A stretch of DNA of 64,000 nt from Cyanobium sp. Aljojuca 7A6 (GTDB taxonomy: Bacteria > Cyanobacteriota > Cyanobacteriia > PCC-6307 > Cyanobiaceae), in assembly GCF_024346455.1 (NCBI RefSeq), contig NZ_JAGQCY010000015.1, forward strand, positions 1 through 64,000, given 5' to 3'. The notes beneath the pieces are model-generated. The model was not told the origin of the DNA. It was given only the letters and a program-made list of their open reading frames with translations, and made no database searches. Within the stretch, counting starts at the first letter, position 1. Every line of letters begins with the position of its first letter. The translations under genes and the position numbers were made by a program. This document shows positions 1 to 64,000 of the stretch, piece by piece.

Positions 1-1816
1 AGATCACGGTGCGGGGGGCCAGGCCATCGGCGAGGCCGTTCTTGATGCGCAGGTACTGGGCGATCACCTGCAGGGCATTGAGGTGCTGGCGCTTGTACTC
101 GTGGATGCGCTTCACCTGCACGTCGAAGAGGCTTTCGGGGTCGACGCTGAGCGCGAGGTGGCGGTGGATGTAGCCGGCCAGGCGTTGCTTGGCGATCCGC
201 TTGCAGGCCCCCCAGCGCTCCAGGAACGCCCCGTCATGCTGGAAGTCTTCGAGGCGCCGCAGGGCCTGGGGCCGGGCTGGCCAGTCGGGGCCGAGGCTGT
301 CGCAGAGCAAGGCATGCAGCGCTGGATTGGCCAGAGCCAGCCAGCGCCTTGGTGTCACGCCATTGGTGACGTTGGTGAACTTCCCGGGCCAGAGGGCGGC
401 GAAGTCGGGGAACAGATCCTGCTTGACCAGGGCGCTGTGCAGGGCGGCGACGCCATTGACGTGGTGGGAGGCGACGGTGGCGAGGTGGGCCATGCGCACG
501 GCCTTGTCGCCGCCTTCATCGATGATCGAGAGGCGCCGCAGCACGGCGTCATTGCCGGGGTACTTGAGGCGCACCTGCTGGAGGAAGCGGTGGTTGATCT
601 CGAAGATCAGCTCCAGGTGGCGAGGCAGCAGCGACCCGAAGAGATCGAGGCCCCACTTTTCGAGGGCCTCGGGCAGCAGGGTGTGGTTGGTGTAGGAGAG
701 GCAGGCGGTGGTGATGGCCCAGGCGGCGTCCCACCCGAGGTGCTTGTCGTCGAGCAGCAGCCGCATCAGCTCGGCGACGGCGATCGAGGGGTGGGTGTCG
801 TTGAGCTGGATGGCCCAGTGGGCCGGGAAGTCCTCAATGGCAAGGCCGCGGGCCTCGAGGCTGCGGATCATGTCCTGCAGCGAGCAGCTGACGAAGAAGT
901 GCTGCTGCATCAGGCGCAGGCGCCGTCCTGCGTCGGTGCCGTCGTTGGGATACAGCACTTTGGAGAGCGTTTCAGAGCCCACCTTCCTTTCCACGGCGCC
1001 GTAGAAATCGCCGCTGTTGAAGGTCTGGAAGTCGAAGGATTCGCAGGCCTCCGCTCGCCAGAGGCGCAGCCGGTCGCAGGTGTTCACCCGATAGCCCAGC
1101 ACCGGCACGTCGTGGGGAATGCCGATGGCGTGCTCGCCGGGGATCCAGCGCACCCGGAACGTGCCGTGGTCGTCACGGAAGCTTTCGGTGTGGCCGCCGA
1201 AGCCCACGTAGCAGGCCTTCTCCGGTTGAACAATTTCCCAGGGCCAGCCGCCCTTGAGCCACTTGTCGGTGATCTCCACCTGCCAGCCGTCGCGGATGAG
1301 CTGGTCGAAGATGCCGAACTCGTAGCGGATGCCATAGCCGGTGGCGGGGATCTCGAGGGAGGCGAGGGATTCGAGGAAGCAGGCGGCGAGGCGCCCCAGG
1401 CCGCCATTCCCCAGACCCGGCTCCTCTTCCACGTCGAGGATCTCCTCGATGTCGTTGATGCCGAACGGCTTGAGGGCCTCGGCGGCCTCCTTCTGGATGC
1501 CGAGCATCAGCAGGTTGTTGCCGAGCTGGGGGCCGATCAGGAATTCGGCCGACAGGTAGGCCACCACCCGGGACGGGCTCGCGTGGATGGCATCGAGGCC
1601 CGCCAGGTAGCGGGTCATCAGCCGGTCGCGCACGGCGTAGCTGAGCGCCATGTAGAGGTCGTGGTGGTCGGCTTCCTGGACACGCCGGCCCAGGGAATAG
1701 AAGAGGTGCTCGATCAGGCCATCGAGAAGATCCTTCGCCGCCAGGCCGTTGCGCTGGGGGTCGGCGTAGGAGCCAGGCTCGGGCAGACCCATCACAGGGG
1801 CAAGGGTGCTGGTCAT
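1..1816 (-). CDS. glgP: Glycogen phosphorylase (5' part, runs off the window)
   Basis: Alpha-glucan phosphorylase, which releases glucose-1-phosphate from glycogen in the cytosol with a PLP cofactor. The minus-strand frame from an ATG at 1816 is open to the window edge, giving about 605 residues of the N-terminal two thirds. Recognisable family segments are the N-terminal VAYLSAEFLIG and EEPGLGNGGLGRLAACFLES (glucan phosphorylase signature) followed by GYGIRYEFGIFDQ and NTCDRLRLWRA. The C-terminal part with the PLP lysine lies outside. The start is divergent from the channel gene on the other strand, so 1817-1949 must hold both promoters. Identification is secure; only completeness is unknown. 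Confidence 0.95.
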   Translation of the reverse strand, partial: MTSTLAPVMGLPEPGSYADPQRNGLAAKDLLDGLIEHLFYSLGRRVQEADHHDLYMALSYAVRDRLMTRYLAGLDAIHASPSRVVAYLSAEFLIGPQLGNNLLMLGIQKEAAEALKPFGINDIEEILDVEEEPGLGNGGLGRLAACFLESLASLEIPATGYGIRYEFGIFDQLIRDGWQVEITDKWLKGGWPWEIVQPEKACYVGFGGHTESFRDDHGTFRVRWIPGEHAIGIPHDVPVLGYRVNTCDRLRLWRAEACESFDFQTFNSGDFYGAVERKVGSETLSKVLYPNDGTDAGRRLRLMQQHFFVSCSLQDMIRSLEARGLAIEDFPAHWAIQLNDTHPSIAVAELMRLLLDDKHLGWDAAWAITTACLSYTNHTLLPEALEKWGLDLFGSLLPRHLELIFEINHRFLQQVRLKYPGNDAVLRRLSIIDEGGDKAVRMAHLATVASHHVNGVAALHSALVKQDLFPDFAALWPGKFTNVTNGVTPRRWLALANPALHALLCDSLGPDWPARPQALRRLEDFQHDGAFLERWGACKRIAKQRLAGYIHRHLALSVDPESLFDVQVKRIHEYKRQHLNALQVIAQYLRIKNGLADGLAPRTVI

Positions 1817-1949
1817 GGCGGCAAGGCGATGGGCACCCCTCAACCCTCACCAGGAATGGTTAAGACCCGGGGCAGCCGCTTCCCCGTCGCCTTGGGAAGA
1901 TGGAAGGGACTGCCAGCGTTCCATTCCCGATCCCGCAGCCCTCGCCGGG

Positions 1950-3878
1950 GTGGCCAGTGGCACCCCGTTCTCCGCACCCGGGGCGTCCAGCCCGCGGGAG
2001 GGATCGGTGCTGATCTGCGGCCTCGGATCCCTCGGCCAGGCCTGCCTGCTGCGGCTGCTTCCCTTTGACGTGCCACTGCGCTGCCTGGATCGTCAGCGAC
2101 CGGACTGGCGCGATCCCCGCCTGGAGGAGCGTTTCGGCTCCAGCGTGGTGCTGGGGGACATGCGCCTGCCCCATGTCCTCTCCCAGGCCGGGGTGGAGAC
2201 GGCCCGCGCCGTGTTGTTGCTGAGCACCGAGAGCACGGTGAACGTGGAGGCGGCCCTGCAGGTGAGGTTGCTCAATCCATCGGCGGATGTGGTGGTGCGC
2301 TCCTCCGGCCAGCTGGCCAGCCTCGGAGCCCTGCTCGAGGAGCGCCTGAGCGGGGTGGCCGTTGTGGATCCCCTGCTGCTCACGGCCGGTGCCATCACCG
2401 AGGCCGTTCGGCCTGGCGAGCAGGAAGCCAGTTTCCGTGTCGATGGTCAGTCCTATCTGGTGGTGGAGGGAAGCGGCCAGGATCGACGCCAGCAGCGTTG
2501 CCTGCGTCAGGCCGGCGCCGACCCGACCCGGCCCCTGCAGGTGATTCCGATGGGGACGCACCATCACCGCGCTGCGGATGCCGTTCCTGCCACAACGGTT
2601 CCGGGCCGGTTGTTGGCCCTGCGCCGCGGCCTGGGGGCACCGCTGCGGCTGTGGCGGCAACGCAGCCGGCTCCAGCAGGCCGTGTTGCTGGGGTTCGGGG
2701 GGCTGATGGGCCTCGGCATGGCCCTGTTCTCCACCGGCGGCGGCTGGCGCCAGGGGATGTTCGTCACCCTGTCCCTGCTCAAGGGGGAATACGTCGATCC
2801 GGTGAACGTGATGCTGCCCCCGGATGACGGCATCGCCGCGGCGGCCCCCTGGATGATCGGCCTCACGCTGGTGTACTCCCTGGTGGGCACGCTGCTCACC
2901 TCCGCCCTGGTGGCGGTGATCCTGGAGAGGCTGCTGCGGGAGCGTTTCGGACTGGGCCATCCCGGCCGCTTCCGGCGTGGCAGCCGCTGGATCCTGTTGG
3001 CCGAGGGGGAGGAACTCGCCGGGCGGGTCGCCGACAACCTGGTCAGGGATGGGCTGCAGGTGCTGCGGATCGATACACGGCCCGTGCAGCCATTGCAACG
3101 GCCGGGGATGGTGGTGTTCCACCGCTGGGAGACCGCCCTCGCCGCGCTGCAGCACTGCCGACTGGAGGGGATCGGTCTGCTGTCTGTGGATCTGCTCGCC
3201 AACCTGCAGGAGACCTTCCAGCTGCAGAAGTCCTGGCCGGAGGCCCGCTACGCGATCCTCTCCCATGCGGTCGAGGCGGCCGAACAACTCGGAGACCTGC
3301 TCGGCGGTGTGGCGGTGATCTCCAGCATGGACCTGGTGGCCGATGCGGTCGTGGCCACGGCGTTCGGCGAACGGGTGGAGGAGATCTGCCGGATCGATGG
3401 GGCCAACCATCTGCTGGTGCGCTACCGCATTCAGCAGGGCGATGGCCTGGCGGGGCTGAACCTCTCCAGGGTCGAGCAGGGCTACGGGGTCACCACCATC
3501 CATCTGCTGCGCCCCGGGCGCCGTTCTCCCCTGGTGCTGCCCTCCCTCGATCTGGTGCTGGCAGCGGGGGATCAGCTGGTGGTGCTGGCCACCCTGCGCC
3601 AGCTGCGGCGGATCGAGCTGGGCTGCCCCGATCCGCCTGGATGGCGCCTGCGCCTGCAGGGCTCCCCCAGGGAGGAAGGTCGCTTCGAGGCGCTCCAGTC
3701 CCTGGCCCGGCATCTGGGGGGAGCCCCAGGGGCGATGGCCCACCTGCTCGATGGGGCGGAGCCTTTCACCCCCGCCCTCGACCGCGACCTTGCCGAACAG
3801 CTGGCGGAGGAGTTGCGCCGCCAGGGTCTCCACTGTGAGGTGGAAGCCGTTGCGACCACCGAGGGCCCCAGGACATGA
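1950..3878 (+). CDS. Atypical K+ channel-like protein with RCK (TrkA-N) domains on both sides of the membrane segments
   Basis: From the chosen GTG at 1950 the protein has about 642 residues. It begins with a Rossmann NAD-binding segment (VLICGLGSLGQ, then D at the end of the second strand: RCLDRQ), typical of RCK/TrkA-N domains. Two hydrophobic segments follow (coding about 2674-2735 and 2846-2935), then a second Rossmann-like segment (WILLAEGEELAGRVADNL) and a TrkA-C-like tail. The stretch between the membrane helices (TLSLLKGEY) lacks the TVGYG selectivity filter, as in CASTOR/POLLUX-type ion channels. The stop overlaps the next gene's ATG by four bases. The start is uncertain: the frame is open upstream to an ATG at 1806, but that would overlap the divergent glgP start. 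Confidence 0.75.
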   Translation: MASGTPFSAPGASSPREGSVLICGLGSLGQACLLRLLPFDVPLRCLDRQRPDWRDPRLEERFGSSVVLGDMRLPHVLSQAGVETARAVLLLSTESTVNVEAALQVRLLNPSADVVVRSSGQLASLGALLEERLSGVAVVDPLLLTAGAITEAVRPGEQEASFRVDGQSYLVVEGSGQDRRQQRCLRQAGADPTRPLQVIPMGTHHHRAADAVPATTVPGRLLALRRGLGAPLRLWRQRSRLQQAVLLGFGGLMGLGMALFSTGGGWRQGMFVTLSLLKGEYVDPVNVMLPPDDGIAAAAPWMIGLTLVYSLVGTLLTSALVAVILERLLRERFGLGHPGRFRRGSRWILLAEGEELAGRVADNLVRDGLQVLRIDTRPVQPLQRPGMVVFHRWETALAALQHCRLEGIGLLSVDLLANLQETFQLQKSWPEARYAILSHAVEAAEQLGDLLGGVAVISSMDLVADAVVATAFGERVEEICRIDGANHLLVRYRIQQGDGLAGLNLSRVEQGYGVTTIHLLRPGRRSPLVLPSLDLVLAAGDQLVVLATLRQLRRIELGCPDPPGWRLRLQGSPREEGRFEALQSLARHLGGAPGAMAHLLDGAEPFTPALDRDLAEQLAEELRRQGLHCEVEAVATTEGPRT

Positions 3879-5677
3879 AGGACCCCACGCCTGCAACGGC
3901 CCGCTGGCTGCTCGACACGTTGCGAACCCTGCGAACCAACCTGGAGCGCATCGAGCTGGAGGAGGCCGACTGCCTGGAGGCCATTCACCCCGACTACCGG
4001 GCCAGTGCCCGCAACTTGCTGCATTTCATCGCCTTCCATCGCCATGCCCATCCCGGCCTGCCGAAGGCGCTGCGGCAACGGGGACTGTGTCCCCTCACCG
4101 ATTGCGATGCCCACCTGCTGTCCAGCCTTGAGGCGGTGATCACCGCCCTCGAAGCGCTTGAGGGACTGGGGTCCGAGCTGGGCGCCTCCCCTGGCCTGGT
4201 CGGTCCCGACGTCCTGGAGCGGCATTGCGACCGATTGTTCGGAGCCCTGGCCGCCGCTGGGGTCACAGGAATCATGGTCACCCTGCCGGCGGAGGCGGCC
4301 GAGCAGCCCGCCCTGATCGCCGATCTGCTGCAGGCGGGGATGACCATCGCCCGCATCAATTGCGCCCATGACGACCCCGTGGTCTGGGGCCGGATGGTGG
4401 ACGTCCTCACCCAGGCCCGGGTGGCCACCGGCCGCCCCTGTGCGATCGCCATGGACCTGGCGGGCCCGAAGCTGCGCACCGGTCAGCTGGCCCCCCAGCC
4501 CGCGGTGATCCGTGCGCGCCCCCCCCGCGACCGACTGGGACGTCCCACCCAGCCTGTGCGGATCCTGGCGGTGCCGTCGGGAGCCAGGCCCATGCTGCAG
4601 GATGCCGAGGTGGTGCTGCTGCCGGCGCGGCTGTCGCGGGCGAAGCGGTTGAAGGCAGGCCATCGGCTGCGGGGGCAGGATGCCTCCGGCCGCCGGCGCA
4701 CCCTCACCGTGGTTCGGCGTGTCCCCGATGGGGTGGTGCTGCAGGCCGAAAAGTCCTGCCACTTCGTGACCGGCCTGATGTTCCGCCAGCGGCACGGCAA
4801 AGCCCGGCTGGTCGTCGGTCCGCTGGCCCCGGTCAGCGGCGAACGGCTGTTGCGCCCGGGCGAGGCCATTCGTCTGACGCCGGAGCCGGACCGGGGCCCA
4901 GGCACGCTTCCCTGCACCCTGCCGGAGGTGTTCGGCGATCTGCGCCTTGGTGAACGGGTGCTCTTCGACGATGGCCGCATCGCTGCGGTGATCCGCGGGG
5001 TGTCGGCCCAGGAGGTGCGGCTCGTGATCACGGCCGCCCAGGCCAGGGGCAGCCGGCTCCGCTCCGACAAGGGGATCAATTTCCCCGACAGCGACCTGCG
5101 CACACCGGCCCTCACCGCCAAGGACATCGAAGACCTGGCCTTCGTGACGCGGCACGCCGACATGATCAGCTACTCCTTCGTGCACAGGGATTCCGACATC
5201 CAGACCCTGCGCCAGTGCCTGGAGGACCGGGGCCGGGGGGACCTGGCGGTGGTGCTCAAGATCGAAACCCGCCAGGCCTTTCTCAACCTGCCCCGGCTGC
5301 TGCTCGCGGCCATGGGCCACGGGGCGCCGGTGGGGGTGATGATCGCCCGGGGCGATCTGGCGATCGAGTGCGGCTGGGAGGCCCTGGCTCCGATTCAGGA
5401 GGAGATCCTGCGGATCTGCGCCGCGGCGCACGTGCCCTGCATCTGGGCCACCGAGGTGCTCGACACGCTGGCCCAGCACGGCCATCCCACCCGCGCCGAG
5501 ATCACCGATGCGTCCATGGGGGCCCGGGCCGATGCGGTGATGCTCAACAAGGGACCCAACATCACGGCCACCGTGAAGGTGCTGGAGGCGATCGTGGCCA
5601 GTAGCGCCAGCAGCGAGCCGATGCTCACCTGCCTGGCGTTTCAGAGCAACTGTGAACCAGAAGACCAACTGCCGTGA
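3875..5677 (+). CDS. Pyruvate-kinase-like protein with N-terminal extension
   Basis: A 600-residue protein whose residues about 125-590 resemble the pyruvate kinase barrel: ARINCAHDD (for RLNFSHG), AMDLAGPKLRTG (for LDTKGPEIRTG), KGINFPD, LKIET, MIARGDLAIECG and IWATEVL followed by PTRAEITDASMGARADAVML. The catalytic Lys, Glu, Asp and Thr equivalents are present. Differences are an about 120-residue helical N-terminal extension, an enlarged B domain, MLNKGP instead of MLSGET, and almost no C-terminal regulatory domain. Lys replaces the Glu that marks K+-dependent enzymes. Translation is probably coupled to the upstream channel gene (ATGA overlap). It may be a working K+-independent isozyme or a divergent relative with another substrate. 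Confidence 0.75.
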   Translation: MKDPTPATARWLLDTLRTLRTNLERIELEEADCLEAIHPDYRASARNLLHFIAFHRHAHPGLPKALRQRGLCPLTDCDAHLLSSLEAVITALEALEGLGSELGASPGLVGPDVLERHCDRLFGALAAAGVTGIMVTLPAEAAEQPALIADLLQAGMTIARINCAHDDPVVWGRMVDVLTQARVATGRPCAIAMDLAGPKLRTGQLAPQPAVIRARPPRDRLGRPTQPVRILAVPSGARPMLQDAEVVLLPARLSRAKRLKAGHRLRGQDASGRRRTLTVVRRVPDGVVLQAEKSCHFVTGLMFRQRHGKARLVVGPLAPVSGERLLRPGEAIRLTPEPDRGPGTLPCTLPEVFGDLRLGERVLFDDGRIAAVIRGVSAQEVRLVITAAQARGSRLRSDKGINFPDSDLRTPALTAKDIEDLAFVTRHADMISYSFVHRDSDIQTLRQCLEDRGRGDLAVVLKIETRQAFLNLPRLLLAAMGHGAPVGVMIARGDLAIECGWEALAPIQEEILRICAAAHVPCIWATEVLDTLAQHGHPTRAEITDASMGARADAVMLNKGPNITATVKVLEAIVASSASSEPMLTCLAFQSNCEPEDQLP

Positions 5678-5707
5678 TCTCCGCCACAGGCTGACCGGCC
5701 TGATGGA

Positions 5708-6007
5708 TCAGTCCCTTGATTCGTCGAAGAGGGAATCGCGGGTGAATTTCAGACCTTTCCAGATCTTCTTGATTTTGGCGTAGGCCTCGTCCTGGCTCAT
5801 CTTGCCGTTGGCCTGAAGCCCAACGATCAGGCCCACCTGGTCGGCGAAGGACTCCAGATTCTGATGAAACATCAGCCGCTCCGGGCTCCAGTCGCTGCCG
5901 CGATAGCTGCTGTGGGCCTCCATCGGGGATTTGACATCCCTTTCCTGCTGGCCGACGTCGGGGTTGAACGCTCCCGGGGAGGGGGGGTTGGTCAACGGCT
6001 GCGGCAC
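5708..6007 (-). CDS. Small conserved cyanobacterial protein (DUF7219-like)
   Basis: A 99-residue soluble protein with no signal or membrane segment. The C-terminal half (YRGSDWSPERLMFHQNLESF, then GLIVGLQANGKMSQDEAYAKI and KIWKGLK) resembles a small cyanobacterial family that I recall as DUF7219; the assignment is from memory and the function is unknown. It is convergent with the pyruvate-kinase-like gene and divergent from corA. The intergenic stretch 6008-6139 must hold the promoters of both this gene and corA. Confidence 0.7.
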   Translation of the reverse strand: MPQPLTNPPSPGAFNPDVGQQERDVKSPMEAHSSYRGSDWSPERLMFHQNLESFADQVGLIVGLQANGKMSQDEAYAKIKKIWKGLKFTRDSLFDESRD

Positions 6008-6139
6008 ATCAGCCTATTAGTCTAGGCAGCCTGCCTTAAGACGCCGTAAAGACCTGGGATGACGGCTGCGGGCTCCCGGCGGACGCCATACCCACCGCTT
6101 CGAAGCTGCGTTTGAATCCTGGCAACAACCGGGACTCCC

Positions 6140-7240
6140 GTGGTGCGACTCACCCCAGGGGCGCTGAACTCCCAGCGCCTGGAGCAGCGTCCGGCGGGCC
6201 TCCCCACCCATCTCTACGTCCATGGCGGACTCGGGCCCACCCGGGCCGATGCGGTGCTGTTCCTGGATACCGGACCGGTGCGGACCACCGCCCCTGCCAT
6301 CGAGCAGCTGGCCAGCCTGCGCAGAGCGGGCACCCCCCTGTGGCTGCGTCTGCAGGGGCTGGGCGATCGCCGCTACATCCAGCAGCTCCTGGAGCACCTG
6401 GAGGTGCCGGCGGTGCTGCTGCCCCCCCTGCTCGAGGTGCCCCAGCGGCCCCAGGTGAACGGCCTGGAGGATGTGCTGCTGGTGGTGCTGCACCGGCTCA
6501 GCTTCGCCAAGGACCCGGCCCATCTGGTCAGCGAACAGGTGGGCCTGGTGCTGCTGCCCGGATTGCTGATCACCATGGAGGAAGGCTGTGGTGGCGATCC
6601 CTTCCCGGATCTCACCGACTGGCTGTTGTCGAAGTCGGGGTCCCTGGCCGACAGGGATCTGGACGACATCCTGCATTTCGTCATCGATGACCTGCTCGAT
6701 GACCTGTTTCCGATGCTGGAGGCGATGTCCCAGAGGCTTGATGCGCTGGAGGAATCCTCCCTGCGCAATCCCCGCCCCCTGATCCTGCGCCGTTCCTACG
6801 AATTCAGAAGCAACCTGCGGATCATTCGCACCTTGATCTGGCCCCTTCGCCACCAGATCGGCCTGCTGCTCCGGCAACGGCAACGCCTGCTGGGCACCGA
6901 GGCCCTGGAAGGCTTCAGGGACATGGCCGAGCTCGTCGACCAATTGTTTGAGGCCTGCGGGTCGCTGCGCAACCAATGCGATGCCATCACCCAGTCCTAT
7001 GCCGCCAGCGTGGGCAACAGGATGAACCAGGTGATGAAGACCCTGACCATCCTCACCAGCATCTTCGCGCCGCTCACGTTCATCGTTGGCGTTTACGGCA
7101 TGAACTTCGAGTACATGCCCGAGCTTAAGTGGCATTACGGTTACGCTCTTGTAATGGTTCTTATGCTCTTTGTGGCCTTGCTGCAGGCCTGGTGGCTGTG
7201 GCGGCGGGGCTGGTTCCAGGACTGGACCGGGCAGGGCTGA
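6140..7240 (+). CDS. corA: CorA-type magnesium/divalent cation transporter
   Basis: A 366-residue inner-membrane protein of the CorA family, moving Mg2+ (or Co2+/Ni2+) as a pentamer. It has a large cytosolic N-terminal domain, a long helix (SYAASVGNRMNQVMKTLTILTSIF), and the two C-terminal membrane helices with the diagnostic YGMNF motif between them, followed by a short acidic loop (EYMPEL). The start is a GTG at 6140. The gene stands alone. Ni2+ transport would be relevant for the nickel-dependent guanidine hydrolase in this window, but nothing in the sequence shows ion preference. Confidence 0.9.
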   Translation: MVRLTPGALNSQRLEQRPAGLPTHLYVHGGLGPTRADAVLFLDTGPVRTTAPAIEQLASLRRAGTPLWLRLQGLGDRRYIQQLLEHLEVPAVLLPPLLEVPQRPQVNGLEDVLLVVLHRLSFAKDPAHLVSEQVGLVLLPGLLITMEEGCGGDPFPDLTDWLLSKSGSLADRDLDDILHFVIDDLLDDLFPMLEAMSQRLDALEESSLRNPRPLILRRSYEFRSNLRIIRTLIWPLRHQIGLLLRQRQRLLGTEALEGFRDMAELVDQLFEACGSLRNQCDAITQSYAASVGNRMNQVMKTLTILTSIFAPLTFIVGVYGMNFEYMPELKWHYGYALVMVLMLFVALLQAWWLWRRGWFQDWTGQG

Positions 7241-7346
7241 GGGTTCGCCACCACAACGGCTTGCAGCCACAATCTGTCCTTAACCCAACACCTCGGCTTG
7301 GTGGTGCAGGATCGGCGCAGCGCCCTTCCTTCGCTGGTCCCGAACC

Positions 7347-8423
7347 ATGGTCCTGAAGCTGCCTGCGACAGTCCGGTCGAGGTGCGTGGTGGCCTGCAGC
7401 GGTCTTGGTGTTCTTCTCGGTGCCTGGCTGGCGCCGTCCCTGGCTCCGGTGCCGGTCCAGGCCCAGACGAAGGCCGCTCCTGTGGTGCGGGTCGAGGGCT
7501 CGAGCACGGTGTTCCCGATCATGGAAGAGGCCGCCAAGGCCTTCATGAAGCGCCAGGGTGATCGGCCGGCCTCCATCGCCCTGAAGGAAACCGGCAGCTC
7601 GGCGGGGATGCGCAGGTTCTGCCGCGGCGAGATTCCGATCAGTAACTCCTCCCGGCCGATCAGCTCCAAGGAACTCAAGGCCTGCGCCGCCAAGGGGGTC
7701 ACGTTCATCGAACTGCCGATGGCCTTCGATGCCATTTCGGTGGTGGTCCATCCCAGCAACACCTGGGCCAGCCGCATCACCACGGCCGAGCTGTCCACCC
7801 TGTGGAACCGCAAGGCGCAAGGGCGCATCAAGCGATGGAAGCAGGTCAATGCCGCCTGGCCGGATCGGCCGATCAATCTCTGCGGGCCCGGTTCCGACTC
7901 AGGCACCTTCGATTATTTCAACCAGGCCATCAACGGGGATTCGGCGAATTCGCGCACCGATTACACAGCCAGTGAAGACGACAACGTCCTGGTCCGCTGT
8001 GTCGAGAAGAATCCGTTGGCCCTCGGTTATTTCGGTTTTTCCTACTACCGCGCCGAGGGCAGCAAGCTCAAGGCACTGGCCGTCACAGGACCCAGAGGAA
8101 CCTGGCCTCCGACCATCGACAACGTGCAGCAGGAGCGCTACGTCCCCCTGTCGCGCCCCTTGTTCGTCTACATCAACGACAAGGATCTGAGGGCGCGGCC
8201 CGAGGTGCGTCGTTTCATCACCTTCACCGTCCAGGGGGGGCTGCGATTCAGCGAGAAGGCCGGGGTGATTCCCCTGCCCCCCGACACCTATCGTGTTGTG
8301 GAGTCCAAGCTTTATCGCCATCTGATCGGCACCTCCTTCGGGGGTGACCTGCCCATCGGACTCTCGATCAACGAAGCGATCCGGCGCAGCTTCGAGCAAA
8401 TCCGTTCGAAATCACCTCGCTGA
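7347..8423 (+). CDS. Periplasmic phosphate-binding protein (PstS/SphX family)
   Basis: A 358-residue secreted substrate-binding protein of the PstS superfamily. Residues 1-40 form a signal peptide with a hydrophobic core ending ...PVQAQ. The mature part carries phosphate-binding signatures: VEGSSTVFPIMEEA, LKETGSSAGMRRFCRGEI, SSRPIS and CGPGSDSGTFDYF. No pstC/A/B genes follow, which is more typical of the SphX-type second binding protein of cyanobacteria than of the pst operon. It is followed by a CHAD-domain gene and then by the PhoBR regulators, so phosphate-starvation control is likely. Only one PyTTAAPyPy-type element (CTTAACCC near 7279) is visible upstream, so a full Pho box is not claimed here. 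Confidence 0.9.
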   Translation: MVLKLPATVRSRCVVACSGLGVLLGAWLAPSLAPVPVQAQTKAAPVVRVEGSSTVFPIMEEAAKAFMKRQGDRPASIALKETGSSAGMRRFCRGEIPISNSSRPISSKELKACAAKGVTFIELPMAFDAISVVVHPSNTWASRITTAELSTLWNRKAQGRIKRWKQVNAAWPDRPINLCGPGSDSGTFDYFNQAINGDSANSRTDYTASEDDNVLVRCVEKNPLALGYFGFSYYRAEGSKLKALAVTGPRGTWPPTIDNVQQERYVPLSRPLFVYINDKDLRARPEVRRFITFTVQGGLRFSEKAGVIPLPPDTYRVVESKLYRHLIGTSFGGDLPIGLSINEAIRRSFEQIRSKSPR

Positions 8424-8441
8424 GGCCTCCGGGCCCCTCCC

Positions 8442-9401
8442 ATGGCCAGCCCGCACGATGATCAGGCCTCCAGCAACGGAGCGTTCGCCGTCGGTCTGAT
8501 CGGTCGGTTCACCCACAAGCTGGTGTCCCTCCAGGGCCCCGTGCTGGCCGACAACGACCCCGAGCCCCTGCATCAGATGCGGGTGTCCCTGAGGCGTCTG
8601 CGCACCTGCCTGCACCAGTTCGGCCCGGCGCTGCTGCTACCCAGAGCCGTCGGCGATCCCCGCCTGGCCAAGACGGTGCGGCGGCTCGGCATGGCGAGGG
8701 ACCTGGATGTGCTGCGGGAGCGGCTCGAGCAGGATCTGATGGTGGAGCTGCCCGAGGCGGAGCGAAAGGCGCTCAAGCCGGTGCTGAAACAGTTGCGCCG
8801 CGAGCGTGCCCTGGCCTACGAGCAGGTGGTGTCGACCCTTCAGAGCGGTGGCTATCTGAAGCTGCTCTCCCAGCTGCAGAGCTGGCTGCGCCGTCCCGAT
8901 CTCACGCCCCTGGGGGAGTTGCCGCTGCTGGGGTGGACCCTGGAGTGGCAGGCACCCATGATCGCCGGGCTGTTTCAGCACCCCGGCTGGTTCATCCTCG
9001 AGCAGGAGGCAGAGATGGAACGCGTCCATGACCTGCGCAAGCGACTCAAGACGGCGCGCTACGGACTCGAGAATCTCGCCGCCGTCACCGGCTCACGCTG
9101 CCGGCAGTGGGTGGTCGAACTCAGGGAGCTGCAGGAGCTGCTCGGCGAACTCAACGATCTCCACGTCCTGGAGAAGGCGATCGATGATCAGTTGCCGTCC
9201 GGGTTGGCAAGGAGCCTGCCGGTTCTCGAAGCTCTGCTGCGCCGCAAGGCCCAGGGCTGCTGGGAGCAGTGGCGGCAACGGGCCGATGGGCTCATCCTTC
9301 CCGAGCGGCGCCGCAGCCTGTCGCTGGCCCTCTGGCTCGAACGGCGGCCTGACGCCCCGCCGGAACCGGCCCCGATGGCCCAGGCCTTACCAAGGCCTTA
9401 A
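8442..9401 (+). CDS. CHAD-domain protein (polyphosphate-associated)
   Basis: A 319-residue all-helical protein with the features of the CHAD family (conserved histidine alpha-helical domain), which binds inorganic polyphosphate. Seen in sequence: PLHQMRVSLRRLRTCL near the N-terminus, ARDLDVLRERL, VHDLRKRLKTARYGLENL and ELRELQELLGELNDLHVL, each with the repeated His/Arg/Lys helices of the family. There is no membrane segment. It lies 18 bp after the PstS-like gene, probably in one transcript, and before phoBR, which places it in phosphate storage or handling. The end of the gene overlaps the Pho-box-like repeat of the next gene. Confidence 0.88.
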   Translation: MASPHDDQASSNGAFAVGLIGRFTHKLVSLQGPVLADNDPEPLHQMRVSLRRLRTCLHQFGPALLLPRAVGDPRLAKTVRRLGMARDLDVLRERLEQDLMVELPEAERKALKPVLKQLRRERALAYEQVVSTLQSGGYLKLLSQLQSWLRRPDLTPLGELPLLGWTLEWQAPMIAGLFQHPGWFILEQEAEMERVHDLRKRLKTARYGLENLAAVTGSRCRQWVVELRELQELLGELNDLHVLEKAIDDQLPSGLARSLPVLEALLRRKAQGCWEQWRQRADGLILPERRRSLSLALWLERRPDAPPEPAPMAQALPRP

Positions 9402-9415
9402 CCAAAGCACTACCA
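9386..9415 (+). promoter_or_regulatory. Pho-box-like triple repeat
   Basis: Three 8-bp units with 3-bp spacers, in 11-bp phase: CTTACCAA, CTTAACCA (a perfect PyTTAAPyPyW unit) and CACTACCA. This is the layout of cyanobacterial PhoB (SphR) sites. It overlaps the end of the CHAD gene and lies 64 bp before the CRP-type regulator that precedes phoB and phoR. One unit is exact and two are imperfect, so binding is an inference. Confidence 0.45.
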
Positions 9416-9478
9416 GCCCTTTGCTCGATTCCGGGGTGTTGCTGCATACAGTTTGGTGCATCCAACGCGCTTTTCCCG

Positions 9479-10111
9479 ATGGTATTCACGCCTTCCCGTG
9501 AATCCGGCAGCAAAGATGGATTCCGCGAGCTTCTCGAAGCCAATTATCAGAAACGAAGTCTGGTTCATGTCAGTGCAGGCAGCAATGTGCCGCTGCTGAA
9601 AAATAATGTCTGGCTTGTGGTTCGCGGCATGGTCAAACTCAGTGCCATCACGATTCACGGCGATGACATGCTCCTCGGGCTGGCCGGCCCCAACGAACCC
9701 TTTGGTGATCCCCTCAACGGCATCGAGGCCTACTCCGCCACCACCCTGGCCGACACGGACCTGCTCTGCCTGAGTTGCAGCGAGATCCGTCAGGACGGTG
9801 CCCTGGCTGTGGCCATGCTCGAGGCCCTCGGCCTGCGCATCCATCAGAGCCAGGCCCTGCTGGCTCTGATGGGGCTCAAGCGCGTCGATGAACGGGTGCG
9901 TGGTTTTCTCGAACTCCTGGCCAGTGAGTATGGCCAGCCCTGCGAATCGGGCCTGCGCCTCAACCTGCGCCTCACCCACCAGGAGGTGGCCAGTGCCCTG
10001 GCGACCACCCGCGTCACCGTCACCCGCGTGATCGGTACGTTGCGTGATGAGGGCTGGCTGCAGCTGGACGGCCAGCGTCGCCTCGTGGTCAGCTATCTCC
10101 CACGTCGTTGA
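9479..10111 (+). CDS. CRP/FNR-family transcription regulator, PtrA/NtcA-like
   Basis: A 210-residue DNA-binding regulator. Residues about 30-115 form the cyclic-nucleotide-binding-like beta roll and the C-terminal 60 residues form a winged helix with LTHQEVASALATTRVTVTR, close in form to the NtcA recognition helix (TRVTVTR). Its position directly before phoB, behind a Pho-box-like repeat, suggests the PtrA regulator of marine picocyanobacteria rather than NtcA itself. The stop overlaps an upstream in-frame start of phoB, so the three regulators may be one operon. Effector unknown. Confidence 0.82.
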   Translation: MVFTPSRESGSKDGFRELLEANYQKRSLVHVSAGSNVPLLKNNVWLVVRGMVKLSAITIHGDDMLLGLAGPNEPFGDPLNGIEAYSATTLADTDLLCLSCSEIRQDGALAVAMLEALGLRIHQSQALLALMGLKRVDERVRGFLELLASEYGQPCESGLRLNLRLTHQEVASALATTRVTVTRVIGTLRDEGWLQLDGQRRLVVSYLPRR

Positions 10112-10155
10112 GTCAGTTCTGGGATCTGCCCCCCGCAGACGCCGATAATGCCGGC

Positions 10156-10848
10156 ATGCACCCCCCCCTCCTGGTCGTCGAGGACGACGACACGATCCGT
10201 GAAACGATCCGCGACGTCCTCGTGCTCGAGGGTTTTGCCGTCACGGCCTGCGGCAATGGCCGGGAGGCCCTGCGCACCCTGCAGGAGTGCCCGCCGGGGG
10301 AGGAGTTTTCCCTGGTGGTTCTTGATCTGATGCTGCCGGGTCTGGGGGGCTTGGATCTCTGCCGCCAGCTGCGCTCCGCCGGTAACCAGACCCCGATCCT
10401 GGTGGTCAGCGCCCGTGACAGCGAGACCGACCGGGTGCTGGGGCTTGAGGTGGGGGCCGACGACTACCTGATCAAGCCCTTCGGCCTGCGCGAATTGGTG
10501 GCTCGCTGCCGGGCCCTGCTGCGCCGCAGTCGCTCGCAGGAGGTCGCGGCCAAGGTTCTGCAGCACGCCAACCTGAACCTGTTCCCTGAGGAATGCCGGG
10601 TCACCCGCGATGGCCTTGAGGTCAATCTCTCCCCCAAGGAATACCGGCTGTTGGAGCTGTTCATGCAGAACCCCCGCCGCGTCTGGAGCCGCGACAAGCT
10701 CCTGGAACGCGTCTGGGGCTACGACTACTTCGGTGACAGCAAGACCGTCGACGTCCACATCCGCTGGTTGCGCGAAAAACTTGAGGCCAATCCCTCGGCA
10801 CCCGAGCATCTGATCACCGTTCGGGGCTTCGGCTACCGCTTCGGCTGA
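10156..10848 (+). CDS. phoB: Phosphate response regulator PhoB (SphR)
   Basis: OmpR/PhoB-type response regulator of about 230 residues. The receiver domain shows the acidic pair in VVEDDD, the phospho-acceptor Asp in VVLDLMLPG, and the conserved Lys in DDYLIKPF. The C-terminal winged helix has LSPKEYRLLELF, DKLLERVWGYDYFG and the final VRGFGYRFG. An ATG at 10156 gives the standard N-terminus; the frame is also open from 10108. The adjacent histidine kinase, phosphate-binding protein and CHAD gene support the phosphate role. Confidence 0.9.
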   Translation: MHPPLLVVEDDDTIRETIRDVLVLEGFAVTACGNGREALRTLQECPPGEEFSLVVLDLMLPGLGGLDLCRQLRSAGNQTPILVVSARDSETDRVLGLEVGADDYLIKPFGLRELVARCRALLRRSRSQEVAAKVLQHANLNLFPEECRVTRDGLEVNLSPKEYRLLELFMQNPRRVWSRDKLLERVWGYDYFGDSKTVDVHIRWLREKLEANPSAPEHLITVRGFGYRFG

Positions 10849-11949
10849 ATGGGGGTGCTTCTGGCCGGGCTGCTGGGGCTGGCCCTGGGATGGTGGCTGG
10901 CGCAGCGTCGCCGCCAGCCCGTCGGTAGCCTGAGTGGCCTTTCGCTGCGGCAGCTGCTGCGCTGGATCGCCGAGGCCCCCGATGGCTGGTTGATCCTCGA
11001 CCCTGCTGATCGCCTCCAGCTGATCAATCTGCGGGCCGAAAGGCTGCTGGATGTTCCCGGAGCGGGGCTGCGGCGTCAGGAACCGCTCGAGAGGGTCTGC
11101 CGTTCGAGCGAGCTGCTCGAGGGGATCCGCAACGCTCGCCGGCGGGAGCGACCCCAGCGGCTGGATCTGGAGCCAGGCAACCAGCAACTGGCCGTGGTCA
11201 TCCTGCCCGGCGAGCGGGGCTGGGTGGCGGTGATGCTCCAGAGCCGTCGTTCGCTCGAAGCCCAGCTGGAGCAGCAGGAGCGCTGGGTGAGTGATGTGGC
11301 CCATGAACTGAAGACGCCCCTCACGGCCCTGCTGCTGGTGGGTGACAGCCTGGCCGCCCACGTCAACGACGCCAACGCCGTGCTGGTGGAACGGCTGCAG
11401 CGCGAGTTGCTGCGGCTGCAGCGGCTCGTCGGTGATCTGCTGGAACTGTCCCGTCTGGAGAACACGCTGCCGGAAGGTGTACGCCTGCGCAGCCGTGTCG
11501 ATCTGCCCCAGCTGGTGCAACAGGTGTGGCTGGGCCTGCGCCCCCTGGCCGAGCGCCGCTCCATTCGCCTGCAGCTGACGGCCGAGCCTCCCTTGAGCGT
11601 GATGGGCGATGGCTCGCGGCTGCACCGGGCCGTGCTCAACCTGCTGGACAATGCCCTGCGCTACAGCCCGGACGGGGGCATGGTGCGGGTGGAGATCGAA
11701 GCGACGGCGGGGTGGTGCCTGCTCACCATCCGCGACGAGGGCCCCGGCCTGAGCGAGGACGACCTGGAGCACATGTTTGAGCGCTTTTACCGCGGTGATC
11801 CCTCCCGGGTGCGCAGTGACCGGGGCGGCAGCGGACTTGGCCTGTCCATCGTCCAGCAGATCGCCGTCACCCACGGCGGCCGCATCCAGGCCGCCAACCA
11901 CCCCGGCGGTGGCGCCGTGATGGAACTGCTGCTGCCGGCCGCGGCCTGA
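10849..11949 (+). CDS. phoR: Phosphate sensor histidine kinase PhoR (SphS)
   Basis: A 366-residue sensor kinase starting on the base after the phoB stop. It has one N-terminal membrane helix (residues about 1-18), a PAS-like segment (APDGWLILDPADRLQLINLRA written in two parts: APDGWLILDP then RLQLINLRAE), the H box DVAHELKTPLTALLL with the phosphorylated His, the N box NLLDNALRYSPDG, and G boxes DEGPGL and GGSGLGLSIV. There is no periplasmic sensor domain, as in cyanobacterial SphS. It should phosphorylate the adjacent PhoB under phosphate limitation. Confidence 0.9.
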   Translation: MGVLLAGLLGLALGWWLAQRRRQPVGSLSGLSLRQLLRWIAEAPDGWLILDPADRLQLINLRAERLLDVPGAGLRRQEPLERVCRSSELLEGIRNARRRERPQRLDLEPGNQQLAVVILPGERGWVAVMLQSRRSLEAQLEQQERWVSDVAHELKTPLTALLLVGDSLAAHVNDANAVLVERLQRELLRLQRLVGDLLELSRLENTLPEGVRLRSRVDLPQLVQQVWLGLRPLAERRSIRLQLTAEPPLSVMGDGSRLHRAVLNLLDNALRYSPDGGMVRVEIEATAGWCLLTIRDEGPGLSEDDLEHMFERFYRGDPSRVRSDRGGSGLGLSIVQQIAVTHGGRIQAANHPGGGAVMELLLPAAA

Positions 11950-11950
11950 G

Positions 11951-13156
11951 ATGGCGGACGCTTTCCCCGGGGTGGCGGTGCGGATGGCGGCGGTGGCCGA
12001 TCCTGTCATCGCCCAGGTCGGCGCCCTGCTGCGCCAGTGCCCCGGCGCCCTTTCCCTGGCCCAGGGCATGGTGGCCTGGGCGCCACCGCAGGCGGTGCGC
12101 CAGGCCGTCGCCGTGGCCCTGGCGGAGACCGATCGGCGGCTGGATCGCTACGGGCCGGTGTGGGGCGAGGAGCCCCTGCTGGAGGCCGTGCGGCGGGAGC
12201 TCACCGAGGTGCGTGGCCTGGATCTGGAGGGCAGTGACCTGCTGGTGACCGCCGGCAGCAACATGGCCTTCAACGCCATCGCCCAGGTGCTCTGCGACCC
12301 CGGCGACGAGGTGCTGCTGCCGCTGCCGTTTTATTTCAACCACGCCATGGCGATCCGCCTGGCCGGCGGCGTGCCCGTGCCGGTAGAGGCGGGGCTGGTG
12401 CCCGATCCCGACCGGCTGGCGGCGGCGATCACCCCCCGCAGCCGCGCGATCGTGACGATCTCCCCCAACAATCCCAGCGGCCTGGTGACGCCGCCGCAGG
12501 TGCTGGCGGCCATCAACGGTCTGTGCCACCGCCATGGGCTGGTGCATGTGAGCGATGAGGCCTATGCCGACTTCGTGCATGGGGCGGTGCCCCATCGGGG
12601 TCCTGGCCGGCTGCCGGGCAGCGGCGGCCACACGGTGTCCTTGTTTTCGCTGTCCAAGGCCTACGGCATGGCGGGCTGGCGGGTGGGCTACGCGGCGGTT
12701 CCCCGCCAGCTGATGGGGGCCCTGGCCAAGGTCCAGGACACGGTGCTGATCTGCCCGCCCCAGGTCAGCCAGAGGGCGGCCCTGGCGGCCCTGGAGGCCG
12801 GGCCGGCCTGGTGCCGCCCCCATGTCGAGGCCCTCGGTCAGCGGCGGCGGCAGTTGCTCGACGCGGTGGCGGCGGCCCGTAGCGGCGGACTGGCCATGGA
12901 GCTGCTGGGCCCCCCGGACGGGGCCTTCTATGGCCTGCTGCGGTTTCCCTGTGCCCTGGATGGCGCCGCGTTGCTGCGGCACCTGGTGCTGGGGCATGGG
13001 GTGGCGGCCCTGCCGGGCGACAGCTTCGGCCTGCCGCCAGTTGGCGGCCGGGGCCTGCTGCGACTCAGCTACGGCATGCTCGAGGCCCCTGATCTGGAGG
13101 AGGCCCTGGGGCGCCTGTTCCAGGCTGTGGCGGCCCTGGAGGCGGCCGGCCGCTGA
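11951..13156 (+). CDS. Class I/II PLP-dependent aminotransferase
   Basis: A 401-residue fold-type I aminotransferase. Visible signatures are LSLAQGMVAW and RYGPVWGEEPLLEAVR at the N-terminus, LVTAGSNMAFNAIAQVL, TISPNNPSGLVTPP, VSDEAYADF and the PLP-lysine segment SLFSLSKAYGMAGWRVGY. The C-terminal Arg that binds the substrate carboxylate is in RLSYGM. Substrate cannot be told: the closest types are aspartate/aromatic or methionine aminotransferases. It starts one base after phoR and may be cotranscribed with it, though a functional link to phosphate is not evident. Confidence 0.88.
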   Translation: MADAFPGVAVRMAAVADPVIAQVGALLRQCPGALSLAQGMVAWAPPQAVRQAVAVALAETDRRLDRYGPVWGEEPLLEAVRRELTEVRGLDLEGSDLLVTAGSNMAFNAIAQVLCDPGDEVLLPLPFYFNHAMAIRLAGGVPVPVEAGLVPDPDRLAAAITPRSRAIVTISPNNPSGLVTPPQVLAAINGLCHRHGLVHVSDEAYADFVHGAVPHRGPGRLPGSGGHTVSLFSLSKAYGMAGWRVGYAAVPRQLMGALAKVQDTVLICPPQVSQRAALAALEAGPAWCRPHVEALGQRRRQLLDAVAAARSGGLAMELLGPPDGAFYGLLRFPCALDGAALLRHLVLGHGVAALPGDSFGLPPVGGRGLLRLSYGMLEAPDLEEALGRLFQAVAALEAAGR

Positions 13157-13169
13157 TCGTTGCTGCCGT

Positions 13170-13868
13170 TCAGGGGCTGGAGCTGGCCGCTTGGCTTTCG
13201 CCCGCGGCGCCCAGCATCCAGAGCGCCGTCCCCTCCGGCCAGAGCAGCAGTACCTTGCCGCCCAGAAGCACGGCCAGGGGATCCCCCAACGGCAGGCCGC
13301 CGGCGCGTGCCTTGGCCAGGGGCAAGCGCCGCCATTCCAGGCCGTCCGCCGCGAGGCTCATCCCGGCAGGAGACTCCTTCGTGGGCGAGGCCTGCTCCCA
13401 CAGACCCGCCACGGATGTGGCCTCGGTCGCCTCGATGGTCTTGGCCTGCAGGGCCAGGGCGAGCAGTCTGCTGACCGCCGTGGGTTCCGCGCCGGACCTG
13501 GAAGGGGGGCGCTCCTGGGCTGTCCCCTCGCCCCGGCCGGGGGTGGTGGCCGCCCGGGACTGGGGTCTGGCGGTGCTGGCGGCGTTGCCACGCCGGCCGG
13601 CCGGCAGATCCGTTGGTGGTGGTGGCGGTAGGGAGCTCAGGGAGCTCAGGGAGGGAAGGGCCAGCAGTGGCAGGGCTGGTTCCCGGGCCTGCTGGCGGCT
13701 GAAGCGCAGCAGCTCGGGAGTGTCATCCGCTGGGGCCGCGGCTCTGCTGGGCACGGGACGCTGGGAGGGCCGCAGGGCCGGCAGCAGCAGCAGGCCGTTC
13801 AGGGCTAGCGCCACCAGCAGGGGCAGCTGGAGACGGCGCCAACCGGGAAAGGGCAGGCTGGCTTTCAT
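13170..13868 (-). CDS. Proline-rich TonB-like membrane-anchored protein
   Basis: A 232-residue protein from an ATG at 13868 with a single N-terminal membrane helix (LPLLVALALNGLLLLPAL) and a long Pro/Ser/Ala-rich stretch including SLPPPPPTDLP, typical of a periplasm-spanning linker. The C-terminus does not show an obvious TonB receptor-binding domain. It is the last gene of an operon with ExbB- and ExbD-like proteins, each overlapping the next by four bases, so a TonB-like energy-transfer role is inferred from position. A structural cell-envelope linker is the alternative. Confidence 0.6.
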   Translation of the reverse strand: MKASLPFPGWRRLQLPLLVALALNGLLLLPALRPSQRPVPSRAAAPADDTPELLRFSRQQAREPALPLLALPSLSSLSSLPPPPPTDLPAGRRGNAASTARPQSRAATTPGRGEGTAQERPPSRSGAEPTAVSRLLALALQAKTIEATEATSVAGLWEQASPTKESPAGMSLAADGLEWRRLPLAKARAGGLPLGDPLAVLLGGKVLLLWPEGTALWMLGAAGESQAASSSP

Positions 13869-14230
13869 GGCAGCTGCAGCTCCATGGGAAGGTCGGTGCG
13901 GCCCAGCCGCCCCATCAGCTGCTGCACCGCCCCCCAGGGCACATCGCGATCGGGGACCAGCCGCACGGTGGGGCGGGCCTTGCCGGCTTCGAGCCTCTGG
14001 AGCACGCCCATCAGCTCCCCGCTGGGGATCGGTTGGTTCCACAGCCGCAGCTGTCCATCGGCGGCCAGGTGCAGGCTGACGATCCCCTCCCTCGCCGGTC
14101 GCTGGGCCAGTCGCTGGGGAACCAGGATCAGTGCCAGGGTCAGAAGCGCCAGTCCTGTCGCCACCGTCCCCAGGGCCAGGGCCTCCAACGCTGGCCCCCA
14201 GGCCTGGGTGCGATCAGCGTCTGCCCTCAT
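13865..14230 (-). CDS. ExbD/TolR-like protein (second copy)
   Basis: A 121-residue protein with one N-terminal membrane segment (ALGTVATGLALLTLALILVP) and a periplasmic domain of ExbD type: IVSLHLAADGQLRLWNQPIP, then LEAGKARPTVRLVPDRDVPWG and a final MELQLP. The canonical membrane Asp of ExbD is not evident in the helix. Start ATG at 14230 overlaps the previous ExbD-like gene by four bases. It likely pairs with the other ExbD-like protein around an ExbB pentamer. Confidence 0.72.
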   Translation of the reverse strand: MRADADRTQAWGPALEALALGTVATGLALLTLALILVPQRLAQRPAREGIVSLHLAADGQLRLWNQPIPSGELMGVLQRLEAGKARPTVRLVPDRDVPWGAVQQLMGRLGRTDLPMELQLP

Positions 14231-14580
14231 GGCCCCTGGCCCGGCAGGGCCAGCCCCACGGGCCGGGGGCTGATCGAACGCAGGTGGGCCAGGGAGCGGC
14301 TCACCTGTTCCAGCGGCAGGGTGGCGGCCGGCAGGAAGCGGATCTCGGTGCTGGCCGGCTGGGAGGCCAGCAGGCCCGGCAGCCGGGTGCGGGACACCGG
14401 TTCCCCGTTGACGAACCAGCGATTCTCCGGCGCCTGCACGATCCACAGGGCCCCCGTCAGGGCCATCCCGACCTGGGGGCGCAGCCGCGGCTGGCGCTCC
14501 CGGACCAGATCCGCCAGGGCCGCCACCGATCCGCACAGCAGCAGGGTCAGCCCCACAAGCGAAGCGAGGGCGTAGGTCAT
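14227..14580 (-). CDS. ExbD/TolR-like protein (first copy)
   Basis: A 117-residue protein from an ATG at 14580, with an N-terminal membrane segment (LASLVGLTLLLCGSVAALADL) and a short periplasmic domain (WIVQAPENRWFVNGEPVSR, EIRFLPAATLPLEQV). This is the ExbD/TolR topology. It overlaps both neighbours by four bases (ATGA), so all four genes are translated as one unit. Sequence similarity to classical ExbD is modest; the call leans on topology and the ExbB partner. Confidence 0.68.
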   Translation of the reverse strand: MTYALASLVGLTLLLCGSVAALADLVRERQPRLRPQVGMALTGALWIVQAPENRWFVNGEPVSRTRLPGLLASQPASTEIRFLPAATLPLEQVSRSLAHLRSISPRPVGLALPGQGP

Positions 14581-15074
14581 GCCTGGGGGGGCCAGGCACG
14601 GCCGAGTCGCTGCAACCTCAGGCACTGGCTGCGCCGCAGCCATTGGTTCGCCACCAGGCTGGTGCTCGCGATCAGGCTGACGATCAACCCCAGGGCGGTG
14701 CTCAGCAACACCTGGCTGAACCCGGCCAGGTTGGCACCCGCCGGCAGCAGCAGCTGGGGGCCGAGGCTGGCGAGCACCTGCATCAGTCCGAGCACGGTGC
14801 CCACCAGGCCCAGCAGGGGGGCCAGCACGACGGCGGCCTGCAGCAGCGGTTCACCGAAGCGCATCTCCAGGTCCCAGTCCTCCAGCCTTCGCCCAGCGGC
14901 GCCCCCTCCCTCCTCAGCCAGCAGCCGCTCCCACTGCTGTCTGCGGGACGTCCGCGTGCGCCACCAGTTCCACCAGTAGCGGCCCCGGTCGAGCGCCACG
15001 GTCACCACCGCAATGGAGAGGAGCAGCAGCAGCAGGGCGACGGGTCCATTGATCCCGGGGATCGTTGTCTTCAC
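14577..15074 (-). CDS. exbB: ExbB/TolQ/MotA-family proton channel protein
   Basis: About 165 residues from a GTG at 15074. One N-terminal helix (INGPVALLLLLLSIAVVTVA) and a pair of C-terminal helices carrying the MotA/TolQ/ExbB signature: LLQAAVVLAPLLGLVGTVLG and then LLSTALGLIVSLIASTSLV. It uses the proton motive force to drive the attached ExbD and TonB-like proteins. The frame is open to 15185, so a longer N-terminus cannot be excluded; the shorter form leaves room for divergent promoters between this operon and cysK. Confidence 0.8.
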   Translation of the reverse strand: MKTTIPGINGPVALLLLLLSIAVVTVALDRGRYWWNWWRTRTSRRQQWERLLAEEGGGAAGRRLEDWDLEMRFGEPLLQAAVVLAPLLGLVGTVLGLMQVLASLGPQLLLPAGANLAGFSQVLLSTALGLIVSLIASTSLVANQWLRRSQCLRLQRLGRAWPPQA

Positions 15075-15208
15075 CCCTGGCGACGATGCATGGCTGCAGC
15101 TGATGGTATGGGCCGGTGTCGCCCCCGCGACGTGCCGCAGCTGCTTGACAGTCACCCGCGAACGAACGCTGTCTAAGGTGCCCATGCACCGGATCTTGCG
15201 GGAGCACC

Positions 15209-16189
15209 ATGAGCCCCATCCATGCGGATAACAGCCTCAGCATCGGGCAGACCCCGCTGGTGCAGCTGCATCGCGTCACGGAGGGATGCGGGGCGCGGGT
15301 CCTCGCCAAGATCGAGGGACGCAATCCGGCCTATTCGGTGAAGTGCCGCATCGGTGCGGCGATGATCTGGCAGGCGGAAAAGGACGGTCTGCTGGGGCCC
15401 GGCAAGGAGCTGATCGAACCCACCAGCGGCAACACCGGCATCGCCCTGGCGTTCGTGGCCGCCTCCCGGGGCATTCCCCTCACGCTGACGATGCCGGAGA
15501 CGATGAGCCTGGAGCGGCGCAAGCTGCTCACCGCTTACGGCGCCCACCTGGTCCTCACCGAAGGTCGGCTCGGCATGGGTGGAGCGATCGGCGCGGCCAA
15601 GGAGCTGGCGGAATCCGAACCGGACCGCTGGGTGATGCTGCAGCAGTTCATGAACCCGGCCAATCCCCGCATCCACCACGACACCACCGGTCCGGAAATC
15701 TGGAAGGACACCGACGGTGTGGTGGACGCCCTGGTGGCGGGTGTGGGTACCGGCGGCACCATCACCGGCGTGAGCCGCTATATCAAGACCACCCTGGGCC
15801 AACCCCTGGTGTCGGTGGCGGTGGAGCCCGCCAACAGCCCCGTCATCCGCCAGACCATCGCCGGCGAGGATCTCCGGCCCGGCCCCCACAAGATCCAGGG
15901 CATCGGCGCCGGGTTCGTGCCCGCCAACCTCGACCTGAGCCTGGTCGATCGCGTCGAGTCGGTCAGTGACGAGGAAGCGGTCTCCATGGCCCGCCGCCTC
16001 ATGAAGGAGGAGGGCATCCTGGCTGGTATCTCCTGCGGCGCCGCCACGGTGGCCGCCCTGCGGCTGGCCAGGGAAAAGGCCTTCGAGGGCCGCACGATCG
16101 TGGTGGTGCTGCCCGATTCCGGCGAGCGTTATCTCAGTTCGGTGCTGTTCGAAGGGGTGTTCAATGAACGGGGCCTGGCTGCCGTCTGA
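15209..16189 (+). CDS. cysK: Cysteine synthase A (O-acetylserine sulfhydrylase)
   Basis: A 326-residue PLP enzyme making cysteine from O-acetylserine and sulfide. The PLP lysine sits in [12 protein letters not shown] (Lys45), the substrate loop is [13 protein letters not shown], the phosphate-binding loop is [10 protein letters not shown], and the C-terminal serine that binds the pyridine nitrogen is in [10 protein letters not shown]. The SVKCRIG form is like E. coli CysK. The following hypothetical gene starts close behind it, and a ferredoxin and glutathione reductase are near, consistent with sulfur/redox metabolism. Confidence 0.95.
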
Positions 16190-16226
16190 GCCCACCGACC
16201 GCCCGAGCGCTTCGAAGCCACCGCCG

Positions 16227-16652
16227 ATGAGTTATCTGCGCCAGATCATGCAGCGGCTCCACGACCGCTCCACCCCGATGCCCCCGGGTGAACGGGGTGA
16301 GGCGCCCGGACGGCTCGACGAGCATCTGGCGCTCTATGCCTCACGGCTCGATGGATGCAGCAACGCCATGCTCCAGTACGAGGCCGCCTGGCTGGAGCAG
16401 CACATCGAGAGCCTCGAACTCTGTGGACGGCAGCCCACCATGCTGGCCAGTGCCGGTGGTGCCGAACGGGTCGAAGCGCTGCTGCAGGAGAGCCTGTGCT
16501 TCCGGCAGCGACTCGACCTCTGCCGGCGGGAGCGGGGGTTGGCGGACGGTGGTGTGCGGGCCGCCGTCGTGGCCAGCGAACATGCCTGGGAACTGTCCGA
16601 CCCCGCCCTGCGGCGCGCCTGGGGCTTCCCCGCCGACCCACCATCGGCCTGA
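16227..16652 (+). CDS. Hypothetical helical protein
   Basis: About 141 residues from an ATG at 16227 (the frame is open from 16164, overlapping cysK). It is soluble and rich in Leu, Arg and Glu, with predicted helices ([52 protein letters not shown]). I do not recognise a family. It lies 38 bp after cysK and 95 bp before the ferredoxin gene on the same strand, so it may be cotranscribed with cysK. Confidence 0.6.
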
Positions 16653-16747
16653 GCGGGCCCTGTGCCCGCTCGCGCACGCTGTACGCCTCGATACACCCAC
16701 CCGAGCCAGACTCCCCAAGGATTTCCTGCGATTCCTGCTGCGGCGCC

Positions 16748-17029
16748 ATGGCGAGCTTCACCATCAGTCTGGAAGGGGGCAAGACCTTCACCTGCCCTGA
16801 CGACACGTACATTCTCGACGCGGCCGAAGAGCAGGGCATCGATCTTCCCTACTCCTGCCGGGCCGGAGCCTGCAGCACCTGTGCCGGCAAGATCCTTTCC
16901 GGCAGCGTCGACCAGTCCGACCAGAGCTTCCTGGATGATGACCAGATCGGCGAAGGCTTCGCCCTGCTCTGTGTCAGCTACCCCCTCTCCGACTGCACCA
17001 TCAAGCCGGGCGTCGAAGAGGATCTCTGA
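16748..17029 (+). CDS. Plant-type [2Fe-2S] ferredoxin
   Basis: A 93-residue ferredoxin. The four cluster cysteines are Cys37, Cys42 and Cys45 ([12 protein letters not shown]) and Cys75 (LLCVSYP), the exact plant-type spacing. It can carry electrons from photosystem I to FNR and to ferredoxin-dependent enzymes such as heme oxygenase, the AcsF cyclase and possibly the Rieske oxygenase found elsewhere in this window. Start ATG at 16748. It is convergent with glutathione reductase. Confidence 0.93.
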
Positions 17030-17044
17030 GCGGCCTGGGTCCGA

Positions 17045-18403
17045 TCAGCCGGGCATGGTGACGAACTCCTCGGCCACCGAGGGATGCAGGGCCATGGTGC
17101 GGTCGAAGTCGGCCTTGGTGGCCCCCATGCCGATGGCGATCGCCGCCATCTGAATGATCTCGGCGCTGTGCTCGCCCACCATGTGGCAGCCCACCACCTT
17201 GTTGGTGGCGTTGTCCACGATCAGTTTCAGCAGCACCCGGGGGCCCCGGGCCGGCAGGGCCTGGGCCATGGGCCGGAAGCGGGCCCGGTGGACGCGGATG
17301 CCGTCGGCTCCGAAGCGTTCGATCGCCGCTTCCTCGCTCAGCCCCACCCCGGCCAGTTCCGGCTGGCTGAACACGGCACTGGCCACCAGGTCGTGGTTCA
17401 CCTGGCGGGGCTTGTTCCCGTACACCGTGTCGGCGAAGGCGCGGCCTTCATCCACCGCCACCGGCGTCAGGTTGATCCGATCGGTCACGTCGCCGACCGC
17501 ATGGATGTGGGGCACGTTGGTGGTCTGGTCGGCATCCACCGGGATGCGGTGGCCTTCCACCGCCACGCCGGCACACTCCAGCTGCAGCCCGTCGAGGAAA
17601 GGCCGGCGGCCCGTGGCCAGCAGCACGCCGCCACAGGGCAGCACCTCACCGCTCTGGGTGACGAGTTCCAGGGCTCCGGGAACGCCGGTGATGCAGGCGG
17701 GGCTGTGGGCGAAGCGGATCTCGATGCCTTCGGCCTCCATGGCCTCCTGCACGGCCGCGGAGGCCTCCCGATCGAAGCCCCGCAGCAGATGGTCGCCCCG
17801 CACCAGCAGGGTCACCGCCACCCCCAGGCCATGCAGGATGCAGGCGAACTCACAGGCGATGAAGCCGGCCCCCACCACCACCACCTGGTCGGGGAAGCGT
17901 TCCTGCAGGAACATGTCGTCGCTCACCCAGCCCAGTTCGGCCCCGGGGAACACGGGGCGGTGCGGGCGGCCGCCGGCGGCGATCAGGATCCGATCCCCCT
18001 TGAGCCGTCGGCTGGTGGAGGATCCATGGACCACCTCGATGTGGTGGGGATCGGCGAACCGGCCCCAGCCCCGCACCAGCTCGACACCGGCCTTCTCCAG
18101 CAAGCTGATGTGGAGATCATTGAGCCGGTCCACTTCGCGGCGCACGTTCGCGAGCAGCACCGAGGCGTCGGGCCGGAAGCCATCCAGCTGCCAGCCGTAG
18201 CTGGCCGCATCGGCCAGCAGGTGCCGGTAGGCCGAGCCGTAGACGAGCAGCTTCTTGGGCACGCAGCCGCGGATCACGCAGGTGCCCCCCACCCGGTCGC
18301 CTTCCACGATTGCCACCGAGGCCCCGTAGGAGGCCGCCCGCTTGGCGGCGGCCAGGCCACCGGAGCCCGCCCCCAGGACGATCAGATCGAAGCAGTCGGT
18401 CAT
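17045..18403 (-). CDS. gor: Glutathione-disulfide reductase
   Basis: A 452-residue FAD/NADPH disulfide reductase. FAD-binding GAGSGGLAAAKRA near the start, redox-active pair in GTCVIRGCVPKK (Cys42 and Cys47), NADPH motif VVGAGFIACEFA, second FAD motif HAVGDVTDRINLTPVA, and C-terminal HPSVAEEF with the catalytic His/Glu. It keeps glutathione reduced in the cytosol. The start overlaps the upstream pentapeptide-repeat gene by four bases, and an ArsR regulator heads the operon, which is divergent from the micro-oxic tetrapyrrole genes. Confidence 0.93.
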   Translation of the reverse strand: MTDCFDLIVLGAGSGGLAAAKRAASYGASVAIVEGDRVGGTCVIRGCVPKKLLVYGSAYRHLLADAASYGWQLDGFRPDASVLLANVRREVDRLNDLHISLLEKAGVELVRGWGRFADPHHIEVVHGSSTSRRLKGDRILIAAGGRPHRPVFPGAELGWVSDDMFLQERFPDQVVVVGAGFIACEFACILHGLGVAVTLLVRGDHLLRGFDREASAAVQEAMEAEGIEIRFAHSPACITGVPGALELVTQSGEVLPCGGVLLATGRRPFLDGLQLECAGVAVEGHRIPVDADQTTNVPHIHAVGDVTDRINLTPVAVDEGRAFADTVYGNKPRQVNHDLVASAVFSQPELAGVGLSEEAAIERFGADGIRVHRARFRPMAQALPARGPRVLLKLIVDNATNKVVGCHMVGEHSAEIIQMAAIAIGMGATKADFDRTMALHPSVAEEFVTMPG

Positions 18404-19056
18404 GGCAGCAGGGCGTCGTGGAGCAGGGTTCCATCCAGCATGGCGTCCCGGAGATCGGTGTCCCGCAGGTCGCAGCCGCTCAGGTCGGCGTCGCGCAGAT
18501 CGGCCCCCTCCATGTTGGCGCCGTAGAGGCAGGCGCCGCGAAGGTCACTGCCCTGCAGCAGGGCCCCCTGCAGCAGGGCGAAGCTGAGATCGGCCCCCTG
18601 GAAATCGGCCCCGCCCAGGTCGGTGCGTTGGTCGAGCCCCCCCCGGAAGTCGGCCTCCACGAGCCGGGCGGCCCGCCAGCGGCTGTGGGCCCCCAGCACG
18701 CCCCGCAGGCAACAGCGGTGCATCAGGGCGCCGCCGAAATCGGCCCCCTGCAGCCGGGCCGCCGACAGGTCGGCGTCGTGCCAGAAGGAGCCGCCGGCCG
18801 CCATGGCCGAGAGGTCGGCCCCCCAGAGCAGGGCCTGCTGGAAGCAGGCACCCTCCACGTTGGCGCCTGCCAGGCGGGCATGGCCGAACCGCCCTTCCTT
18901 GAAGCAGCCACCGCTCAGGTTGCAGTCGCCCAGATCGAGGGCGACCCCATCGAGATCCCCCAGCCGCAGGCCGGCGAAGTCGCGTCGTCCCTCACCCAGG
19001 GCACGTTTGAGGGCGTCCAGGTCAGCGGGGAGGTCAGAGGATGGCCGCAAGGGCAT
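18400..19056 (-). CDS. Pentapeptide-repeat protein
   Basis: A 218-residue protein made largely of A(D/N)LXX-type pentapeptides, for example ADLSAARLQGADFGG, ADFQGADLSFALLQ and GADLRDADLSGCDLRDTDLR, which form a right-handed quadrilateral beta helix. No signal peptide or membrane segment. Such proteins are abundant in cyanobacteria and mostly without known role. It sits between the ArsR regulator (23-bp overlap) and gor (4-bp overlap), so it is part of that operon. Confidence 0.88.
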   Translation of the reverse strand: MPLRPSSDLPADLDALKRALGEGRRDFAGLRLGDLDGVALDLGDCNLSGGCFKEGRFGHARLAGANVEGACFQQALLWGADLSAMAAGGSFWHDADLSAARLQGADFGGALMHRCCLRGVLGAHSRWRAARLVEADFRGGLDQRTDLGGADFQGADLSFALLQGALLQGSDLRGACLYGANMEGADLRDADLSGCDLRDTDLRDAMLDGTLLHDALLP

Positions 19057-19339
19057 CGAGTTGCTGGCGGCGGGAGGCGAGCATCAGCTTTCTGGCCTGA
19101 ACCAGGAGCTGGAAGACGCCCTTGTCGATCACTTCATAGAACACCAGGCTGCCTTCGGGACGGCGGCGCACCACGCCGGCGATGGTGAGCAGCTTGAGAT
19201 GCTTGGACACCAGGGCCTGGCTGAGGCCGGTCTTCTCGACGACGGCGGTGACATTCAGCGGGCCGGGACGCAGGGTCTCGAGCACGGTGAGGCGGTTGGG
19301 CTCGGAGAACACCTTGAAATAGTCGGCCAGGGATTCCAT
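19034..19339 (-). CDS. ArsR-family transcription regulator lacking cysteines
   Basis: About 101 residues from ATG 19339 with a winged helix-turn-helix of ArsR type: KVFSEPNRLTVLETL, TGLSQALVSKHLKLLTIAGVV and VFYEVIDKGVFQLL. There is no cysteine at all, so the usual metal-thiolate sensor sites are absent; a redox, ligand or interaction-based signal is more likely. It heads the operon with the pentapeptide protein and glutathione reductase and is divergent from the AcsF paralogue, making it a candidate regulator of both directions. Confidence 0.82.
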   Translation of the reverse strand: MESLADYFKVFSEPNRLTVLETLRPGPLNVTAVVEKTGLSQALVSKHLKLLTIAGVVRRRPEGSLVFYEVIDKGVFQLLVQARKLMLASRRQQLDALAAIL

Positions 19340-19447
19340 CGACCGCTCCAGCGGCTGGGATGGGGGTGATGGTACCACGCTGTCGTCTCAGACCAGTCAT
19401 GCAGAATCGTGAAAACAACCTTCTGCATCAACCAGACCACGTAGTAT

Positions 19448-19467
19448 CACGTTGTCGTTATGACGTG
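19448..19467. promoter_or_regulatory. Inverted repeat between arsR and acsF
   Basis: The 20-bp element CACGTTGTCGTTATGACGTG has perfect 5-bp outer arms (CACGT/ACGTG) and an inner GTC/GAC pair. It is 19 bp before the AcsF start and about 110 bp from the ArsR start. Its place in a divergent promoter makes it a candidate operator for the ArsR-type protein. Binding is not shown by sequence alone. Confidence 0.35.
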
Positions 19468-19485
19468 AAGCACGTCGCCACCCTG

Positions 19486-20538
19486 ATGACAGCCACCCTC
19501 TCCTCCGCTGCCGCGGCCCCCTCCGTTGCCACGCCGGCCGCCCCGCACCTGCGCGAGGACCTGCTGACGCCGCGCTTCTACACGACCCAGATCGCCAAGG
19601 CGGCCCGCACCGACCTGGAGCAGCAACGGCCGGCCTTCGACGCGATGCTGGCCGAAATGGAGGCGGACTACAACCGGGAGCATTTCGATCGCAAGGCACC
19701 GCTGGATCGGCTCCGGGATCTCAGCCCCGAGGAGAAGCAGGCCTATGAGAGCTACCTGGTGCGCTCCTGCGTCTCGGAGTTCTCCGGATTCCTGCTGTTC
19801 AAGGAACTCTCCCGCCGGCTGTTCCAGGCGCAGCGTCCGGAGATGGGGCGGCTGTTCCAGCTGATGGCCCGGGATGAGGCCCGCCATGCCGGCTTCCTCA
19901 ACCGGGCCCTGGTGGCCGAGGGCATCGAGATCGACCTGCCCAGCCTGAGCACCAAGCGACCGATCACCTGGTTCCCCCTGAGCTGGGTGCTCTACAGCGT
20001 CTTCCTGTCGGAAAAGATCGGCTACTGGCGCTACATCCTGATCGACCGCCATCTCAAGGCCCACCCCGACAGCAACTTCGCGCCCCTGTTCGATTTCTTC
20101 GAACCCTGGTGCCAGGACGAGAACCGCCATGGCGACATCTTCAACATGCTGATCCGCTGCTGGCCAGGCCTGCGCCAGGGGTTTCGCGGCAAGTTGCTGA
20201 GTCGCTTCTTTCTCTGGTCGGTGTTTCTCACCCACAGCCTCACGGTGTGTGAGCGCGGCGACTTCTACCGGATCCTGGGCATGGATCCAGAGGCCTTCGA
20301 TGCGGAGGTGATGCGCCAGACCAATCGCACGGCCCGCCGTGCCTTCCCCTGGGTGTTTGATCTGGAGAACGGCCAGTTCATCGCCCTTCGCGATCGCCTC
20401 GTCGCCTGCTTCCAGGAGATGGGCGTCGCCCGCCGCGAGGGGGCCTCCCCCATGCGCCAGCTCGGCCTGAAGCTGCGCTTCGGCGGGCTGCTGTGGCGCC
20501 AGTTCTTCCAGCCGATGCTGCGGGTGGAAACGGCCTGA
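19486..20538 (+). CDS. acsF: Mg-protoporphyrin IX monomethyl ester oxidative cyclase, AcsF/ChlA paralogue
   Basis: About 350 residues. A diiron enzyme that forms the fifth ring of chlorophyll with O2 and reduced ferredoxin. Family signatures: PRFYTTQIAKAARTDLEQQ, EADYNREHFDR, the iron ligands in FKELSRRLF, MARDEARHAGFLNRAL, EKIGYWRYI and CQDENRHGDIF. Start ATG at 19486, with a possible operator just upstream. Its neighbours (heme oxygenase, HemN, lactate dehydrogenase) are those of the low-oxygen isoform set in other cyanobacteria (chlA(II)-ho2-hemN), so this is probably the micro-oxic form; a main acsF would be elsewhere. Confidence 0.92.
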   Translation: MTATLSSAAAAPSVATPAAPHLREDLLTPRFYTTQIAKAARTDLEQQRPAFDAMLAEMEADYNREHFDRKAPLDRLRDLSPEEKQAYESYLVRSCVSEFSGFLLFKELSRRLFQAQRPEMGRLFQLMARDEARHAGFLNRALVAEGIEIDLPSLSTKRPITWFPLSWVLYSVFLSEKIGYWRYILIDRHLKAHPDSNFAPLFDFFEPWCQDENRHGDIFNMLIRCWPGLRQGFRGKLLSRFFLWSVFLTHSLTVCERGDFYRILGMDPEAFDAEVMRQTNRTARRAFPWVFDLENGQFIALRDRLVACFQEMGVARREGASPMRQLGLKLRFGGLLWRQFFQPMLRVETA

Positions 20539-20588
20539 GCGCGGCCCGACAGCGGCCATTCCGGATCAGTCTCCTTGCTCTTTCTCCC

Positions 20589-21278
20589 ATGCCCCAGCCC
20601 CATCTGAGTCCCGCCTACTGCGAGGCCTACAGCCGCATCAACGCCCTGGTGATCGTGGGTGAGGGCTTGGCGGACAGCCACTTCCGCCTGCTGGCCGCTT
20701 TGCTGCCGGAGGACAGGCAGGAGTTGCAGCGGCTCGCGGCGATGGAGGGGCGCCATGCCCGCGACTTCGCTGGCTGCGGCAAGGAGCTGGGGATCCGCCC
20801 GGATCTGCCGCTGGCGCAGCGGCTGTTCGCGCCCCTGCACCGGTTGTTTCGCGAGGCGGTGGCAACGGGCGATCGGGTCAGCGCCCTGGTGATTCAGTGC
20901 CTGATCGTGGAGAGTTTCGCCGTGGCGGCCTATCGCTGCTACCAGCCGGTGGCCGATGCCTATGCCGCCCCGATCATCCAGACGGTGCTGGACGATGAGG
21001 CCGAACACCTTGATTACGGCCAGCGCTGGCTGGCGGCCTGGTTCCCCGAGGTGGCAGCCCCGCTGGCATCCTGTTGTGAGCGCGCCGTGCCGATCGTGCT
21101 CGCCATGCTCCAGTCCGTCCGTGCCGATCTCACGGCCATCGGCATCGACCCCGGCGAGCTGGTGGGCGAATTCGTGGGCTGTTTCCAGGAAGCGATTGAG
21201 GCGGTCGGCTTCGAGCCGCGCCAGGCCCGGGGGCTGGTGGCGCGGTTGGCGGGCCAGGCGGTGGAGCTGGCTCTTTAG
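20589..21278 (+). CDS. Divergent aldehyde deformylating oxygenase-like (ADO) diiron protein
   Basis: A 229-residue ferritin-like protein closely following the cyanobacterial alkane-forming ADO pattern: YCEAYSRINALVIVGE, MEGRHARDFAGCGKEL, LVIQCLIVESFAVAAYR and VLDDEAEHLDYGQRWL. All six metal ligands (Glu, Glu/His, Glu, Glu/His) are preserved. The N-terminal extension of ADO is short and several surrounding residues differ (VIVGEGLADSH for VIEGEQEA). No acyl-ACP reductase gene is adjacent, unlike the standard alkane operon. It starts 50 bp after acsF and is probably cotranscribed. It may act on another aldehyde or in tetrapyrrole chemistry. Confidence 0.82.
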   Translation: MPQPHLSPAYCEAYSRINALVIVGEGLADSHFRLLAALLPEDRQELQRLAAMEGRHARDFAGCGKELGIRPDLPLAQRLFAPLHRLFREAVATGDRVSALVIQCLIVESFAVAAYRCYQPVADAYAAPIIQTVLDDEAEHLDYGQRWLAAWFPEVAAPLASCCERAVPIVLAMLQSVRADLTAIGIDPGELVGEFVGCFQEAIEAVGFEPRQARGLVARLAGQAVELAL

Positions 21279-21291
21279 GGGGCGCCACTGC

Positions 21292-22332
21292 TCAGAACCC
21301 CGCCTCGTCAAGCATCCCGCGCAGCAGTTCAGCGCTGCCAAGCAGTTGTGCCATTTCCGGCTCGGTGAGGGCCATCTGCACCAGGGCGGCCGCGCCGCTG
21401 TCGTTGACGATCGTGGGCAGGCTGAGGCAGACATCGGGCAGGCCGTAGTGGCCGTGGCTGCGGCTGCTGACGGTGAGCATCTGGTCCTTGCTGCGCAGCA
21501 CCGCCTCGACGATCTCGGCGGTGGCCAGTCCGATCGCCCAGGAGGTGCTGCCCTTGAGCCGGATGATCGCGTAGGCCGCCTGGCGCACCTCGCTGTGGAA
21601 CAACTCCTGGAGCTCAGGATCCGCCAGGGTGCGGCTGCCTTCCCAGCCGCCATCGACCAGCCCCGAGCCAGCCACCACCACCCGGCTCCACACCGGCACC
21701 TCCGAATCGCCGTGTTCGCCGATCACATAGGCCTGGACGTCATGGGGATCGATCCCCAGCCGGCGACTGATGGCCATGCGGAAGCGCGCCGAATCCAGCA
21801 CGGTCCCCGAGCCGATCACCCGGTGAGGGGGGAAGCCGCTCAGTTGGCCGGCGATGTGGGTGAGCACATCCACCGGATTGCTCACCACCAGCAGCACCGC
21901 CCGGGGGCAATGGGTGGCGATCGGTGGCACGATCTTGCGGAACAGGGCGGCGTTGCGTTCAATCAGCTCCCGCCGCGACTGGCCTGGCTGCTGGGCCACG
22001 CCGGCGGTGATCACCACCAGGTCGGCGTCCCGGCCCTCCTCCTCCACGCTCCCGGCCCGCAGGTCAGTGCGGGGCAGAAACGGCAGGCCATGGCAGAGGT
22101 CCATCACCTCCCCCTCCAGCCGGTCCTGGGCCACATCCACCAGCACCAGTTCCTCCTGGCAGCCCCGATGCAGGATGGCCACGGCGCAGGCCATGCCAAC
22201 GGCACCGCAGCCCACGATCACGACTTTGCGGCCGGGCAGGGTGCGCGCCCGCGCCTGGGCGCCGGTGGGCAGCAGCAGGTTGCAGAAGGGGGCGGCTGAG
22301 GCGTTGCCGACGGCCGGGGTGAGATCAGGCAA
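21292..22332 (-). CDS. ldh: L-lactate dehydrogenase
   Basis: A 346-residue NAD-dependent 2-hydroxyacid dehydrogenase of the LDH/MDH family. Rossmann motif VVIVGCGAVGMACA, active-site loop AGVAQQPGQSR with the Gln that favours lactate over malate, VSNPVDVLTHIAGQLSG, GSGTVLDSARFR and the catalytic His in GEHGDSEVPVWS. About 30 residues precede the usual start, so a shorter N-terminus is possible. It overlaps the TerB-like gene by eight bases. A fermentative role fits the neighbouring micro-oxic tetrapyrrole genes. Confidence 0.9.
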   Translation of the reverse strand: MPDLTPAVGNASAAPFCNLLLPTGAQARARTLPGRKVVIVGCGAVGMACAVAILHRGCQEELVLVDVAQDRLEGEVMDLCHGLPFLPRTDLRAGSVEEEGRDADLVVITAGVAQQPGQSRRELIERNAALFRKIVPPIATHCPRAVLLVVSNPVDVLTHIAGQLSGFPPHRVIGSGTVLDSARFRMAISRRLGIDPHDVQAYVIGEHGDSEVPVWSRVVVAGSGLVDGGWEGSRTLADPELQELFHSEVRQAAYAIIRLKGSTSWAIGLATAEIVEAVLRSKDQMLTVSSRSHGHYGLPDVCLSLPTIVNDSGAAALVQMALTEPEMAQLLGSAELLRGMLDEAGF

Positions 22333-22744
22333 CGGTTTCGCCGATCAGAACATCGCGCTGCAGCAGCGCCAGCACCTCCTGGATCTGGGCGGCCCGGCCC
22401 GGTGGCAGCGAAAGCTCGTTGCCCAGGGTGGTGAGGAAGGTGGCCTCTTCCGGCTTCACCTCCCGATCGCATAACACCAGCTGAACGGCCAGGCCGTAGG
22501 CCACCTCCTGCTGGTCGCTGGTGAGTACTGGTATGGCCTGGCGGATCAGTTCCTGCCAGTGGTCCCGGCGAAAGAGATGCAGCAGCCCATCGATCAGCTC
22601 GCCGAAGGCCAGCGGCGTCATGCTCCGGTAAGGAGAGCGATGGACCAACTGTTCTTTGAGAATGTGGGCCTCTTCACGGCCGAAGTTGCTGTCGCAGCAA
22701 ACGGCGGCCAGGGGAATGGCGGCGAAGGCCTCGGCGGGGGTCAT
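22325..22744 (-). CDS. TerB-family-like helical protein (copy 1)
   Basis: A 139-residue soluble all-helical protein resembling the tellurite-resistance TerB fold: TPAEAFAAIPLAAVCCDSNF at the start, a middle helix LIRQAIPVL, then AYGLAVQLVLCDREVKPEEA and LPPGRAAQIQEVL. The acidic metal-site pattern is only partly visible. A homologue with the same pattern is at 33693-34112, also upstream of and overlapping an oxidoreductase gene. It is probably cotranscribed with ldh. Molecular role unknown. Confidence 0.75.
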   Translation of the reverse strand: MTPAEAFAAIPLAAVCCDSNFGREEAHILKEQLVHRSPYRSMTPLAFGELIDGLLHLFRRDHWQELIRQAIPVLTSDQQEVAYGLAVQLVLCDREVKPEEATFLTTLGNELSLPPGRAAQIQEVLALLQRDVLIGETVA

Positions 22745-23350
22745 GACTGTCCTCGATCCTTTGCATTCATTGCAGCTGTTCTGTGTGAATCAGGAAGCCA
22801 GCGCGACACAAACCTTGGCAAATTCGTTGGTGGGGGCTCCCGCCTTCCAGCAACATTTTTCCCATCTGACAGTCAAGGGAGCCCTGCCGTCAAGCGGCCT
22901 GGGACACACCCCTTGGTGATGCACGATGCGAGACCATGGTGATGGTGGCGGCGCAGCCTTCTAAAGCTAGCAGTGCCCATCTGGATGCAGCGGTGACGCA
23001 GGAAGGGGGCAATCTCTGCGTGTATTCCAAGTTCGCCCCCCACCCCCGCGCAGCTCCCGGTCCGATCCGCTTGGGCCCTTCAAGGCATTCCGCGATCTGG
23101 TGGCCTTCAAGGCAAGCACAACCATGCCAACGGCGAGCAGCATCGCGATGCTGCCGACGACAAGGCCGGCTGGAGCGATGGGGTGGAAGGCCCTAGCCAT
23201 GAGTCCCAGATAGCAAAGCAGCCCATCCGCTCCCATGCCGAGGCGGGGATCGACTGGAGCGTGTTGCGGCGGCTGATCGCCTCCACGGCGAGCCTGGCCT
23301 TAGCTTCAGGAGTGAAATTGCTGTTGATGCCACTGCCCATGCCGAGAGCA
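22745..23350. other. Intergenic region without a supported gene
   Basis: About 600 bp between the TerB-like gene and the low-GC membrane protein. Open frames on both strands here are short and inconsistent. On the minus strand a stretch near 23260-23310 encodes FTPEAKARLAVEAI, which recalls the N-terminus of IS3-type OrfA transposases, but it is too short and unaccompanied to call. It may be the scarred edge of an insertion. The frame of the downstream gene is open back to 23183. Confidence 0.4.
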
Positions 23351-24568
23351 ATGGTGGTCACTAAACCCATGGCCTATTCGCTGGTGGTGGCCTCCGCCGG
23401 CGCATTTCTAAAGAATCACACCCCCAACTATGGGTGGTGCAGGAGCATCCCAGACCTCCGGTCTCTGCTGTTGAAAACCCATGCTGAACTCGCCTTTGAG
23501 ACTGTTACCTCAGTCATGCGTCCATCTCTGCATATCGAGAAGGAGCTTGGACATGCCTGCGGAGAAGCATGCTTGCATCTCTATTATGACTTGGCTTACT
23601 TCTCAGCATTGCTTTTTGGTGTTCTGTTGTTATCGAGATACCTTTTCCGTATCCTTGAAGCGCCAGCGCAACTCCCGCATCAGCAGCGCTGGGCGCGATG
23701 GATTCTGTTCATTTTACCCATCTATATCATTCTGTTCTCAGGCGGGTCCTTTGTCGACGCTGTATACCCAGCTGCCATCATAGGCCTGCTTGCATTGATT
23801 CACTTGGGTGGTGGTAAACCTGTCTCCATTTCGGTTGGCGTTTCCGTTGGCCTGCTTGCGCTTTTCTTCGCATTCAATGCGGACATGTCAAGGCCCTATG
23901 CTCCTTATGTCCTGGTATTGATTCTTGTCTCATCGCTGCTGAATAGAAAATTACTGGTGTCTTTGGGGCTGTTGCTTGGGCTCCTTCTGGCCTCCCCATA
24001 CCACATCAATCAGTATCGCTTGATTAATACATTTATGCTAACGAATTACACGGGTTGCAATCTTGCAGAGGTCTTCGTGCGTGCACCGAATCTCAAAGGC
24101 GGTATAGATATGTCGGTGCACAGTGGAATCGAAGTGGCTGAGTATTGCAAAGAAAATCAGCATATTATCAAGAACTATATCCTGTCTAACCCATTGAGCG
24201 CCTTGGGGGACATTCTGGAGCCCCAGCGTCTGGCAAGGATTGTTTTTCCGGCACCCTTTTCGCCATGGAAGTACATCCAGCTTCCCAGCCCAGCAGCAGG
24301 GCTTGAGGAGGCCTTGCAGTGGCTCATGTGGGGAGCTCTTTGCATTTTTCTCTACTACCCTCTGGCGCGCATGATTCTTGCCAATATCATGAAAAGCGTA
24401 AGTCAAAGAGCCTTGCTATTCTCAGCGTTGGCCTGCTTCGCGCCTCTCCTCTTTACGATTGTGGGAAATGGCGGACAGGAGGCAGGCCGTCTCAGCTTGG
24501 CCTATATTCTGCCTTTGGCATTCTTTTATTCCTGGCTGCAATCAAAACAAGCTCTAGATAGCCATTAG
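23351..24568 (+). CDS. Multi-spanning membrane protein of unknown function, atypical base composition
   Basis: About 405 residues from ATG 23351 (the frame is open from 23183). Eight to ten hydrophobic segments are visible, for example YFSALLFGVLLLSRYLF, WILFILPIYIILFSGG, GLLALFFAFNA, LVLILVSSLL, LLGLLLASPYHI and LPLAFFYSWL. There is a roughly 110-residue non-membrane portion (residues around 240-330). The A+T content and codon choice (TTA, ATA, AAT, TAT) contrast with all neighbours, pointing to transfer. I do not recognise the family; topology recalls polytopic glycosyltransferases or polymerases of surface polysaccharide pathways. It lies inside the tetrapyrrole cluster. Confidence 0.7.
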   Translation: MVVTKPMAYSLVVASAGAFLKNHTPNYGWCRSIPDLRSLLLKTHAELAFETVTSVMRPSLHIEKELGHACGEACLHLYYDLAYFSALLFGVLLLSRYLFRILEAPAQLPHQQRWARWILFILPIYIILFSGGSFVDAVYPAAIIGLLALIHLGGGKPVSISVGVSVGLLALFFAFNADMSRPYAPYVLVLILVSSLLNRKLLVSLGLLLGLLLASPYHINQYRLINTFMLTNYTGCNLAEVFVRAPNLKGGIDMSVHSGIEVAEYCKENQHIIKNYILSNPLSALGDILEPQRLARIVFPAPFSPWKYIQLPSPAAGLEEALQWLMWGALCIFLYYPLARMILANIMKSVSQRALLFSALACFAPLLFTIVGNGGQEAGRLSLAYILPLAFFYSWLQSKQALDSH

Positions 24569-24801
24569 TGTGGTTTCAACCCAAGGCGGAGACTTTGGGA
24601 GTCTCTGTCTTGCTCTCCAGCTCCTCGTTACGAACTGCAGGCAGATAGACACCAACTCAGGCAAGGGGACGCCAGCGATTCTGATTGGTAGGAGACCCTT
24701 CGTTCAAAAGGACACGCTTCTACCCTTGATCTGGCCCTGCTGCAGCTGAGGGGCCTGGCCGATCAGGCATTGGATCGACGGAAGCCAACCTTTTGCAGGC
24801 C

Positions 24802-25245
24802 CTACCCAGAGGCTGGCCGTCCCCAGGTCCTTATGGAGTCATTGCCGCTGCCCGTGTTGCTGGCTGGCGCCAGGGGCGGCAGTCGGCTTGCCCGTTCCTG
24901 AAGCCAGGTTGTCGGCACGGCGAGGCTTCCGGTGCAGCCGCCGAAGCGCAGCTGCAGCCAGGTGATCACCGCCGCTTCGCCGGCCACAATCGCCTCGATG
25001 GGCTTCTCGCTTGGGCGGCGCTCGTCACCTTTCCCTGGAGGGTGGCTGAAGGCCGGCCTCAGACAGAGCTCCTCCACCAGATCCGGCCCCAGGTACCAGA
25101 GCTCCACGGCCGCTCCCTTGCACTGCCGGCGTTCCACAATCAGTTCACGCAGCTGGCCGTCCTCGCTGAGCTGGCCCAGCGGAGCCACGAGAAAGGACAG
25201 GGAGCGTGTGGGCTCGGTGGTCGAGGCCTGGGGGGTGGCGGACAT
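24802..25245 (-). CDS. Hypothetical protein divergent from heme oxygenase
   Basis: About 147 residues from ATG 25245. The middle is well ordered (SLSFLVAPLGQLSEDGQ, LRELIVERRQCKGAAVELWY, LGPDLVEELCLRPAF, AAVITWLQLRFGG) while both ends are low complexity. No signal peptide or membrane helix. I do not recognise the family. It shares a promoter region with the heme oxygenase gene, so it could be part of the same regulon. Confidence 0.6.
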   Translation of the reverse strand: MSATPQASTTEPTRSLSFLVAPLGQLSEDGQLRELIVERRQCKGAAVELWYLGPDLVEELCLRPAFSHPPGKGDERRPSEKPIEAIVAGEAAVITWLQLRFGGCTGSLAVPTTWLQERASRLPPLAPASNTGSGNDSIRTWGRPASG

Positions 25246-25292
25246 GGCGGTGTGCGTGGTGAGGGGCGGCGGATGCGGGGGTTGCAACGAAA

Positions 25293-25317
25293 TTGTTGCC
25301 ACAGAAGCATGTAACAA
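25293..25317. promoter_or_regulatory. Inverted repeat in the heme oxygenase promoter region
   Basis: TTGTTGC and GTAACAA, separated by 11 bp, form an imperfect inverted repeat (one mismatch) in the divergent region between 25245 and 25386. A short palindrome GTTGCAAC lies next to it at 25281-25288. The placement about 70 bp before the heme oxygenase start is suitable for an operator. No known consensus is claimed. Confidence 0.3.
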
Positions 25318-25385
25318 CAGTACCGTTATAGCGTATGTATCAGCGCCCTGCGCTGACCCACGTTTTCTCTCTGGCACCGATCCCC

Positions 25386-26111
25386 ATGACCACGGCCATC
25401 CCCACAGCGATCCCCGAAGCCATCTCCGACCATGCCAGGCCCGCCGATGTGATGGCGCGCAAGGGTTTCGGCCCCAGGGTGCGTCGGCTTCATGCCCGCA
25501 TCGGCGCCGCCCACCACCAGGCCGAGGGCATGACCTTCTCCCGGTCCCTGCTGGAGGGCCAGGCCAGTCCCCGGCAGCTGGCGGCCCTGATCCGTGCCCT
25601 TGCCCCCGCCTACGACCTGCTCGAGGCGGACGGCCCCGAGCTGGCCTCCGCCCTTGGGGCGGAAGCCTTCCCCTGGGCCGACCTGGCCCGCCGCCAGGCC
25701 CTGCGGGAGGACGTCGCCATGTTGGGCGCCATCCCGGCCACACCGGCCTCAGCCGCAGCCCACGACTGGCTGAATCAGCTGCGCGGCCTGGCCCGCCAGG
25801 CGCCGCACCGCTTCATGGCCCACGTCTATGTGCGTTACGGCGGCGATCTCTCCGGTGGCCAGCAACTGGCTGAGAAGGCCACGGCCATTCTCTCGAGCCA
25901 TGGCCTGGCCAGCCTGAAGTTCTGGGAGTTCCAGCGCCCCATCGCCGAGCTGAAGCAGGCGCTGCACGACGCCTTTGAGCAGCTCGACCTCAGCGAGGTG
26001 GAAGAGGAGGAGCTGCTGGAGGAATCGGTGGTCGCCTTCCTCGCCACCCAGCGGCTGCTGGCGGAGCTGGCCGCTCTGGAGACGCCCGCGCCTGCCAGCA
26101 CCGAGGCCTGA
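25386..26111 (+). CDS. Heme oxygenase (biliverdin-producing)
   Basis: About 241 residues. It opens heme to biliverdin IX-alpha with reduced ferredoxin, releasing CO and Fe2+; biliverdin feeds phycobilin synthesis. The proximal His lies in RIGAAHHQAE (His43/44) and the distal helix motif GGDLSGGQ is intact. ATG 25386 gives the usual N-terminus; the frame is open from 25335. It is 38 bp before hemN. Linked acsF and hemN suggest the low-oxygen ho2 isoform, which is an inference from order, not from the protein itself. Confidence 0.92.
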   Translation: MTTAIPTAIPEAISDHARPADVMARKGFGPRVRRLHARIGAAHHQAEGMTFSRSLLEGQASPRQLAALIRALAPAYDLLEADGPELASALGAEAFPWADLARRQALREDVAMLGAIPATPASAAAHDWLNQLRGLARQAPHRFMAHVYVRYGGDLSGGQQLAEKATAILSSHGLASLKFWEFQRPIAELKQALHDAFEQLDLSEVEEEELLEESVVAFLATQRLLAELAALETPAPASTEA

Positions 26112-26149
26112 TCACTCCAAACCGTCCCGTTCCACCCTCCATTCCTCCC

Positions 26150-27520
26150 ATGACCCCAGTGGCCACCGTTGCATCGCCCGGCGCCATCACGATCGATCTG
26201 CTGCTCAAGCACGACCGGCCCGTGCCCCGTTACACGAGCTACCCCACGGCTGCGGCCTTCCACGGGGGTGTCACGGCGGCCGATCTGGAGGCCCAGCTGG
26301 CCCGCCCCACGGACGAGGCGCTGTCGCTTTACGTGCATGTGCCCTTCTGCCGCAACGCCTGCTGGTTCTGCGGCTGCAACCGCATCACCACCGGCGCCGG
26401 TTCGAAGGTGGTGGGTCCCTACCTGGACGCCCTGGCCGCTGAACTGGAGCTGATCACGCGCCATTCCGCCCAGCGGCGACGCCTCGCCCAGCTCCATTGG
26501 GGCGGGGGCACCCCCAATTACCTGACGATCCCCGAGCGCGAGAGCCTCTGGCGGTTGATCGAGCGTCACTTCGATCTCGAGGACAACCTGGAGGCCTCCA
26601 TCGAAGTCAATCCGGAGGCCCTCAGCCGGGAGGACGTCGTTGCACTGCGCCGCCTGGGCTTCACCCGGATCAGCTTCGGCATACAGGATGCCGACCCCCT
26701 GGTGCAGCAGGCGGTGAATCGGGTGGTGCCGGTCGACCAGCTGCGCCGGGCCATGGCCTGGATGCGGGAGGCGGACTTCGACAGCGTCAACGTGGATCTG
26801 ATCTGCGGTCTGCCGCTCCAGACCCCGGAGCGTTTCGACGCCACCCTGGCGCTGGTTCAGGACCTGCGCCCCGATCGGGTGTCCCTGTTCTCCTTCGCTT
26901 ACCTCCCCGATCAGCTGCCCCTGCAGCGCAAGATCGCGCGCGAGGAGCTGCCCTCCCAGCGGCAGCGGCTGCAGATGCTGGAGAGTGCCGCCTCCCTTCT
27001 GGGTGGGTCTGGTTACGACGCCATCGGCATGGATCACTACGCCCTCTCAGGCGACAGCCTGGCCGTCGCGGCGCGGCAGGGGCGCCTGCACCGGAACTTC
27101 CAGGGCTACACCACTGGCGGGGAACTGGAGTTGCTGGGCGTGGGCCCCACGGCGATCAGCCAGTTCCCCGGCCTGTTCAGCCAGAACCAGCGTGGTCTGA
27201 AGGCCTACGCGGCCAGCATCGCCGCCGGGCAGCTGCCGGTGGAGCGGGGGCTGCTGGTCACCGATCCGGAGGTGCTGGAACGCCGCGAGCTGATCCGGGA
27301 GGTGATGTGCCATTTCCGGGTGGCGATCGAGCCGGATCGCTTCAGCCGCGAATGGGCCGATCTGACGCTGCTCGCCGACGATGGACTGGTGCGGCTGAGC
27401 CAGGTCGATGGCCGGGGCCTGGTGGAGGTGACCAACTCGGGCCGCTGGTTGATTCGCACCGTGGCGGCCGTGTTCGATCCCACCCAGCGCAGGGCGGCCT
27501 CCGGATCGCGGCTGATCTGA
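26150..27520 (+). CDS. hemN: Oxygen-independent coproporphyrinogen III dehydrogenase
   Basis: A 456-residue radical SAM enzyme converting coproporphyrinogen III to protoporphyrinogen IX without O2. The [4Fe-4S] cysteines are in YVHVPFCRNACWFCGC (CxxxCxxC) and the SAM motif is HWGGGTPNYL. PRYTSYPTAAAFH near the start is typical of HemN, and the family signature YDAIGMDHYAL follows later. With the upstream heme oxygenase it forms the second half of the micro-oxic tetrapyrrole set. Confidence 0.95.
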   Translation: MTPVATVASPGAITIDLLLKHDRPVPRYTSYPTAAAFHGGVTAADLEAQLARPTDEALSLYVHVPFCRNACWFCGCNRITTGAGSKVVGPYLDALAAELELITRHSAQRRRLAQLHWGGGTPNYLTIPERESLWRLIERHFDLEDNLEASIEVNPEALSREDVVALRRLGFTRISFGIQDADPLVQQAVNRVVPVDQLRRAMAWMREADFDSVNVDLICGLPLQTPERFDATLALVQDLRPDRVSLFSFAYLPDQLPLQRKIAREELPSQRQRLQMLESAASLLGGSGYDAIGMDHYALSGDSLAVAARQGRLHRNFQGYTTGGELELLGVGPTAISQFPGLFSQNQRGLKAYAASIAAGQLPVERGLLVTDPEVLERRELIREVMCHFRVAIEPDRFSREWADLTLLADDGLVRLSQVDGRGLVEVTNSGRWLIRTVAAVFDPTQRRAASGSRLI

Positions 27521-27527
27521 GCCGGCC

Positions 27528-28247
27528 TCAGAGCTCCAGCACGCAGTTGATCTTCAGCTCGAAGGGCACGGCGCTGGCGGGCAGCCTCAGCAACTGGGCC
27601 GTGAGGGAGGCCAGATCCTCGGGCTGGGTCATGGCCTCGGCGGGGAGTGCCGTCACCCGGGAGGCCATGCGGGTGTTCACCCAGCCTGGGCAGATCGCTG
27701 TCACCCGGATGCCAGCGTCCCAGCCCTCGATACGCATCGACTGGCACAGGGCCATCAGGGCAAACTTGCTGCAGGGGTACGCCGCCAGCGGCCCCTTCAC
27801 CCGCTGGCCGCTCATTGACACCAGGGTGATCACCCGGCCGTCGCCACTGGCCACCAGCGCCGGCCAGGCGGCCCTGGTCAGCCACCAGGGTCCCATCAGA
27901 TTCACGCGCCATAGCGCTTCGATCTCCTGCTCCTGGCCAGCCTCGAACAGCAGACCGACCCTGGAGAACACCCCGGCGCAGTGGATCAGCCCGTCGATGG
28001 CGCCGAACTGGGCCAGGGTCGCCGCCACCCAGGTGCTCGCCTGGCTGGGGTCGCCGGCGTCGTAGGCCTGCAGCAGCATCCGGTCGGGCTGCAGGCGGGA
28101 GGCCTCCCGGAGCGGGCCTTCCGGCAGACCGGCTGGATCCCGCACCCCCAGGCTGAGCCGATGCCCCTCGGCCAGGGCCCTTTCAGCGATGGCGCGGCCG
28201 ATGCCCCGGCTGGCGCCGCTGATCAACAGGGTGCGGGGCTGGGCCAC
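27528..28247 (-). CDS. Short-chain dehydrogenase/reductase
   Basis: A 239-residue classical SDR. Cofactor motif ISGASRGIGRA, structural HCAG, catalytic Ser in VSMSG, catalytic Tyr/Lys in YPCSK, and CPGWVNTRM after it. The Arg after the glycine motif suggests NADP(H). Substrate is unknown. It is convergent with hemN (7-bp gap). Confidence 0.9.
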   Translation of the reverse strand: MAQPRTLLISGASRGIGRAIAERALAEGHRLSLGVRDPAGLPEGPLREASRLQPDRMLLQAYDAGDPSQASTWVAATLAQFGAIDGLIHCAGVFSRVGLLFEAGQEQEIEALWRVNLMGPWWLTRAAWPALVASGDGRVITLVSMSGQRVKGPLAAYPCSKFALMALCQSMRIEGWDAGIRVTAICPGWVNTRMASRVTALPAEAMTQPEDLASLTAQLLRLPASAVPFELKINCVLEL

Positions 28248-28273
28248 GGCCGGCGCGTACGGGGGAGGTCATG

Positions 28274-28304
28274 AAAAAGGAGCCAGCCATCCCGGCCAGC
28301 TCCT
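28274..28304 (-). terminator. Rho-independent terminator after the PII gene
   Basis: On the minus strand a GC-rich hairpin (AGGAGCTGGCC, loop GGGAT, GGCTGGCTCCT, with a small internal mismatch) is followed by five T. It lies 33 bp past the PII stop and before the SDR gene. Confidence 0.75.
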
Positions 28305-28337
28305 GTTGATCGGCTCGCTGATGCTGGGGCCGCTTCT

Positions 28338-29026
<689 letters not shown>

Positions 29027-29349
29027 GGGATGGTGATGCAGCCGCTTGTGGGTGGGCCAGGGGTGTGGTGAACGCCAACAGGAGCGTCCTCCCCTTAACC
29101 GATGGTGGCGAAGGTGGCCTTTGGGAGAGCGTCTGGTCGTCGCTGGGGACGCAGGGTCATCCGCCGGGGGTCAAAGCATCGGGGGTTGGGTGAAATCGAT
29201 GAAATATCGAAGGCAACCTTCAGTGCAGGCGAAGCGGGGCCGTGTAGCGAAAATGACAAACCAGCCGTCCGGCCAGCGAACGGTCACAAAAAAGCCGGGA
29301 GAAACTCCCGGCGATGTGGGTTGATGGCTGACCGTTAGACCGACCCCAA
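29027..29349. other. Intergenic region between cpcB and the amt remnant
   Basis: About 320 bp. It contains the cpcB terminator at 29288-29312 and must hold the promoter of the amt-remnant/PII transcript. No NtcA site of the form GTAN8TAC and no riboswitch motif was found by eye. The small plus-strand open frames here show no family features. Confidence 0.5.
29288..29312 (-). terminator. Rho-independent terminator of cpcB
   Basis: On the minus strand a perfect 8-bp stem GCCGGGAG / CTCCCGGC with a TTT loop is followed by six T, 38 bp past the cpcB stop. It shows that cpcB is transcribed alone. Confidence 0.88.
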
Positions 29350-29868
29350 TCAGGCGACGGCCGCGGCGGCGCGATCGAAGTAGGTGCCCACTTCGGACAT
29401 CAGGGCCGCGCAGTCGCCCTGGGTGATGCCATTGCGATCGCCGGCGATGGCGATGGAAGCCTCCTTCATCTTGCGGATGCCTTCGGCCACGGAAGCGCCG
29501 GGGACGCCGAGGGCCAGGTAGGTCTCACGCAGACCGTTGAGGCAACGATCTTCCAGGACGGAAGCGTCACCGGTGAAGATCGCGTAGGTGATGTAGCGCA
29601 GAACGATCTCCATATCGCGCAGGCAGGCGGCCATGCGGCGATGGGTGTAAGCGTTGCCGCCGGGGGCGATCAGGGCCGGCTGCTGGTCGAACAGATCGCG
29701 GGCCGCGTTGGTGACGATCTTGGAGGCGTTGGAGGTGATGCGGTTGACGGTGTCCATCCGCTTGTTGCTCTCGGCCACCATGGCTCCCAGGGCATCGATC
29801 TGACCGGGGCTGAGGAATTCGCCGCGGGCATCGGCTTGGGCGACGAGCTTGGTGAAGGCGTCGAACAT
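29350..29868 (-). CDS. cpcB: C-phycocyanin beta subunit, solitary gene
   Basis: A 172-residue phycobiliprotein subunit of the phycobilisome rod. The chromophore cysteines are Cys82 ([12 protein letters not shown]) and Cys153 ([14 protein letters not shown]); Asn72, the usual methylation site, is in [11 protein letters not shown]. The end DRAAAAVA is typical. Unlike the normal cpcBA order, no cpcA follows: a strong terminator closes the transcript after cpcB. It may be an extra rod variant or a surplus copy used with a cpcA from elsewhere. Confidence 0.95.
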
Positions 29869-29986
29869 GGGGTCGCTGGAAGGCGTGGATCAACCAACTT
29901 TAGGTTCGTAGTCCGTGCCGGTGCGAGGGCCGGGGTGGGTGTTGCCAAGGGGGTCTGTCTAGGCTGATCGGCCCCATTCCCCTTGC

Positions 29987-31282
29987 ATGGCCGGCTCCGT
30001 GTCTGAGCTTTTCGAGCCCCTGGACTGGGCGGCGCTGGCCTCCGAAGCGGCGCCAGTTCTGGCGACGCCGGCCTTCGTGGATCCCGCCGCAGGTCCCACC
30101 AGCGCCCAGGCCCAGCAGCGCCTTTTCGGCCGCCCGGCAGGGGAGATCCGCGTCACGCTGTACCGGGATCACCACGCTTGGTGCCCCTACTGCCAGAAGG
30201 TCTGGCTGTGGCTGGAGGAGCGGCGGATTCCTTATCGGATCCGCAAGGTGACGATGTTCTGCTATGGGCAGAAGGAGCCCTGGTACACCGACCTGGTGCG
30301 GGGCGGCATGCTGCCGGCCCTTGAGCTGGATGGCCGTCTGGTCACCGAGAGTGATCGCATTCTGGAGGTCCTTGAGACGGCCTTCGGTCCCCTGGGGCTG
30401 GGGATGAACGCGCGCGAGGCGCTTCCCCTGCGCCAGCTGGAGCGTCAGTTGTTCCGGGCCTGGTGCCAATGGCTCTGCGTCCCGAGCCGTGGCGCCGCTG
30501 AGGAGGCCCGGGGCCAGCAGGGCTTCGAGCGCTTCGCCGAACGCTTCGCGATCGCCCTCGCCGCCGACCCCGGACCGTTTCTGCTGGGGGACCTGGGCAC
30601 GGTGGACCTGATTTTCGTGCCCTACCTCGAGCGGATGAACGCCAGCCTGGCCTACTACAAGGGCTTCCTCCTCCGGGAGCGCTACCCCGCCATCGACCGC
30701 TGGTTCGACGCCCTTGAGCGGCGCTCCACCTACCTGGGCACCCAGAGCGACTTCCACACCCATGCCCACGACCTCCCTCCCCAGATGGGGGGCTGTCACG
30801 CCAGTGGCACGCCGGAGCAGCGGGATCTGGCCCAGCGGATCGACGCCGGCCCCTGGCCCGTGCTGGTCCACCCTGGAGCTGACCCCGAAACCAGCCAGCG
30901 CGAGCCGGCCGAGGCGGCGGGCGTGGCCCTGGCCAGGGTGCTGCGGCACCGGAACACCCTGCTGGCACGCAACCCCCTGGGCCCGGAAGGTCTGGATCGG
31001 GCGTTGCGCTGTGCGCTCACCCGCCTGATCACAGACAGGCCATGCCCACCACCGGCCGGGTCGGCCAGGGGGCTGCGCTACCTGCGTGATCGCATCAGCG
31101 TGCCCAGGGACATGCCGCTGCACGCCGCCCGTCTGCTGCGCCGATCCCTGGAGTTCACCGCCTGCCTGGATCCAGCCGATCCCTCGGCTCAGGGGGAGCC
31201 GATTCCGGTTCAGCATCGCCGCGACCAGGATCCGTCGCCCTTCCTGGCCGGTGCGAACCCCTCTGAAGCAGCGTCCCTCTAG
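29987..31282 (+). CDS. Glutathione S-transferase-like protein with C-terminal extension
   Basis: A 431-residue protein. Residues about 55-130 form a thioredoxin-like GST domain with a redox CPYC motif (DHHAWCPYCQKVWLWLEE) and TESDRILEVLE; residues about 150-260 resemble the helical GST C-terminal domain (DLGTVDLIFVPYLERM). The last 160 residues are an extension rich in Arg and Pro with no recognised domain. The CPYC site suggests omega/glutaredoxin-like chemistry such as deglutathionylation. It is separate from the divergent cpcB. Confidence 0.82.
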   Translation: MAGSVSELFEPLDWAALASEAAPVLATPAFVDPAAGPTSAQAQQRLFGRPAGEIRVTLYRDHHAWCPYCQKVWLWLEERRIPYRIRKVTMFCYGQKEPWYTDLVRGGMLPALELDGRLVTESDRILEVLETAFGPLGLGMNAREALPLRQLERQLFRAWCQWLCVPSRGAAEEARGQQGFERFAERFAIALAADPGPFLLGDLGTVDLIFVPYLERMNASLAYYKGFLLRERYPAIDRWFDALERRSTYLGTQSDFHTHAHDLPPQMGGCHASGTPEQRDLAQRIDAGPWPVLVHPGADPETSQREPAEAAGVALARVLRHRNTLLARNPLGPEGLDRALRCALTRLITDRPCPPPAGSARGLRYLRDRISVPRDMPLHAARLLRRSLEFTACLDPADPSAQGEPIPVQHRRDQDPSPFLAGANPSEAASL

Positions 31283-31308
31283 CGTGAGTTGTGAAGCTTG
31301 AGGTGGCC

Positions 31309-31887
31309 ATGGCACGTCCTCCGCGGCGCAGGCTCTCGGCGAAGAACGGCGCCATCCTGCCGGTGGCAACCCTCTCACTGCTGCTGGCCTGGTGCGCGCC
31401 ACCAGGCGCCCACGCCCTTGAGCTGGGGGGGCGCACCCAGTTCGTGCGGGCCCCCTGGAAAGTGGTCCTCACCAGCTACACCACCAATGTGGGCCAATCC
31501 CCGGCTGAGTACTTCTTCACCCTCAGCCTCGATGGGCAGGCGGGTGCTTCTCTCGGCGGCCTGACCATTCAGCAGACCCGCGGTGCCGACTGGCAATTCC
31601 CCTTCGCCGTCGAGCGGACCCGGGCCTTCCTGGGCGTTCCGCGCCGCGAGGGTCGTCCCATTCCGGTACGAGCCAGCTTCGAGCCTGCCTCCCGACTCTT
31701 CACCCTCAGCTTCCCTGAGCCCGTTCCCCCCGGCGCCACCGTCACGGTGTCCTTGCGGCCCTGGTTCAACCCCATCCAGGCCGATACCTACCTGTTTCAG
31801 GTGACGGCGATTCCCTTCGGCCCCAACCCCTTACCCAGTCCCGTGGGGGTGGGCACCCTGCGGATCTACCAGCCCAAGGACTGGTAA
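31309..31887 (+). CDS. DUF2808 family secreted protein
   Basis: About 192 residues from ATG 31309, which has GAGG eight bases upstream (the frame is open from GTG 31291). A signal peptide (AKNGAILPVATLSLLLAWCA ... HALE) is followed by a beta-rich domain with TSYTTNVGQSPAEYFFTL, GLTIQQTRGADW, VSLRPWFNPIQADTYLFQV and AIPFGPNPLPSPVGVGTL, the pattern of the cyanobacterial DUF2808 family. Periplasmic or exported; function unknown. Confidence 0.85.
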   Translation: MARPPRRRLSAKNGAILPVATLSLLLAWCAPPGAHALELGGRTQFVRAPWKVVLTSYTTNVGQSPAEYFFTLSLDGQAGASLGGLTIQQTRGADWQFPFAVERTRAFLGVPRREGRPIPVRASFEPASRLFTLSFPEPVPPGATVTVSLRPWFNPIQADTYLFQVTAIPFGPNPLPSPVGVGTLRIYQPKDW

Positions 31888-31932
31888 GAGGTCGGAGGGC
31901 GCCAGAATGGCGCTTCTTCGACGGCGTCAACG

Positions 31933-32211
31933 ATGCAGGCCAGCTGGAACGGAACGGTGATCGCCAGCAGCGAGGACATTGTGACGGTGGAAGGCAACGC
32001 CTATTTCCCGGCGGAGTCGCTGGATGCCGCCTGCATCCGGCCTTCGAGCCATCGCTCCGTCTGCGGCTGGAAAGGGGAAGCCCACTACTACGACCTGGTG
32101 GTGGACGGCAAGGAAAACGCCAATGCCGTCTGGTACTACCCGGAGCCGAAGCAGGCCGCCAGCAACATCCGTGGCCGGGTGGCCTTCTGGAAAGGGGTGA
32201 CGGTGCGCTGA
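31933..32211 (+). CDS. DUF427 family protein
   Basis: A 92-residue protein with the DUF427 pattern: ASWNGTVIASSEDIVTVEGN, YFPAESL, RSVCGWKGEAHYYDLVVDG and NAVWYYPEPKQAA, ending RGRVAFWKGV. It folds as a small beta barrel; function is not established. It lies 45 bp after the DUF2808 gene. Confidence 0.9.
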   Translation: MQASWNGTVIASSEDIVTVEGNAYFPAESLDAACIRPSSHRSVCGWKGEAHYYDLVVDGKENANAVWYYPEPKQAASNIRGRVAFWKGVTVR

Positions 32212-32224
32212 GACCCTCAGGTCC

Positions 32225-32539
32225 TCAGGTGCCGGGATAGCGCAGGGTGCGCCATTCGCCGCTCAGGGTGCTCACTTCCACGCCGATGCCCACCGGTCCT
32301 TGCACGGGGCCGAATTCTTCCTGCCACCAGTGCAGGGCCTCGCTCCAGGCCGCATCCAGGGACTCGTACAAGTCGTCAAGGATGGGATGGGGCTCACCCT
32401 GCTGATCCACCAGCCGGTAGGTCCGGCAGGACTGGGAATGGCCACGAACACGGGTCTGAGGTAAGGAGATCGCCACGTCTTGCCTCGATACAGGAATGGC
32501 ATTCTGCCCCCTGTGCCAGATCGGAACTGTCACCTTCAC
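32225..32539 (-). CDS. Hypothetical cyanobacterial protein
   Basis: About 104 residues from a GTG at 32539 (32533 is an alternative). The region SCRTYRLVDQQGEPHPILDD, LYESLDAAWSEALHWWQEEF and VGIGVEVSTLSGEWRTLRYP looks like a conserved small domain seen in picocyanobacteria, but I cannot name it. It follows the FAD monooxygenase gene by 17 bp and may be in the same transcript. Confidence 0.55.
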   Translation of the reverse strand: MKVTVPIWHRGQNAIPVSRQDVAISLPQTRVRGHSQSCRTYRLVDQQGEPHPILDDLYESLDAAWSEALHWWQEEFGPVQGPVGIGVEVSTLSGEWRTLRYPGT

Positions 32540-32556
32540 AACATCTTTCGGTGTCG

Positions 32557-33696
32557 CTACGGCAGATGGGCCCCGGCAGGGTCGCGGCTGGGGGGGCGTC
32601 TGCGGCCCGTGCGGTGGCTGACCTGGCGGCTGCGCTCCTGGTAGCGGTGCACCACCGGCAGCCTTTCGTCCTGATAACTCCGCAGGGCCAGCACGGGGGT
32701 GGCGGAGGCGCCGGGTGCGAGCCACGAGGCCAGGGCCACCGCATCTTCCAGTCCCGCCGTCATCCCCCGGGCCTGGGATGAGCTCATGGCATGGGCGGCG
32801 TCGCCGATCAGGGCCACCCGCCCCGCCACGAACGCCGGCAGGGGGTCGATGTCATACGACCAGTTCGCGACCACCCCTTCCGGGGCCGTGGCGCTGATGA
32901 TCGCGGCGGCATCGGCGGGAAGTTTGGCGAGGGCGGCGGCCGGCACCCCTTCCTCCAGCAGCTTCTGCCGGGTGCCGCGGTCGTCGGGGAGCGCCTCCTC
33001 CTGGAAGAAGCCCCAGTGGGTGCGTCCGTTCCCTTCCCCATCGGGGCCCAGATCGAAGAAGTTGGCGTAGATGCCCCGGCCACGGGCGTAGACGAAGAAA
33101 TCCCCGTTGCTGCAGAAGGTCTCGTCCGTCACCACCCCACGCCAGACCCGATCCCCGAGGTACTGCAAGCGGCGATCGGAGCGGAGCAGGGTGGCCACCT
33201 TGGAGAAGATCCCGTCGGCCCCGATCAGCAGATCGCCCGTCCATGGCGGGCCCTCGGCGAACCGCGCCTCAACGCCCGTGTCGCTCTGGCTCCAGCGGAC
33301 GAGCGAGCGACTGCCCTGGAAACAGGCGGGATCGAGATGGCGCCAGAGAGCGTCGAGGATGGCGCGGCGGTGAATCAGCAGCGACGGCAGGTCGCCGGCT
33401 TCCCGTTCGGCCGGGCTGGCTTCGATCAGATCACCCCTGAGGTTGCGGAAGACGAACCGCTGCACGGGATGGCCGCCGGCCAACAGGTCGTCCAGCAGGC
33501 CAGGGATGGCGGCCGCGGCCACCGCCTCGACGCCACTCTTGACCAGCAGGATGCCGCAACCTTCGGTGCGCAGCAGCGGTGAACGCTCAAACAGGGTGAC
33601 CCTGTGGCCCTTGCGCTGCAGGATCAAGGCGAGCAGCAGGCCGGAGCTGCCGGCCCCCACCACGGCGATGCGAAGGCCGGTGGGGGCGGAACTCAT
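32557..33696 (-). CDS. FAD-dependent monooxygenase (aromatic hydroxylase type)
   Basis: A 379-residue flavoprotein of the PHBH/UbiH superfamily. FAD motif VVGAGSSGLLLALILQRKGH, the DG motif DLLIGADGIFSKV, and the second FAD motif GRVALIGDAAHAMSSSQARG followed by LEDAVALA. No membrane anchor. Substrate unknown: candidates include aromatic rings or a carotenoid/quinone precursor. It overlaps the upstream TerB-like gene by four bases. Confidence 0.88.
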   Translation of the reverse strand: MSSAPTGLRIAVVGAGSSGLLLALILQRKGHRVTLFERSPLLRTEGCGILLVKSGVEAVAAAAIPGLLDDLLAGGHPVQRFVFRNLRGDLIEASPAEREAGDLPSLLIHRRAILDALWRHLDPACFQGSRSLVRWSQSDTGVEARFAEGPPWTGDLLIGADGIFSKVATLLRSDRRLQYLGDRVWRGVVTDETFCSNGDFFVYARGRGIYANFFDLGPDGEGNGRTHWGFFQEEALPDDRGTRQKLLEEGVPAAALAKLPADAAAIISATAPEGVVANWSYDIDPLPAFVAGRVALIGDAAHAMSSSQARGMTAGLEDAVALASWLAPGASATPVLALRSYQDERLPVVHRYQERSRQVSHRTGRRRPPSRDPAGAHLP

Positions 33697-34112
33697 GCGC
33701 TCACGGCAGGCTCCAGGATGCTGGCATGGAGGACGTCCATCACCGCGAGGACCTTGCTGGTTTCCTCCGGATCGAGGCGCAGGGTGGCGGCCAGGTCGGC
33801 GAGGATCTTCTGTTCCTGCTCCTGCAAAGGGCCGTCGGAGCGCATGATCTCCGCCGCCACGGCGTAGGCCGTGTGGCGCTGGCGGTCATCGAGCACGGCA
33901 GCGGCTTCCTCCATCAGCCCGATCGAACCCTTGGCCCGCAGGCCCTGAAGCAGGGTGTCCATCAGGGTGATCATGTCCTTGTCACTGCGTCCCCTGAAGG
34001 GGGCGCGGTAATCCAGGGCGTGGCGCAGGGCCCGAGTGCCCGCCATGGTGAGAGCGCCATCCCAGGAGACGGCGGCGAGAGCGACCGCGGCGAAGGCCGT
34101 AGGTGCGTCCAT
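33693..34112 (-). CDS. TerB-family-like helical protein (copy 2)
   Basis: About 139 residues from ATG 34112. The start PTAFAAVALAAVSWDGAL and the later ARQ-type helices (DRQRHTAYAVAAEIMRSDG, QEQEQKILADLAATLRLDP) parallel the TerB-like protein at 22325-22744, including length and the overlap with a downstream oxidoreductase. The two are clear paralogues by eye. Function unknown. Confidence 0.75.
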   Translation of the reverse strand: MDAPTAFAAVALAAVSWDGALTMAGTRALRHALDYRAPFRGRSDKDMITLMDTLLQGLRAKGSIGLMEEAAAVLDDRQRHTAYAVAAEIMRSDGPLQEQEQKILADLAATLRLDPEETSKVLAVMDVLHASILEPAVSA

Positions 34113-34222
34113 GAACAACGTCGAAAGCAGGAGAACACCCGTCATCGTTCGCCCCAGGGGTGCCTGTCAGTGGCCGATGTGACCGAATCCACGAAAGAGT
34201 CCCCGCCTCCGCTCTCCGATGC

Positions 34223-34489
34223 TCAGCGCTTGGAGGCCGAAGTCCCGCCGCTGCCGCTCTCCCGCCACAGCTTCAGATAGAGGGCATCGGGTTCCTGGTA
34301 GCGGGCCGGACGGCAGTCGTGCAGGCGGGCCAGCTGCTGCCAGCAGACGGTGCGCTGCACGTTCTTGAGGCTCTTGCCTTCCCGCACCAGCATCCCCATG
34401 GCCCGGCAGTAGGAGCCGTAGTGATCTTCGAGGTCCCTTAGTTCGGGGGATCCGTCGGCGGCAGGGAGCTGGTCGGCTGGAGGGCTCAT
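34223..34489 (-). CDS. Small cyanobacterial protein, DUF3136-like (copy 1)
   Basis: An 88-residue protein with the conserved block LEDHYGSYCRAMGMLVREGK, SLKNVQRTVCWQQLARLHDC and YQEPDALYLKLWRE. The same block occurs in the protein at 55331-55609. I recall this family as DUF3136, a short cyanobacterial family without known function; the name is from memory. Start ATG 34489. It follows the glnN terminator on the same strand and has its own transcription signals by implication. Confidence 0.75.
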   Translation of the reverse strand: MSPPADQLPAADGSPELRDLEDHYGSYCRAMGMLVREGKSLKNVQRTVCWQQLARLHDCRPARYQEPDALYLKLWRESGSGGTSASKR

Positions 34490-34578
34490 CGGTCGACTCC
34501 AGCACCTCCCCTGACGGCCCGACTGTGCCGAAGGGAACCAAGCGTGCAGAACGTGAGGTGCCGCCCGCCGGGAGGCCC

Positions 34579-34608
34579 AAAAAAAGGAGGGCCCCGTAAG
34601 GCCCTCCC
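34579..34608 (-). terminator. Rho-independent terminator of glnN
   Basis: On the minus strand, GGAGGGCC pairs with GGCCCTCC around a 6-base loop and is followed by seven T, 20 bp past the glnN stop. Confidence 0.88.
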
Positions 34609-34628
34609 GCTGCTGAGACCTGGGGGGC

Positions 34629-36797
34629 TCAGCGGATGAACAGCATCTCCTGGTAGGAGGGCAGGGGCCAGAGGTTGTCGTCGACCAGGGCCTCAAGACC
34701 ATCGACCGCTTCCCGCAGCTGGTGCATCAGGGGCATCAGGGTGTCAGCGGAGTAACGCATGTGCGCCATGGTGCCGTGGGGAGCCTGGCTGATGGCACTT
34801 TCGAGCGCACTGCTGAGTTCCATCGACTTGGCGCTGAGGGACGCGACCTTGTGCTGGGTTTCCGGGGACACCTGAAGGCCCATCGCCGTCTGCAGCTGCA
34901 GGGAACTGGCCAGTTCACCCAGGTAGCGCATGGCGGCCGGGTAGATCTGGGTCTGGGCGATCTGCACGGCCAGCTTGGCCTCCACGTCGATGGCCAGCAC
35001 GTACTGCTCGGCATAGACCTCAAAGCGGCTCTCCAGCTCCAGGGGGCTGAGGACACCCTGGCTGGCAAACAGGTCGCGGATTTCAGGCCGCTGCAGCACC
35101 GGCAGGGAATCAGCGGTGGTGGGCAGGTTCTCCAGGCCCCGCTCCTCCACGGCCATCCGGTGCCATTCGCTGGAGTAGCCGTCGCCCCCGAAGACCACAT
35201 TGCCGTGGTCGGTCATGATCTGCTTGAGCACGGAGAAGGCGGCACCGGGCAGGCTTTCGCCCGCGGCCATCTTCTGCTCCAGCTGGTCGCTCACGTAGGC
35301 GAGCGAGTCGGCCAGGATCGTGTTCATGGTCACCAGGGGCCCCGCCACCGACTGGTTGGAGCCAACGGCTCGGAACTCGAAGCGGTTGCCGGTGAAGGCG
35401 AAGGGGGAGGTGCGGTTGCGGTCGCCGGGATCCTTGGGGAATTCCGGCAGGGTGTCGACGCCCAGCTGCATGACGCCGGCATGGGTGGAGCCCGTCACGT
35501 CCCCTTCCTTGATCTGGCGGAAGACGTCTTCGAGCTGGCTGCCCAGGTAGACGGAGATGATTGCCGGTGGTGCTTCGTTGGCACCGAGGCGGTGATCGTT
35601 GCCGGCGGTGGCCACCACGGCCCGCATCAGGGGTCCGAACTTGTGCACCCCGCGGATCACGGCGCCGCAGAACAGCAGGAACTGCATGTTCTCGTGGGGG
35701 GTGTTGCCCGGATCCAGAAGGTTCCCCTGGGTGGGGTTGCCCACCGACCAGTTGACGTGCTTGCCGGAACCATTGATGCCCTCAAAGGGTTTCTCATGCA
35801 GCAGGCAGTTCATCCCATGGCGCCGCGCCGTGCTCTTGAGGATGGTCATCGTGAGCTGCTGGTGGTCGGTGGCCACGTTGGCCGCCTCGAAGAACGGGGC
35901 GATCTCGAACTGACCAGGCGCCACCTCGTTGTGGCGCGTCTTGGCAGGGATCCCCAGCTTGTACATCTGGCGTTCCACGTCCTGCATGAACACCTGCACC
36001 CGCTGGGGGATGGCGCCGAAGTAGTGGTCGTCGAACTGCTGGCCCTTGGCGGAGGGCTTGCCGAAGAGGGTGCGGCCGGCCAGCAGCAGGTCGGGACGCA
36101 GGGGCACGTAGGCGCTGTCGATGAGGAAATATTCCTGTTCGGCGCCGCAGCTAGAGTTGACCGGTGCGACATCGGTTTCACCAAGCAGCCGCAGCAGGCG
36201 TTGGGCCTGCTTGTTCATGGCGGCGTTGGAGCGCAGCAGGGGGGTTTTCTTGTCGAGGGCCTCGCCGGTCCAGGAGATGAAGACGGTGGGAATGCAGAGG
36301 GTGAGACCGTTGGGGGTCTCCATCAGGAAGGCCGGGCTGGTGATGTCCCAGGCGGTGTAGCCGCGGGCCTCGAAGGTGGTGCGGATGCCGCCGCTCGGGA
36401 AGGAGGAGCCGTCAGGTTCGCCCTGCACCAGCACCTTGCCGGTGAATTCGGTGATCACCGAGCCGTCGCCCTGCACCGAGATGAAGCCGTCGTGCTTCTC
36501 GGCGGTGGCGTTGGTGAGCGGGTAGAAGACGTGGGCGTAGTAAAGGGCACCGCGACCGGTGGCCCATTCCTTCATCGCCTGGGCCACCACGTTGGCCACC
36601 GAGACGTCGAGCTTGCCGCTTTCCCTGATGGTGCGCTGCACCGACTTGAAGATGTCCTTGGGCAGCGCTGCCTTCATCTTGGACAGGCTGAACACGTCGC
36701 TGGCCCAGAGATCATCGAGGGACTCGATGGGAGGCGTCACCACCGGAAGACGATTGTGAATCTCCTGCAGGGCGGCGAAGCGTTGGGGACTGGGCAT
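34629..36797 (-). CDS. glnN: Glutamine synthetase type III
   Basis: A 722-residue GSIII enzyme making glutamine from glutamate, ammonia and ATP; the length is typical of the family. Signatures: [58 protein letters not shown] and [19 protein letters not shown]. Start ATG 36797 gives the usual N-terminus; the open frame continues upstream without family similarity. In cyanobacteria glnN is often a nitrogen-starvation isoform under NtcA; a clear GTAN8TAC site was not found upstream, only a GTAN8ACC near-match. Confidence 0.95.
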
Positions 36798-36904
36798 TGG
36801 AGAGGCTTGGATTCGGCTGAGGGGTATCCAATCCTTGTGTCGGGGGCCATCGGTGGTGCCGTTGATACAGAACGCCAGGTTGCTCGGCGGCCCGGGTTGG
36901 CCCC

Positions 36905-37342
36905 TCAGCTCAGGTAGGAGCGGATCGACGGCCGGCACCAGAACACCAGCGCGGCCAGGGTCAGTCCCCAGACCAGGGGGGCTGCAACGGCCAGCAGGAG
37001 GCGCCCCTCGCCCACCAGCGCCATCCGCACGATGCCGTAAGCCATTTCGATGGCCAGATCGAGCGACAGCGCCACGATGGCCAGTACCTGGCCCCACAGC
37101 CGCCACTTCAGCAGCGCAATGCAGGCCACCACCCCCAGGGCCACCGCGGGCAGCACGGCGCTGGTGTAGATGGCGACATTGGCCGTTCTCCAGAAGCCCC
37201 AGAGAAGGATCGCCGCCAGGCCCAGCGGCAGGACCATCAGGTTGGTCACGAGTCCGAGCCAGGCCAGCGTGCGATAGCCGCGCGGTGGCTGCAGTTCCGC
37301 GAGGGCGTCAGGGGTCGTGAAAAGGGTCTGCATCGCAGCCAT
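36905..37342 (-). CDS. Hypothetical four-helix membrane protein
   Basis: About 145 residues with four hydrophobic helices: [58 protein letters not shown] and [20 protein letters not shown]. No family recognised. ATG 37342 or ATG 37333 may be the start. It lies four bases after the preceding small gene and is probably cotranscribed. Confidence 0.68.
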
Positions 37343-37346
37343 TGTC

Positions 37347-37712
37347 TCAGTTGCGGTCGGGCAGGGCGCCGTCCCGGTCGGATCGAAACACCAGGTCAAG
37401 GTCCGGCATGACCTGGGCCGCGATCGCCACCAGGTTTTCGAACAGTTGCTTGGTGTGGGGCGCGCCGGCCCCCATGGCCTCCCGGCTCATCAGCACCAGC
37501 TCCAGCACGGGACCATCCGCCTTGGCCTGCACATCGGCGATCAGCTGCAGCCGCAGCGTCTCGTGCTCCCCCCGGACCATGGCGCTGAGGTGGGCGGGTG
37601 AGCGATGCTCCACCTCGGCATGGAACCGCTGGATCAGGGGATCGAGCCGGCCGATGAGTTCGGGTGGCGGCAGCGGCAGCCGGGGCCTGAAAAGGAGCAG
37701 AAAACGGGCCAT
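37347..37712 (-). CDS. Hypothetical soluble protein
   Basis: About 121 residues from ATG 37712 (frame open to 37763). Mixed alpha/beta look: ARFLLLFRPRLPLPPPELIG, LDPLIQRFHAEVEHR, HETLRLQLIADVQAKADGP and FENLVAIAAQVMPDLDLVF. Not recognised. It sits between the pirin operon and a membrane protein on the same strand. Confidence 0.62.
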   Translation of the reverse strand: MARFLLLFRPRLPLPPPELIGRLDPLIQRFHAEVEHRSPAHLSAMVRGEHETLRLQLIADVQAKADGPVLELVLMSREAMGAGAPHTKQLFENLVAIAAQVMPDLDLVFRSDRDGALPDRN

Positions 37713-37783
37713 GGCATCCAACAGTTCCCCCCATCCTGAAGCCGTGTCGAGGTTGTGCACCAACCGGTGCCGACAAGCTCCAC

Positions 37784-38476
37784 TCAGCGGAGTTCGAACA
37801 GCAGCAGATCCGCCCCATCGGCACCGGCCTCGAAGCTGTCCGGGGGGAGCGCAGCGAACCCCAAGCCGTCACCCCGCTGCAGCGGCCGGCCGAAGGCCGT
37901 CCCCTGGCCAGCAATCAGCTGCAGCCAGCCGCTGGCCCCAGGGGCGATGGCCAGATCCAGGTGGTCTCCCACAGCGGGCCGTGCCCGCCAGAGGCGCACC
38001 GGCCGGTTGATCGCCAGGGCGCCCTGGCGTTCGTCCGGATCCAGCAGCGGCACCCAGCCTTGGCGAAGCTGAAACGGCTTCTGGCGGTAGGCGGGGGCGT
38101 GGCCCTCCCGGTTTGGTTCGATCCAGATCTGCAGCAGGCGGCAGGCGCGCTCGCCCTGGTTCATCTCGCTGTGCACCACGCCGGTGCCAGCGCTCATCGC
38201 CTGCACTTCCCCGGCCCGAAGCACCTCGCTGTGGCCCATGGAGTCGCGATGGTTGAGTTGGCCCTCCACCATCACCGTGACGATCTCCATGTCCCGGTGC
38301 GGATGCAGGCCGAAGCCGCGGCCGGCGGCAATGGTGTCGTCGTTGATCACCCGCAGCGGCCCGTAGCCCATCCAGGCCGGATCGTGATGGTGGGAGAAGG
38401 AGAAGCTGTGCCAGCTGTCCAGCCAGTCGAGCTGGCTGTGGAACCGCTCGCCGGCAGCTCGAAAAACAAGGCTCAT
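37784..38476 (-). CDS. Pirin family protein
   Basis: A 230-residue bicupin of the pirin/YhhW family. Metal-ligand histidines are in GRGFGLHPHRDMEIVTVM and GTGVVHSEMN; HSFSFSHHHDPAWMGYGPLR at the start is highly typical. Members oxidise quercetin or act as redox switches. It is the last gene of an operon with an FMN reductase (8-bp gap) and an old yellow enzyme, divergent from an HxlR regulator. Confidence 0.92.
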   Translation of the reverse strand: MSLVFRAAGERFHSQLDWLDSWHSFSFSHHHDPAWMGYGPLRVINDDTIAAGRGFGLHPHRDMEIVTVMVEGQLNHRDSMGHSEVLRAGEVQAMSAGTGVVHSEMNQGERACRLLQIWIEPNREGHAPAYRQKPFQLRQGWVPLLDPDERQGALAINRPVRLWRARPAVGDHLDLAIAPGASGWLQLIAGQGTAFGRPLQRGDGLGFAALPPDSFEAGADGADLLLFELR

Positions 38477-38484
38477 GGGGGTCG

Positions 38485-39003
38485 TCAGGGTTGGATCAGT
38501 TCCATCCGCTGCAGGCGGTGCACGATGTCGTCGATGCTGCTGTCTTTGGCGGGGTTCTGGCGGCTGCAGGAGAGCTGGCGACCGACCACATGGGCCCCGA
38601 GGTGGGCCAGCTGGATGCGCAGCACGGCCAGCACCTCCACTCCGGGCCCGCCGGAATGGGTGGCGATCGCGATCGGCCGACCATTGAACAGGGTGCGGAA
38701 GCCCTCCCCCTGGACCGACAGCCAGGCGATGGCGCTCGTCAGCACCGGCGGCAACGAGCCGTTGTATTCGGGGGCGCAGATCACCCAGCGGGGGGCGGCC
38801 CCGAGGGTCTGGCTGAGCGTGCCCACGGCGGCGGGGAGGCCGGCTTCGGCATGGGTGCGGGGGTTGTAGAGCGGCAGGGAGAGGGCCGTGAGGTCGAGCA
38901 CCTCCGCCCCCATGCCGCGGGCGCGAGCAGCGGCGGCAAACCGTTGCGAGAGTGCCAGGTTGTCGCCGTTGCTGGCGCTCAGCACCAGAAGATCGGTGGC
39001 CAT
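38485..39003 (-). CDS. NADPH-dependent FMN reductase
   Basis: A 172-residue flavodoxin-like oxidoreductase. FMN phosphate loop VLSASNGDNLALSQR and the family motif APEYNGSLPPVLTSAIAWLS. It reduces FMN, quinones or azo dyes. One base separates it from the upstream old yellow enzyme, so the two are cotranscribed. Confidence 0.9.
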   Translation of the reverse strand: MATDLLVLSASNGDNLALSQRFAAAARARGMGAEVLDLTALSLPLYNPRTHAEAGLPAAVGTLSQTLGAAPRWVICAPEYNGSLPPVLTSAIAWLSVQGEGFRTLFNGRPIAIATHSGGPGVEVLAVLRIQLAHLGAHVVGRQLSCSRQNPAKDSSIDDIVHRLQRMELIQP

Positions 39004-39004
39004 C

Positions 39005-40072
39005 TCAGGCGGGCTCCAGGAAGGGATAGTCGGTGTAGCCGGCAGGACCGGCGGTGTAAAAGGAGGCCGGGTCGGGTTCCTGCAGGGGCGCACCGCGGCG
39101 GAACCGTTCGGGCAGGTCGGGGTTGGCCAGGAACGCCGTGCCGAAGGCCACCGCATCGAGCTGCCCGGCGGCGATCGCGCCGTTGGCCTCCTCGGCCGTG
39201 TAGCCCATGTTTCCCACCAGCACCCCGCTGAAGCCGGCCCGGATCGGAGTGAGCACATCGCCGTGCTGCTGGCCGAGGAAGTCGGCCCGCATCACGTGCA
39301 GATAGTCCAGTCCGGTGTCGTTCAGCCGCTCCGCCAGCCAGCTGGACAGTCCGATGGGGTCGCTGTCCACCATGGCGTTGTAGCCGTTCAGCGGCGAGAT
39401 CCGCAGGCCCACCAGGGGAGATTCGCTGCGCACGGCCTCCAGCACTTCCAGCAGCAGCCGGGCCCGGTTGGCGATCGGTCCCCCATAGGGTCCACGGCGC
39501 CGGTTGCTGCCGTCCCGCAGGAAGGCGTCGAGCAGGTACCCGTTGGCGCCATGCACTTCCACCCCGTCGAAGCCGGCGGCGATGGCGTTGCGGGCGGCCA
39601 GCCGGAACCCGGCCACGATCGTCGGCAGTTCGTCATCGGCCAGTTCCCTGGGCACGACGTAGGGCTGCTTCCCTTCTGGGGTGTGCACCTCATCGCCGGT
39701 GATGGCGATCGGACTCGGCGCCACTGGCTGCCGGCCGTCGTTGAGCAGGGGGTGGCAAGCCCGCCCGCCATGCCAGATCTGCAGCACGATCCGCCCACCG
39801 GCGGCGTGCACCGCCTCGGTGATGAGCCGCCAGCCCTCCACCTGGGCCGGCGAATGGATGCCGGGTTCGTGCCAGAAGGCCGAATGTCCCTCCATCACCA
39901 TGGTGGCCTCGGCGATCAGCAGGCCGGCGCTGGCCCGCTGCTGGTAGTAGGTGGCCATCAGGGGGCCCGGAACGTGGCCAGGTTCGGCGCGGCTGCGGGT
40001 GAGGGGAGCCATCAGCACCCGGTTGGGCAGCTCCAGGGGCCCCATCGCCAGGGGAGTGAACAGGTCGCTCAT
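39005..40072 (-). CDS. Old yellow enzyme family alkene reductase (N-ethylmaleimide reductase type)
   Basis: A 355-residue FMN ene-reductase. Signatures: LPNRVLMAPLTRSRAEPGHV, IWHGGRACHPLLNDGR, VEVHGANGYLLDAFLRDGSN with NRRRGPYGG, and GNMGYTAEEA. It reduces activated C=C bonds of electrophiles with NADPH. ATG 40072 is the family start; the frame is open to 40201. First gene of the operon and divergent from the HxlR regulator, the classic arrangement for electrophile-responsive nemA-like operons. Confidence 0.93.
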   Translation of the reverse strand: MSDLFTPLAMGPLELPNRVLMAPLTRSRAEPGHVPGPLMATYYQQRASAGLLIAEATMVMEGHSAFWHEPGIHSPAQVEGWRLITEAVHAAGGRIVLQIWHGGRACHPLLNDGRQPVAPSPIAITGDEVHTPEGKQPYVVPRELADDELPTIVAGFRLAARNAIAAGFDGVEVHGANGYLLDAFLRDGSNRRRGPYGGPIANRARLLLEVLEAVRSESPLVGLRISPLNGYNAMVDSDPIGLSSWLAERLNDTGLDYLHVMRADFLGQQHGDVLTPIRAGFSGVLVGNMGYTAEEANGAIAAGQLDAVAFGTAFLANPDLPERFRRGAPLQEPDPASFYTAGPAGYTDYPFLEPA

Positions 40073-40217
40073 CGTGCGGAGACCGGCAGGGGGGAGCGGG
40101 AAGGTCCTGGACTGGAAGGGATCGTTAAGGTCATGGGGTGACTCTGGCGGACATGCAGCGTGCCTGACAAGAACGCACCGGTGGGTGCCTGGGTCACCCA
40201 CCGGTAACCCTCCAGCC

Positions 40218-40574
40218 GTGACAACCTTTCTCGACGATCAGGGCAGCAGCGGTGATCACCAGGTCTGCCCGGCGGAACTCGCCCTGCGGGTGATGCGTGG
40301 ACGCTGGAAGCTGATGATTGTGCGTGAGCTCAGTGGTGATGGGCGCCGCTTCTCGGCCTTGCAGCGGTCCCTGAATAGGGTGAGCTACAAGGTGCTGACG
40401 GCCCAGCTGCGGGAACTGGAGGCCGACGGCGTGGTGTGGCGTTGCGTCTACAGCGAGGTGCCGCCCCGGGTGGAGTACGGCCTCACCGAACGTGGTCAGG
40501 CACTGCTGCCCGTGCTGGAAGGTCTGCATGCCTGGGGAGCGGCAGCGCCCCCAGCGGTGGTCGCTGAGGAATGA
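40218..40574 (+). CDS. HxlR-family transcription regulator
   Basis: About 118 residues from a GTG at 40218. Winged helix of HxlR type: CPAELALRVMRGRWKLMIVR, FSALQRSLNRVSYKVLTAQ, LRELEADGVVWR and VEYGLTERGQALLPVLEGL. A Cys precedes the first helix, as in quinone- or aldehyde-sensing HxlR proteins (HypR, QorR, YodB). It is divergent from the old yellow enzyme operon and probably controls it. Its last 92 bp overlap the convergent glycosyltransferase gene. Confidence 0.88.
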   Translation: MTTFLDDQGSSGDHQVCPAELALRVMRGRWKLMIVRELSGDGRRFSALQRSLNRVSYKVLTAQLRELEADGVVWRCVYSEVPPRVEYGLTERGQALLPVLEGLHAWGAAAPPAVVAEE

Positions 40575-42486
40575 GGCTGCGGCGAAACCAGCTCTCCGGC
40601 CCGATCCGCTGCAGGGTTCGCAGCAAGACCAGCGGCAGGGTGCGGAGCTCGAAGGGCGCCCGCAGGGTGGGCCAGAGCCCTTCGCGCCGGTAAAGCAGGG
40701 CTTCAAGCCGATCCCGCTGCAGCGCGGTGAGCGGCCCCCAGGTCCCGCCGACAGCGCTGGCGTGCTGGGCCATCGGCACGAAGGGCAGCGCCAGATCCGG
40801 CCACAGACCCTCCAAGGTGAGAGGCCCGCTCGCCTCCAGAGCGCGAGCCGCCTCTGCGCTTGCCAGGCAGAGTTCAGCGCCGGTGGCGCTGATCGCCTGC
40901 AGGCGTCCTGGCTCGACTCCCCTCTGGTGGCGCAGCTGAACCGGTAGGGACAGGGCGAACCAGGGCACCCCATCACTCCGGGGCCGGTCCCAGCAACTAC
41001 GGATGGCCAGCAGCAGCAGCAGACCATTGAGCAGACTCCAGCCAGCGACCACCCCGAGCGTGGCGGCGGTGACCGGCAGCGCCGCCCCCTGGCCGGCCAG
41101 CAGCGGCAGCCGACCCGGCGCCAGGTTCCCCAGGGCCAGCAGCTGCAGGGCCAGCAGCACCACCAGTGGCAGGAGCAGGCCCGCAGCGGGGCCGGTGGGC
41201 CCCTGGCCCGTCACCGCCTTCGGGGTGACCTTGAACCGGCGTGGCCGGCCCAGGGCCGTGGACACCACGGCGGCGCAGATCGGCAGCAGGAAGATCCAGC
41301 GGTAGAGCTCCGGCAGGATCGCCGCGCGGGCATGGCCACTCAGCCAGCGGGTGAGCAGCAGCTGGCTGAGGAAGAACGGCAGGGCGATGCTGACCAGCGC
41401 CTCGCCGCCGATGAGGATTGGGGCGATCCCCAGCAGGCCCAGGCTGAGCGGCGTGCAGAGCAGCACCAGCTGGGCCGGAAAGCTGAACCAATGCAGGATG
41501 CCCTCGCTGTAGGCCAGCCGTTGCAGAGGACTGAGCCCGGGGATCCGCAGCGGATCGGCGCCGGTGCGGAGGGTCTGCAGCGAACCGCTGCCCCAACGAC
41601 AGCGTTGCCTGGCCATGGCCGCGGCCGTGAACGGCGCCAGGCCGGCGCTGAGCTTTTCGGAGAGGTAGTGGTTGCGGTAGCCCGCGGCCGTGATCCGGAT
41701 GCCGGTGGCGAGATCCTCCGAGGGGGTGGCCGTTTCAAAGCCCCCCACCCGCTCCAGGGCATCGCGCCGCATCACGAAGGAAGTGCCGGCGCAGACCACC
41801 GCATTCAGGTTCTGGCGGGTGGGCTGGATCCAGCGGTAGAAGCTCTCTTCATCCGGCAGCAGCCAGCGCTCCAGGCGCAGGTTGCGCATCACCGGATCGG
41901 CGTTCATGTAGCTCTGGGGGGTCTGCACGAACCCCACGGACGGATCACTGAACAGGCCGACCGTGCGGCTCAGGAAGGGCCGCAGCGGCACGACATCGGC
42001 ATCGAACACCGCCACCAGATCGCCTTGGCAGTGGTGCAGTCCGTGGTTGAGGTTGCCGGCCTTGGCATGGGGGTGGTCCTTCCGGGCGAGATAGCGGCAG
42101 CCGAGGCGCTCGCAGAGCTCCGCCAGCTCCTGCCTGCCGGCATCGTCCAGCAGCCAGACCGTCAGGTTCGGGTAGTCCATCGCCAGACAGCCCCGCAGGC
42201 AGCGCTCCACCAGCTCGGCCGGTTCACCGCAGCTGGGCACCAGCACATCGATCGCCGGCGCTGGCACAGGGATGGGGCGTGCCGGGGGCACGGGCCGCTC
42301 GGGCAGCAGGGTGAACCACAGCTGCAGGAAGAAGCCGGCCAGCAGCACCAGCTCAGCCGCCAGCGTCAACAGGCTCAATGTGGTGGACAGGGGGGTGGCC
42401 AGGTTGAGGCTGGCGCTGACGCGCCAGTGCAGGTACCTGGCCCCCAGCAACGTCAGCAGCACCACGGCCCAGGGCAAACGCGTCAT
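40483..42486 (-). CDS. Cellulose-synthase-like family 2 glycosyltransferase
   Basis: About 667 residues from ATG 42486. A processive membrane glycosyltransferase of BcsA type: two N-terminal helices, the GT2 domain with DVLVPSCGEP, DDAGRQEL, the UDP-sugar site VAVFDADVVPLRPFL, TPSEDLATG and the processive QxxRW motif as RQRCRWGSG, then at least five C-terminal helices and a PilZ-like tail (FALSLPVQLRHQRGVEPGRL). It likely extrudes a beta-linked polysaccharide. No bcsB partner is adjacent. The 3' end overlaps hxlR convergently. Confidence 0.9.
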   Translation of the reverse strand: MTRLPWAVVLLTLLGARYLHWRVSASLNLATPLSTTLSLLTLAAELVLLAGFFLQLWFTLLPERPVPPARPIPVPAPAIDVLVPSCGEPAELVERCLRGCLAMDYPNLTVWLLDDAGRQELAELCERLGCRYLARKDHPHAKAGNLNHGLHHCQGDLVAVFDADVVPLRPFLSRTVGLFSDPSVGFVQTPQSYMNADPVMRNLRLERWLLPDEESFYRWIQPTRQNLNAVVCAGTSFVMRRDALERVGGFETATPSEDLATGIRITAAGYRNHYLSEKLSAGLAPFTAAAMARQRCRWGSGSLQTLRTGADPLRIPGLSPLQRLAYSEGILHWFSFPAQLVLLCTPLSLGLLGIAPILIGGEALVSIALPFFLSQLLLTRWLSGHARAAILPELYRWIFLLPICAAVVSTALGRPRRFKVTPKAVTGQGPTGPAAGLLLPLVVLLALQLLALGNLAPGRLPLLAGQGAALPVTAATLGVVAGWSLLNGLLLLLAIRSCWDRPRSDGVPWFALSLPVQLRHQRGVEPGRLQAISATGAELCLASAEAARALEASGPLTLEGLWPDLALPFVPMAQHASAVGGTWGPLTALQRDRLEALLYRREGLWPTLRAPFELRTLPLVLLRTLQRIGPESWFRRSLIPQRPPLGALPLPRHADLPARAAVPDHVR

Positions 42487-43118
42487 CGACCCTGACCAAT
42501 TGTTAAGCAAACCTAGGAGGTTCCGACGGGCCCCAGTCCTCCGTCTGCTTGCTTGTCTGCCGTTGAAGCCCATGAAAAAGCCCGGCTTCCAGGAGAGCCG
42601 GGCTTGGGTGGAACGGGGATCGTTCCTGTCTTGTGTTGATCGGTCTGATGTCGGTGTGGATTTGGACGATCAGATGGGCTGACGATCAGGTCCTTGGGGA
42701 CCATTGATGGGTGATGACGAAAGAAGGCCGAGGATGCCCTCTCCGTCATGAACGCGCCATCGAAAGAGGTCAGCTGGAATGGGAATCCGTGGGAGTCCCC
42801 GGGAGGTGGTTTTCGGAGTCGGAGCTGCCGGCGGTGGGCACCTGGGGCCGAGGCATCCAGGAGCCGATTTCCATAAACCCGTGGGCACCTGAACGATGCA
42901 TCGGGTGATCTGCGAGAGAACGGGAAACCGTTGTTGGGAACAAGACTGTTGGAGCAGGGGCCTGCCGTCAACGAACTCCTGAAATCTGACCGGGTGGTGT
43001 CTCTTCCATCGCTGGAGCCTCCTGGTTGATGTCGTCACTCTCTTCCTTCTGGGGCTGCCTGGCTATAGGCAGTTTTGCTGATCTTCCACGGGCCAGGCAA
43101 AACGAGCCCCTGGCGATC
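42487..43118. other. Intergenic region, no supported gene
   Basis: About 630 bp between the glycosyltransferase and the broken GlnT gene. It contains a minus-strand terminator at 42575-42604. Minus-strand frames across 42513-43038 lack a ribosome-binding site, family features and composition typical of the neighbours. A terminator about 510 bp past the last minus-strand gene means either a long 3' UTR or an unrecognised short transcript. Confidence 0.45.
42575..42604 (-). terminator. Rho-independent terminator
   Basis: On the minus strand AGCCCGGCT and AGCCGGGCT form a 9-bp stem with a 12-base loop, followed by five T. The nearest upstream minus-strand gene ends at 43119. Confidence 0.78.
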
Positions 43119-44366
43119 TCAGGCATCGGGGCGCTGGGCCACCAGGGCTTCGTAGGCCGTGCAGAAGGCCTCGCCCAGGGAATCCCGCAGCGGCCCGTCG
43201 TGGCGGAAGGCCTCCAGGGCATCGGCCTGACAGGTGGGCAGGGAGGGGGCACCCACCGGGGCTTCCACATAGGTGTTCAGATCGCTGCGAGGACCGGGGT
43301 CGAGCCGGCGCTCGATGCCGTCGAGCCCCGCCGCGAGCACGGCGGCCTGGAGCAGGTAGGGGTTGGCGGCGCCGTCGCCGAGGCGCAGCTCGATCCGCTG
43401 GTCGTCGGGGATGCGCACCATGTGGGTGCGGTTGTTGCCGCCGTAACTGATCCAGGAGGGTGACCAGGTGGCGCCGGAGCTGGTGACGGAGCGGGCCAGG
43501 CGCCGGTAACTGCCAGCCACAGGGTTGGTGAGGGCGCACAGGGCCGGGGCATGGGCCAGCAGGCCGGCGACAAACTGATAGGCCAGTTCCGACAGGCCCT
43601 TCTCCCCCGCCGGGTCATGAAACACGTTGTGCCCCGCCTCGTCCCAGAGCGAGGCATGCAGGTGGGCGCCGTTGCCGGTGAGGGCCGCGATCGGCTTGGG
43701 CTGGAAGCTCACGCGGACCCCATGGCGTTCGGCCTGGGCGGCCGCCATCACGCGGAAAAAGGCATGGCGATCGGCCGTCAGCAGCGATTCGGCATAGGTC
43801 CAGTTGAGCTCGAACTGGCCGTTGGCGTCTTCGTGATCGGCCTGGTATGGCCCCCAGCCGAGGGTCTCCATGCCCTCCAGCAGCGCACTGATCAGGGGGT
43901 AGTGCCGCATCAGGGCCAGCTGGTCGTAGCAGGGCTTCGACTGCCGGTCGAGGCCATCGGCGATGGCGTCCCGCTCCGGGTCCATCAGGAAGAACTCCGC
44001 CTCGACGCCACTGCGGAACTGCAGGCCCAGGGCGGCCGCCTTGGCGATCTGCCGCTGCAGCACCCGCCTGGGGGACTGCTCCAGCACCTGCCCTTCCACC
44101 TGCAGATCCGTCGCCACCCAGGCCACCTCGCGCTGCCAGGGGAGCACCATCAAGCTGGTGGGATCGGGGATTGCCAGCACGTCCGGGTCGGCCGGCGTCA
44201 TGTCCAGCCAGGCGGCGAAACCGGCGAAGCCGGCTCAGGAACGGGCCAGTTCGGCGGCCGCGGCGGCAGGCACCAGCTTGGCCCGCTGCACCCCGAACAG
44301 ATCGCAGAACGAAAAGAGGAAGTGCCGGATGCCATGGGTGGCGGCGAAGCGGGCCAGATCGGTCAT
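43119..44366 (-). pseudogene. glnT: GlnT-type (type III-like) glutamine-synthetase family ligase, interrupted by an in-frame TGA
   Basis: A 415-codon gene of the GlnT/gamma-glutamylmethylamide synthetase type. The first 43 codons from ATG 44366 read MTDLARF ... SFCDLFGVQRAKLVP, exactly the N-terminal beta-grasp motif of the paralogue at 51391 (SFVDLHGVSKAKAVP). A TGA at 44235-44237 then stops the frame, which continues without shift into LDMTPADPDVLAIPDP and the catalytic domain: GVEAEFFLMDP, DHEDANGQFELNW, GNGAHLHASLWDE, SWISYGGNNRTHM and IELRLGDGAANPY. The change is a single base from a sense codon (GGA Gly is likely). Catalytic residues are otherwise intact, so it is a fresh null allele, a sequencing error, or translated from an internal start as a truncated form. 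Confidence 0.82.
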
Positions 44367-44409
44367 CGAGGGTGTGAGAAGGAACAGGTGTCAGGGGGCC
44401 TGGAGGCGG

Positions 44410-45441
44410 TCAGCCGGCGCAGAGCCGGTCCACGGCGGCCCGCAGCTGGCGCTGCTCGGACGGGGCATCGCGGGGATTGCCGGCCCGGTGCCCAAGGTCG
44501 GACTCCAGGACCTCGAAATGGGCTCCGCTGATCAGGGCGGCCTCGGCTCCGCAGTCCTCGGGGGTGAAGTAGAGGTCGTGGCGACCGGCGATCACGGTGG
44601 TGCTGGCCCGGATCCGTCCCAGGGCCGCGGCCAGGTCGGCCTCGGCGTCCCCCGAAGCGAGCCCCGCGGCGACGGCCACGTCGTTCGCCAGCCAGACGTC
44701 CAGCATCGCCAGCAGGTCGTGGGGGTCATGGCGGCGGTACGCCGGCAGCCAGGCCTCCTCCACATAGGCCTCGACGCTGGGGTAACCCAGCTGGTGATGG
44801 GCACCTCGGCGGTAGAAGGGCTGGCTGGCGGCCCAGCTGGCGTAGATCAGGGCAAAGGTGCGCAACCCCTGCTCCGGCGCGTCCCGGAAGCGGCGTCCAT
44901 CCCAGCTGGGGTCGGCGGTGAGGGCCTGGCGGAGGCTGAGCAGGAACACCCGGTTGTGGGGGGTGGTGCGCGCCGTGCCGCAGACACAACAGACCCGCTG
45001 GGTGCGCTCCGGCTCCAGCACCGCCCAGTGATAGGCCTGCTGGGCCCCCATCGACCAGCCGTAGATCAGGGCGGGGGAGGTCACCGCGAACACCTCCTCC
45101 AGCAGCCGGCGCTGGGCGGCCACGTTGTCGCGGTGATCGACGGGCCAGCGGCCGCCTGCCAGCGCTGGATCACCGGTGCTGGGGCTGCTGGAGCGGCCGT
45201 TGCCGAACTGGCTCACCAGCACCACGCACCAGCGCTCCGGATCGAGGATCGGACCCACCACCCAGTCGATGTCCTCGGGCCAGGCGCCATAGGAGCTGGG
45301 GTAGAGCACCAGGTTGGCGCGGTCCGCGGCCAGGGTTCCATAGACCCGGTAATCGAGCCAAGCGGCGGGCAGCAATCCCCCACCGGCGAGGGGGACATCC
45401 CCAAGCGCGAAGCGGCGCTGGGGAGCAAGGGTGGGTGGCAA
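44410..45441 (-). CDS. Alpha/beta-fold hydrolase (homoserine O-acetyltransferase-like)
   Basis: A 343-residue alpha/beta hydrolase of the MetX-like type. The nucleophile Ser is in IYGWSMGAQQAYHWA, the catalytic Asp in IAGRHDLYFTPEDC, and the His in LGHRAGNP. Upstream strands show LVLYPSSYGAW and VSQFGNGRSSSP. Many cyanobacterial and fungal members hydrolyse or transfer acyl groups on unknown substrates. It is 44 bp before the broken GlnT gene and 12 bp after a desaturase on the same strand, so the three may be an operon. Confidence 0.85.
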   Translation of the reverse strand: MPPTLAPQRRFALGDVPLAGGGLLPAAWLDYRVYGTLAADRANLVLYPSSYGAWPEDIDWVVGPILDPERWCVVLVSQFGNGRSSSPSTGDPALAGGRWPVDHRDNVAAQRRLLEEVFAVTSPALIYGWSMGAQQAYHWAVLEPERTQRVCCVCGTARTTPHNRVFLLSLRQALTADPSWDGRRFRDAPEQGLRTFALIYASWAASQPFYRRGAHHQLGYPSVEAYVEEAWLPAYRRHDPHDLLAMLDVWLANDVAVAAGLASGDAEADLAAALGRIRASTTVIAGRHDLYFTPEDCGAEAALISGAHFEVLESDLGHRAGNPRDAPSEQRQLRAAVDRLCAG

Positions 45442-45452
45442 GGGATCGGGAC

Positions 45453-46424
45453 TCAGGGGAGGGCGAGCCGGGCGGGGTCGCGTACGAAGGTTCGATGCAC
45501 GGCCAGATAACCCGGATCGAGGTGCACTTCATGGGGGGCCAGATGGCCGTGGGCCTCGGCGAGGGCGTGAAAAGGAAGGGAGGGGTACAGGTGGTGCTCG
45601 ACGTGGAACGGCATCTCCCACATCAGCCAGCGCAGGGGCGCCCAGGTGAGGGTGGTACGGGTGTTGCTGAGGCCGTCGCTGCCGGTGCTGCAGCCGCCGT
45701 GCTCGGCCATCAGCACGAAACGCAGCAGGGGCTGGCCGACGGCGAGGGGCAGCAGCCAGAACCAGAACAGGGCGCCGTTGGCCTGCCAGAGGGAGGCCGC
45801 CAGCAACACGGCGTAGACGGCGAACTGCAGCCGGATCGAGCGGGTGACCGCCGTCGCGGCCTCGACGGGGATGTAGGGCCTGCCGCCGAAGTCACCCCGC
45901 AGGCCGGCGGCGTGGCCACGGATCTTGCCGATCCACCAGGGCAGGCCGCTGAGCTCCAGCAGGTAGCTGGCCAGGGTGCTGGGGGGGGCTTGCTCCAGCT
46001 CGGGATCGAGGCCCGGCTGGTGGGTGAAGCGATGGTGCCACTGGTGGTAGCGGCGGTAGTGATCAGCGTTGTAGAAGCTCAGTACACCGGCCCACCAGGC
46101 CACGGCATCGTTGGCGTCCTTGCTGGCGAAGGCGGTGCGGTGACCGCACTCGTGCATGGCGCAGAAGCCGAACGCCAGGCTCCAGCCCAGCAGCAGCAGA
46201 CCCACCAGCCGCAGGGCCCAGAGGGCTGGGCTGGGCAGCTCGGGCAAGGCAGGGAAGCCCCAGAGCAAGGCGCCAACCGCCAGCAGGGTGAGATGGAAGC
46301 CGAGCTGCCGCCAACCTGGCCCATCGCGGCGCTCGTTGAGACGCTGCAACAGAGGGCCTGACAGCAACGGCGCGCCGGCTCCGGGGCCGGTCGCTGGTGG
46401 CGCGGAGGAGGGTGAAGCAGTCAC
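45453..46424 (-). CDS. Fatty acid desaturase family membrane protein
   Basis: About 323 residues from a GTG at 46424. Three histidine boxes of the membrane desaturase/hydroxylase superfamily: HECGH, HQWHHRFTH and HVEHH, with hydrophobic helices before and between them (LGFHLTLLAVGALLWG, LVGLLLLGWSLAFGF, FAVYAVLLAASLW). Substrate could be a fatty acid or carotenoid. The upstream part of the open frame to 46829 overlaps the divergent TIM-barrel gene and is not counted. The start codon is uncertain. Confidence 0.85.
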   Translation of the reverse strand: MTASPSSAPPATGPGAGAPLLSGPLLQRLNERRDGPGWRQLGFHLTLLAVGALLWGFPALPELPSPALWALRLVGLLLLGWSLAFGFCAMHECGHRTAFASKDANDAVAWWAGVLSFYNADHYRRYHQWHHRFTHQPGLDPELEQAPPSTLASYLLELSGLPWWIGKIRGHAAGLRGDFGGRPYIPVEAATAVTRSIRLQFAVYAVLLAASLWQANGALFWFWLLPLAVGQPLLRFVLMAEHGGCSTGSDGLSNTRTTLTWAPLRWLMWEMPFHVEHHLYPSLPFHALAEAHGHLAPHEVHLDPGYLAVHRTFVRDPARLALP

Positions 46425-46595
46425 GAAGGGGGCCGCTGGCCTGTGGACGTGGAAGACCAGGATCCACTGTCCCGCTCGCGGTCCGCCTGCCACCGTCCGT
46501 CGTGAACATTTGCCCCGGGCCTGGCGCCTGGTGGGCACGGTTACCGGTCCTCGCGGGGCGGCAGGGAAGAGTGGGACGCGCCTGAGGCGGGTCTG

Positions 46596-47456
46596 GTGAC
46601 GTCCCTTCTGTTTTTTTCCCTGTGGGGATTCCAAGGCTCCCTGGCCCTGGCTCTTGAGACGGCCGAGTGTGGTGGCTTCGATGGGCTGGAGCTGAACATC
46701 CGCCATCCCTGCCTGCTGGCCGACGCGGAAGGCCCCGCCCGCCTGCGGGATTCCGGCAGGCCCCTGGTGCTGGAGGTGGTGACCGGCGGCGGCTATGTGC
46801 CGGAGCTGGGCTGCACAGCGGAGCAACACCTGGCGGAGTTGGACGCGCTGCTGCGCGGCTGCGTCGGGTTACGGCCCCATCGGGTGACCGTGCTCACCGG
46901 CAGCGATGCCTGGCCGCTTGAACGACAACGCTCTTTTCTGGCTGAGGCGCTGGCGCTGGCGGAAGCCACCGGTCTGGCGGTGAGCTTCGAAACCCACCGA
47001 TCCCGCTGCCTGGGGATGCCCTGGACCATTGGCCCCCTGCTGGACGCCCTGCCCGGGCTGCGGCTCACGGCGGATCTCAGCCACTGGTGTGTTGTCGCCG
47101 AGCGGCTGATGACCCCGGAACTGGAGCCGGTCCAGGCGATGGCGGATCGGGTGGACCACATCCATGCCCGGGTGGGCCATGCCCAGGGTCCTCAGGTGTC
47201 CCACCCCTTCGCCCCCGAGCATGGCGAGGCGTTGGCGGCCCACCTGGCCTGCTGGCAACTGTTCAGCGAACGGGCCCTGAAGCGGGGGGCACCGCCGCCG
47301 AGCTTCACGCCCGAATTCGGTCCGGACGGCTACATGCCCACCCTGCCCTTCACCAACCAGCCGGTGGCCGATCTGCTGACGATCAATACCGCCATGGCCG
47401 GTTGGTTGCGTCGCCTTTTTCCAGCTGCAGCCGGCGATAGGATAGGTTCACAGTGA
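46596..47456 (+). CDS. Xylose-isomerase-like TIM-barrel protein
   Basis: A 286-residue protein of the AP endonuclease 2/xylose isomerase-like fold. Repeating barrel strands: FDGLELNIRHP, LVLEVVTGGGYVPELG, HRVTVLTGSDAW, VSFETHRSRCLG, LRLTADLSHWCVVAER and DHIHARVGHAQGPQ, with metal-binding Glu, His and Asp residues as in the family. The start is a GTG at 46596. It resembles sugar phosphate or hydroxypyruvate isomerase-like proteins; substrate unknown. Divergent from the desaturase. Confidence 0.82.
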   Translation: MTSLLFFSLWGFQGSLALALETAECGGFDGLELNIRHPCLLADAEGPARLRDSGRPLVLEVVTGGGYVPELGCTAEQHLAELDALLRGCVGLRPHRVTVLTGSDAWPLERQRSFLAEALALAEATGLAVSFETHRSRCLGMPWTIGPLLDALPGLRLTADLSHWCVVAERLMTPELEPVQAMADRVDHIHARVGHAQGPQVSHPFAPEHGEALAAHLACWQLFSERALKRGAPPPSFTPEFGPDGYMPTLPFTNQPVADLLTINTAMAGWLRRLFPAAAGDRIGSQ

Positions 47457-47458
47457 AC
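47446..47458. repeat. 13-bp palindrome GTTCAC-A-GTGAAC
   Basis: A perfect palindrome overlapping the stop codon of the TIM-barrel gene and lying 15 bp before the small gene at 47473. A possible operator; no regulator is indicated. Confidence 0.35.
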
Positions 47459-47472
47459 AGACTTAAGCCGTG

Positions 47473-47688
47473 ATGGACATGACGGAAGCTCCGATCGCAA
47501 CTCCTGCAGCCACCCTTTCCTCCGCAGGATCCGATCCTCGCCAGGCCGTGCTGGTCGCTTCCCTGCGCGCCCGCTACGCGATCGCCGATCAGCGCCAGGA
47601 TGCCGACGCCAAGCGCGCCTTGTTCAAGGAGGCCGTCTATCTGGGCATCCGCCCCGACGCGTACCAGGGCTCCAGCAGCGCCGCGTAG
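47473..47688 (+). CDS. Small hypothetical protein
   Basis: A 71-residue protein. The N-terminus is Ala/Pro/Thr-rich; the C-terminal part (RQAVLVASLRARYAIADQRQ, DADAKRALFKEAVYLGIRP) is amphipathic helix. Not recognised. Its last 52 bp overlap the 3' end of the Rieske oxygenase gene on the other strand. Several starts (GTG 47470, ATG 47473, ATG 47479) are possible. The ordered composition makes it plausible, not certain. Confidence 0.5.
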   Translation: MDMTEAPIATPAATLSSAGSDPRQAVLVASLRARYAIADQRQDADAKRALFKEAVYLGIRPDAYQGSSSAA

Positions 47689-48686
47689 ATCGCCTGCTGG
47701 TGCAGGATCCGGGCCTCCAGTCGGTGGGGAGGTCCCGTGCGGAATCCTTCGCCGTAGCCCCGCTGGGCGGATTCCACCAGGACGCGGTCTTCGGCCAGAA
47801 AGCTGACCATCTCCGCCATCAGAACGCCGCCTTCGCCCTTGCGGGCTTCCGGGCCCAGCAGCCACACCTGCATCGTGCAGCTTGTGAGGTTCTCAGGCAG
47901 AAACTGGATCAGGGCCAGCCGCCCGTCGGGCCACAGCAGCAGGTGGTTCCAGGGCGGCAGGCCGAAGGTGAGGAATTCGGTCTCCCCGTCCTGCCACGGG
48001 GTGGCCAGCAGATTGGCCCAGGTGCCGAAGCGGTGGCTGTAGTGGCGCACAGGGCCCTGCATCCTGTGCAAGGTGGTGGGATGGGCGATGGCGACGTGGT
48101 AGTCGTCGAGGGTGTTGTCGTGGGCGATCTTCCAGTTGCAGGCCAGCGTTTGCCTGTGAAAGGCCAGGGGCACCAGGGGCTGGCTGAGGGCTTTGGCGGC
48201 TTCCTGCAGGGGTAGATCCAGCTGGTCGTCGAGGGGGATCGGATCGGCCCCAAGGGCCACCCAGATCAGGGAGGCCCGCACCTGACAACCGAGCGCCTCA
48301 AGCGGCCAGGCGCCGCGATCGAACGGGTCGACGAACTCCGCTTCCCGGGCGGCCGCCAGCAGCGTGCCGCCCAGGTCGTAGGTCCAGCCGTGGTAGGGGC
48401 ACACCAGCCTGCGGCAGGCCACGGAGCCTTCGGTCGGCTCGTGGAAGGCCACGGCCCGGTGGGGACAGCGGTTGCGGAAGGCCCGCACGAGGCCGTCGCT
48501 GTCGTGGCAGAGCAGGACAGGAAGGCCCAGAAGCTCCAGCGCCCGCACGTGCCCGGGCGGCAGATCGGCGGCGGCGGCGACGGGATGCCAGAAGCGGGTG
48601 GCGACGTGCTGGCGCTCGAGGGCGGCCACGGCTTCGGAGCGGTAAAGCTCTGGCGGCAGAAAGGCGGCTGCGGGGGCGGAATCCAT
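47637..48686 (-). CDS. Rieske non-heme iron oxygenase, alpha subunit
   Basis: A 349-residue oxygenase. The Rieske [2Fe-2S] ligands are CPHRA and CPYHGW (Cys-x-His ... Cys-x-x-His). The mononuclear iron site is NWKIAHDNTLDDYHVAIAHP with the two His, and the facial carboxylate is probably the Asp in LAEDRVLVE. Size and motif spacing are those of single-component alpha subunits that do N- or O-demethylation or hydroxylate choline/carnitine-like substrates. It starts 10 bp after the ABC ATPase gene and ends the guanidine operon. No reductase is adjacent; cellular ferredoxin could supply electrons. Substrate unknown. Confidence 0.9.
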   Translation of the reverse strand: MDSAPAAAFLPPELYRSEAVAALERQHVATRFWHPVAAAADLPPGHVRALELLGLPVLLCHDSDGLVRAFRNRCPHRAVAFHEPTEGSVACRRLVCPYHGWTYDLGGTLLAAAREAEFVDPFDRGAWPLEALGCQVRASLIWVALGADPIPLDDQLDLPLQEAAKALSQPLVPLAFHRQTLACNWKIAHDNTLDDYHVAIAHPTTLHRMQGPVRHYSHRFGTWANLLATPWQDGETEFLTFGLPPWNHLLLWPDGRLALIQFLPENLTSCTMQVWLLGPEARKGEGGVLMAEMVSFLAEDRVLVESAQRGYGEGFRTGPPHRLEARILHQQAIYAALLEPWYASGRMPR

Positions 48687-48696
48687 CGAAGAGCGC

Positions 48697-49464
48697 TCAG
48701 AGCAGGGAGCCATCCAGGCTGCGTAGGCGGCCCGCGAGCTCCTCGCGCAGCTCAAGAAAGGGTTGGGACACCCGCAGGTGGCGCAGATCGGAACGGTCCA
48801 GCCGCACGTCGACGCTGTGAACGATCCTGCCGGGTCGCGGCGCCATAATGTGCACCGTGCCGGCGAGAAGCAGGGCTTCCTCGATGTCGTGGGTGATCAG
48901 CAGGGCCGTGAGCCCCGTGGTCTTCCAGAGGTCTTGCAGGAATTCCTGCATCGATTCTCTGATCTGCAGATCGAGGGCCCCGAAGGGTTCGTCCAGGAGC
49001 AGAACCTTCGGCTCGGTGGCCAGGGCCCGGGCGATCGCCACCCGCTGCTGCATGCCCCCGGAGAGTTCCCTCGGCAGCAGCCGGGCCGCATCGGCCAGCC
49101 CGACCACGTCGAGGAAGTAGGAGGTCCGCTCCCGGATCTCCGCCTTCCCCCTGCCCTGGAGCGACAGGCCGAAGGCGACGTTCTGGGCCGCCGTGAGCCA
49201 GGGGTAGAGGCTGTATTTCTGGAACACCATGCCCCGGTCGGAGCCGGGGCGCTGGACCAGCTCGCCGTCGAGGTGGATGGTGCCCTCGCTGGGCTGCTCC
49301 AGACCGGCGATCAGGCGCATCACGGTGGATTTCCCGGACCCCGAACTCCCCACCAGGGCCATGAACTGACCCGAAACCAACTCAAAACTGATGTCCTGGA
49401 GCACGAGCTTGCAATCCCGGCCATCACCGAAGCTCTTGGAAACCTGGGAAACCTGAAGGTGCAT
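48697..49464 (-). CDS. ABC transporter ATPase, guanidine-operon uptake system
   Basis: A 255-residue ATPase of the nitrate/taurine/sulfonate class. Walker A GSSGSGKSTVMRLIAGLEQP, signature LSGGMQQRVAIARAL, Walker B KVLLLDEPFGALD and the switch His in LLITHDIEEALLLA. It energises the permease five bases upstream. In Synechocystis a transporter of this class forms part of the guanidine-use cluster (sll1080-sll1082), so the likely cargo is guanidine or a related cation. Confidence 0.92.
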   Translation of the reverse strand: MHLQVSQVSKSFGDGRDCKLVLQDISFELVSGQFMALVGSSGSGKSTVMRLIAGLEQPSEGTIHLDGELVQRPGSDRGMVFQKYSLYPWLTAAQNVAFGLSLQGRGKAEIRERTSYFLDVVGLADAARLLPRELSGGMQQRVAIARALATEPKVLLLDEPFGALDLQIRESMQEFLQDLWKTTGLTALLITHDIEEALLLAGTVHIMAPRPGRIVHSVDVRLDRSDLRHLRVSQPFLELREELAGRLRSLDGSLL

Positions 49465-49469
49465 GGTGT

Positions 49470-50246
49470 TCAGTTGGCCCAGGAACAGGCCCGTCGCATC
49501 AGGAAACGGAAGCCAAGATCGATGATCAAGCCGATCAAGCCGATCACGATGAGGCCGAAGAAGATCTCATCGGTGCGCAGGAATCTCTGGGCCAGGCTGA
49601 TGCGTTTGCCCAAGCCTTCGTTGGCCGCCACCAGTTCAGCGACGATCACGAGATTCCAGGCCGAGGCCATGTTGATCCGGTAGGTGTCGAGCACCTGGGG
49701 CGCGATGAAGGGCGCCACCACCCTGGTGAGGATCGGTAAGCCCCGGCCCCCCAGGGTAAGGGCCGTTTCCACCAGTTCGGAAGGAACGAACTTCACCGCG
49801 TCCATGATCATCAGGGTGTTGAAGAAAAAGGTGCCGATGAAGATGAGCATCACCTTCGGCAGTTCTTCAAGACCGAAGTAAATGATCAGCAGGGGAATGA
49901 AGGCCGGCGCCGGCATGTACCGGATCAGAGCCATGAGCGGCTCCAGGAAGTGGCAGATCTTCCGGTTGGTGCCCATGGCGATGCCGATCGGCAGGGCCAG
50001 CCCTGCAGAGATCATGAATCCCAGGAAGACTCTCCGGACGCTGGCCACCGCATCGGCCACCAGGATTCCTTGCTGAAATTGGTCGCTGCCCGCCAACCAC
50101 ACTGCCCTTGGCCCAGGCAGGAAGAGCTTGTCGACCATGCCGCTGGAGGTGACCAGCCACCACGCCACAAAGACCGTGAGGATGCCGAGCACCCCCAGAA
50201 CCCAGGGGTGGGAGAAGAAGCGCCGCAGGGGGGGAGACCAGACCAT
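49470..50246 (-). CDS. ABC transporter permease, guanidine-operon uptake system
   Basis: About 258 residues from ATG 50246 (a TTG at 50255 overlapping the previous stop is the alternative). Six membrane helices and the cytoplasmic coupling loop typical of the SsuC/TauC/NrtB class: ALTLGGRGLPILTRVVAPFI, which corresponds to the EAA motif. It lies between the binding protein and the ATPase with gaps of a few bases. Confidence 0.92.
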   Translation of the reverse strand: MVWSPPLRRFFSHPWVLGVLGILTVFVAWWLVTSSGMVDKLFLPGPRAVWLAGSDQFQQGILVADAVASVRRVFLGFMISAGLALPIGIAMGTNRKICHFLEPLMALIRYMPAPAFIPLLIIYFGLEELPKVMLIFIGTFFFNTLMIMDAVKFVPSELVETALTLGGRGLPILTRVVAPFIAPQVLDTYRINMASAWNLVIVAELVAANEGLGKRISLAQRFLRTDEIFFGLIVIGLIGLIIDLGFRFLMRRACSWAN

Positions 50247-50251
50247 GGTGG

Positions 50252-51262
50252 TCAAGGGGCGTTGTCGACGAACTGGGAATTCAGCAGATTGGTCAGGTCA
50301 GGCTTGCTCTTGGCCAGACCCGTATCCACCAGGAACGCGCTGATCTGCTCGGCGGCATAGGGAAGAGAGAGCATCGTGGTACCAGGTTTGAAGTTGCTGC
50401 GGTTTTCCTCGAGGGTCTGAATCGTGGTGCCGGCGTTGTACTCCTTGAATTCCGCCTCGCTGACACCGGCGCGCTCCACAAGGATCGGCAGGGTGCCGGC
50501 GGGATCGTCCTTGATGGTCTTGAGCGTGGCAAACCAGGCATTGACGATCTTCTGGACTTTCTCGGGATTGTTGGCGACGAAGTCCGTGCGGCAGACGAGC
50601 AGATCGCTGATCGCACCGGGATGGTCCTTGGAGGTGGCCAGGGCCCGGCTGCCTGGACGCTTCAGGGCCTGGGTGGTGAAGGGGGCATAGACGCCCGCCG
50701 CATCCACCCTGCCGGCGGCGAAGGCCGCGGCAGCGGCGCCGGTTTCCAGGGGGACAAAGGTGATGTCCTTGGCGGAAAGACCCGCGTCCTTGAGCACTTT
50801 CAACAGCAGGAAGTGGTCGACCGTGCCTTCTTCGGCGGCAACCTTCTTGCCCTTCAGGCCTGGAATCGAGGTGATTTCCGCGGCGGCGATGATCTGGTCA
50901 TTGCCTGTGGAGAAATCGTTCTGGAGTACGACCTGCAGATCCGCTCCGCCAGCCACGGAACTGATGGTGTCGTTCAGGGTCTGGCTGTTGCAGTCGAGCT
51001 GGCCAGCGTTGAGGGCGTTGATCGAGTCGAGGTAGCCGTCAAACCATTGCATGGAGGCCGCGACGCCTTCCCCCTTGAACAGCTCCTTGACTTCGGTGAC
51101 CTTCCAGGGGAACCATCCCGGCCAGGCGCTGTAGCCGATTTTCACGGGCGCTTCCTGGCTCACCGGTTGCTGGCAACCTGCCAGGAGTCCTCCCCCGAGG
51201 GTGGCGACCAAAACGATGGAAAGGGCCCGGCGTTGACGACGGAACAAAGAGAGTTTCAACAT
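50252..51262 (-). CDS. ABC transporter substrate-binding lipoprotein, guanidine-operon uptake system
   Basis: A 336-residue binding protein of the NMT1/SsuA-like class. Lipoprotein signal with lipobox LLAGC at residues about 25-30. The mature part has KIGYSAWPGWFPW, DGYLDSINALNAGQLDCNSQ, SIPGLKGKKVAAEEGTVDHF and AFAAGRVDAAGVYAPF. Aromatic residues (Tyr, Trp, Trp, Phe, Trp) early in the first lobe suit binding a flat cation such as guanidinium. It follows the GlnT-type gene after 128 bp, which may hold a second promoter. Confidence 0.92.
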   Translation of the reverse strand: MLKLSLFRRQRRALSIVLVATLGGGLLAGCQQPVSQEAPVKIGYSAWPGWFPWKVTEVKELFKGEGVAASMQWFDGYLDSINALNAGQLDCNSQTLNDTISSVAGGADLQVVLQNDFSTGNDQIIAAAEITSIPGLKGKKVAAEEGTVDHFLLLKVLKDAGLSAKDITFVPLETGAAAAAFAAGRVDAAGVYAPFTTQALKRPGSRALATSKDHPGAISDLLVCRTDFVANNPEKVQKIVNAWFATLKTIKDDPAGTLPILVERAGVSEAEFKEYNAGTTIQTLEENRSNFKPGTTMLSLPYAAEQISAFLVDTGLAKSKPDLTNLLNSQFVDNAP

Positions 51263-51390
51263 CAGTAAAATCGGGTAAAGGGATGGGCCTGGAGGAGGGG
51301 GGATCGAGGCTGACTTCAGCGTTTTGGACGATCACTTCGAGCGATGGTGTTCGAGGTGGGGTGATCGTTGGAGCGCCTATGGAGAGGGGG

Positions 51391-52755
51391 TCAGAAGAAC
51401 TCCAGATAACGTTGCTGTTCCCATTCGGAAACCGCAGAGTGATAGGACTCCCACTCTTCACGTTTGTAGGTGATAAACGACTTGAACATGGCATCACCGA
51501 ATACGCTTTCAGCAAGTGGATCCCGGGCGAAGGCATCGACGGCCTCACCGAGGGTTCGGGGCAGCATGGTCAGGCCCCGTTCGGCGCGTTCCGCTGCGCT
51601 GAGTGTGTAGGCATTCACCAGATTGGGTGCCCCGGGATCGAGTTCTTCTCGGATCCCCTCCAGCCCAGCCGCGAGCATCAGGGCGGCGCCAAGATAGGGG
51701 TTGCAGGAGATGTCGGCGGCACGGCATTCCACCCTTCCCCCTGGTGAGGGAATCCGTAGCATGTTGGTGCGGTTGTTATTGCCGTAGCAAACGAAGACCG
51801 GTGCCCAGGTGAATCCCGACATGCTTCCCTGGGCTACCAGCCGCTTGTAGCTGTTGACCGTCGGAGCGATCACCGCGCAGATGGCGGGCGCATGGCGGAG
51901 CACGCCGGCGATGAAGTGTTCGGCCAGCCGGGTGACTTTCCCCGGCGTGGCTTCGGGGGTCGCGAACAGGTTGGCGCCCGTCTGTCCATCCGCCAGGGAC
52001 ATGTTGAAGTGGGCGCCGCTGCCGGTTCGATCGCCGAAGGGCTTGGGCATGAACGTGGCCAGCAGGCCGTGACGATGGGCGATCTCCTTGGCCATCAGCT
52101 TGAAGAAAGTCAGCCGATCGGCCATGGTGAGGACCTCGGCGTAGTCGAAGTCGGTCTCGAACTGGCCAGGGCCATCTTCGTGATCGAAGGAATAGACGCC
52201 CCAGCCAAGATCGTTCATCGCCTGCACCAGTTCGCCCAGCCAGGGCAGGTTGTCGAGCAGGCCGCGCACGTCGTAGGCGGGTTTGTCGAGGGTGTCGCGA
52301 TCGCTGTAGGGAACCCAGCCGCCCGCCGCCCCTTTCTTGAGCACGAAGAACTCGGTCTCGATGCCGAGGTTGAAGCGGAAGCCCATCGCAGCGGCCTCCT
52401 GGCGGACACGGCCAAGGATGTGGCGGCTGCAGGCCCCAAAGGGCTGGCCGTGCAGATGCAGGTCACTGGCGAACCAGGCCACCTCCCGTTGCCACGGCAG
52501 CACTGTGACACTGGCTGGATCGGGCACGGCGGCCACCTCGTCGTCGCTGACCTCCTGGGGGACCCCGTCGAGGGCCGCCCCGGTGAACAGTTCGGAGCCG
52601 GCCATCATCTGGGCCAGGTGCTCGAGGGGCACGGCCTTGGCCTTGCTCACCCCGTGCAGATCCACGAAGCTCGCCAGGGCGTAGCGGACGCCCTTGGCCC
52701 GCAGGTCGGCCTGCAGCGCTGTGGTCGGGTCGGAGGCAGGATGCTGGTGGCTCAT
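51391..52755 (-). CDS. glnT: GlnT-type glutamine-synthetase family ligase in the guanidine operon
   Basis: A 454-residue ligase of the GS superfamily (GlnT/gamma-glutamylmethylamide synthetase type). N-terminal SFVDLHGVSKAKAVP, metal-binding LGIETEFFVLKKG, VYSFDHEDGPGQFETDF, GDRTGSGAHFNMSLADG, substrate loop YGNNNRTNMLRIP and VECRAADISCNPY. It joins an amine or ammonia to glutamate using ATP. It is one base from the HypB-like gene, inside the guanidine operon, where the Synechocystis cluster has none. It could capture ammonia from guanidine and urea hydrolysis, or a methylamine-type product. Paralogue of the broken gene at 43119. Confidence 0.9.
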   Translation of the reverse strand: MSHQHPASDPTTALQADLRAKGVRYALASFVDLHGVSKAKAVPLEHLAQMMAGSELFTGAALDGVPQEVSDDEVAAVPDPASVTVLPWQREVAWFASDLHLHGQPFGACSRHILGRVRQEAAAMGFRFNLGIETEFFVLKKGAAGGWVPYSDRDTLDKPAYDVRGLLDNLPWLGELVQAMNDLGWGVYSFDHEDGPGQFETDFDYAEVLTMADRLTFFKLMAKEIAHRHGLLATFMPKPFGDRTGSGAHFNMSLADGQTGANLFATPEATPGKVTRLAEHFIAGVLRHAPAICAVIAPTVNSYKRLVAQGSMSGFTWAPVFVCYGNNNRTNMLRIPSPGGRVECRAADISCNPYLGAALMLAAGLEGIREELDPGAPNLVNAYTLSAAERAERGLTMLPRTLGEAVDAFARDPLAESVFGDAMFKSFITYKREEWESYHSAVSEWEQQRYLEFF

Positions 52756-52756
52756 C

Positions 52757-53458
52757 TCAGGCGTGGATCAGGGCGGGGGGGCTTTGGACGGCGTTCAGCT
52801 GTGTTCCGAGCCAGTCGTGCCAGGCGTCGAAGCCCTCGCCGCTGGTGGCGGAGAGGCGGAACACGGCGGTGTGGGGATTCACCTGGCGGATGTGGGTTTC
52901 GATCCGCTCCACATCCACCGGCAGGTGGGGCAGCAGATCCACCTTCGTGATCAGGACGCAATCGGCTTCCCGGAACATCACCGGGTATTTGAGCGGCTTG
53001 TCGTCACCCTCGGTGACGCTCAGGAGCGCCACCTTGCGGTGCTCACCGATGGCGAATTCGGCGGGGCAGACCAGGTTGCCGACGTTCTCCACCCAAAGCA
53101 GATCCAGTTCGGCCGGATCCAGCCGCTGCTGCAGGAGTTTCAACCCGCCGCTCACCATGGCCGCATCGAGATGGCAGGCGCGGCCGGTGGTGATCGGCAC
53201 GACCGGAATCCCGACGGCCCCCAGTCGCTCGGCATCGAGCAGGGTGGTCATGTCGCCTTCGAGCACGGCCATCGCCCAGCGGCTGGAGAGGGCGGCGAGG
53301 CTGCGCTCCAGCAGGGACGTCTTGCCGGCCCCGGGGCTGCTCATCACGTTGAGGCAGAGCAGGTTCCAGGCGTCGAAATGGGCGCGGTTGTGGTCGGCCC
53401 GGTGCTGGTTGGCCGCCAGCAGGTTGAGGCCGAGGTTGTCTTCGAGGGGCATGTGCAT
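52757..53458 (-). CDS. HypB-like nickel-insertion GTPase for guanidine hydrolase
   Basis: A 233-residue GTPase of the HypB/UreG class. P-loop [18 protein letters not shown], switch [28 protein letters not shown] with the nickel-type Cys, and base-recognition [10 protein letters not shown]. The position after a HypA-like gene and a GdmH-like gene, with no hydrogenase genes, matches the accessory proteins (GhaB in Synechocystis, sll1079) that load Ni2+ into guanidine hydrolase. The His-rich N-terminus of hydrogenase HypB is short here. Confidence 0.9.
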
Positions 53459-53464
53459 GGCGGC

Positions 53465-53866
53465 TCAGCAGGCGGGGGTGGGACAGGAAGCGGTGGGCGG
53501 TGGGGTGGCGGTTTCGAAGCCATAGGCGACGGAGCGGATCCGCAGCTCGCGGCCGCTGACGATCTCCTCCATGGGGTGCTGGCAGCAGGGGGAGTGGAAC
53601 CCGTCGGCCGGATCGGGGTTGTAGGTGGCCTGGCAGCGGACGCAGCGCCCCACCAGGGGCACCGTCTCGATCACCAGTTCGGACCCGTCGAGCCAGGTGC
53701 CCTTCACCGCATCGGACCAGGTGACCACCAGCTGATCGGGCTCCACGCAGGTGAAGGTGCCCACCTCGAGGTGGACCCGGTTCACCCGGGGCCGCCGGGG
53801 GGCGTGCTGCTGCTTCCACTCGTGCATGGAGAGGAGCAGGCAGCGGGTCATGTCGACTTCGTGCAC
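53465..53866 (-). CDS. HypA-like nickel chaperone for guanidine hydrolase
   Basis: A 133-residue HypA-family protein. The N-terminus MHEVDMTRCLL keeps the Met-His-Glu nickel site. The zinc domain is GRCVRCQATYNP with a second pair CCQHP, and the tail CPTPAC adds two cysteines. As with the HypB-like partner, the lack of hydrogenase genes and the adjacent guanidine hydrolase point to the GhaA role (sll1078 in Synechocystis). It starts four bases after gdmH. Confidence 0.9.
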   Translation of the reverse strand: MHEVDMTRCLLLSMHEWKQQHAPRRPRVNRVHLEVGTFTCVEPDQLVVTWSDAVKGTWLDGSELVIETVPLVGRCVRCQATYNPDPADGFHSPCCQHPMEEIVSGRELRIRSVAYGFETATPPPTASCPTPAC

Positions 53867-53870
53867 GCCC

Positions 53871-55085
53871 CTATCTCCAGGCGCGGTCGACCTGCATGTT
53901 GCAGTCGCTGTGCAGCCAGGCAGGGGCTGACTTGCGGGGCAGCTGGCCGCTCACCACCAGGTGGGCCATGGTGTCGCAGATGACCCGGGTGGCCATCAGG
54001 GAGGTCATGTCGCTGACGTCGTAGGGGGGGGAAACCTCCACCACCTCAAGGCCGCAGACCGGAACGTTGCGCACGATCAGCTCCAGCAGCTTGAGGGCTT
54101 CGCGCGGCAGCAGCCCGCCCGGCTCGGGCCAGCCTGTGCCTGGCACGAAACCGGCATCGATGCAGTCGATGTCGAAGGAGATGTAGACGCAGTCGGTGCC
54201 GTCGGTGGCCCGCTCGATGGCGAATTTCGCCGCCGCCTCCAGGCCCATGTCGCAGATGTCGGTGACGGTGAGCACGTTGGTGCCCCGCTCGCGGCAGACC
54301 TTCACCCCTTCGCGCGGCACTTGCCAACCGCCGATGCCCAGCTGCACCAGGTTTTCGGCTGGGGCATTGGCCATGTTGGTGGCATGGAACCACGGGGTGG
54401 TGTGCATGCGTTCGTCGAGGTCGGTCTCCTGGGTGTCGACGTGGCGATCGAAGTGGATGATGCCCACCTTCTTGTCGCCGAGATGGCGGCAGACGCCCCG
54501 GACGGTGGGGAAGCCGATCGAGTGGTCGCCCCCCAGGATGATCGGGAAGGCGCCACTGGCGAACACGTGGGCGATGCCCTTGGAGATCTGGTCGAAGCTC
54601 TTCTCGTTGTTGGCGGGGATGGTGAAGATGTCCCCCACGTCGCAGAGGGTGATCTGCTCGCGCAGGTCGACCCCCATCTCGTAGTTGTAAGGGGTGTACA
54701 GGGCGGAGATGCGCCGAATGCCCTGGGGGCCGAAGCGAGTGCCGGGGCGGTAGGTGGTGCCGCTGTCGTGGGGGACGCCCACCACAGCCACGTCGAACTC
54801 CCCGACCCGGTTCACGTCCTCCAGGTACGGGGCCTTCATGAAGGTGTTGATGCCGGCGTAGTGGGGCAGCTCGCCGCGGGAGAAGGTGGAGATGCGCCGA
54901 TCGACGATGCTGCTGGCCGCCTCCAGGCCGTAGCGCAGGCCCTGATCGACCTCTTGCTGCCAGCCCGTCAGGGGCAGGGACGCTTCCTTCTCCAGGGCCC
55001 GGGCCCCTTCGCTTCCGGTCGGATGGCCGCCCCGATCAAAGGCGTCAGCCGCATCGGCGGCAGTGCCGCTGGACGGTTCGTTCAT
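53871..55085 (-). CDS. gdmH: Ni2+-dependent guanidine hydrolase (ureohydrolase family)
   Basis: A 404-residue ureohydrolase-fold enzyme; the known cyanobacterial GdmH splits guanidine into urea and ammonia and is often misnamed agmatinase. Metal ligands: LGGDHSIGFP, HFDRHVDTQETD (DxHxD) and SFDIDCIDAGF, with GTGWPEPGGLLPREAL as in the GdmH group. The roughly 60-residue N-terminal extension before the core (LPLTGWQQEVDQGLRYG) is longer than in agmatinases. Start ATG 55085 has AGAGG at 55091-55095 and follows the riboswitch by 33 bases. HypA/B-like chaperones follow directly, supporting nickel use. Confidence 0.93.
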   Translation of the reverse strand: MNEPSSGTAADAADAFDRGGHPTGSEGARALEKEASLPLTGWQQEVDQGLRYGLEAASSIVDRRISTFSRGELPHYAGINTFMKAPYLEDVNRVGEFDVAVVGVPHDSGTTYRPGTRFGPQGIRRISALYTPYNYEMGVDLREQITLCDVGDIFTIPANNEKSFDQISKGIAHVFASGAFPIILGGDHSIGFPTVRGVCRHLGDKKVGIIHFDRHVDTQETDLDERMHTTPWFHATNMANAPAENLVQLGIGGWQVPREGVKVCRERGTNVLTVTDICDMGLEAAAKFAIERATDGTDCVYISFDIDCIDAGFVPGTGWPEPGGLLPREALKLLELIVRNVPVCGLEVVEVSPPYDVSDMTSLMATRVICDTMAHLVVSGQLPRKSAPAWLHSDCNMQVDRAWR

Positions 55086-55117
55086 GCAGACCTCTGGGCA
55101 CGGTGGGAATCGGGCGG

Positions 55118-55251
55118 TCTCCCGGGCTTTTGTCCCTCCGTGCCACTCAGCGGTGGGGACGTGAGGCCCCCGAACCGATGAATGCGCTTCTCTCGGACCA
55201 GGCATCCAATCCATTGCTGGCAAAGCCTGCAATGGAGGACCGGAACCCTAG
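55118..55251 (-). ncRNA. Guanidine-I (ykkC) riboswitch
   Basis: Read on the minus strand, all three conserved blocks of the ykkC class are present in order: CTAGGGTTCCGG (55251-55240), a variable hairpin arm, CTGGTCCGAGAGAA (from 55201), a second variable arm, and ACGG AGGGACAAAAGCCCGGGAGA written in two parts (55141-55118). The first arm CCATTGC/GCAATGG around 55232-55212 can pair. The aptamer ends 33 bases before the gdmH ATG. GGCACGG (55144-55138) within the aptamer can pair with CCGTGCC (55103-55097) next to the AGAGG ribosome-binding site, giving a candidate alternative structure that excludes the aptamer's 3' part. Guanidine binding should turn on the operon. Confidence 0.93.
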
Positions 55252-55330
55252 AAGCAACTTCCGCTCAGGCATCGTGCAGGCCCTTGCGGCTGACCGTTGT
55301 GGCGGTTGCTACTGGATCTCTTGCGCCTGC

Positions 55331-55609
55331 TCAGGTGGGGCAGGGGAGACCGGCCGCCTTGCGGTTGGTTTCGCGGCGCAGCAGCAGAAAGAGATAGTCG
55401 GGGTCCTTGTACTGGCTCGGCAGGCATTGGTGCAGCTGCTCGAGGCGGTGCCAGCACACCGTTCGCTGGATCTTCTTCAGGGTTCGCCCTTCGCGGACGA
55501 GCAGCCGCAGGGCCTTGCAGTACATCGAGTAGTTGGCCTCCAGCTCACCGATGGTGACTTTCGGAATCGTGGCCTTCGGCAGGGACGCTGGAAGCGATCG
55601 GGCGCTCAT
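55331..55609 (-). CDS. Small cyanobacterial protein, DUF3136-like (copy 2)
   Basis: A 92-residue protein from ATG 55609 with the block TIGELEANYSMYCKALRLLV, REGRTLKKIQRTVCWHRLEQ and LHQCLPSQYKDPDYLFLLLR, shared with the protein at 34223-34489. Family believed to be DUF3136; function unknown. It ends 80 bp before the guanidine riboswitch on the same strand, so readthrough into the operon is conceivable, or the operon promoter lies in 55252-55330. Confidence 0.82.
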   Translation of the reverse strand: MSARSLPASLPKATIPKVTIGELEANYSMYCKALRLLVREGRTLKKIQRTVCWHRLEQLHQCLPSQYKDPDYLFLLLRRETNRKAAGLPCPT

Positions 55610-55700
55610 CGGCCATCCTTCGGGGCAGGCCCCGCAGAGATCTGTCCACTGTGGTTCATGGCCGGCCATTGGGGCGCCCCCCAAACGGGGACATTCCGGC

Positions 55701-56387
55701 TCAGAGCCGCACCATGCCGCAGCGCATACCCTTAAGCACCGCCTGGAGTCGGCTGTTGACGCCCAGCACCTGGAGCAGGCGTTTGGTGTAGGTCCGTGCC
55801 GTGGAGGCGCTGACCTGGAGCCGTTCGGCGATGTCCCGATCGCTCAGGCCACTGGCCAGCAGATCCAGCACCTCGTATTCCTTCGGCGTCAGTCGGGGAC
55901 AGCTTAGGTAGGGGAGCGAACCGCTGCGCAGGGAGGCGCTGCGGTAGTGGTGCCGTCCCATCACGGCCATGACGGCCGCCTGCAAGGGCCGTTGGTCATC
56001 AACGACATCGGCTTCGGCCACCACCGCCTGGAGCCAGGGGGCATCGGCGTATTCGGCTGGAATGACGTCCCCCAGGGCCAGCAGCACCACCATCAGATCC
56101 GGCTGCCGCTCCCGCGCCTGGCGTGCCAGCTCAAAGCCGTTGCCGGATTCGAGACGGTCGGTGCAGAGCAGCAGGGCATGGTGTTCCCTGGCCAGGTAAG
56201 CCAGGCAGGTGGCGGCGTCCGTCACGGCGCAGCCGATCATGCGGCGGTTCTGGAGGCTTTCGCAGACGGCTCGCAGCAGAAAGCGTCCGTTCATGGCGAT
56301 CGCCAGGCGGCAGGGGATCTCCATTGACAGCAGGACGTCATCGAGGCCCGCACCGTCCAGGCTGTCGAGGAAGGGGGTGAAGTCCAT
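55701..56387 (-). CDS. LuxR-type response regulator
   Basis: A 228-residue regulator. The N-terminal half is a receiver-like domain with LLLCTDRLESGNGFELARQA, where the expected phospho-Asp is in CTDRLE. The C-terminal LuxR helix-turn-helix reads PRLTPKEYEVLDLLASGLSD, RDIAERLQVSASTARTYTKR, LLQVLGVNSRLQAV. No kinase is adjacent. It is divergent from two tandem small genes and might control them. Confidence 0.87.
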   Translation of the reverse strand: MDFTPFLDSLDGAGLDDVLLSMEIPCRLAIAMNGRFLLRAVCESLQNRRMIGCAVTDAATCLAYLAREHHALLLCTDRLESGNGFELARQARERQPDLMVVLLALGDVIPAEYADAPWLQAVVAEADVVDDQRPLQAAVMAVMGRHHYRSASLRSGSLPYLSCPRLTPKEYEVLDLLASGLSDRDIAERLQVSASTARTYTKRLLQVLGVNSRLQAVLKGMRCGMVRL

Positions 56388-56508
56388 GGCCAGACGCTAT
56401 CGACTTCGCTGAACGAGCCGGTCGTGGGGGTTCGCTGACCCGAACGCCGCGATGGCGCTGCGTCCCTTCCGATTCAGTTAAGGTTTTAGCAATAGAGCGA
56501 CACTCGGC

Positions 56509-56667
56509 ATGAACCAAGACCACCCCGTGCTGAATGCGCTGCTCGAGCAGCTCCGCTCCCTCAAGGAGCAGTACAGCGAACTTCCCAACGAGCTCAACCG
56601 CTACCGGGTCGTTCGGCACGAGCAACTCATCGCCCAGTGGGCCCCCGGCTTCAGCTTTGCCCTCTGA
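56509..56667 (+). CDS. 52-residue small protein, tandem paralogue 1
   Basis: A 52-residue protein: MNQDHPVLNALLEQLRSLKE, then QYSELPNELNRYRVVRHEQL and IAQWAPGF. It has the same length and pattern as the next gene (HPV, L-x-SL, QY, NRYR-VR-EQLIAQW), so the two arose by tandem duplication. Soluble, helical, charged. Not a family I can name. The shared conserved positions show it is a real gene despite its size. Confidence 0.78.
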   Translation: MNQDHPVLNALLEQLRSLKEQYSELPNELNRYRVVRHEQLIAQWAPGFSFAL

Positions 56668-56737
56668 GCGTCCGCGGCCCCCAGGGCCCTGGATTTGTAA
56701 ATTTTGATTAACCTGTTGATACCTCTTGGCCGAGGTC

Positions 56738-56896
56738 ATGAACAAAAATCACCCCGTCTACCACTCCCTGGTCTCCAGGCTTCAGAGCCTCAGGGACCAG
56801 TACCGGCACCACCCCACTGAGGGGAACAGGTATCGGCTCGTACGGCAGGAGCAGTTGATTGCCCAGTGGGTCCAGGTCTCCGACCTGCCCAGCTGA
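56738..56896 (+). CDS. 52-residue small protein, tandem paralogue 2
   Basis: A 52-residue protein: MNKNHPVYHSLVSRLQSLRD, then QYRHHPTEGNRYRLVRQEQL and IAQWVQVS. It aligns without gaps to the gene 70 bp upstream. The stretch between them is AT-rich (TTTGATTAACCTGTTGATACC), which suggests a separate promoter. Confidence 0.78.
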   Translation: MNKNHPVYHSLVSRLQSLRDQYRHHPTEGNRYRLVRQEQLIAQWVQVSDLPS

Positions 56897-56955
56897 AGGG
56901 GACGGTGGAAGAGCCGCTGGGTCCAGGCATTCAGGCGCTGCTTCCCGAAGAAAAC

Positions 56956-56976
56956 CACCCGGTTTGTCTCCGGGTG
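56956..56976 (+). terminator. Hairpin after the tandem small genes, possible terminator
   Basis: CACCCGG and CCGGGTG form a 7-bp stem with a 7-base loop. The following ACGATTGTTG is not a clean T-run, so termination is only possible. Confidence 0.4.
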
Positions 56977-57041
56977 ACGATTGTTGCCAATGATGGGCCG
57001 TAAATCGGCTAAGCCGTCAGCAGCTCACCTCCCTAAGTGGC

Positions 57042-58004
57042 ATGGGTAAGAAAGACAAAAGTGGTTCCAAGATCAAGCTTGACAAGCCCAAGGCTCTGAG
57101 CGGCAAGGACAAGTCAGGCAAAAAGACTGCCAACGGCCATCGATCCGCCGGTGCCAGCGAGTCAGATCTGTACCGACCCTCCCCCATCTTCGACGACCTC
57201 TCCAGCCATTCCGAGGGGCGCCCGCCCAAGTTGGATCGGAAGTTTTACGAACAGGAGCTGGTCCGGCTGCAGGTGGAGCTGGTCAAGATGCAGTACTGGG
57301 TGAAGCATGTGGGCTACCGCATGCTTCTGCTGTTTGAGGGGCGGGATGCCGCCGGCAAGGGCGGCACGATCAAACGCATCACCGAGCCCCTGAACCCCCG
57401 CGGCTGCAACGTGGTGGCCCTGGGCACCCCCTCCGACCAGCAGAAGACCCAGTGGTACTTCCAGCGCTATGTGGAGAATTTCCCCTCGTCCGGGGAGATC
57501 GTGCTGTTCGACCGCAGCTGGTACAACCGGGCCGGCGTCGAGAAGGTGATGGGTTTCTGCACCCCCGAGCAGGTGGACGAATTCATGTCGTCCTGTCCGG
57601 AATTCGAGCGCATGCTCGTTCGCAGCGGCATCACCCTGATCAAGTACTGGTTCTCCGTCAGCGACGATGAGCAGGAGGCCCGCTTCCGTTCCCGCCTCGA
57701 AGATCCGGCCCGGCGCTGGAAGCTCAGTCCGATGGACCTGGAATCCCGCGATCGCTGGGTCGAGTTCTCCCGGGCCAAGGATGAGATGTTCGCCCACACC
57801 AACATCCCTGAGGCTCCCTGGTTCACCGTGGAGGCCAACGACAAACGCCGGGCCCGGCTCAACTGCATCCGTCACCTGCTCAGCAAGGTCCCCTACGAGG
57901 ACATGACCCCCGAACCGTTCGAGCTGCCCCCCCGCAAGAGCGGTTCCGACTACCAGCGTCCCCCCATGAACGAGCAGTTCTTCGTCCCCAACGCCTATCC
58001 CTGA
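57042..58004 (+). CDS. ppk2: Polyphosphate kinase 2 (PPK2)
   Basis: A 320-residue PPK2 that transfers phosphate between polyphosphate and nucleoside di-/monophosphates. Walker A FEGRDAAGKGGTIKRITEPL, lid region, Walker B-like VLFDRSWYNRAGVEKVMGF, and SVSDDEQEARFRSRLEDP with WKLSPMDLESRDRW. The first 35 residues are a Lys-rich extension (GKKDKSGSKIKLDKPKAL), perhaps for polyphosphate binding. It fits the phosphate storage theme with the CHAD protein. Its end overlaps the convergent CPBP gene by about 10 bp. Confidence 0.95.
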   Translation: MGKKDKSGSKIKLDKPKALSGKDKSGKKTANGHRSAGASESDLYRPSPIFDDLSSHSEGRPPKLDRKFYEQELVRLQVELVKMQYWVKHVGYRMLLLFEGRDAAGKGGTIKRITEPLNPRGCNVVALGTPSDQQKTQWYFQRYVENFPSSGEIVLFDRSWYNRAGVEKVMGFCTPEQVDEFMSSCPEFERMLVRSGITLIKYWFSVSDDEQEARFRSRLEDPARRWKLSPMDLESRDRWVEFSRAKDEMFAHTNIPEAPWFTVEANDKRRARLNCIRHLLSKVPYEDMTPEPFELPPRKSGSDYQRPPMNEQFFVPNAYP

Positions 58005-60355
58005 ACCCCCAGGCCAAGGCGCCAGCGGCCTCCCAGGAGTTCCAGCCAGATCAGCACCACCAGCCAGTGGATCAGCACCGGTGCCCAGATGGAGCCGGTG
58101 GCCTGGTAGCCGATCACGCAGGTCACCCCCAGCAGACTGGCCAGGAGCAGGAAACGACCGTCGTCGAACAGGCGCCGGCCCTGGGGGTACCAGAGCCGGC
58201 TGGCCAAGGGGTGCCAGGCCACGAACAGCCCCACGCTCAGGGCCCCCCAGGCGGTGCTCTCCCACCCACTCAGTCCCTCGATCGGGTGGGGCAGCAGGGC
58301 CGCCCGGAAAAGAGTCTCTTCAATCAGGGACGGGGTCAGCAGCAGCACCACCGCCTGGCGGATGAGCAGCAGCGGTCGCACCCTTGGCCGTTGCGCCGGG
58401 AGGAATCCCGTGACACGCCCCAATGCCAGGGCCACGGTGGCGTAGGCCCCCAGCAGCAGGGTGCTCAGGGCCAGCCCGCGGCCGGTGAGCGGTGTGAAGA
58501 AGGCGTCCATCAGGCGGGGGAGGACCACTCCCACCAGGGGCAGCTGGCCCAGCACTTGCGTCGGAGCCAGGGGAGCCAGGCGCTGGTCAGCCCCTGGAAG
58601 TTGGTTGGTGCGCATCAGATGCAGAGGATCGCCGTGGCGCAGAAAGACGCCGGCCATCTCGTCGTGGGCCCGGCGGGGCAGCATCGAGCGCCAGCTGAGC
58701 ACCCCGTCCCACAGCCGACGGCTGGCCTTGAAGCGGTCCGGGGCATCGCCGGGGGTGTCCATCAGGGACGCGTTGTGGCGCCAGTCCTCACGCACCATGC
58801 CGAAGGGGGTCAGCAGGGCATCGAGGGCCTGGGCCAGAGAGGCCAGTCGGGGCAGCTCGCTGCCGTCCAGCTCCCGGCGTCGCCGACGCAGCTGGTCGAT
58901 GGCGATCCACAGGGCCTGGCTGGAATCCTGCACACAGGAGATGGCCGGCGTGACCAGGGACACCCCACCGCCATCGCCGCTGCGGTAGCGGGCCATCAGC
59001 ACCTCCGCCTGGATCGCCAGTTCCTCCAGCAGCAGGGGATCGGTGCGCACCAGCACGTCCGAGATGGGCCGCGTACCCAGCCAGCCCCGCTGCAGGTTGC
59101 CGGTATAGGCGCTCCAGTCCTGGCTACCGGAGACGATGCCGTTGGGGTTGTTGGCGTAGATCTGGTGGTAGCGCAGGTTGAATCGCGGCTGTCCTGTGAA
59201 GGGATCGATCACCACCCGGGCGGCGCCGAAGGCGAAATGGCCTGTGACCGTGAAGCCGCTGATCGCTTCCCCGTCGGGGCCACCGATGCCGCCGAAGTTG
59301 TGGATCACCAGGGAGCGGTCACCGGGTTGCCATGGGGTGACGCCACCGTCGGGAACCAGGCCCACCCGGCTGAAGCGCCCCCGCCGGGTCTGGCCGTCGC
59401 TCCAGTTCACCCGGCTGATGTGGTTCAACCCGGCGCTGGTGCCCGGCAGAAGCCGGTCGCTCGCCAGGGAGGTGAGCAGGCGGGGCTCCAGGGCTTGGGC
59501 GGTGAAGGTCCCGGCGCCATCCGGGGCGCCGTAGAGGTACCAGCCTTCGGCGCCCTCTGGCGCCGCCAGCAGTCCCTCCGGGTCGAAGAAGCGACGGCCG
59601 TGGCGATCGGGCGGCTGGCGGGGCAGCCGCACGGTTTCGATGACGCCGCTGAAGCTCCCCTGGCGTCGGTCGTAGTGCTGCGCCCGAAATTGCTCCGGGT
59701 CCGCCGGATCACGGGAGAGCAGCTGTACGAGACCCACCCAGCGGCCGGTGCTCTGCAGGGGCGGACGGCCGATGCGCAGCACGGGCTCCCCATCCCGCTG
59801 CTCAAGTTGGACCGCTTCGAGCACCACGGTGATGTCGTCGTGGGGGTGGGCGCCGGCCAGGGTCTGCAGCGGCCCCACGCCATCGCGACCGTCGAGGCGG
59901 GTGGGCACCACATTGCCCTGCTGGGCCGCCAGGCGGGCCTCGGCCCCGAGTCGCACCGGCGTTCGCACTTTTCCCACCAGGGCGCGCAGCCTTGGGTCGT
60001 CCTGCCAGCCCAGGCGCAGGCGCCGGCCGATCAGGTCGGCGTGGACGGCCGGGGCCTGCTCCACCTCCAGCCAGACCCAGTCGCCGTCACCTTCGACCAT
60101 CTCGGCAGAGGGGGGAAGAATCAGCCGACCGAACCAGTCACCATGGGGGCGGTAGACGGCCGGATCGGGCCGACGCTCCAGGGGGTAGTGCTCCGGACGG
60201 TTGAAGGGGGCTTGCCAGGCCAGGTCGTAGCTGGTGAGGGGTGGGGGGCCCGGCTGGGCCAGGGCCGCCCGGGCCAGGGGCACGATCAGCAGGGCCGAGA
60301 CGCCGAGGGCCAGCAGCAGGGCAAGCCAGTGGCGGCGTTGGCGGGTTGGACGCAT
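57995..60355 (-). CDS. CPBP (Abi) family membrane metalloprotease with large N-terminal domain
   Basis: About 786 residues from ATG 60355 (ATG 60382 is possible). Residues 8-33 are a signal anchor (WLALLLALGVSALLIVPLA). A roughly 580-residue extracytoplasmic domain of unknown fold follows, then C-terminal helices with the CPBP motif SLIEETLFRAALL (Glu-Glu-xxx-Arg) and GLFVAWHPLASRLW with the catalytic His. Members cleave prenylated or other membrane proteins; this long-domain form is seen in cyanobacteria. Adjacent to a rhomboid gene on the same strand (two intramembrane proteases in tandem). Confidence 0.82.
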   Translation of the reverse strand: MRPTRQRRHWLALLLALGVSALLIVPLARAALAQPGPPPLTSYDLAWQAPFNRPEHYPLERRPDPAVYRPHGDWFGRLILPPSAEMVEGDGDWVWLEVEQAPAVHADLIGRRLRLGWQDDPRLRALVGKVRTPVRLGAEARLAAQQGNVVPTRLDGRDGVGPLQTLAGAHPHDDITVVLEAVQLEQRDGEPVLRIGRPPLQSTGRWVGLVQLLSRDPADPEQFRAQHYDRRQGSFSGVIETVRLPRQPPDRHGRRFFDPEGLLAAPEGAEGWYLYGAPDGAGTFTAQALEPRLLTSLASDRLLPGTSAGLNHISRVNWSDGQTRRGRFSRVGLVPDGGVTPWQPGDRSLVIHNFGGIGGPDGEAISGFTVTGHFAFGAARVVIDPFTGQPRFNLRYHQIYANNPNGIVSGSQDWSAYTGNLQRGWLGTRPISDVLVRTDPLLLEELAIQAEVLMARYRSGDGGGVSLVTPAISCVQDSSQALWIAIDQLRRRRRELDGSELPRLASLAQALDALLTPFGMVREDWRHNASLMDTPGDAPDRFKASRRLWDGVLSWRSMLPRRAHDEMAGVFLRHGDPLHLMRTNQLPGADQRLAPLAPTQVLGQLPLVGVVLPRLMDAFFTPLTGRGLALSTLLLGAYATVALALGRVTGFLPAQRPRVRPLLLIRQAVVLLLTPSLIEETLFRAALLPHPIEGLSGWESTAWGALSVGLFVAWHPLASRLWYPQGRRLFDDGRFLLLASLLGVTCVIGYQATGSIWAPVLIHWLVVLIWLELLGGRWRLGLGVQG

Positions 60356-60386
60356 CGGCCCTGGCCGTGGCAGAAGTCGCAAGCCC

Positions 60387-60967
60387 CTATCTCCCCTCTT
60401 CGCGGTGGATGGCCAGTGCCGCCAGGATCCCGCCGGCGAAGCCGGAGGCGTGGCCGATCCAGCTCACTCCCGGGGGACTCAGGAAGGGCAGCAGACTTGG
60501 CAGGGCTCCTCCGTAGGCGAACAGGGCCGTGAGCGACACAGAATCGAAAGTGGGCGTCGTTCCAGCCAGCCGATCAGCAGCAGGTAGCCCAGCAATCCGT
60601 AGATCACCCCCGAGAGGCCGTGGCTGGCCTGGTGCCAGAAGAGCCAGACAGGAATGGACATGGCGTAGACCCCCAGCCACACGGCCAGGTAGTCGCCCCG
60701 GCTCTTGGCCAGCACCAGCCAGGAGAGGGGCAGGAACCAGAGGCTGTTGCTGATCAGGTGACCGAAGCCACCGTGGCTGAAGGGGGCGGTGAGCACGCCG
60801 AGGAAAGGTCCCCCCGGCACCATGGGCAGGTTCCAACGTCCGCCGAAGACCAGCTGGTCGATGATTTCCTGAACCCAGGGCACCGCCAGAATCAGCAGGG
60901 GCAGCACGGCCACGCCCTTGAGTTGGGACAGGCTGCGGTCGAGCCGCTGGGCGAGGGATCCGGCCAT
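60387..60967 (-). pseudogene. Rhomboid family intramembrane serine protease, frameshifted
   Basis: From ATG 60967 the frame encodes a rhomboid: LTAPFSHGGFGHLISNSLWF, six-helix pattern and the catalytic Ser in ASHGLSGVIYGLLGYLLLIG. At about 60538-60539 the frame is lost: the sequence reads ATTCTGTGTCG where an extra G (CTG GTG TCG) would keep it open. The continuation in the next frame is SLTALFAYGGALPSLLPFL and the catalytic His in SWIGHASGFAGGILAA, ending at 60387. A single-base deletion or sequencing error therefore separates Ser from His. All other features are intact, so the lesion is recent or artificial. Confidence 0.85.
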
Positions 60968-61004
60968 GGCCGCCGAGGTGTGCGCAGAGCATTCCGGGCC
61001 AGTC

Positions 61005-61916
61005 CTAGCTCCCCAGTGGACCGCTCAGCAGCCACCACCACAGCGGAACCGAGACCAGGGCCAGGGCCGTGCTCCACAACACCAGCCCCGCTACCGCCTC
61101 GGCCGCCTCTGGCCGCCCGGCACTGGCTGCTTCCGTGAGCAGCAGCACCGAGACGGCGGTGGGTGCCGCCGCCTGCAACACCACCGCATCCCGCAGCAGG
61201 GGCGGTAATCCCAGCAGGCTGGCCAGCAGCAGCATGGCGAAGGGGAGCACCAGCAGCTTGCCCACCAAGGCCACCCCCAGCCCGGGAGACCTGACAGGGC
61301 TGGGTTGGCGGCGCCGCAGCATCAGTCCCAGCCGCATCCCCACCATCGCCAGCGCCACCAGGATCACGAGGCGTGCTGGCCACCACAGCCATTGGGCCAC
61401 CATGGCGCTCCAAGGGGTCTGGTACACGAGCACGGCGAGCACCAGACCCCGGATGGCCGGGCTGGTGGCCAGGATCCGCAGCTGCTGGCGGACGCTGCCG
61501 GCGCGCTGGTCCACCAGGAGCGGACCGAGGCTCCAGGTGATCAGGGTGGCCATCAGATCGAAGGCGATCGTGAAGCCGATGGCGTCAGGGGGGAGCAGGG
61601 CCAGGGCCACCGGAAGCCCCCAGTAGGCGGTGTTGCCCACGATGCAGCCCAGCTGCAGGCTGCCATCGGGGATCCAGCGGCCCAGGGCCGGCAGGCGCAG
61701 CAGCAGCAGCCCCAGTCCCGAGGCGGCGGCGGCCATCAGCGCCGCCGTGAGCAGGTTGGCCTGGAAGCCCGCGCGCAGCAGCAGGGCCACCAGCCCGATC
61801 GGAATCCCCCAGTTGATCAACGGAGGGGCCAGCCTTCCGGGCAACCCAGGGAATCGCACCCCCAGCAGCAGTCCGATCCCAAGGGTGGGAACCAGTTCGA
61901 GCAGGAACCGCAGCAC
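61005..61916 (-). CDS. AEC (auxin efflux carrier) family permease
   Basis: About 303 residues from a GTG at 61916, which has GGAGA nine bases upstream. Ten hydrophobic helices in two repeats: LLELVPTLGIGLLLG, IPIGLVALLLRAG, LGCIVGNTAYWGLPVALALL and LQAAAPTAVSVLLLTEA. The GNTxYxGLP and PTAVSVLLL motifs are those of AEC transporters, which export small organic acids or similar. Substrate unknown. Confidence 0.88.
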   Translation of the reverse strand: MLRFLLELVPTLGIGLLLGVRFPGLPGRLAPPLINWGIPIGLVALLLRAGFQANLLTAALMAAAASGLGLLLLRLPALGRWIPDGSLQLGCIVGNTAYWGLPVALALLPPDAIGFTIAFDLMATLITWSLGPLLVDQRAGSVRQQLRILATSPAIRGLVLAVLVYQTPWSAMVAQWLWWPARLVILVALAMVGMRLGLMLRRRQPSPVRSPGLGVALVGKLLVLPFAMLLLASLLGLPPLLRDAVVLQAAAPTAVSVLLLTEAASAGRPEAAEAVAGLVLWSTALALVSVPLWWWLLSGPLGS

Positions 61917-62012
61917 CAGCTCTCTCCTATCCACCTGGTGCTCCCACGATGACGGCCTCTGGCCAGCGGCGCTGCCTAGGGTCGTGGCACCCCCATGGTT
62001 CCCAGGTTCCCG

Positions 62013-62816
62013 ATGCAATCCCCCATGCGCTCCGGCGCAGACAACGGCTTCAGTGGCCTCTGGCAGCTGATCTTCGCGGCCGTGCTGGGAGGACTGGTGT
62101 TGCTCACCCAGACGGTGTTCATCGTGCCGGCGGGCAGCGTCGCGGTCGTCACGACCCTCGGCAAGGTCACCGGGGTCCCGCGGCAGCCGGGGGCCAACTT
62201 CAAGGTCCCCCTGGCCCAGAACACTTCCCTCTTCGATGTGCGCACCCAGGTGCGGCCGGAGCAGTTCTCCACCCTCACCAAGGACCTGCAGGTGATCCAG
62301 GCCACCGCCACGGTGAAGTACGCCATGAAGCCCGCCGAGGCGGGTCGCATCTACGAAACGATCGCCACCGACGACCAGCAGATCTATCCGCGGGTGATCC
62401 AGCCGTCCCTGCTGAAGGCCCTCAAGTCGGTGTTCTCCCAGTACGAACTGGTGACCATCGCCACCGAGTGGAACTCCATCTCCGAGCTGGTGCAGGAGAA
62501 GGTGGCAGAAGAACTGCGCAAGTTCGACTACGTCACTGTCCAGGGTCTGGATCTCACCGGCCTGCAGATCGCCGAGGAATACCGCGCCGCCATCGAGCAG
62601 AAGCAGATCGCCGAGCAGCAACTGTTGCGAGCCCAGACGGAGGTGCTGATCGCCGAGCAGGAAGCCAAGCGCTATCAGACCCTCAACTCCAGCCTCGACG
62701 ACCAGGTGCTCTACAAGTTGTTCCTCGACAAGTGGGACGGTCAGACGTCGGTGGTGCCGGCCCTGCCTGGGGCGGCCGGGGGCGGTAACCCCGTGATCGT
62801 CAACGGGCGCCGCTGA
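62013..62816 (+). CDS. Prohibitin/SPFH-domain membrane protein
   Basis: About 267 residues from ATG 62013 (ATG 61995 or 62025 are alternatives). One N-terminal helix (LWQLIFAAVLGGLVLLTQTV) and an SPFH domain: VFIVPAGSVAVVTTLGKVTG, FDVRTQVRPEQFSTLTKD, ATATVKYAMKPAEAGRIYE and a coiled-coil (IEQKQIAEQQLLRAQTEVLI). It forms ring-like membrane scaffolds. 10 bp before the next gene. Confidence 0.9.
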   Translation: MQSPMRSGADNGFSGLWQLIFAAVLGGLVLLTQTVFIVPAGSVAVVTTLGKVTGVPRQPGANFKVPLAQNTSLFDVRTQVRPEQFSTLTKDLQVIQATATVKYAMKPAEAGRIYETIATDDQQIYPRVIQPSLLKALKSVFSQYELVTIATEWNSISELVQEKVAEELRKFDYVTVQGLDLTGLQIAEEYRAAIEQKQIAEQQLLRAQTEVLIAEQEAKRYQTLNSSLDDQVLYKLFLDKWDGQTSVVPALPGAAGGGNPVIVNGRR

Positions 62817-62826
62817 ATCCACGCCC

Positions 62827-63810
62827 ATGGCTGAATCGATTCTCGATGTGGATCTGTTGGCCTTCGAGCGGGGCAGCCAACGGGCCAGGGACGCCGTGGT
62901 GGACGGGGTCAGGCGCAGTCTGGCCACCGGTTTCGTTTACACCAACAGCGACCTACCCGTCGACCTGCTCGATTCCGCCTACGGCCTCCTGCAGCGGTTT
63001 TTCTCCCTGGACGCTGACGCCAAGCGGTGCTTCCGCGCCTCCGGCTCCAGCGGCCAGACCGGCTATACGGAACTGCTGGTGGAGACCGCCGCCGGCAGCG
63101 CACACCCCGACTGGAAAGAGATGCTGAACTGGTCGGCGCCTCTGCCCATGGGCCATCCCCTGCGGCGTCGGTTCCCGGAGTTCTATCCCGAGCAGGTCCT
63201 GCCAGAGGCGGCCGTGCCGGGCATCACGGCCCAGCTGGCCGAGTTCCACCGGGCGATCGCCGATCTGCAGCGGCGCTTTCTGCGGGTGATCGCCCTGGGC
63301 ATGGGCTGCGGCGAAGACTTCTTCGAGGAGATGGTCAGCGAGGCCCCCACCCTCACCCGGGCCCTGCGCTATCCGCCCATGGTTCAGGCCCCAGCCGAGG
63401 GCCATCTCTGGGCGGCAGCCCATGGCGACATCAACCTCATCACCGCCCTGCCGCGGGCCACCGGGCCCGGCCTGCAGGTGCGTGTGGCCGGCGAATGGCT
63501 GGACGCTGCGCCGCCGGACGGGCGGGTGATCATCAACACCGGATTGATGCTGGAGAGGCTCAGCAACGGCCGCATCCCCACCGGTTGGCATCGGGTGGTG
63601 GCGCCGGCCGGGGCCTCCGCTGAGCGCCACAGCGTCGTCCAGTTCTGCCATCCCAGGCCCTGGACGATTTTGGCGCCCGTGCCGTCGTGCTGTGGCCCGG
63701 ATCAGCCGCAGCGCTACAGCGCCGTCCGTGCCGCCGATGCCCTTGAGGAGGTGCTCTACCGCATCAATCTGTTGGAGAACGATCCGCTCATCGGCAGGAC
63801 AAAGGGTTGA
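62827..63810 (+). CDS. 2-oxoglutarate/Fe(II)-dependent oxygenase, isopenicillin N synthase-like
   Basis: A 327-residue oxygenase of the IPNS/2OG family. Fe ligands are His and Asp in AAHGDINLITAL and His in PTGWHRVVAP; the 2OG-binding Arg is in SAERHSVVQFCHP. DLLAFERGSQRARDAVVDGV and ATGFVYTNSDLP form the N-terminal pattern of the family. Substrate unknown. Related enzymes include ethylene-forming enzyme and plant homoarginine hydroxylases, both of which release guanidine, but nothing here proves that. Confidence 0.88.
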   Translation: MAESILDVDLLAFERGSQRARDAVVDGVRRSLATGFVYTNSDLPVDLLDSAYGLLQRFFSLDADAKRCFRASGSSGQTGYTELLVETAAGSAHPDWKEMLNWSAPLPMGHPLRRRFPEFYPEQVLPEAAVPGITAQLAEFHRAIADLQRRFLRVIALGMGCGEDFFEEMVSEAPTLTRALRYPPMVQAPAEGHLWAAAHGDINLITALPRATGPGLQVRVAGEWLDAAPPDGRVIINTGLMLERLSNGRIPTGWHRVVAPAGASAERHSVVQFCHPRPWTILAPVPSCCGPDQPQRYSAVRAADALEEVLYRINLLENDPLIGRTKG

Positions 63811-64000
63811 TCACGAGTCCACCGTCGCCCATCAGTTCGACGATCCAGGGGGCCGGGATTCTCTCGATGTCGCCGGTGTCGATGTTCAGCACCCGGGCGA
63901 AGTCGGTTGGGGCCGGGCCGCTGAGGTCGCAGATCCGGCCAATGAACCAGGGCTTGCCAGCCATGGCCACCACGGCCAGATGGCCAGGGCGAGCCTCCCG
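63788..64000 (-). CDS. Small conserved hypothetical protein, start possibly outside the window
   Basis: The minus-strand frame encodes GHLAVVAMAGKPWFIGRICD, LSGPAPTDFARVLNIDTGDI and ERIPAPWIVELMGDG, a compact beta-rich (SH3-like) pattern. It is open to the window edge; an internal ATG at 63964 could also start a 58-residue protein. I cannot name the family. It overlaps the end of the oxygenase gene by 23 bp. Confidence 0.65.
   Translation of the reverse strand, partial: REARPGHLAVVAMAGKPWFIGRICDLSGPAPTDFARVLNIDTGDIERIPAPWIVELMGDGGLVINPLSCR

Follow-up and report, generated by a model that had tools for sequence, protein, structure and literature searches.

The window, by which we mean the whole 64,000-nucleotide stretch of Cyanobium sp. 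Aljojuca 7A6 that was analysed, carries a guanidine operon whose last gene encodes a Rieske non-heme iron oxygenase. This enzyme probably removes methyl (or other carbon) groups from substituted guanidines, freeing their nitrogen for the cell. More specifically, we tentatively propose, at somewhat below an even chance, a single-subunit-type Rieske monooxygenase that performs oxidative N-dealkylation, most likely of methylguanidine, and yields guanidine and an aldehyde. Guanidine has only recently been recognised as a nitrogen source, and little is known of the compounds from which it arises in nature. An oxygenase tracking guanidine genes across two unrelated pathways suggests that substituted guanidines are its natural substrates.

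Dore et al. 2023 had already described a Rieske gene behind the guanidinase cluster in most marine Synechococcus/Cyanobium having the cluster, and had tied its iron to its absence from low-iron waters (PMC10119275). By description, their gene CK_00002251 occupies the same position, after gdmH-hypAB-ABC and under a ykkC (Guanidine-I) riboswitch; it was given as a putative Fe-S protein without a role (PMC10119275), whereas we find an oxygenase with an intact mononuclear iron site. Besides that study, our literature search retrieved nothing linking a Rieske oxygenase and guanidine genes, and nothing on methylguanidine in seawater. Added here are the enzyme class, the clade, the occurrence in Prochlorococcus and filamentous cyanobacteria, three genomic contexts including guanidine carboxylase, and the proposed reaction.

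The oxygenase gene and its operon

The following features were identified.

55117..55262, minus strand: Guanidine-I riboswitch at the operon head (Rfam RF00442, 72.6 bits, gathering 63)
53871..55091, minus strand: gdmH, Ni-dependent guanidine hydrolase, start ATG at 55091 (aligned with Synechocystis GdmH structures 7esr/7oi1 over 381 residues, 774 bits; Pfam Arginase)
53465..53866, minus strand: hypA-like nickel chaperone (Pfam HypA)
52757..53458, minus strand: hypB-like nickel chaperone GTPase (NCBIfam TIGR00073 above cut-off)
51391..52755, minus strand: glutamate-amine ligase resembling GmaS, annotated "type III glutamine synthetase" (TIGR03105 above cut-off)
50252..51262, minus strand: ABC substrate-binding protein, SsuA/NMT1 family (TIGR01728 above cut-off)
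49470..50255, minus strand: ABC permease, TauC-like (Pfam BPD_transp_1)
48697..49464, minus strand: ABC ATPase, 10 bp before the oxygenase (Pfam ABC_tran)
47637..48686, minus strand: Rieske non-heme iron oxygenase alpha subunit (ORF, Pfam PF00355 and PF00848, AlphaFold model)
48351..48590, minus strand: its Rieske [2Fe-2S] domain, residues 33-112, ligands C74/H76/C96/H99 (Pfam, invariant columns)
47673..48146, minus strand: its catalytic domain, residues 181-338, with iron ligands H197/H202/D300 and bridging acid D194 (PF00848, CntA alignment, invariance)
46596..47456, plus strand: convergent xylose-isomerase-like TIM barrel (co-occurrence, fold match)

On the minus strand the run thus reads riboswitch, gdmH, hypA, hypB, ligase, three-gene ABC transporter, oxygenase. 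Riboswitch, GdmH-type hydrolase and HypA/HypB are all three present, as in Guanidine-I-controlled gdmH operons. The preliminary description had placed the oxygenase at the end of a guanidine operon, 10 bp after the ABC ATPase. Both points hold: the ATPase gene runs down to 48697 and the oxygenase begins at 48686, and the next gene (46596-47456) is convergent. The link to guanidine itself is strongly supported by picocyanobacterial synteny, by a second riboswitch-led operon elsewhere and by linkage to guanidine carboxylase (see below). The operon contains no reductase gene, of the CntB type or any other, and a promoter and terminator scan found no promoters against 0.4 expected.

ORF call and translation give an open frame of 349 aa for the oxygenase, and no comparable protein is encoded on the plus strand of 47637-48686. 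The sites which had been described as intact, Rieske (CPHRA, CPYHGW) and mononuclear iron (DDYHVAIAH), are indeed present, and both domains score above threshold (PF00355 Rieske, 62.7 bits, cut-off 20.3; PF00848 Ring_hydroxyl_A, 49.5 bits, cut-off 24.9). The protein has the Rieske ligand pattern CxH and CxxH and, in the Ring_hydroxyl_A domain, the 2-His-1-carboxylate iron site (H197/H202/D300); C74, H76, C96, H99, H197, H202 and D300 are invariant in an alignment of 56 homologues. Since its dN/dS is about 0.2 (versus three relatives), the oxygenase is under purifying selection, and this constraint is looser than on GdmH (about 0.06).

The "glutamine synthetase" of the operon resembles, by its sequence, a glutamate-methylamine ligase. 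Its closest solved structures are 9qur ("Glutamate--methylamine ligase") and 7cql (RhGmaS), and in alignment it lacks two ammonia-site residues of glutamine synthetase, with Thr and Trp in their places. Published criteria for GmaS are loss of the ammonia-site Asp50' and of the Glu-flap glutamate, the latter being Trp in RhGmaS (PMC7948447). The ligase is missing at Prochlorococcus oxygenase loci and was not found genome-wide in nine complete or near-complete oxygenase-bearing marine Synechococcus-like genomes. The oxygenase is therefore independent of the ligase, and obligate coupling of the two, as in an aniline-dioxygenase-type pair, is ruled out for the marine lineages.

Fold and active site of the oxygenase

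To relate the enzyme to known Rieske oxygenases, its AlphaFold model (pLDDT 93.3, pTM 0.91) was compared with solved structures. About 40 Rieske oxygenase entries match the model at Z 29.6-35.5. The best match is carnitine monooxygenase CntA (6y8j, 6y9d, 6zgp; Z 35.5, rmsd 2.3 A over 330 residues, 24% identity), which is also top in sequence profiles (E 1e-86), followed by stachydrine demethylase Stc2 (3vca, 4qup; Z 33.4, about 24% identity), likewise an N-demethylating Rieske enzyme. Ring-hydroxylating dioxygenases follow a few Z units below. In the predicted model, the closest folds are thus those of N-demethylating or C-N-cleaving oxygenases.

Residue equivalences with CntA, derived by sequence alignment alone, place its iron ligands H208/H213/D323 at H197/H202/D300, so that metal-site layout and acid bridge are alike. 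In the same alignment, CntA Y203, E205 and Y225 correspond to T192, D194 and Y216, and F258, Y315 and F319 to F238, E292 and F296. The substrate pocket differs at a critical point. Members of the quaternary-amine group V are recognised by the residue at CntA position 203, which is Tyr or Phe in Va and Asn in Vb (PMC7948474), yet Thr occupies this position in every cyanobacterial homologue aligned. Y203 binds the trimethylammonium group in CntA, and the group Vb Asn of Stc2 is likewise Thr here; with T192 in place of the ammonium-binding residue, substrate recognition must differ. Assignment to the group V quaternary-amine oxygenases (CntA, choline, GbcA, Stc2) is ruled out by this replacement, and glycine betaine monooxygenase GbcA in particular (NF058607) by a score of 84.7 bits against an equivalog cut-off of 670. 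The analogy with demethylases of quaternary amines, drawn in the preliminary description, therefore stands for the fold and fails for the pocket: the enzyme shares the architecture of amine demethylases but should not be classed among them.

Two further positions vary. An acid, E292, replaces CntA Y315 and is itself Ser in Prochlorococcus. Residue 194 (window 48105-48107), three before H197, is Asp in picocyanobacteria, but each of the 29 remaining cyanobacterial sequences in the alignment has Cys there; the adjacent Asp195 is invariant. Judging from the alignment, the inter-subunit electron path may be shifted where residue 194 is Cys.

Distribution and genomic contexts

We wondered how closely the oxygenase follows guanidine genes in other genomes. 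In a quick tree, the cyanobacterial homologues, which have the motif HDNTL(D/C)DYHV in common, form one side of a branch (SH-aLRT 99) that separates them from 41 other bacterial relatives. A guanidine link outside cyanobacteria is not supported: gdmH was found in none of 42 non-cyanobacterial oxygenase loci examined and a Guanidine-I riboswitch at none of the seven such loci searched for RNA families.

Among 390 cyanobacterial genomes, gdmH is present in 164, the oxygenase in 56 and both in 47 (Fisher p 7e-12, uncorrected for kinship). Absence of the gene from other gdmH clusters had been named in advance as evidence against its role. Within the window's family it is not absent: 17 of the 18 gdmH genomes carry the oxygenase, and no genome has it without gdmH. 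Class-wide, 117 of the 164 gdmH genomes lack it, and the oxygenase is therefore to be seen as accessory to the guanidine pathway. Identity to the Prochlorococcus proteins is 36-37% for the oxygenase versus 85% for GdmH; owing to such fast divergence, a single common substrate is not assured.

The position of the gene is well preserved. It follows the ABC ATPase in 105 of the 108 cyanobacterial loci carrying both on one strand, and in the window's family the junction is kept in the loci reaching far enough, including the divergent Prochlorococcus ones. The Prochlorococcus gdmH-oxygenase loci L034, L037 and L045 contain no Guanidine-I riboswitch above threshold; a Glutamine-II riboswitch lies some 5 kb downstream. 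In genome G362, the transporter-oxygenase pair is located 160 kb away from gdmH.

A second context was found in 13 filamentous-type genomes (genus code g90), in which a Guanidine-I riboswitch is found on the oxygenase strand, 4-6 kb upstream of that gene. These operons have the order ligase-ABC-oxygenase and lack gdmH; in the four genomes checked, gdmH-hypA-hypB is located elsewhere behind a riboswitch of its own.

Nine of the 56 oxygenase genomes lack gdmH. In five of these (G085, G121, G132, G135, G154), the oxygenase stands beside a Guanidine-I riboswitch, UAAP1/UAAP2, which are of the carboxyguanidine deiminase type, and a carboxylase; an allophanate hydrolase gene is also near the oxygenase at locus L132. 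At the position of an Asn in yeast urea carboxylase, the carboxylases checked at four of these loci carry Asp; we take this Asn to be the residue that discriminates urea from guanidine carboxylases. Asp marks guanidine carboxylases and Asn urea carboxylases (PMC12186494). In a sixth genome (G249), a Guanidine-I riboswitch lies on a contig other than that of the oxygenase, and the remaining three are only 68-70% complete.

Several cyanobacterial copies (e.g. L139, L142, L144, L156, L157) have no guanidine gene beside them. At L143, the oxygenase is accompanied by an isochorismatase-family hydrolase and by an additional, divergent ABC transporter, and gdmH there has a separate transporter; at L137, a biuret-hydrolase-like gene of the isochorismatase family is near. 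These neighbours, both from filamentous cyanobacteria, hint at biuret- or guanylurea-like compounds.

Proposed reaction and its alternatives

Free guanidine is the only compound common to the two guanidine pathways, and linkage of the oxygenase to both suggests that the enzyme supplies guanidine. The class I (Guanidine-I) riboswitch tested does not bind methylguanidine (PMC12508155). Comammox guanidinase made a trace of urea from agmatine but none from methylguanidine, arginine, creatine or guanidino acids, a specificity reported to be consistent with that of the cyanobacterial enzyme (PMC11410670). With the riboswitch tested blind to methylguanidine and guanidinase all but inactive on the substituted guanidines tested, a dealkylase would be needed for their use.

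A precedent exists in Vreelandella boliviensis, where MgdH together with the lyase MgdL, encoded in a guanidine-carboxylase operon, demethylates methylguanidine (PMC12508155). There too, an oxygenase gene has been added to a riboswitch-controlled guanidine operon, and the products proposed here, guanidine and formaldehyde, are alike; MgdH, however, is a 2-oxoglutarate/Fe(II) dioxygenase, non-homologous to the Rieske-type enzyme (PMC12508155). No Pfam domain of the former type occurs among the ten window proteins scanned. By analogy, demethylation of methylguanidine by the oxygenase is plausible.

For the complete route, we infer the reaction, the substrate, the electron donor and the roles of transporter and TIM-barrel protein as follows. 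The ABC transporter of the operon would import guanidine and small N-substituted guanidines, and general cellular ferredoxin would supply electrons to the oxygenase. The latter would hydroxylate a carbon attached to a guanidine nitrogen; the likeliest is the methyl group of methylguanidine (or of N,N-dimethylguanidine). From this intermediate, guanidine and formaldehyde would be released either spontaneously or with the aid of a partner enzyme, for which the TIM-barrel protein is a possible candidate. The freed guanidine would then switch on the riboswitch and be split by GdmH or, in other cyanobacteria, enter the carboxylase pathway.

Larger guanidino compounds are, in our judgement, the main rival to methylguanidine. 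A guanidino acid or amine (guanidinoacetate, taurocyamine, guanidinobutyrate, agmatine, homoarginine) hydroxylated next to the guanidine nitrogen would give guanidine and a larger aldehyde, and this would account for linkage to both guanidine pathways equally well. The operon transporter is SsuA/TauA-like, and such transporters carry anionic or zwitterionic compounds. Plant 2-ODD-C23 enzymes and EFE free guanidine in this way from homoarginine or arginine (PMC11018352). We nevertheless consider such substrates unlikely, because the operon has no obvious handler of a larger aldehyde or amino acid and because methylguanidine is the proposed natural substrate of MgdH, the closest precedent from a guanidine operon. 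Slightly less probable still is an unrelated nitrogen compound (betaine, methylamine, biuret-like or other) taken up by a broad transporter, with the oxygenase merely co-regulated for nitrogen scavenging. The gene is tied more tightly to the transporter than to gdmH, and the neighbours at L143 and L137 would fit; recurrent association with riboswitches specific for guanidine, and with two unrelated routes of guanidine breakdown, argues against it, as does the missing quaternary-amine pocket signature.

The pairing of ligase and oxygenase recalls the aniline (AtdA1/AtdA3A4) and naphthylamine (NpaA1) degradation systems, which likewise combine a glutamine-synthetase-like ligase with a Rieske oxygenase (PMC11335346). 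A GmaS-like ligase would here join glutamate and an alkylamine, and the oxygenase would oxidise the gamma-glutamylamide to glutamine and an aldehyde. Although the ligase has the GmaS hallmarks and forms an operon with the oxygenase in the absence of gdmH in many filamentous genomes, we regard this as improbable: unlike AtdA/NpaA1, the operon contains no amidotransferase-like gene or small subunit, the ligase is dispensable in many genomes, including the marine ones and Prochlorococcus loci described above, and such chemistry would be poorly served by a riboswitch that senses guanidine. Finally, the enzyme might oxidise guanidine itself or counter guanidine stress, e.g. by N-hydroxylation, and guanidine would induce it if the riboswitch governs the whole operon. 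This is very improbable, as GdmH and the carboxylase already dispose of guanidine and Rieske enzymes hydroxylate mainly carbon.

If dealkylation of methylguanidine is the reaction, substituted guanidines would be a nitrogen source for abundant phototrophs: with the gene in Prochlorococcus and Synechococcus, they would add overlooked organic nitrogen for abundant ocean phototrophs, and their use would depend on iron supply, as already suggested (PMC10119275). The enzyme could then be the first Rieske enzyme known to set guanidine free, through oxidative removal of an alkyl group from methylguanidine or a related compound, recruited independently of MgdH and widespread in marine and freshwater picocyanobacteria, with the TIM barrel possibly a new hemiaminal lyase; for this broader picture we see a chance that likewise falls short of even, and marginally lower than that of the reaction.

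The TIM-barrel gene and other neighbours

Within the window's family, every one of the 17 oxygenase genomes also has the convergent TIM-barrel gene, and G393 has neither; in G045 (L163), a distant genome, the TIM-barrel gene comes directly after the oxygenase. The protein has no PDB sequence matches. Its fold matches sugar isomerases/epimerases at Z 19.9, structural matches being superfamily-level only. With E132, D160, H163, H188, H190 and E240 invariant, it looks like a metal-dependent isomerase-type barrel, and it is a candidate partner of the oxygenase, as lyase or aldehyde-processing enzyme.

G393 (L154) lacks the oxygenase, the operon ligase and the TIM barrel, and has genes for a desaturase, a MetX-like hydrolase and a second ligase directly after the ABC ATPase. 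In this genome the two sets appear as if interchangeable.

Just upstream of the riboswitch in the window lies a DUF3136 gene (55331-55684, minus strand), whose position is kept in close relatives. A second GmaS-like ligase gene (43119-44345, minus strand) is located 4 kb past the operon; in the genome search it reads with one in-frame TGA in its N-terminal part here, whereas three same-genus relatives carry the gene free of this stop.
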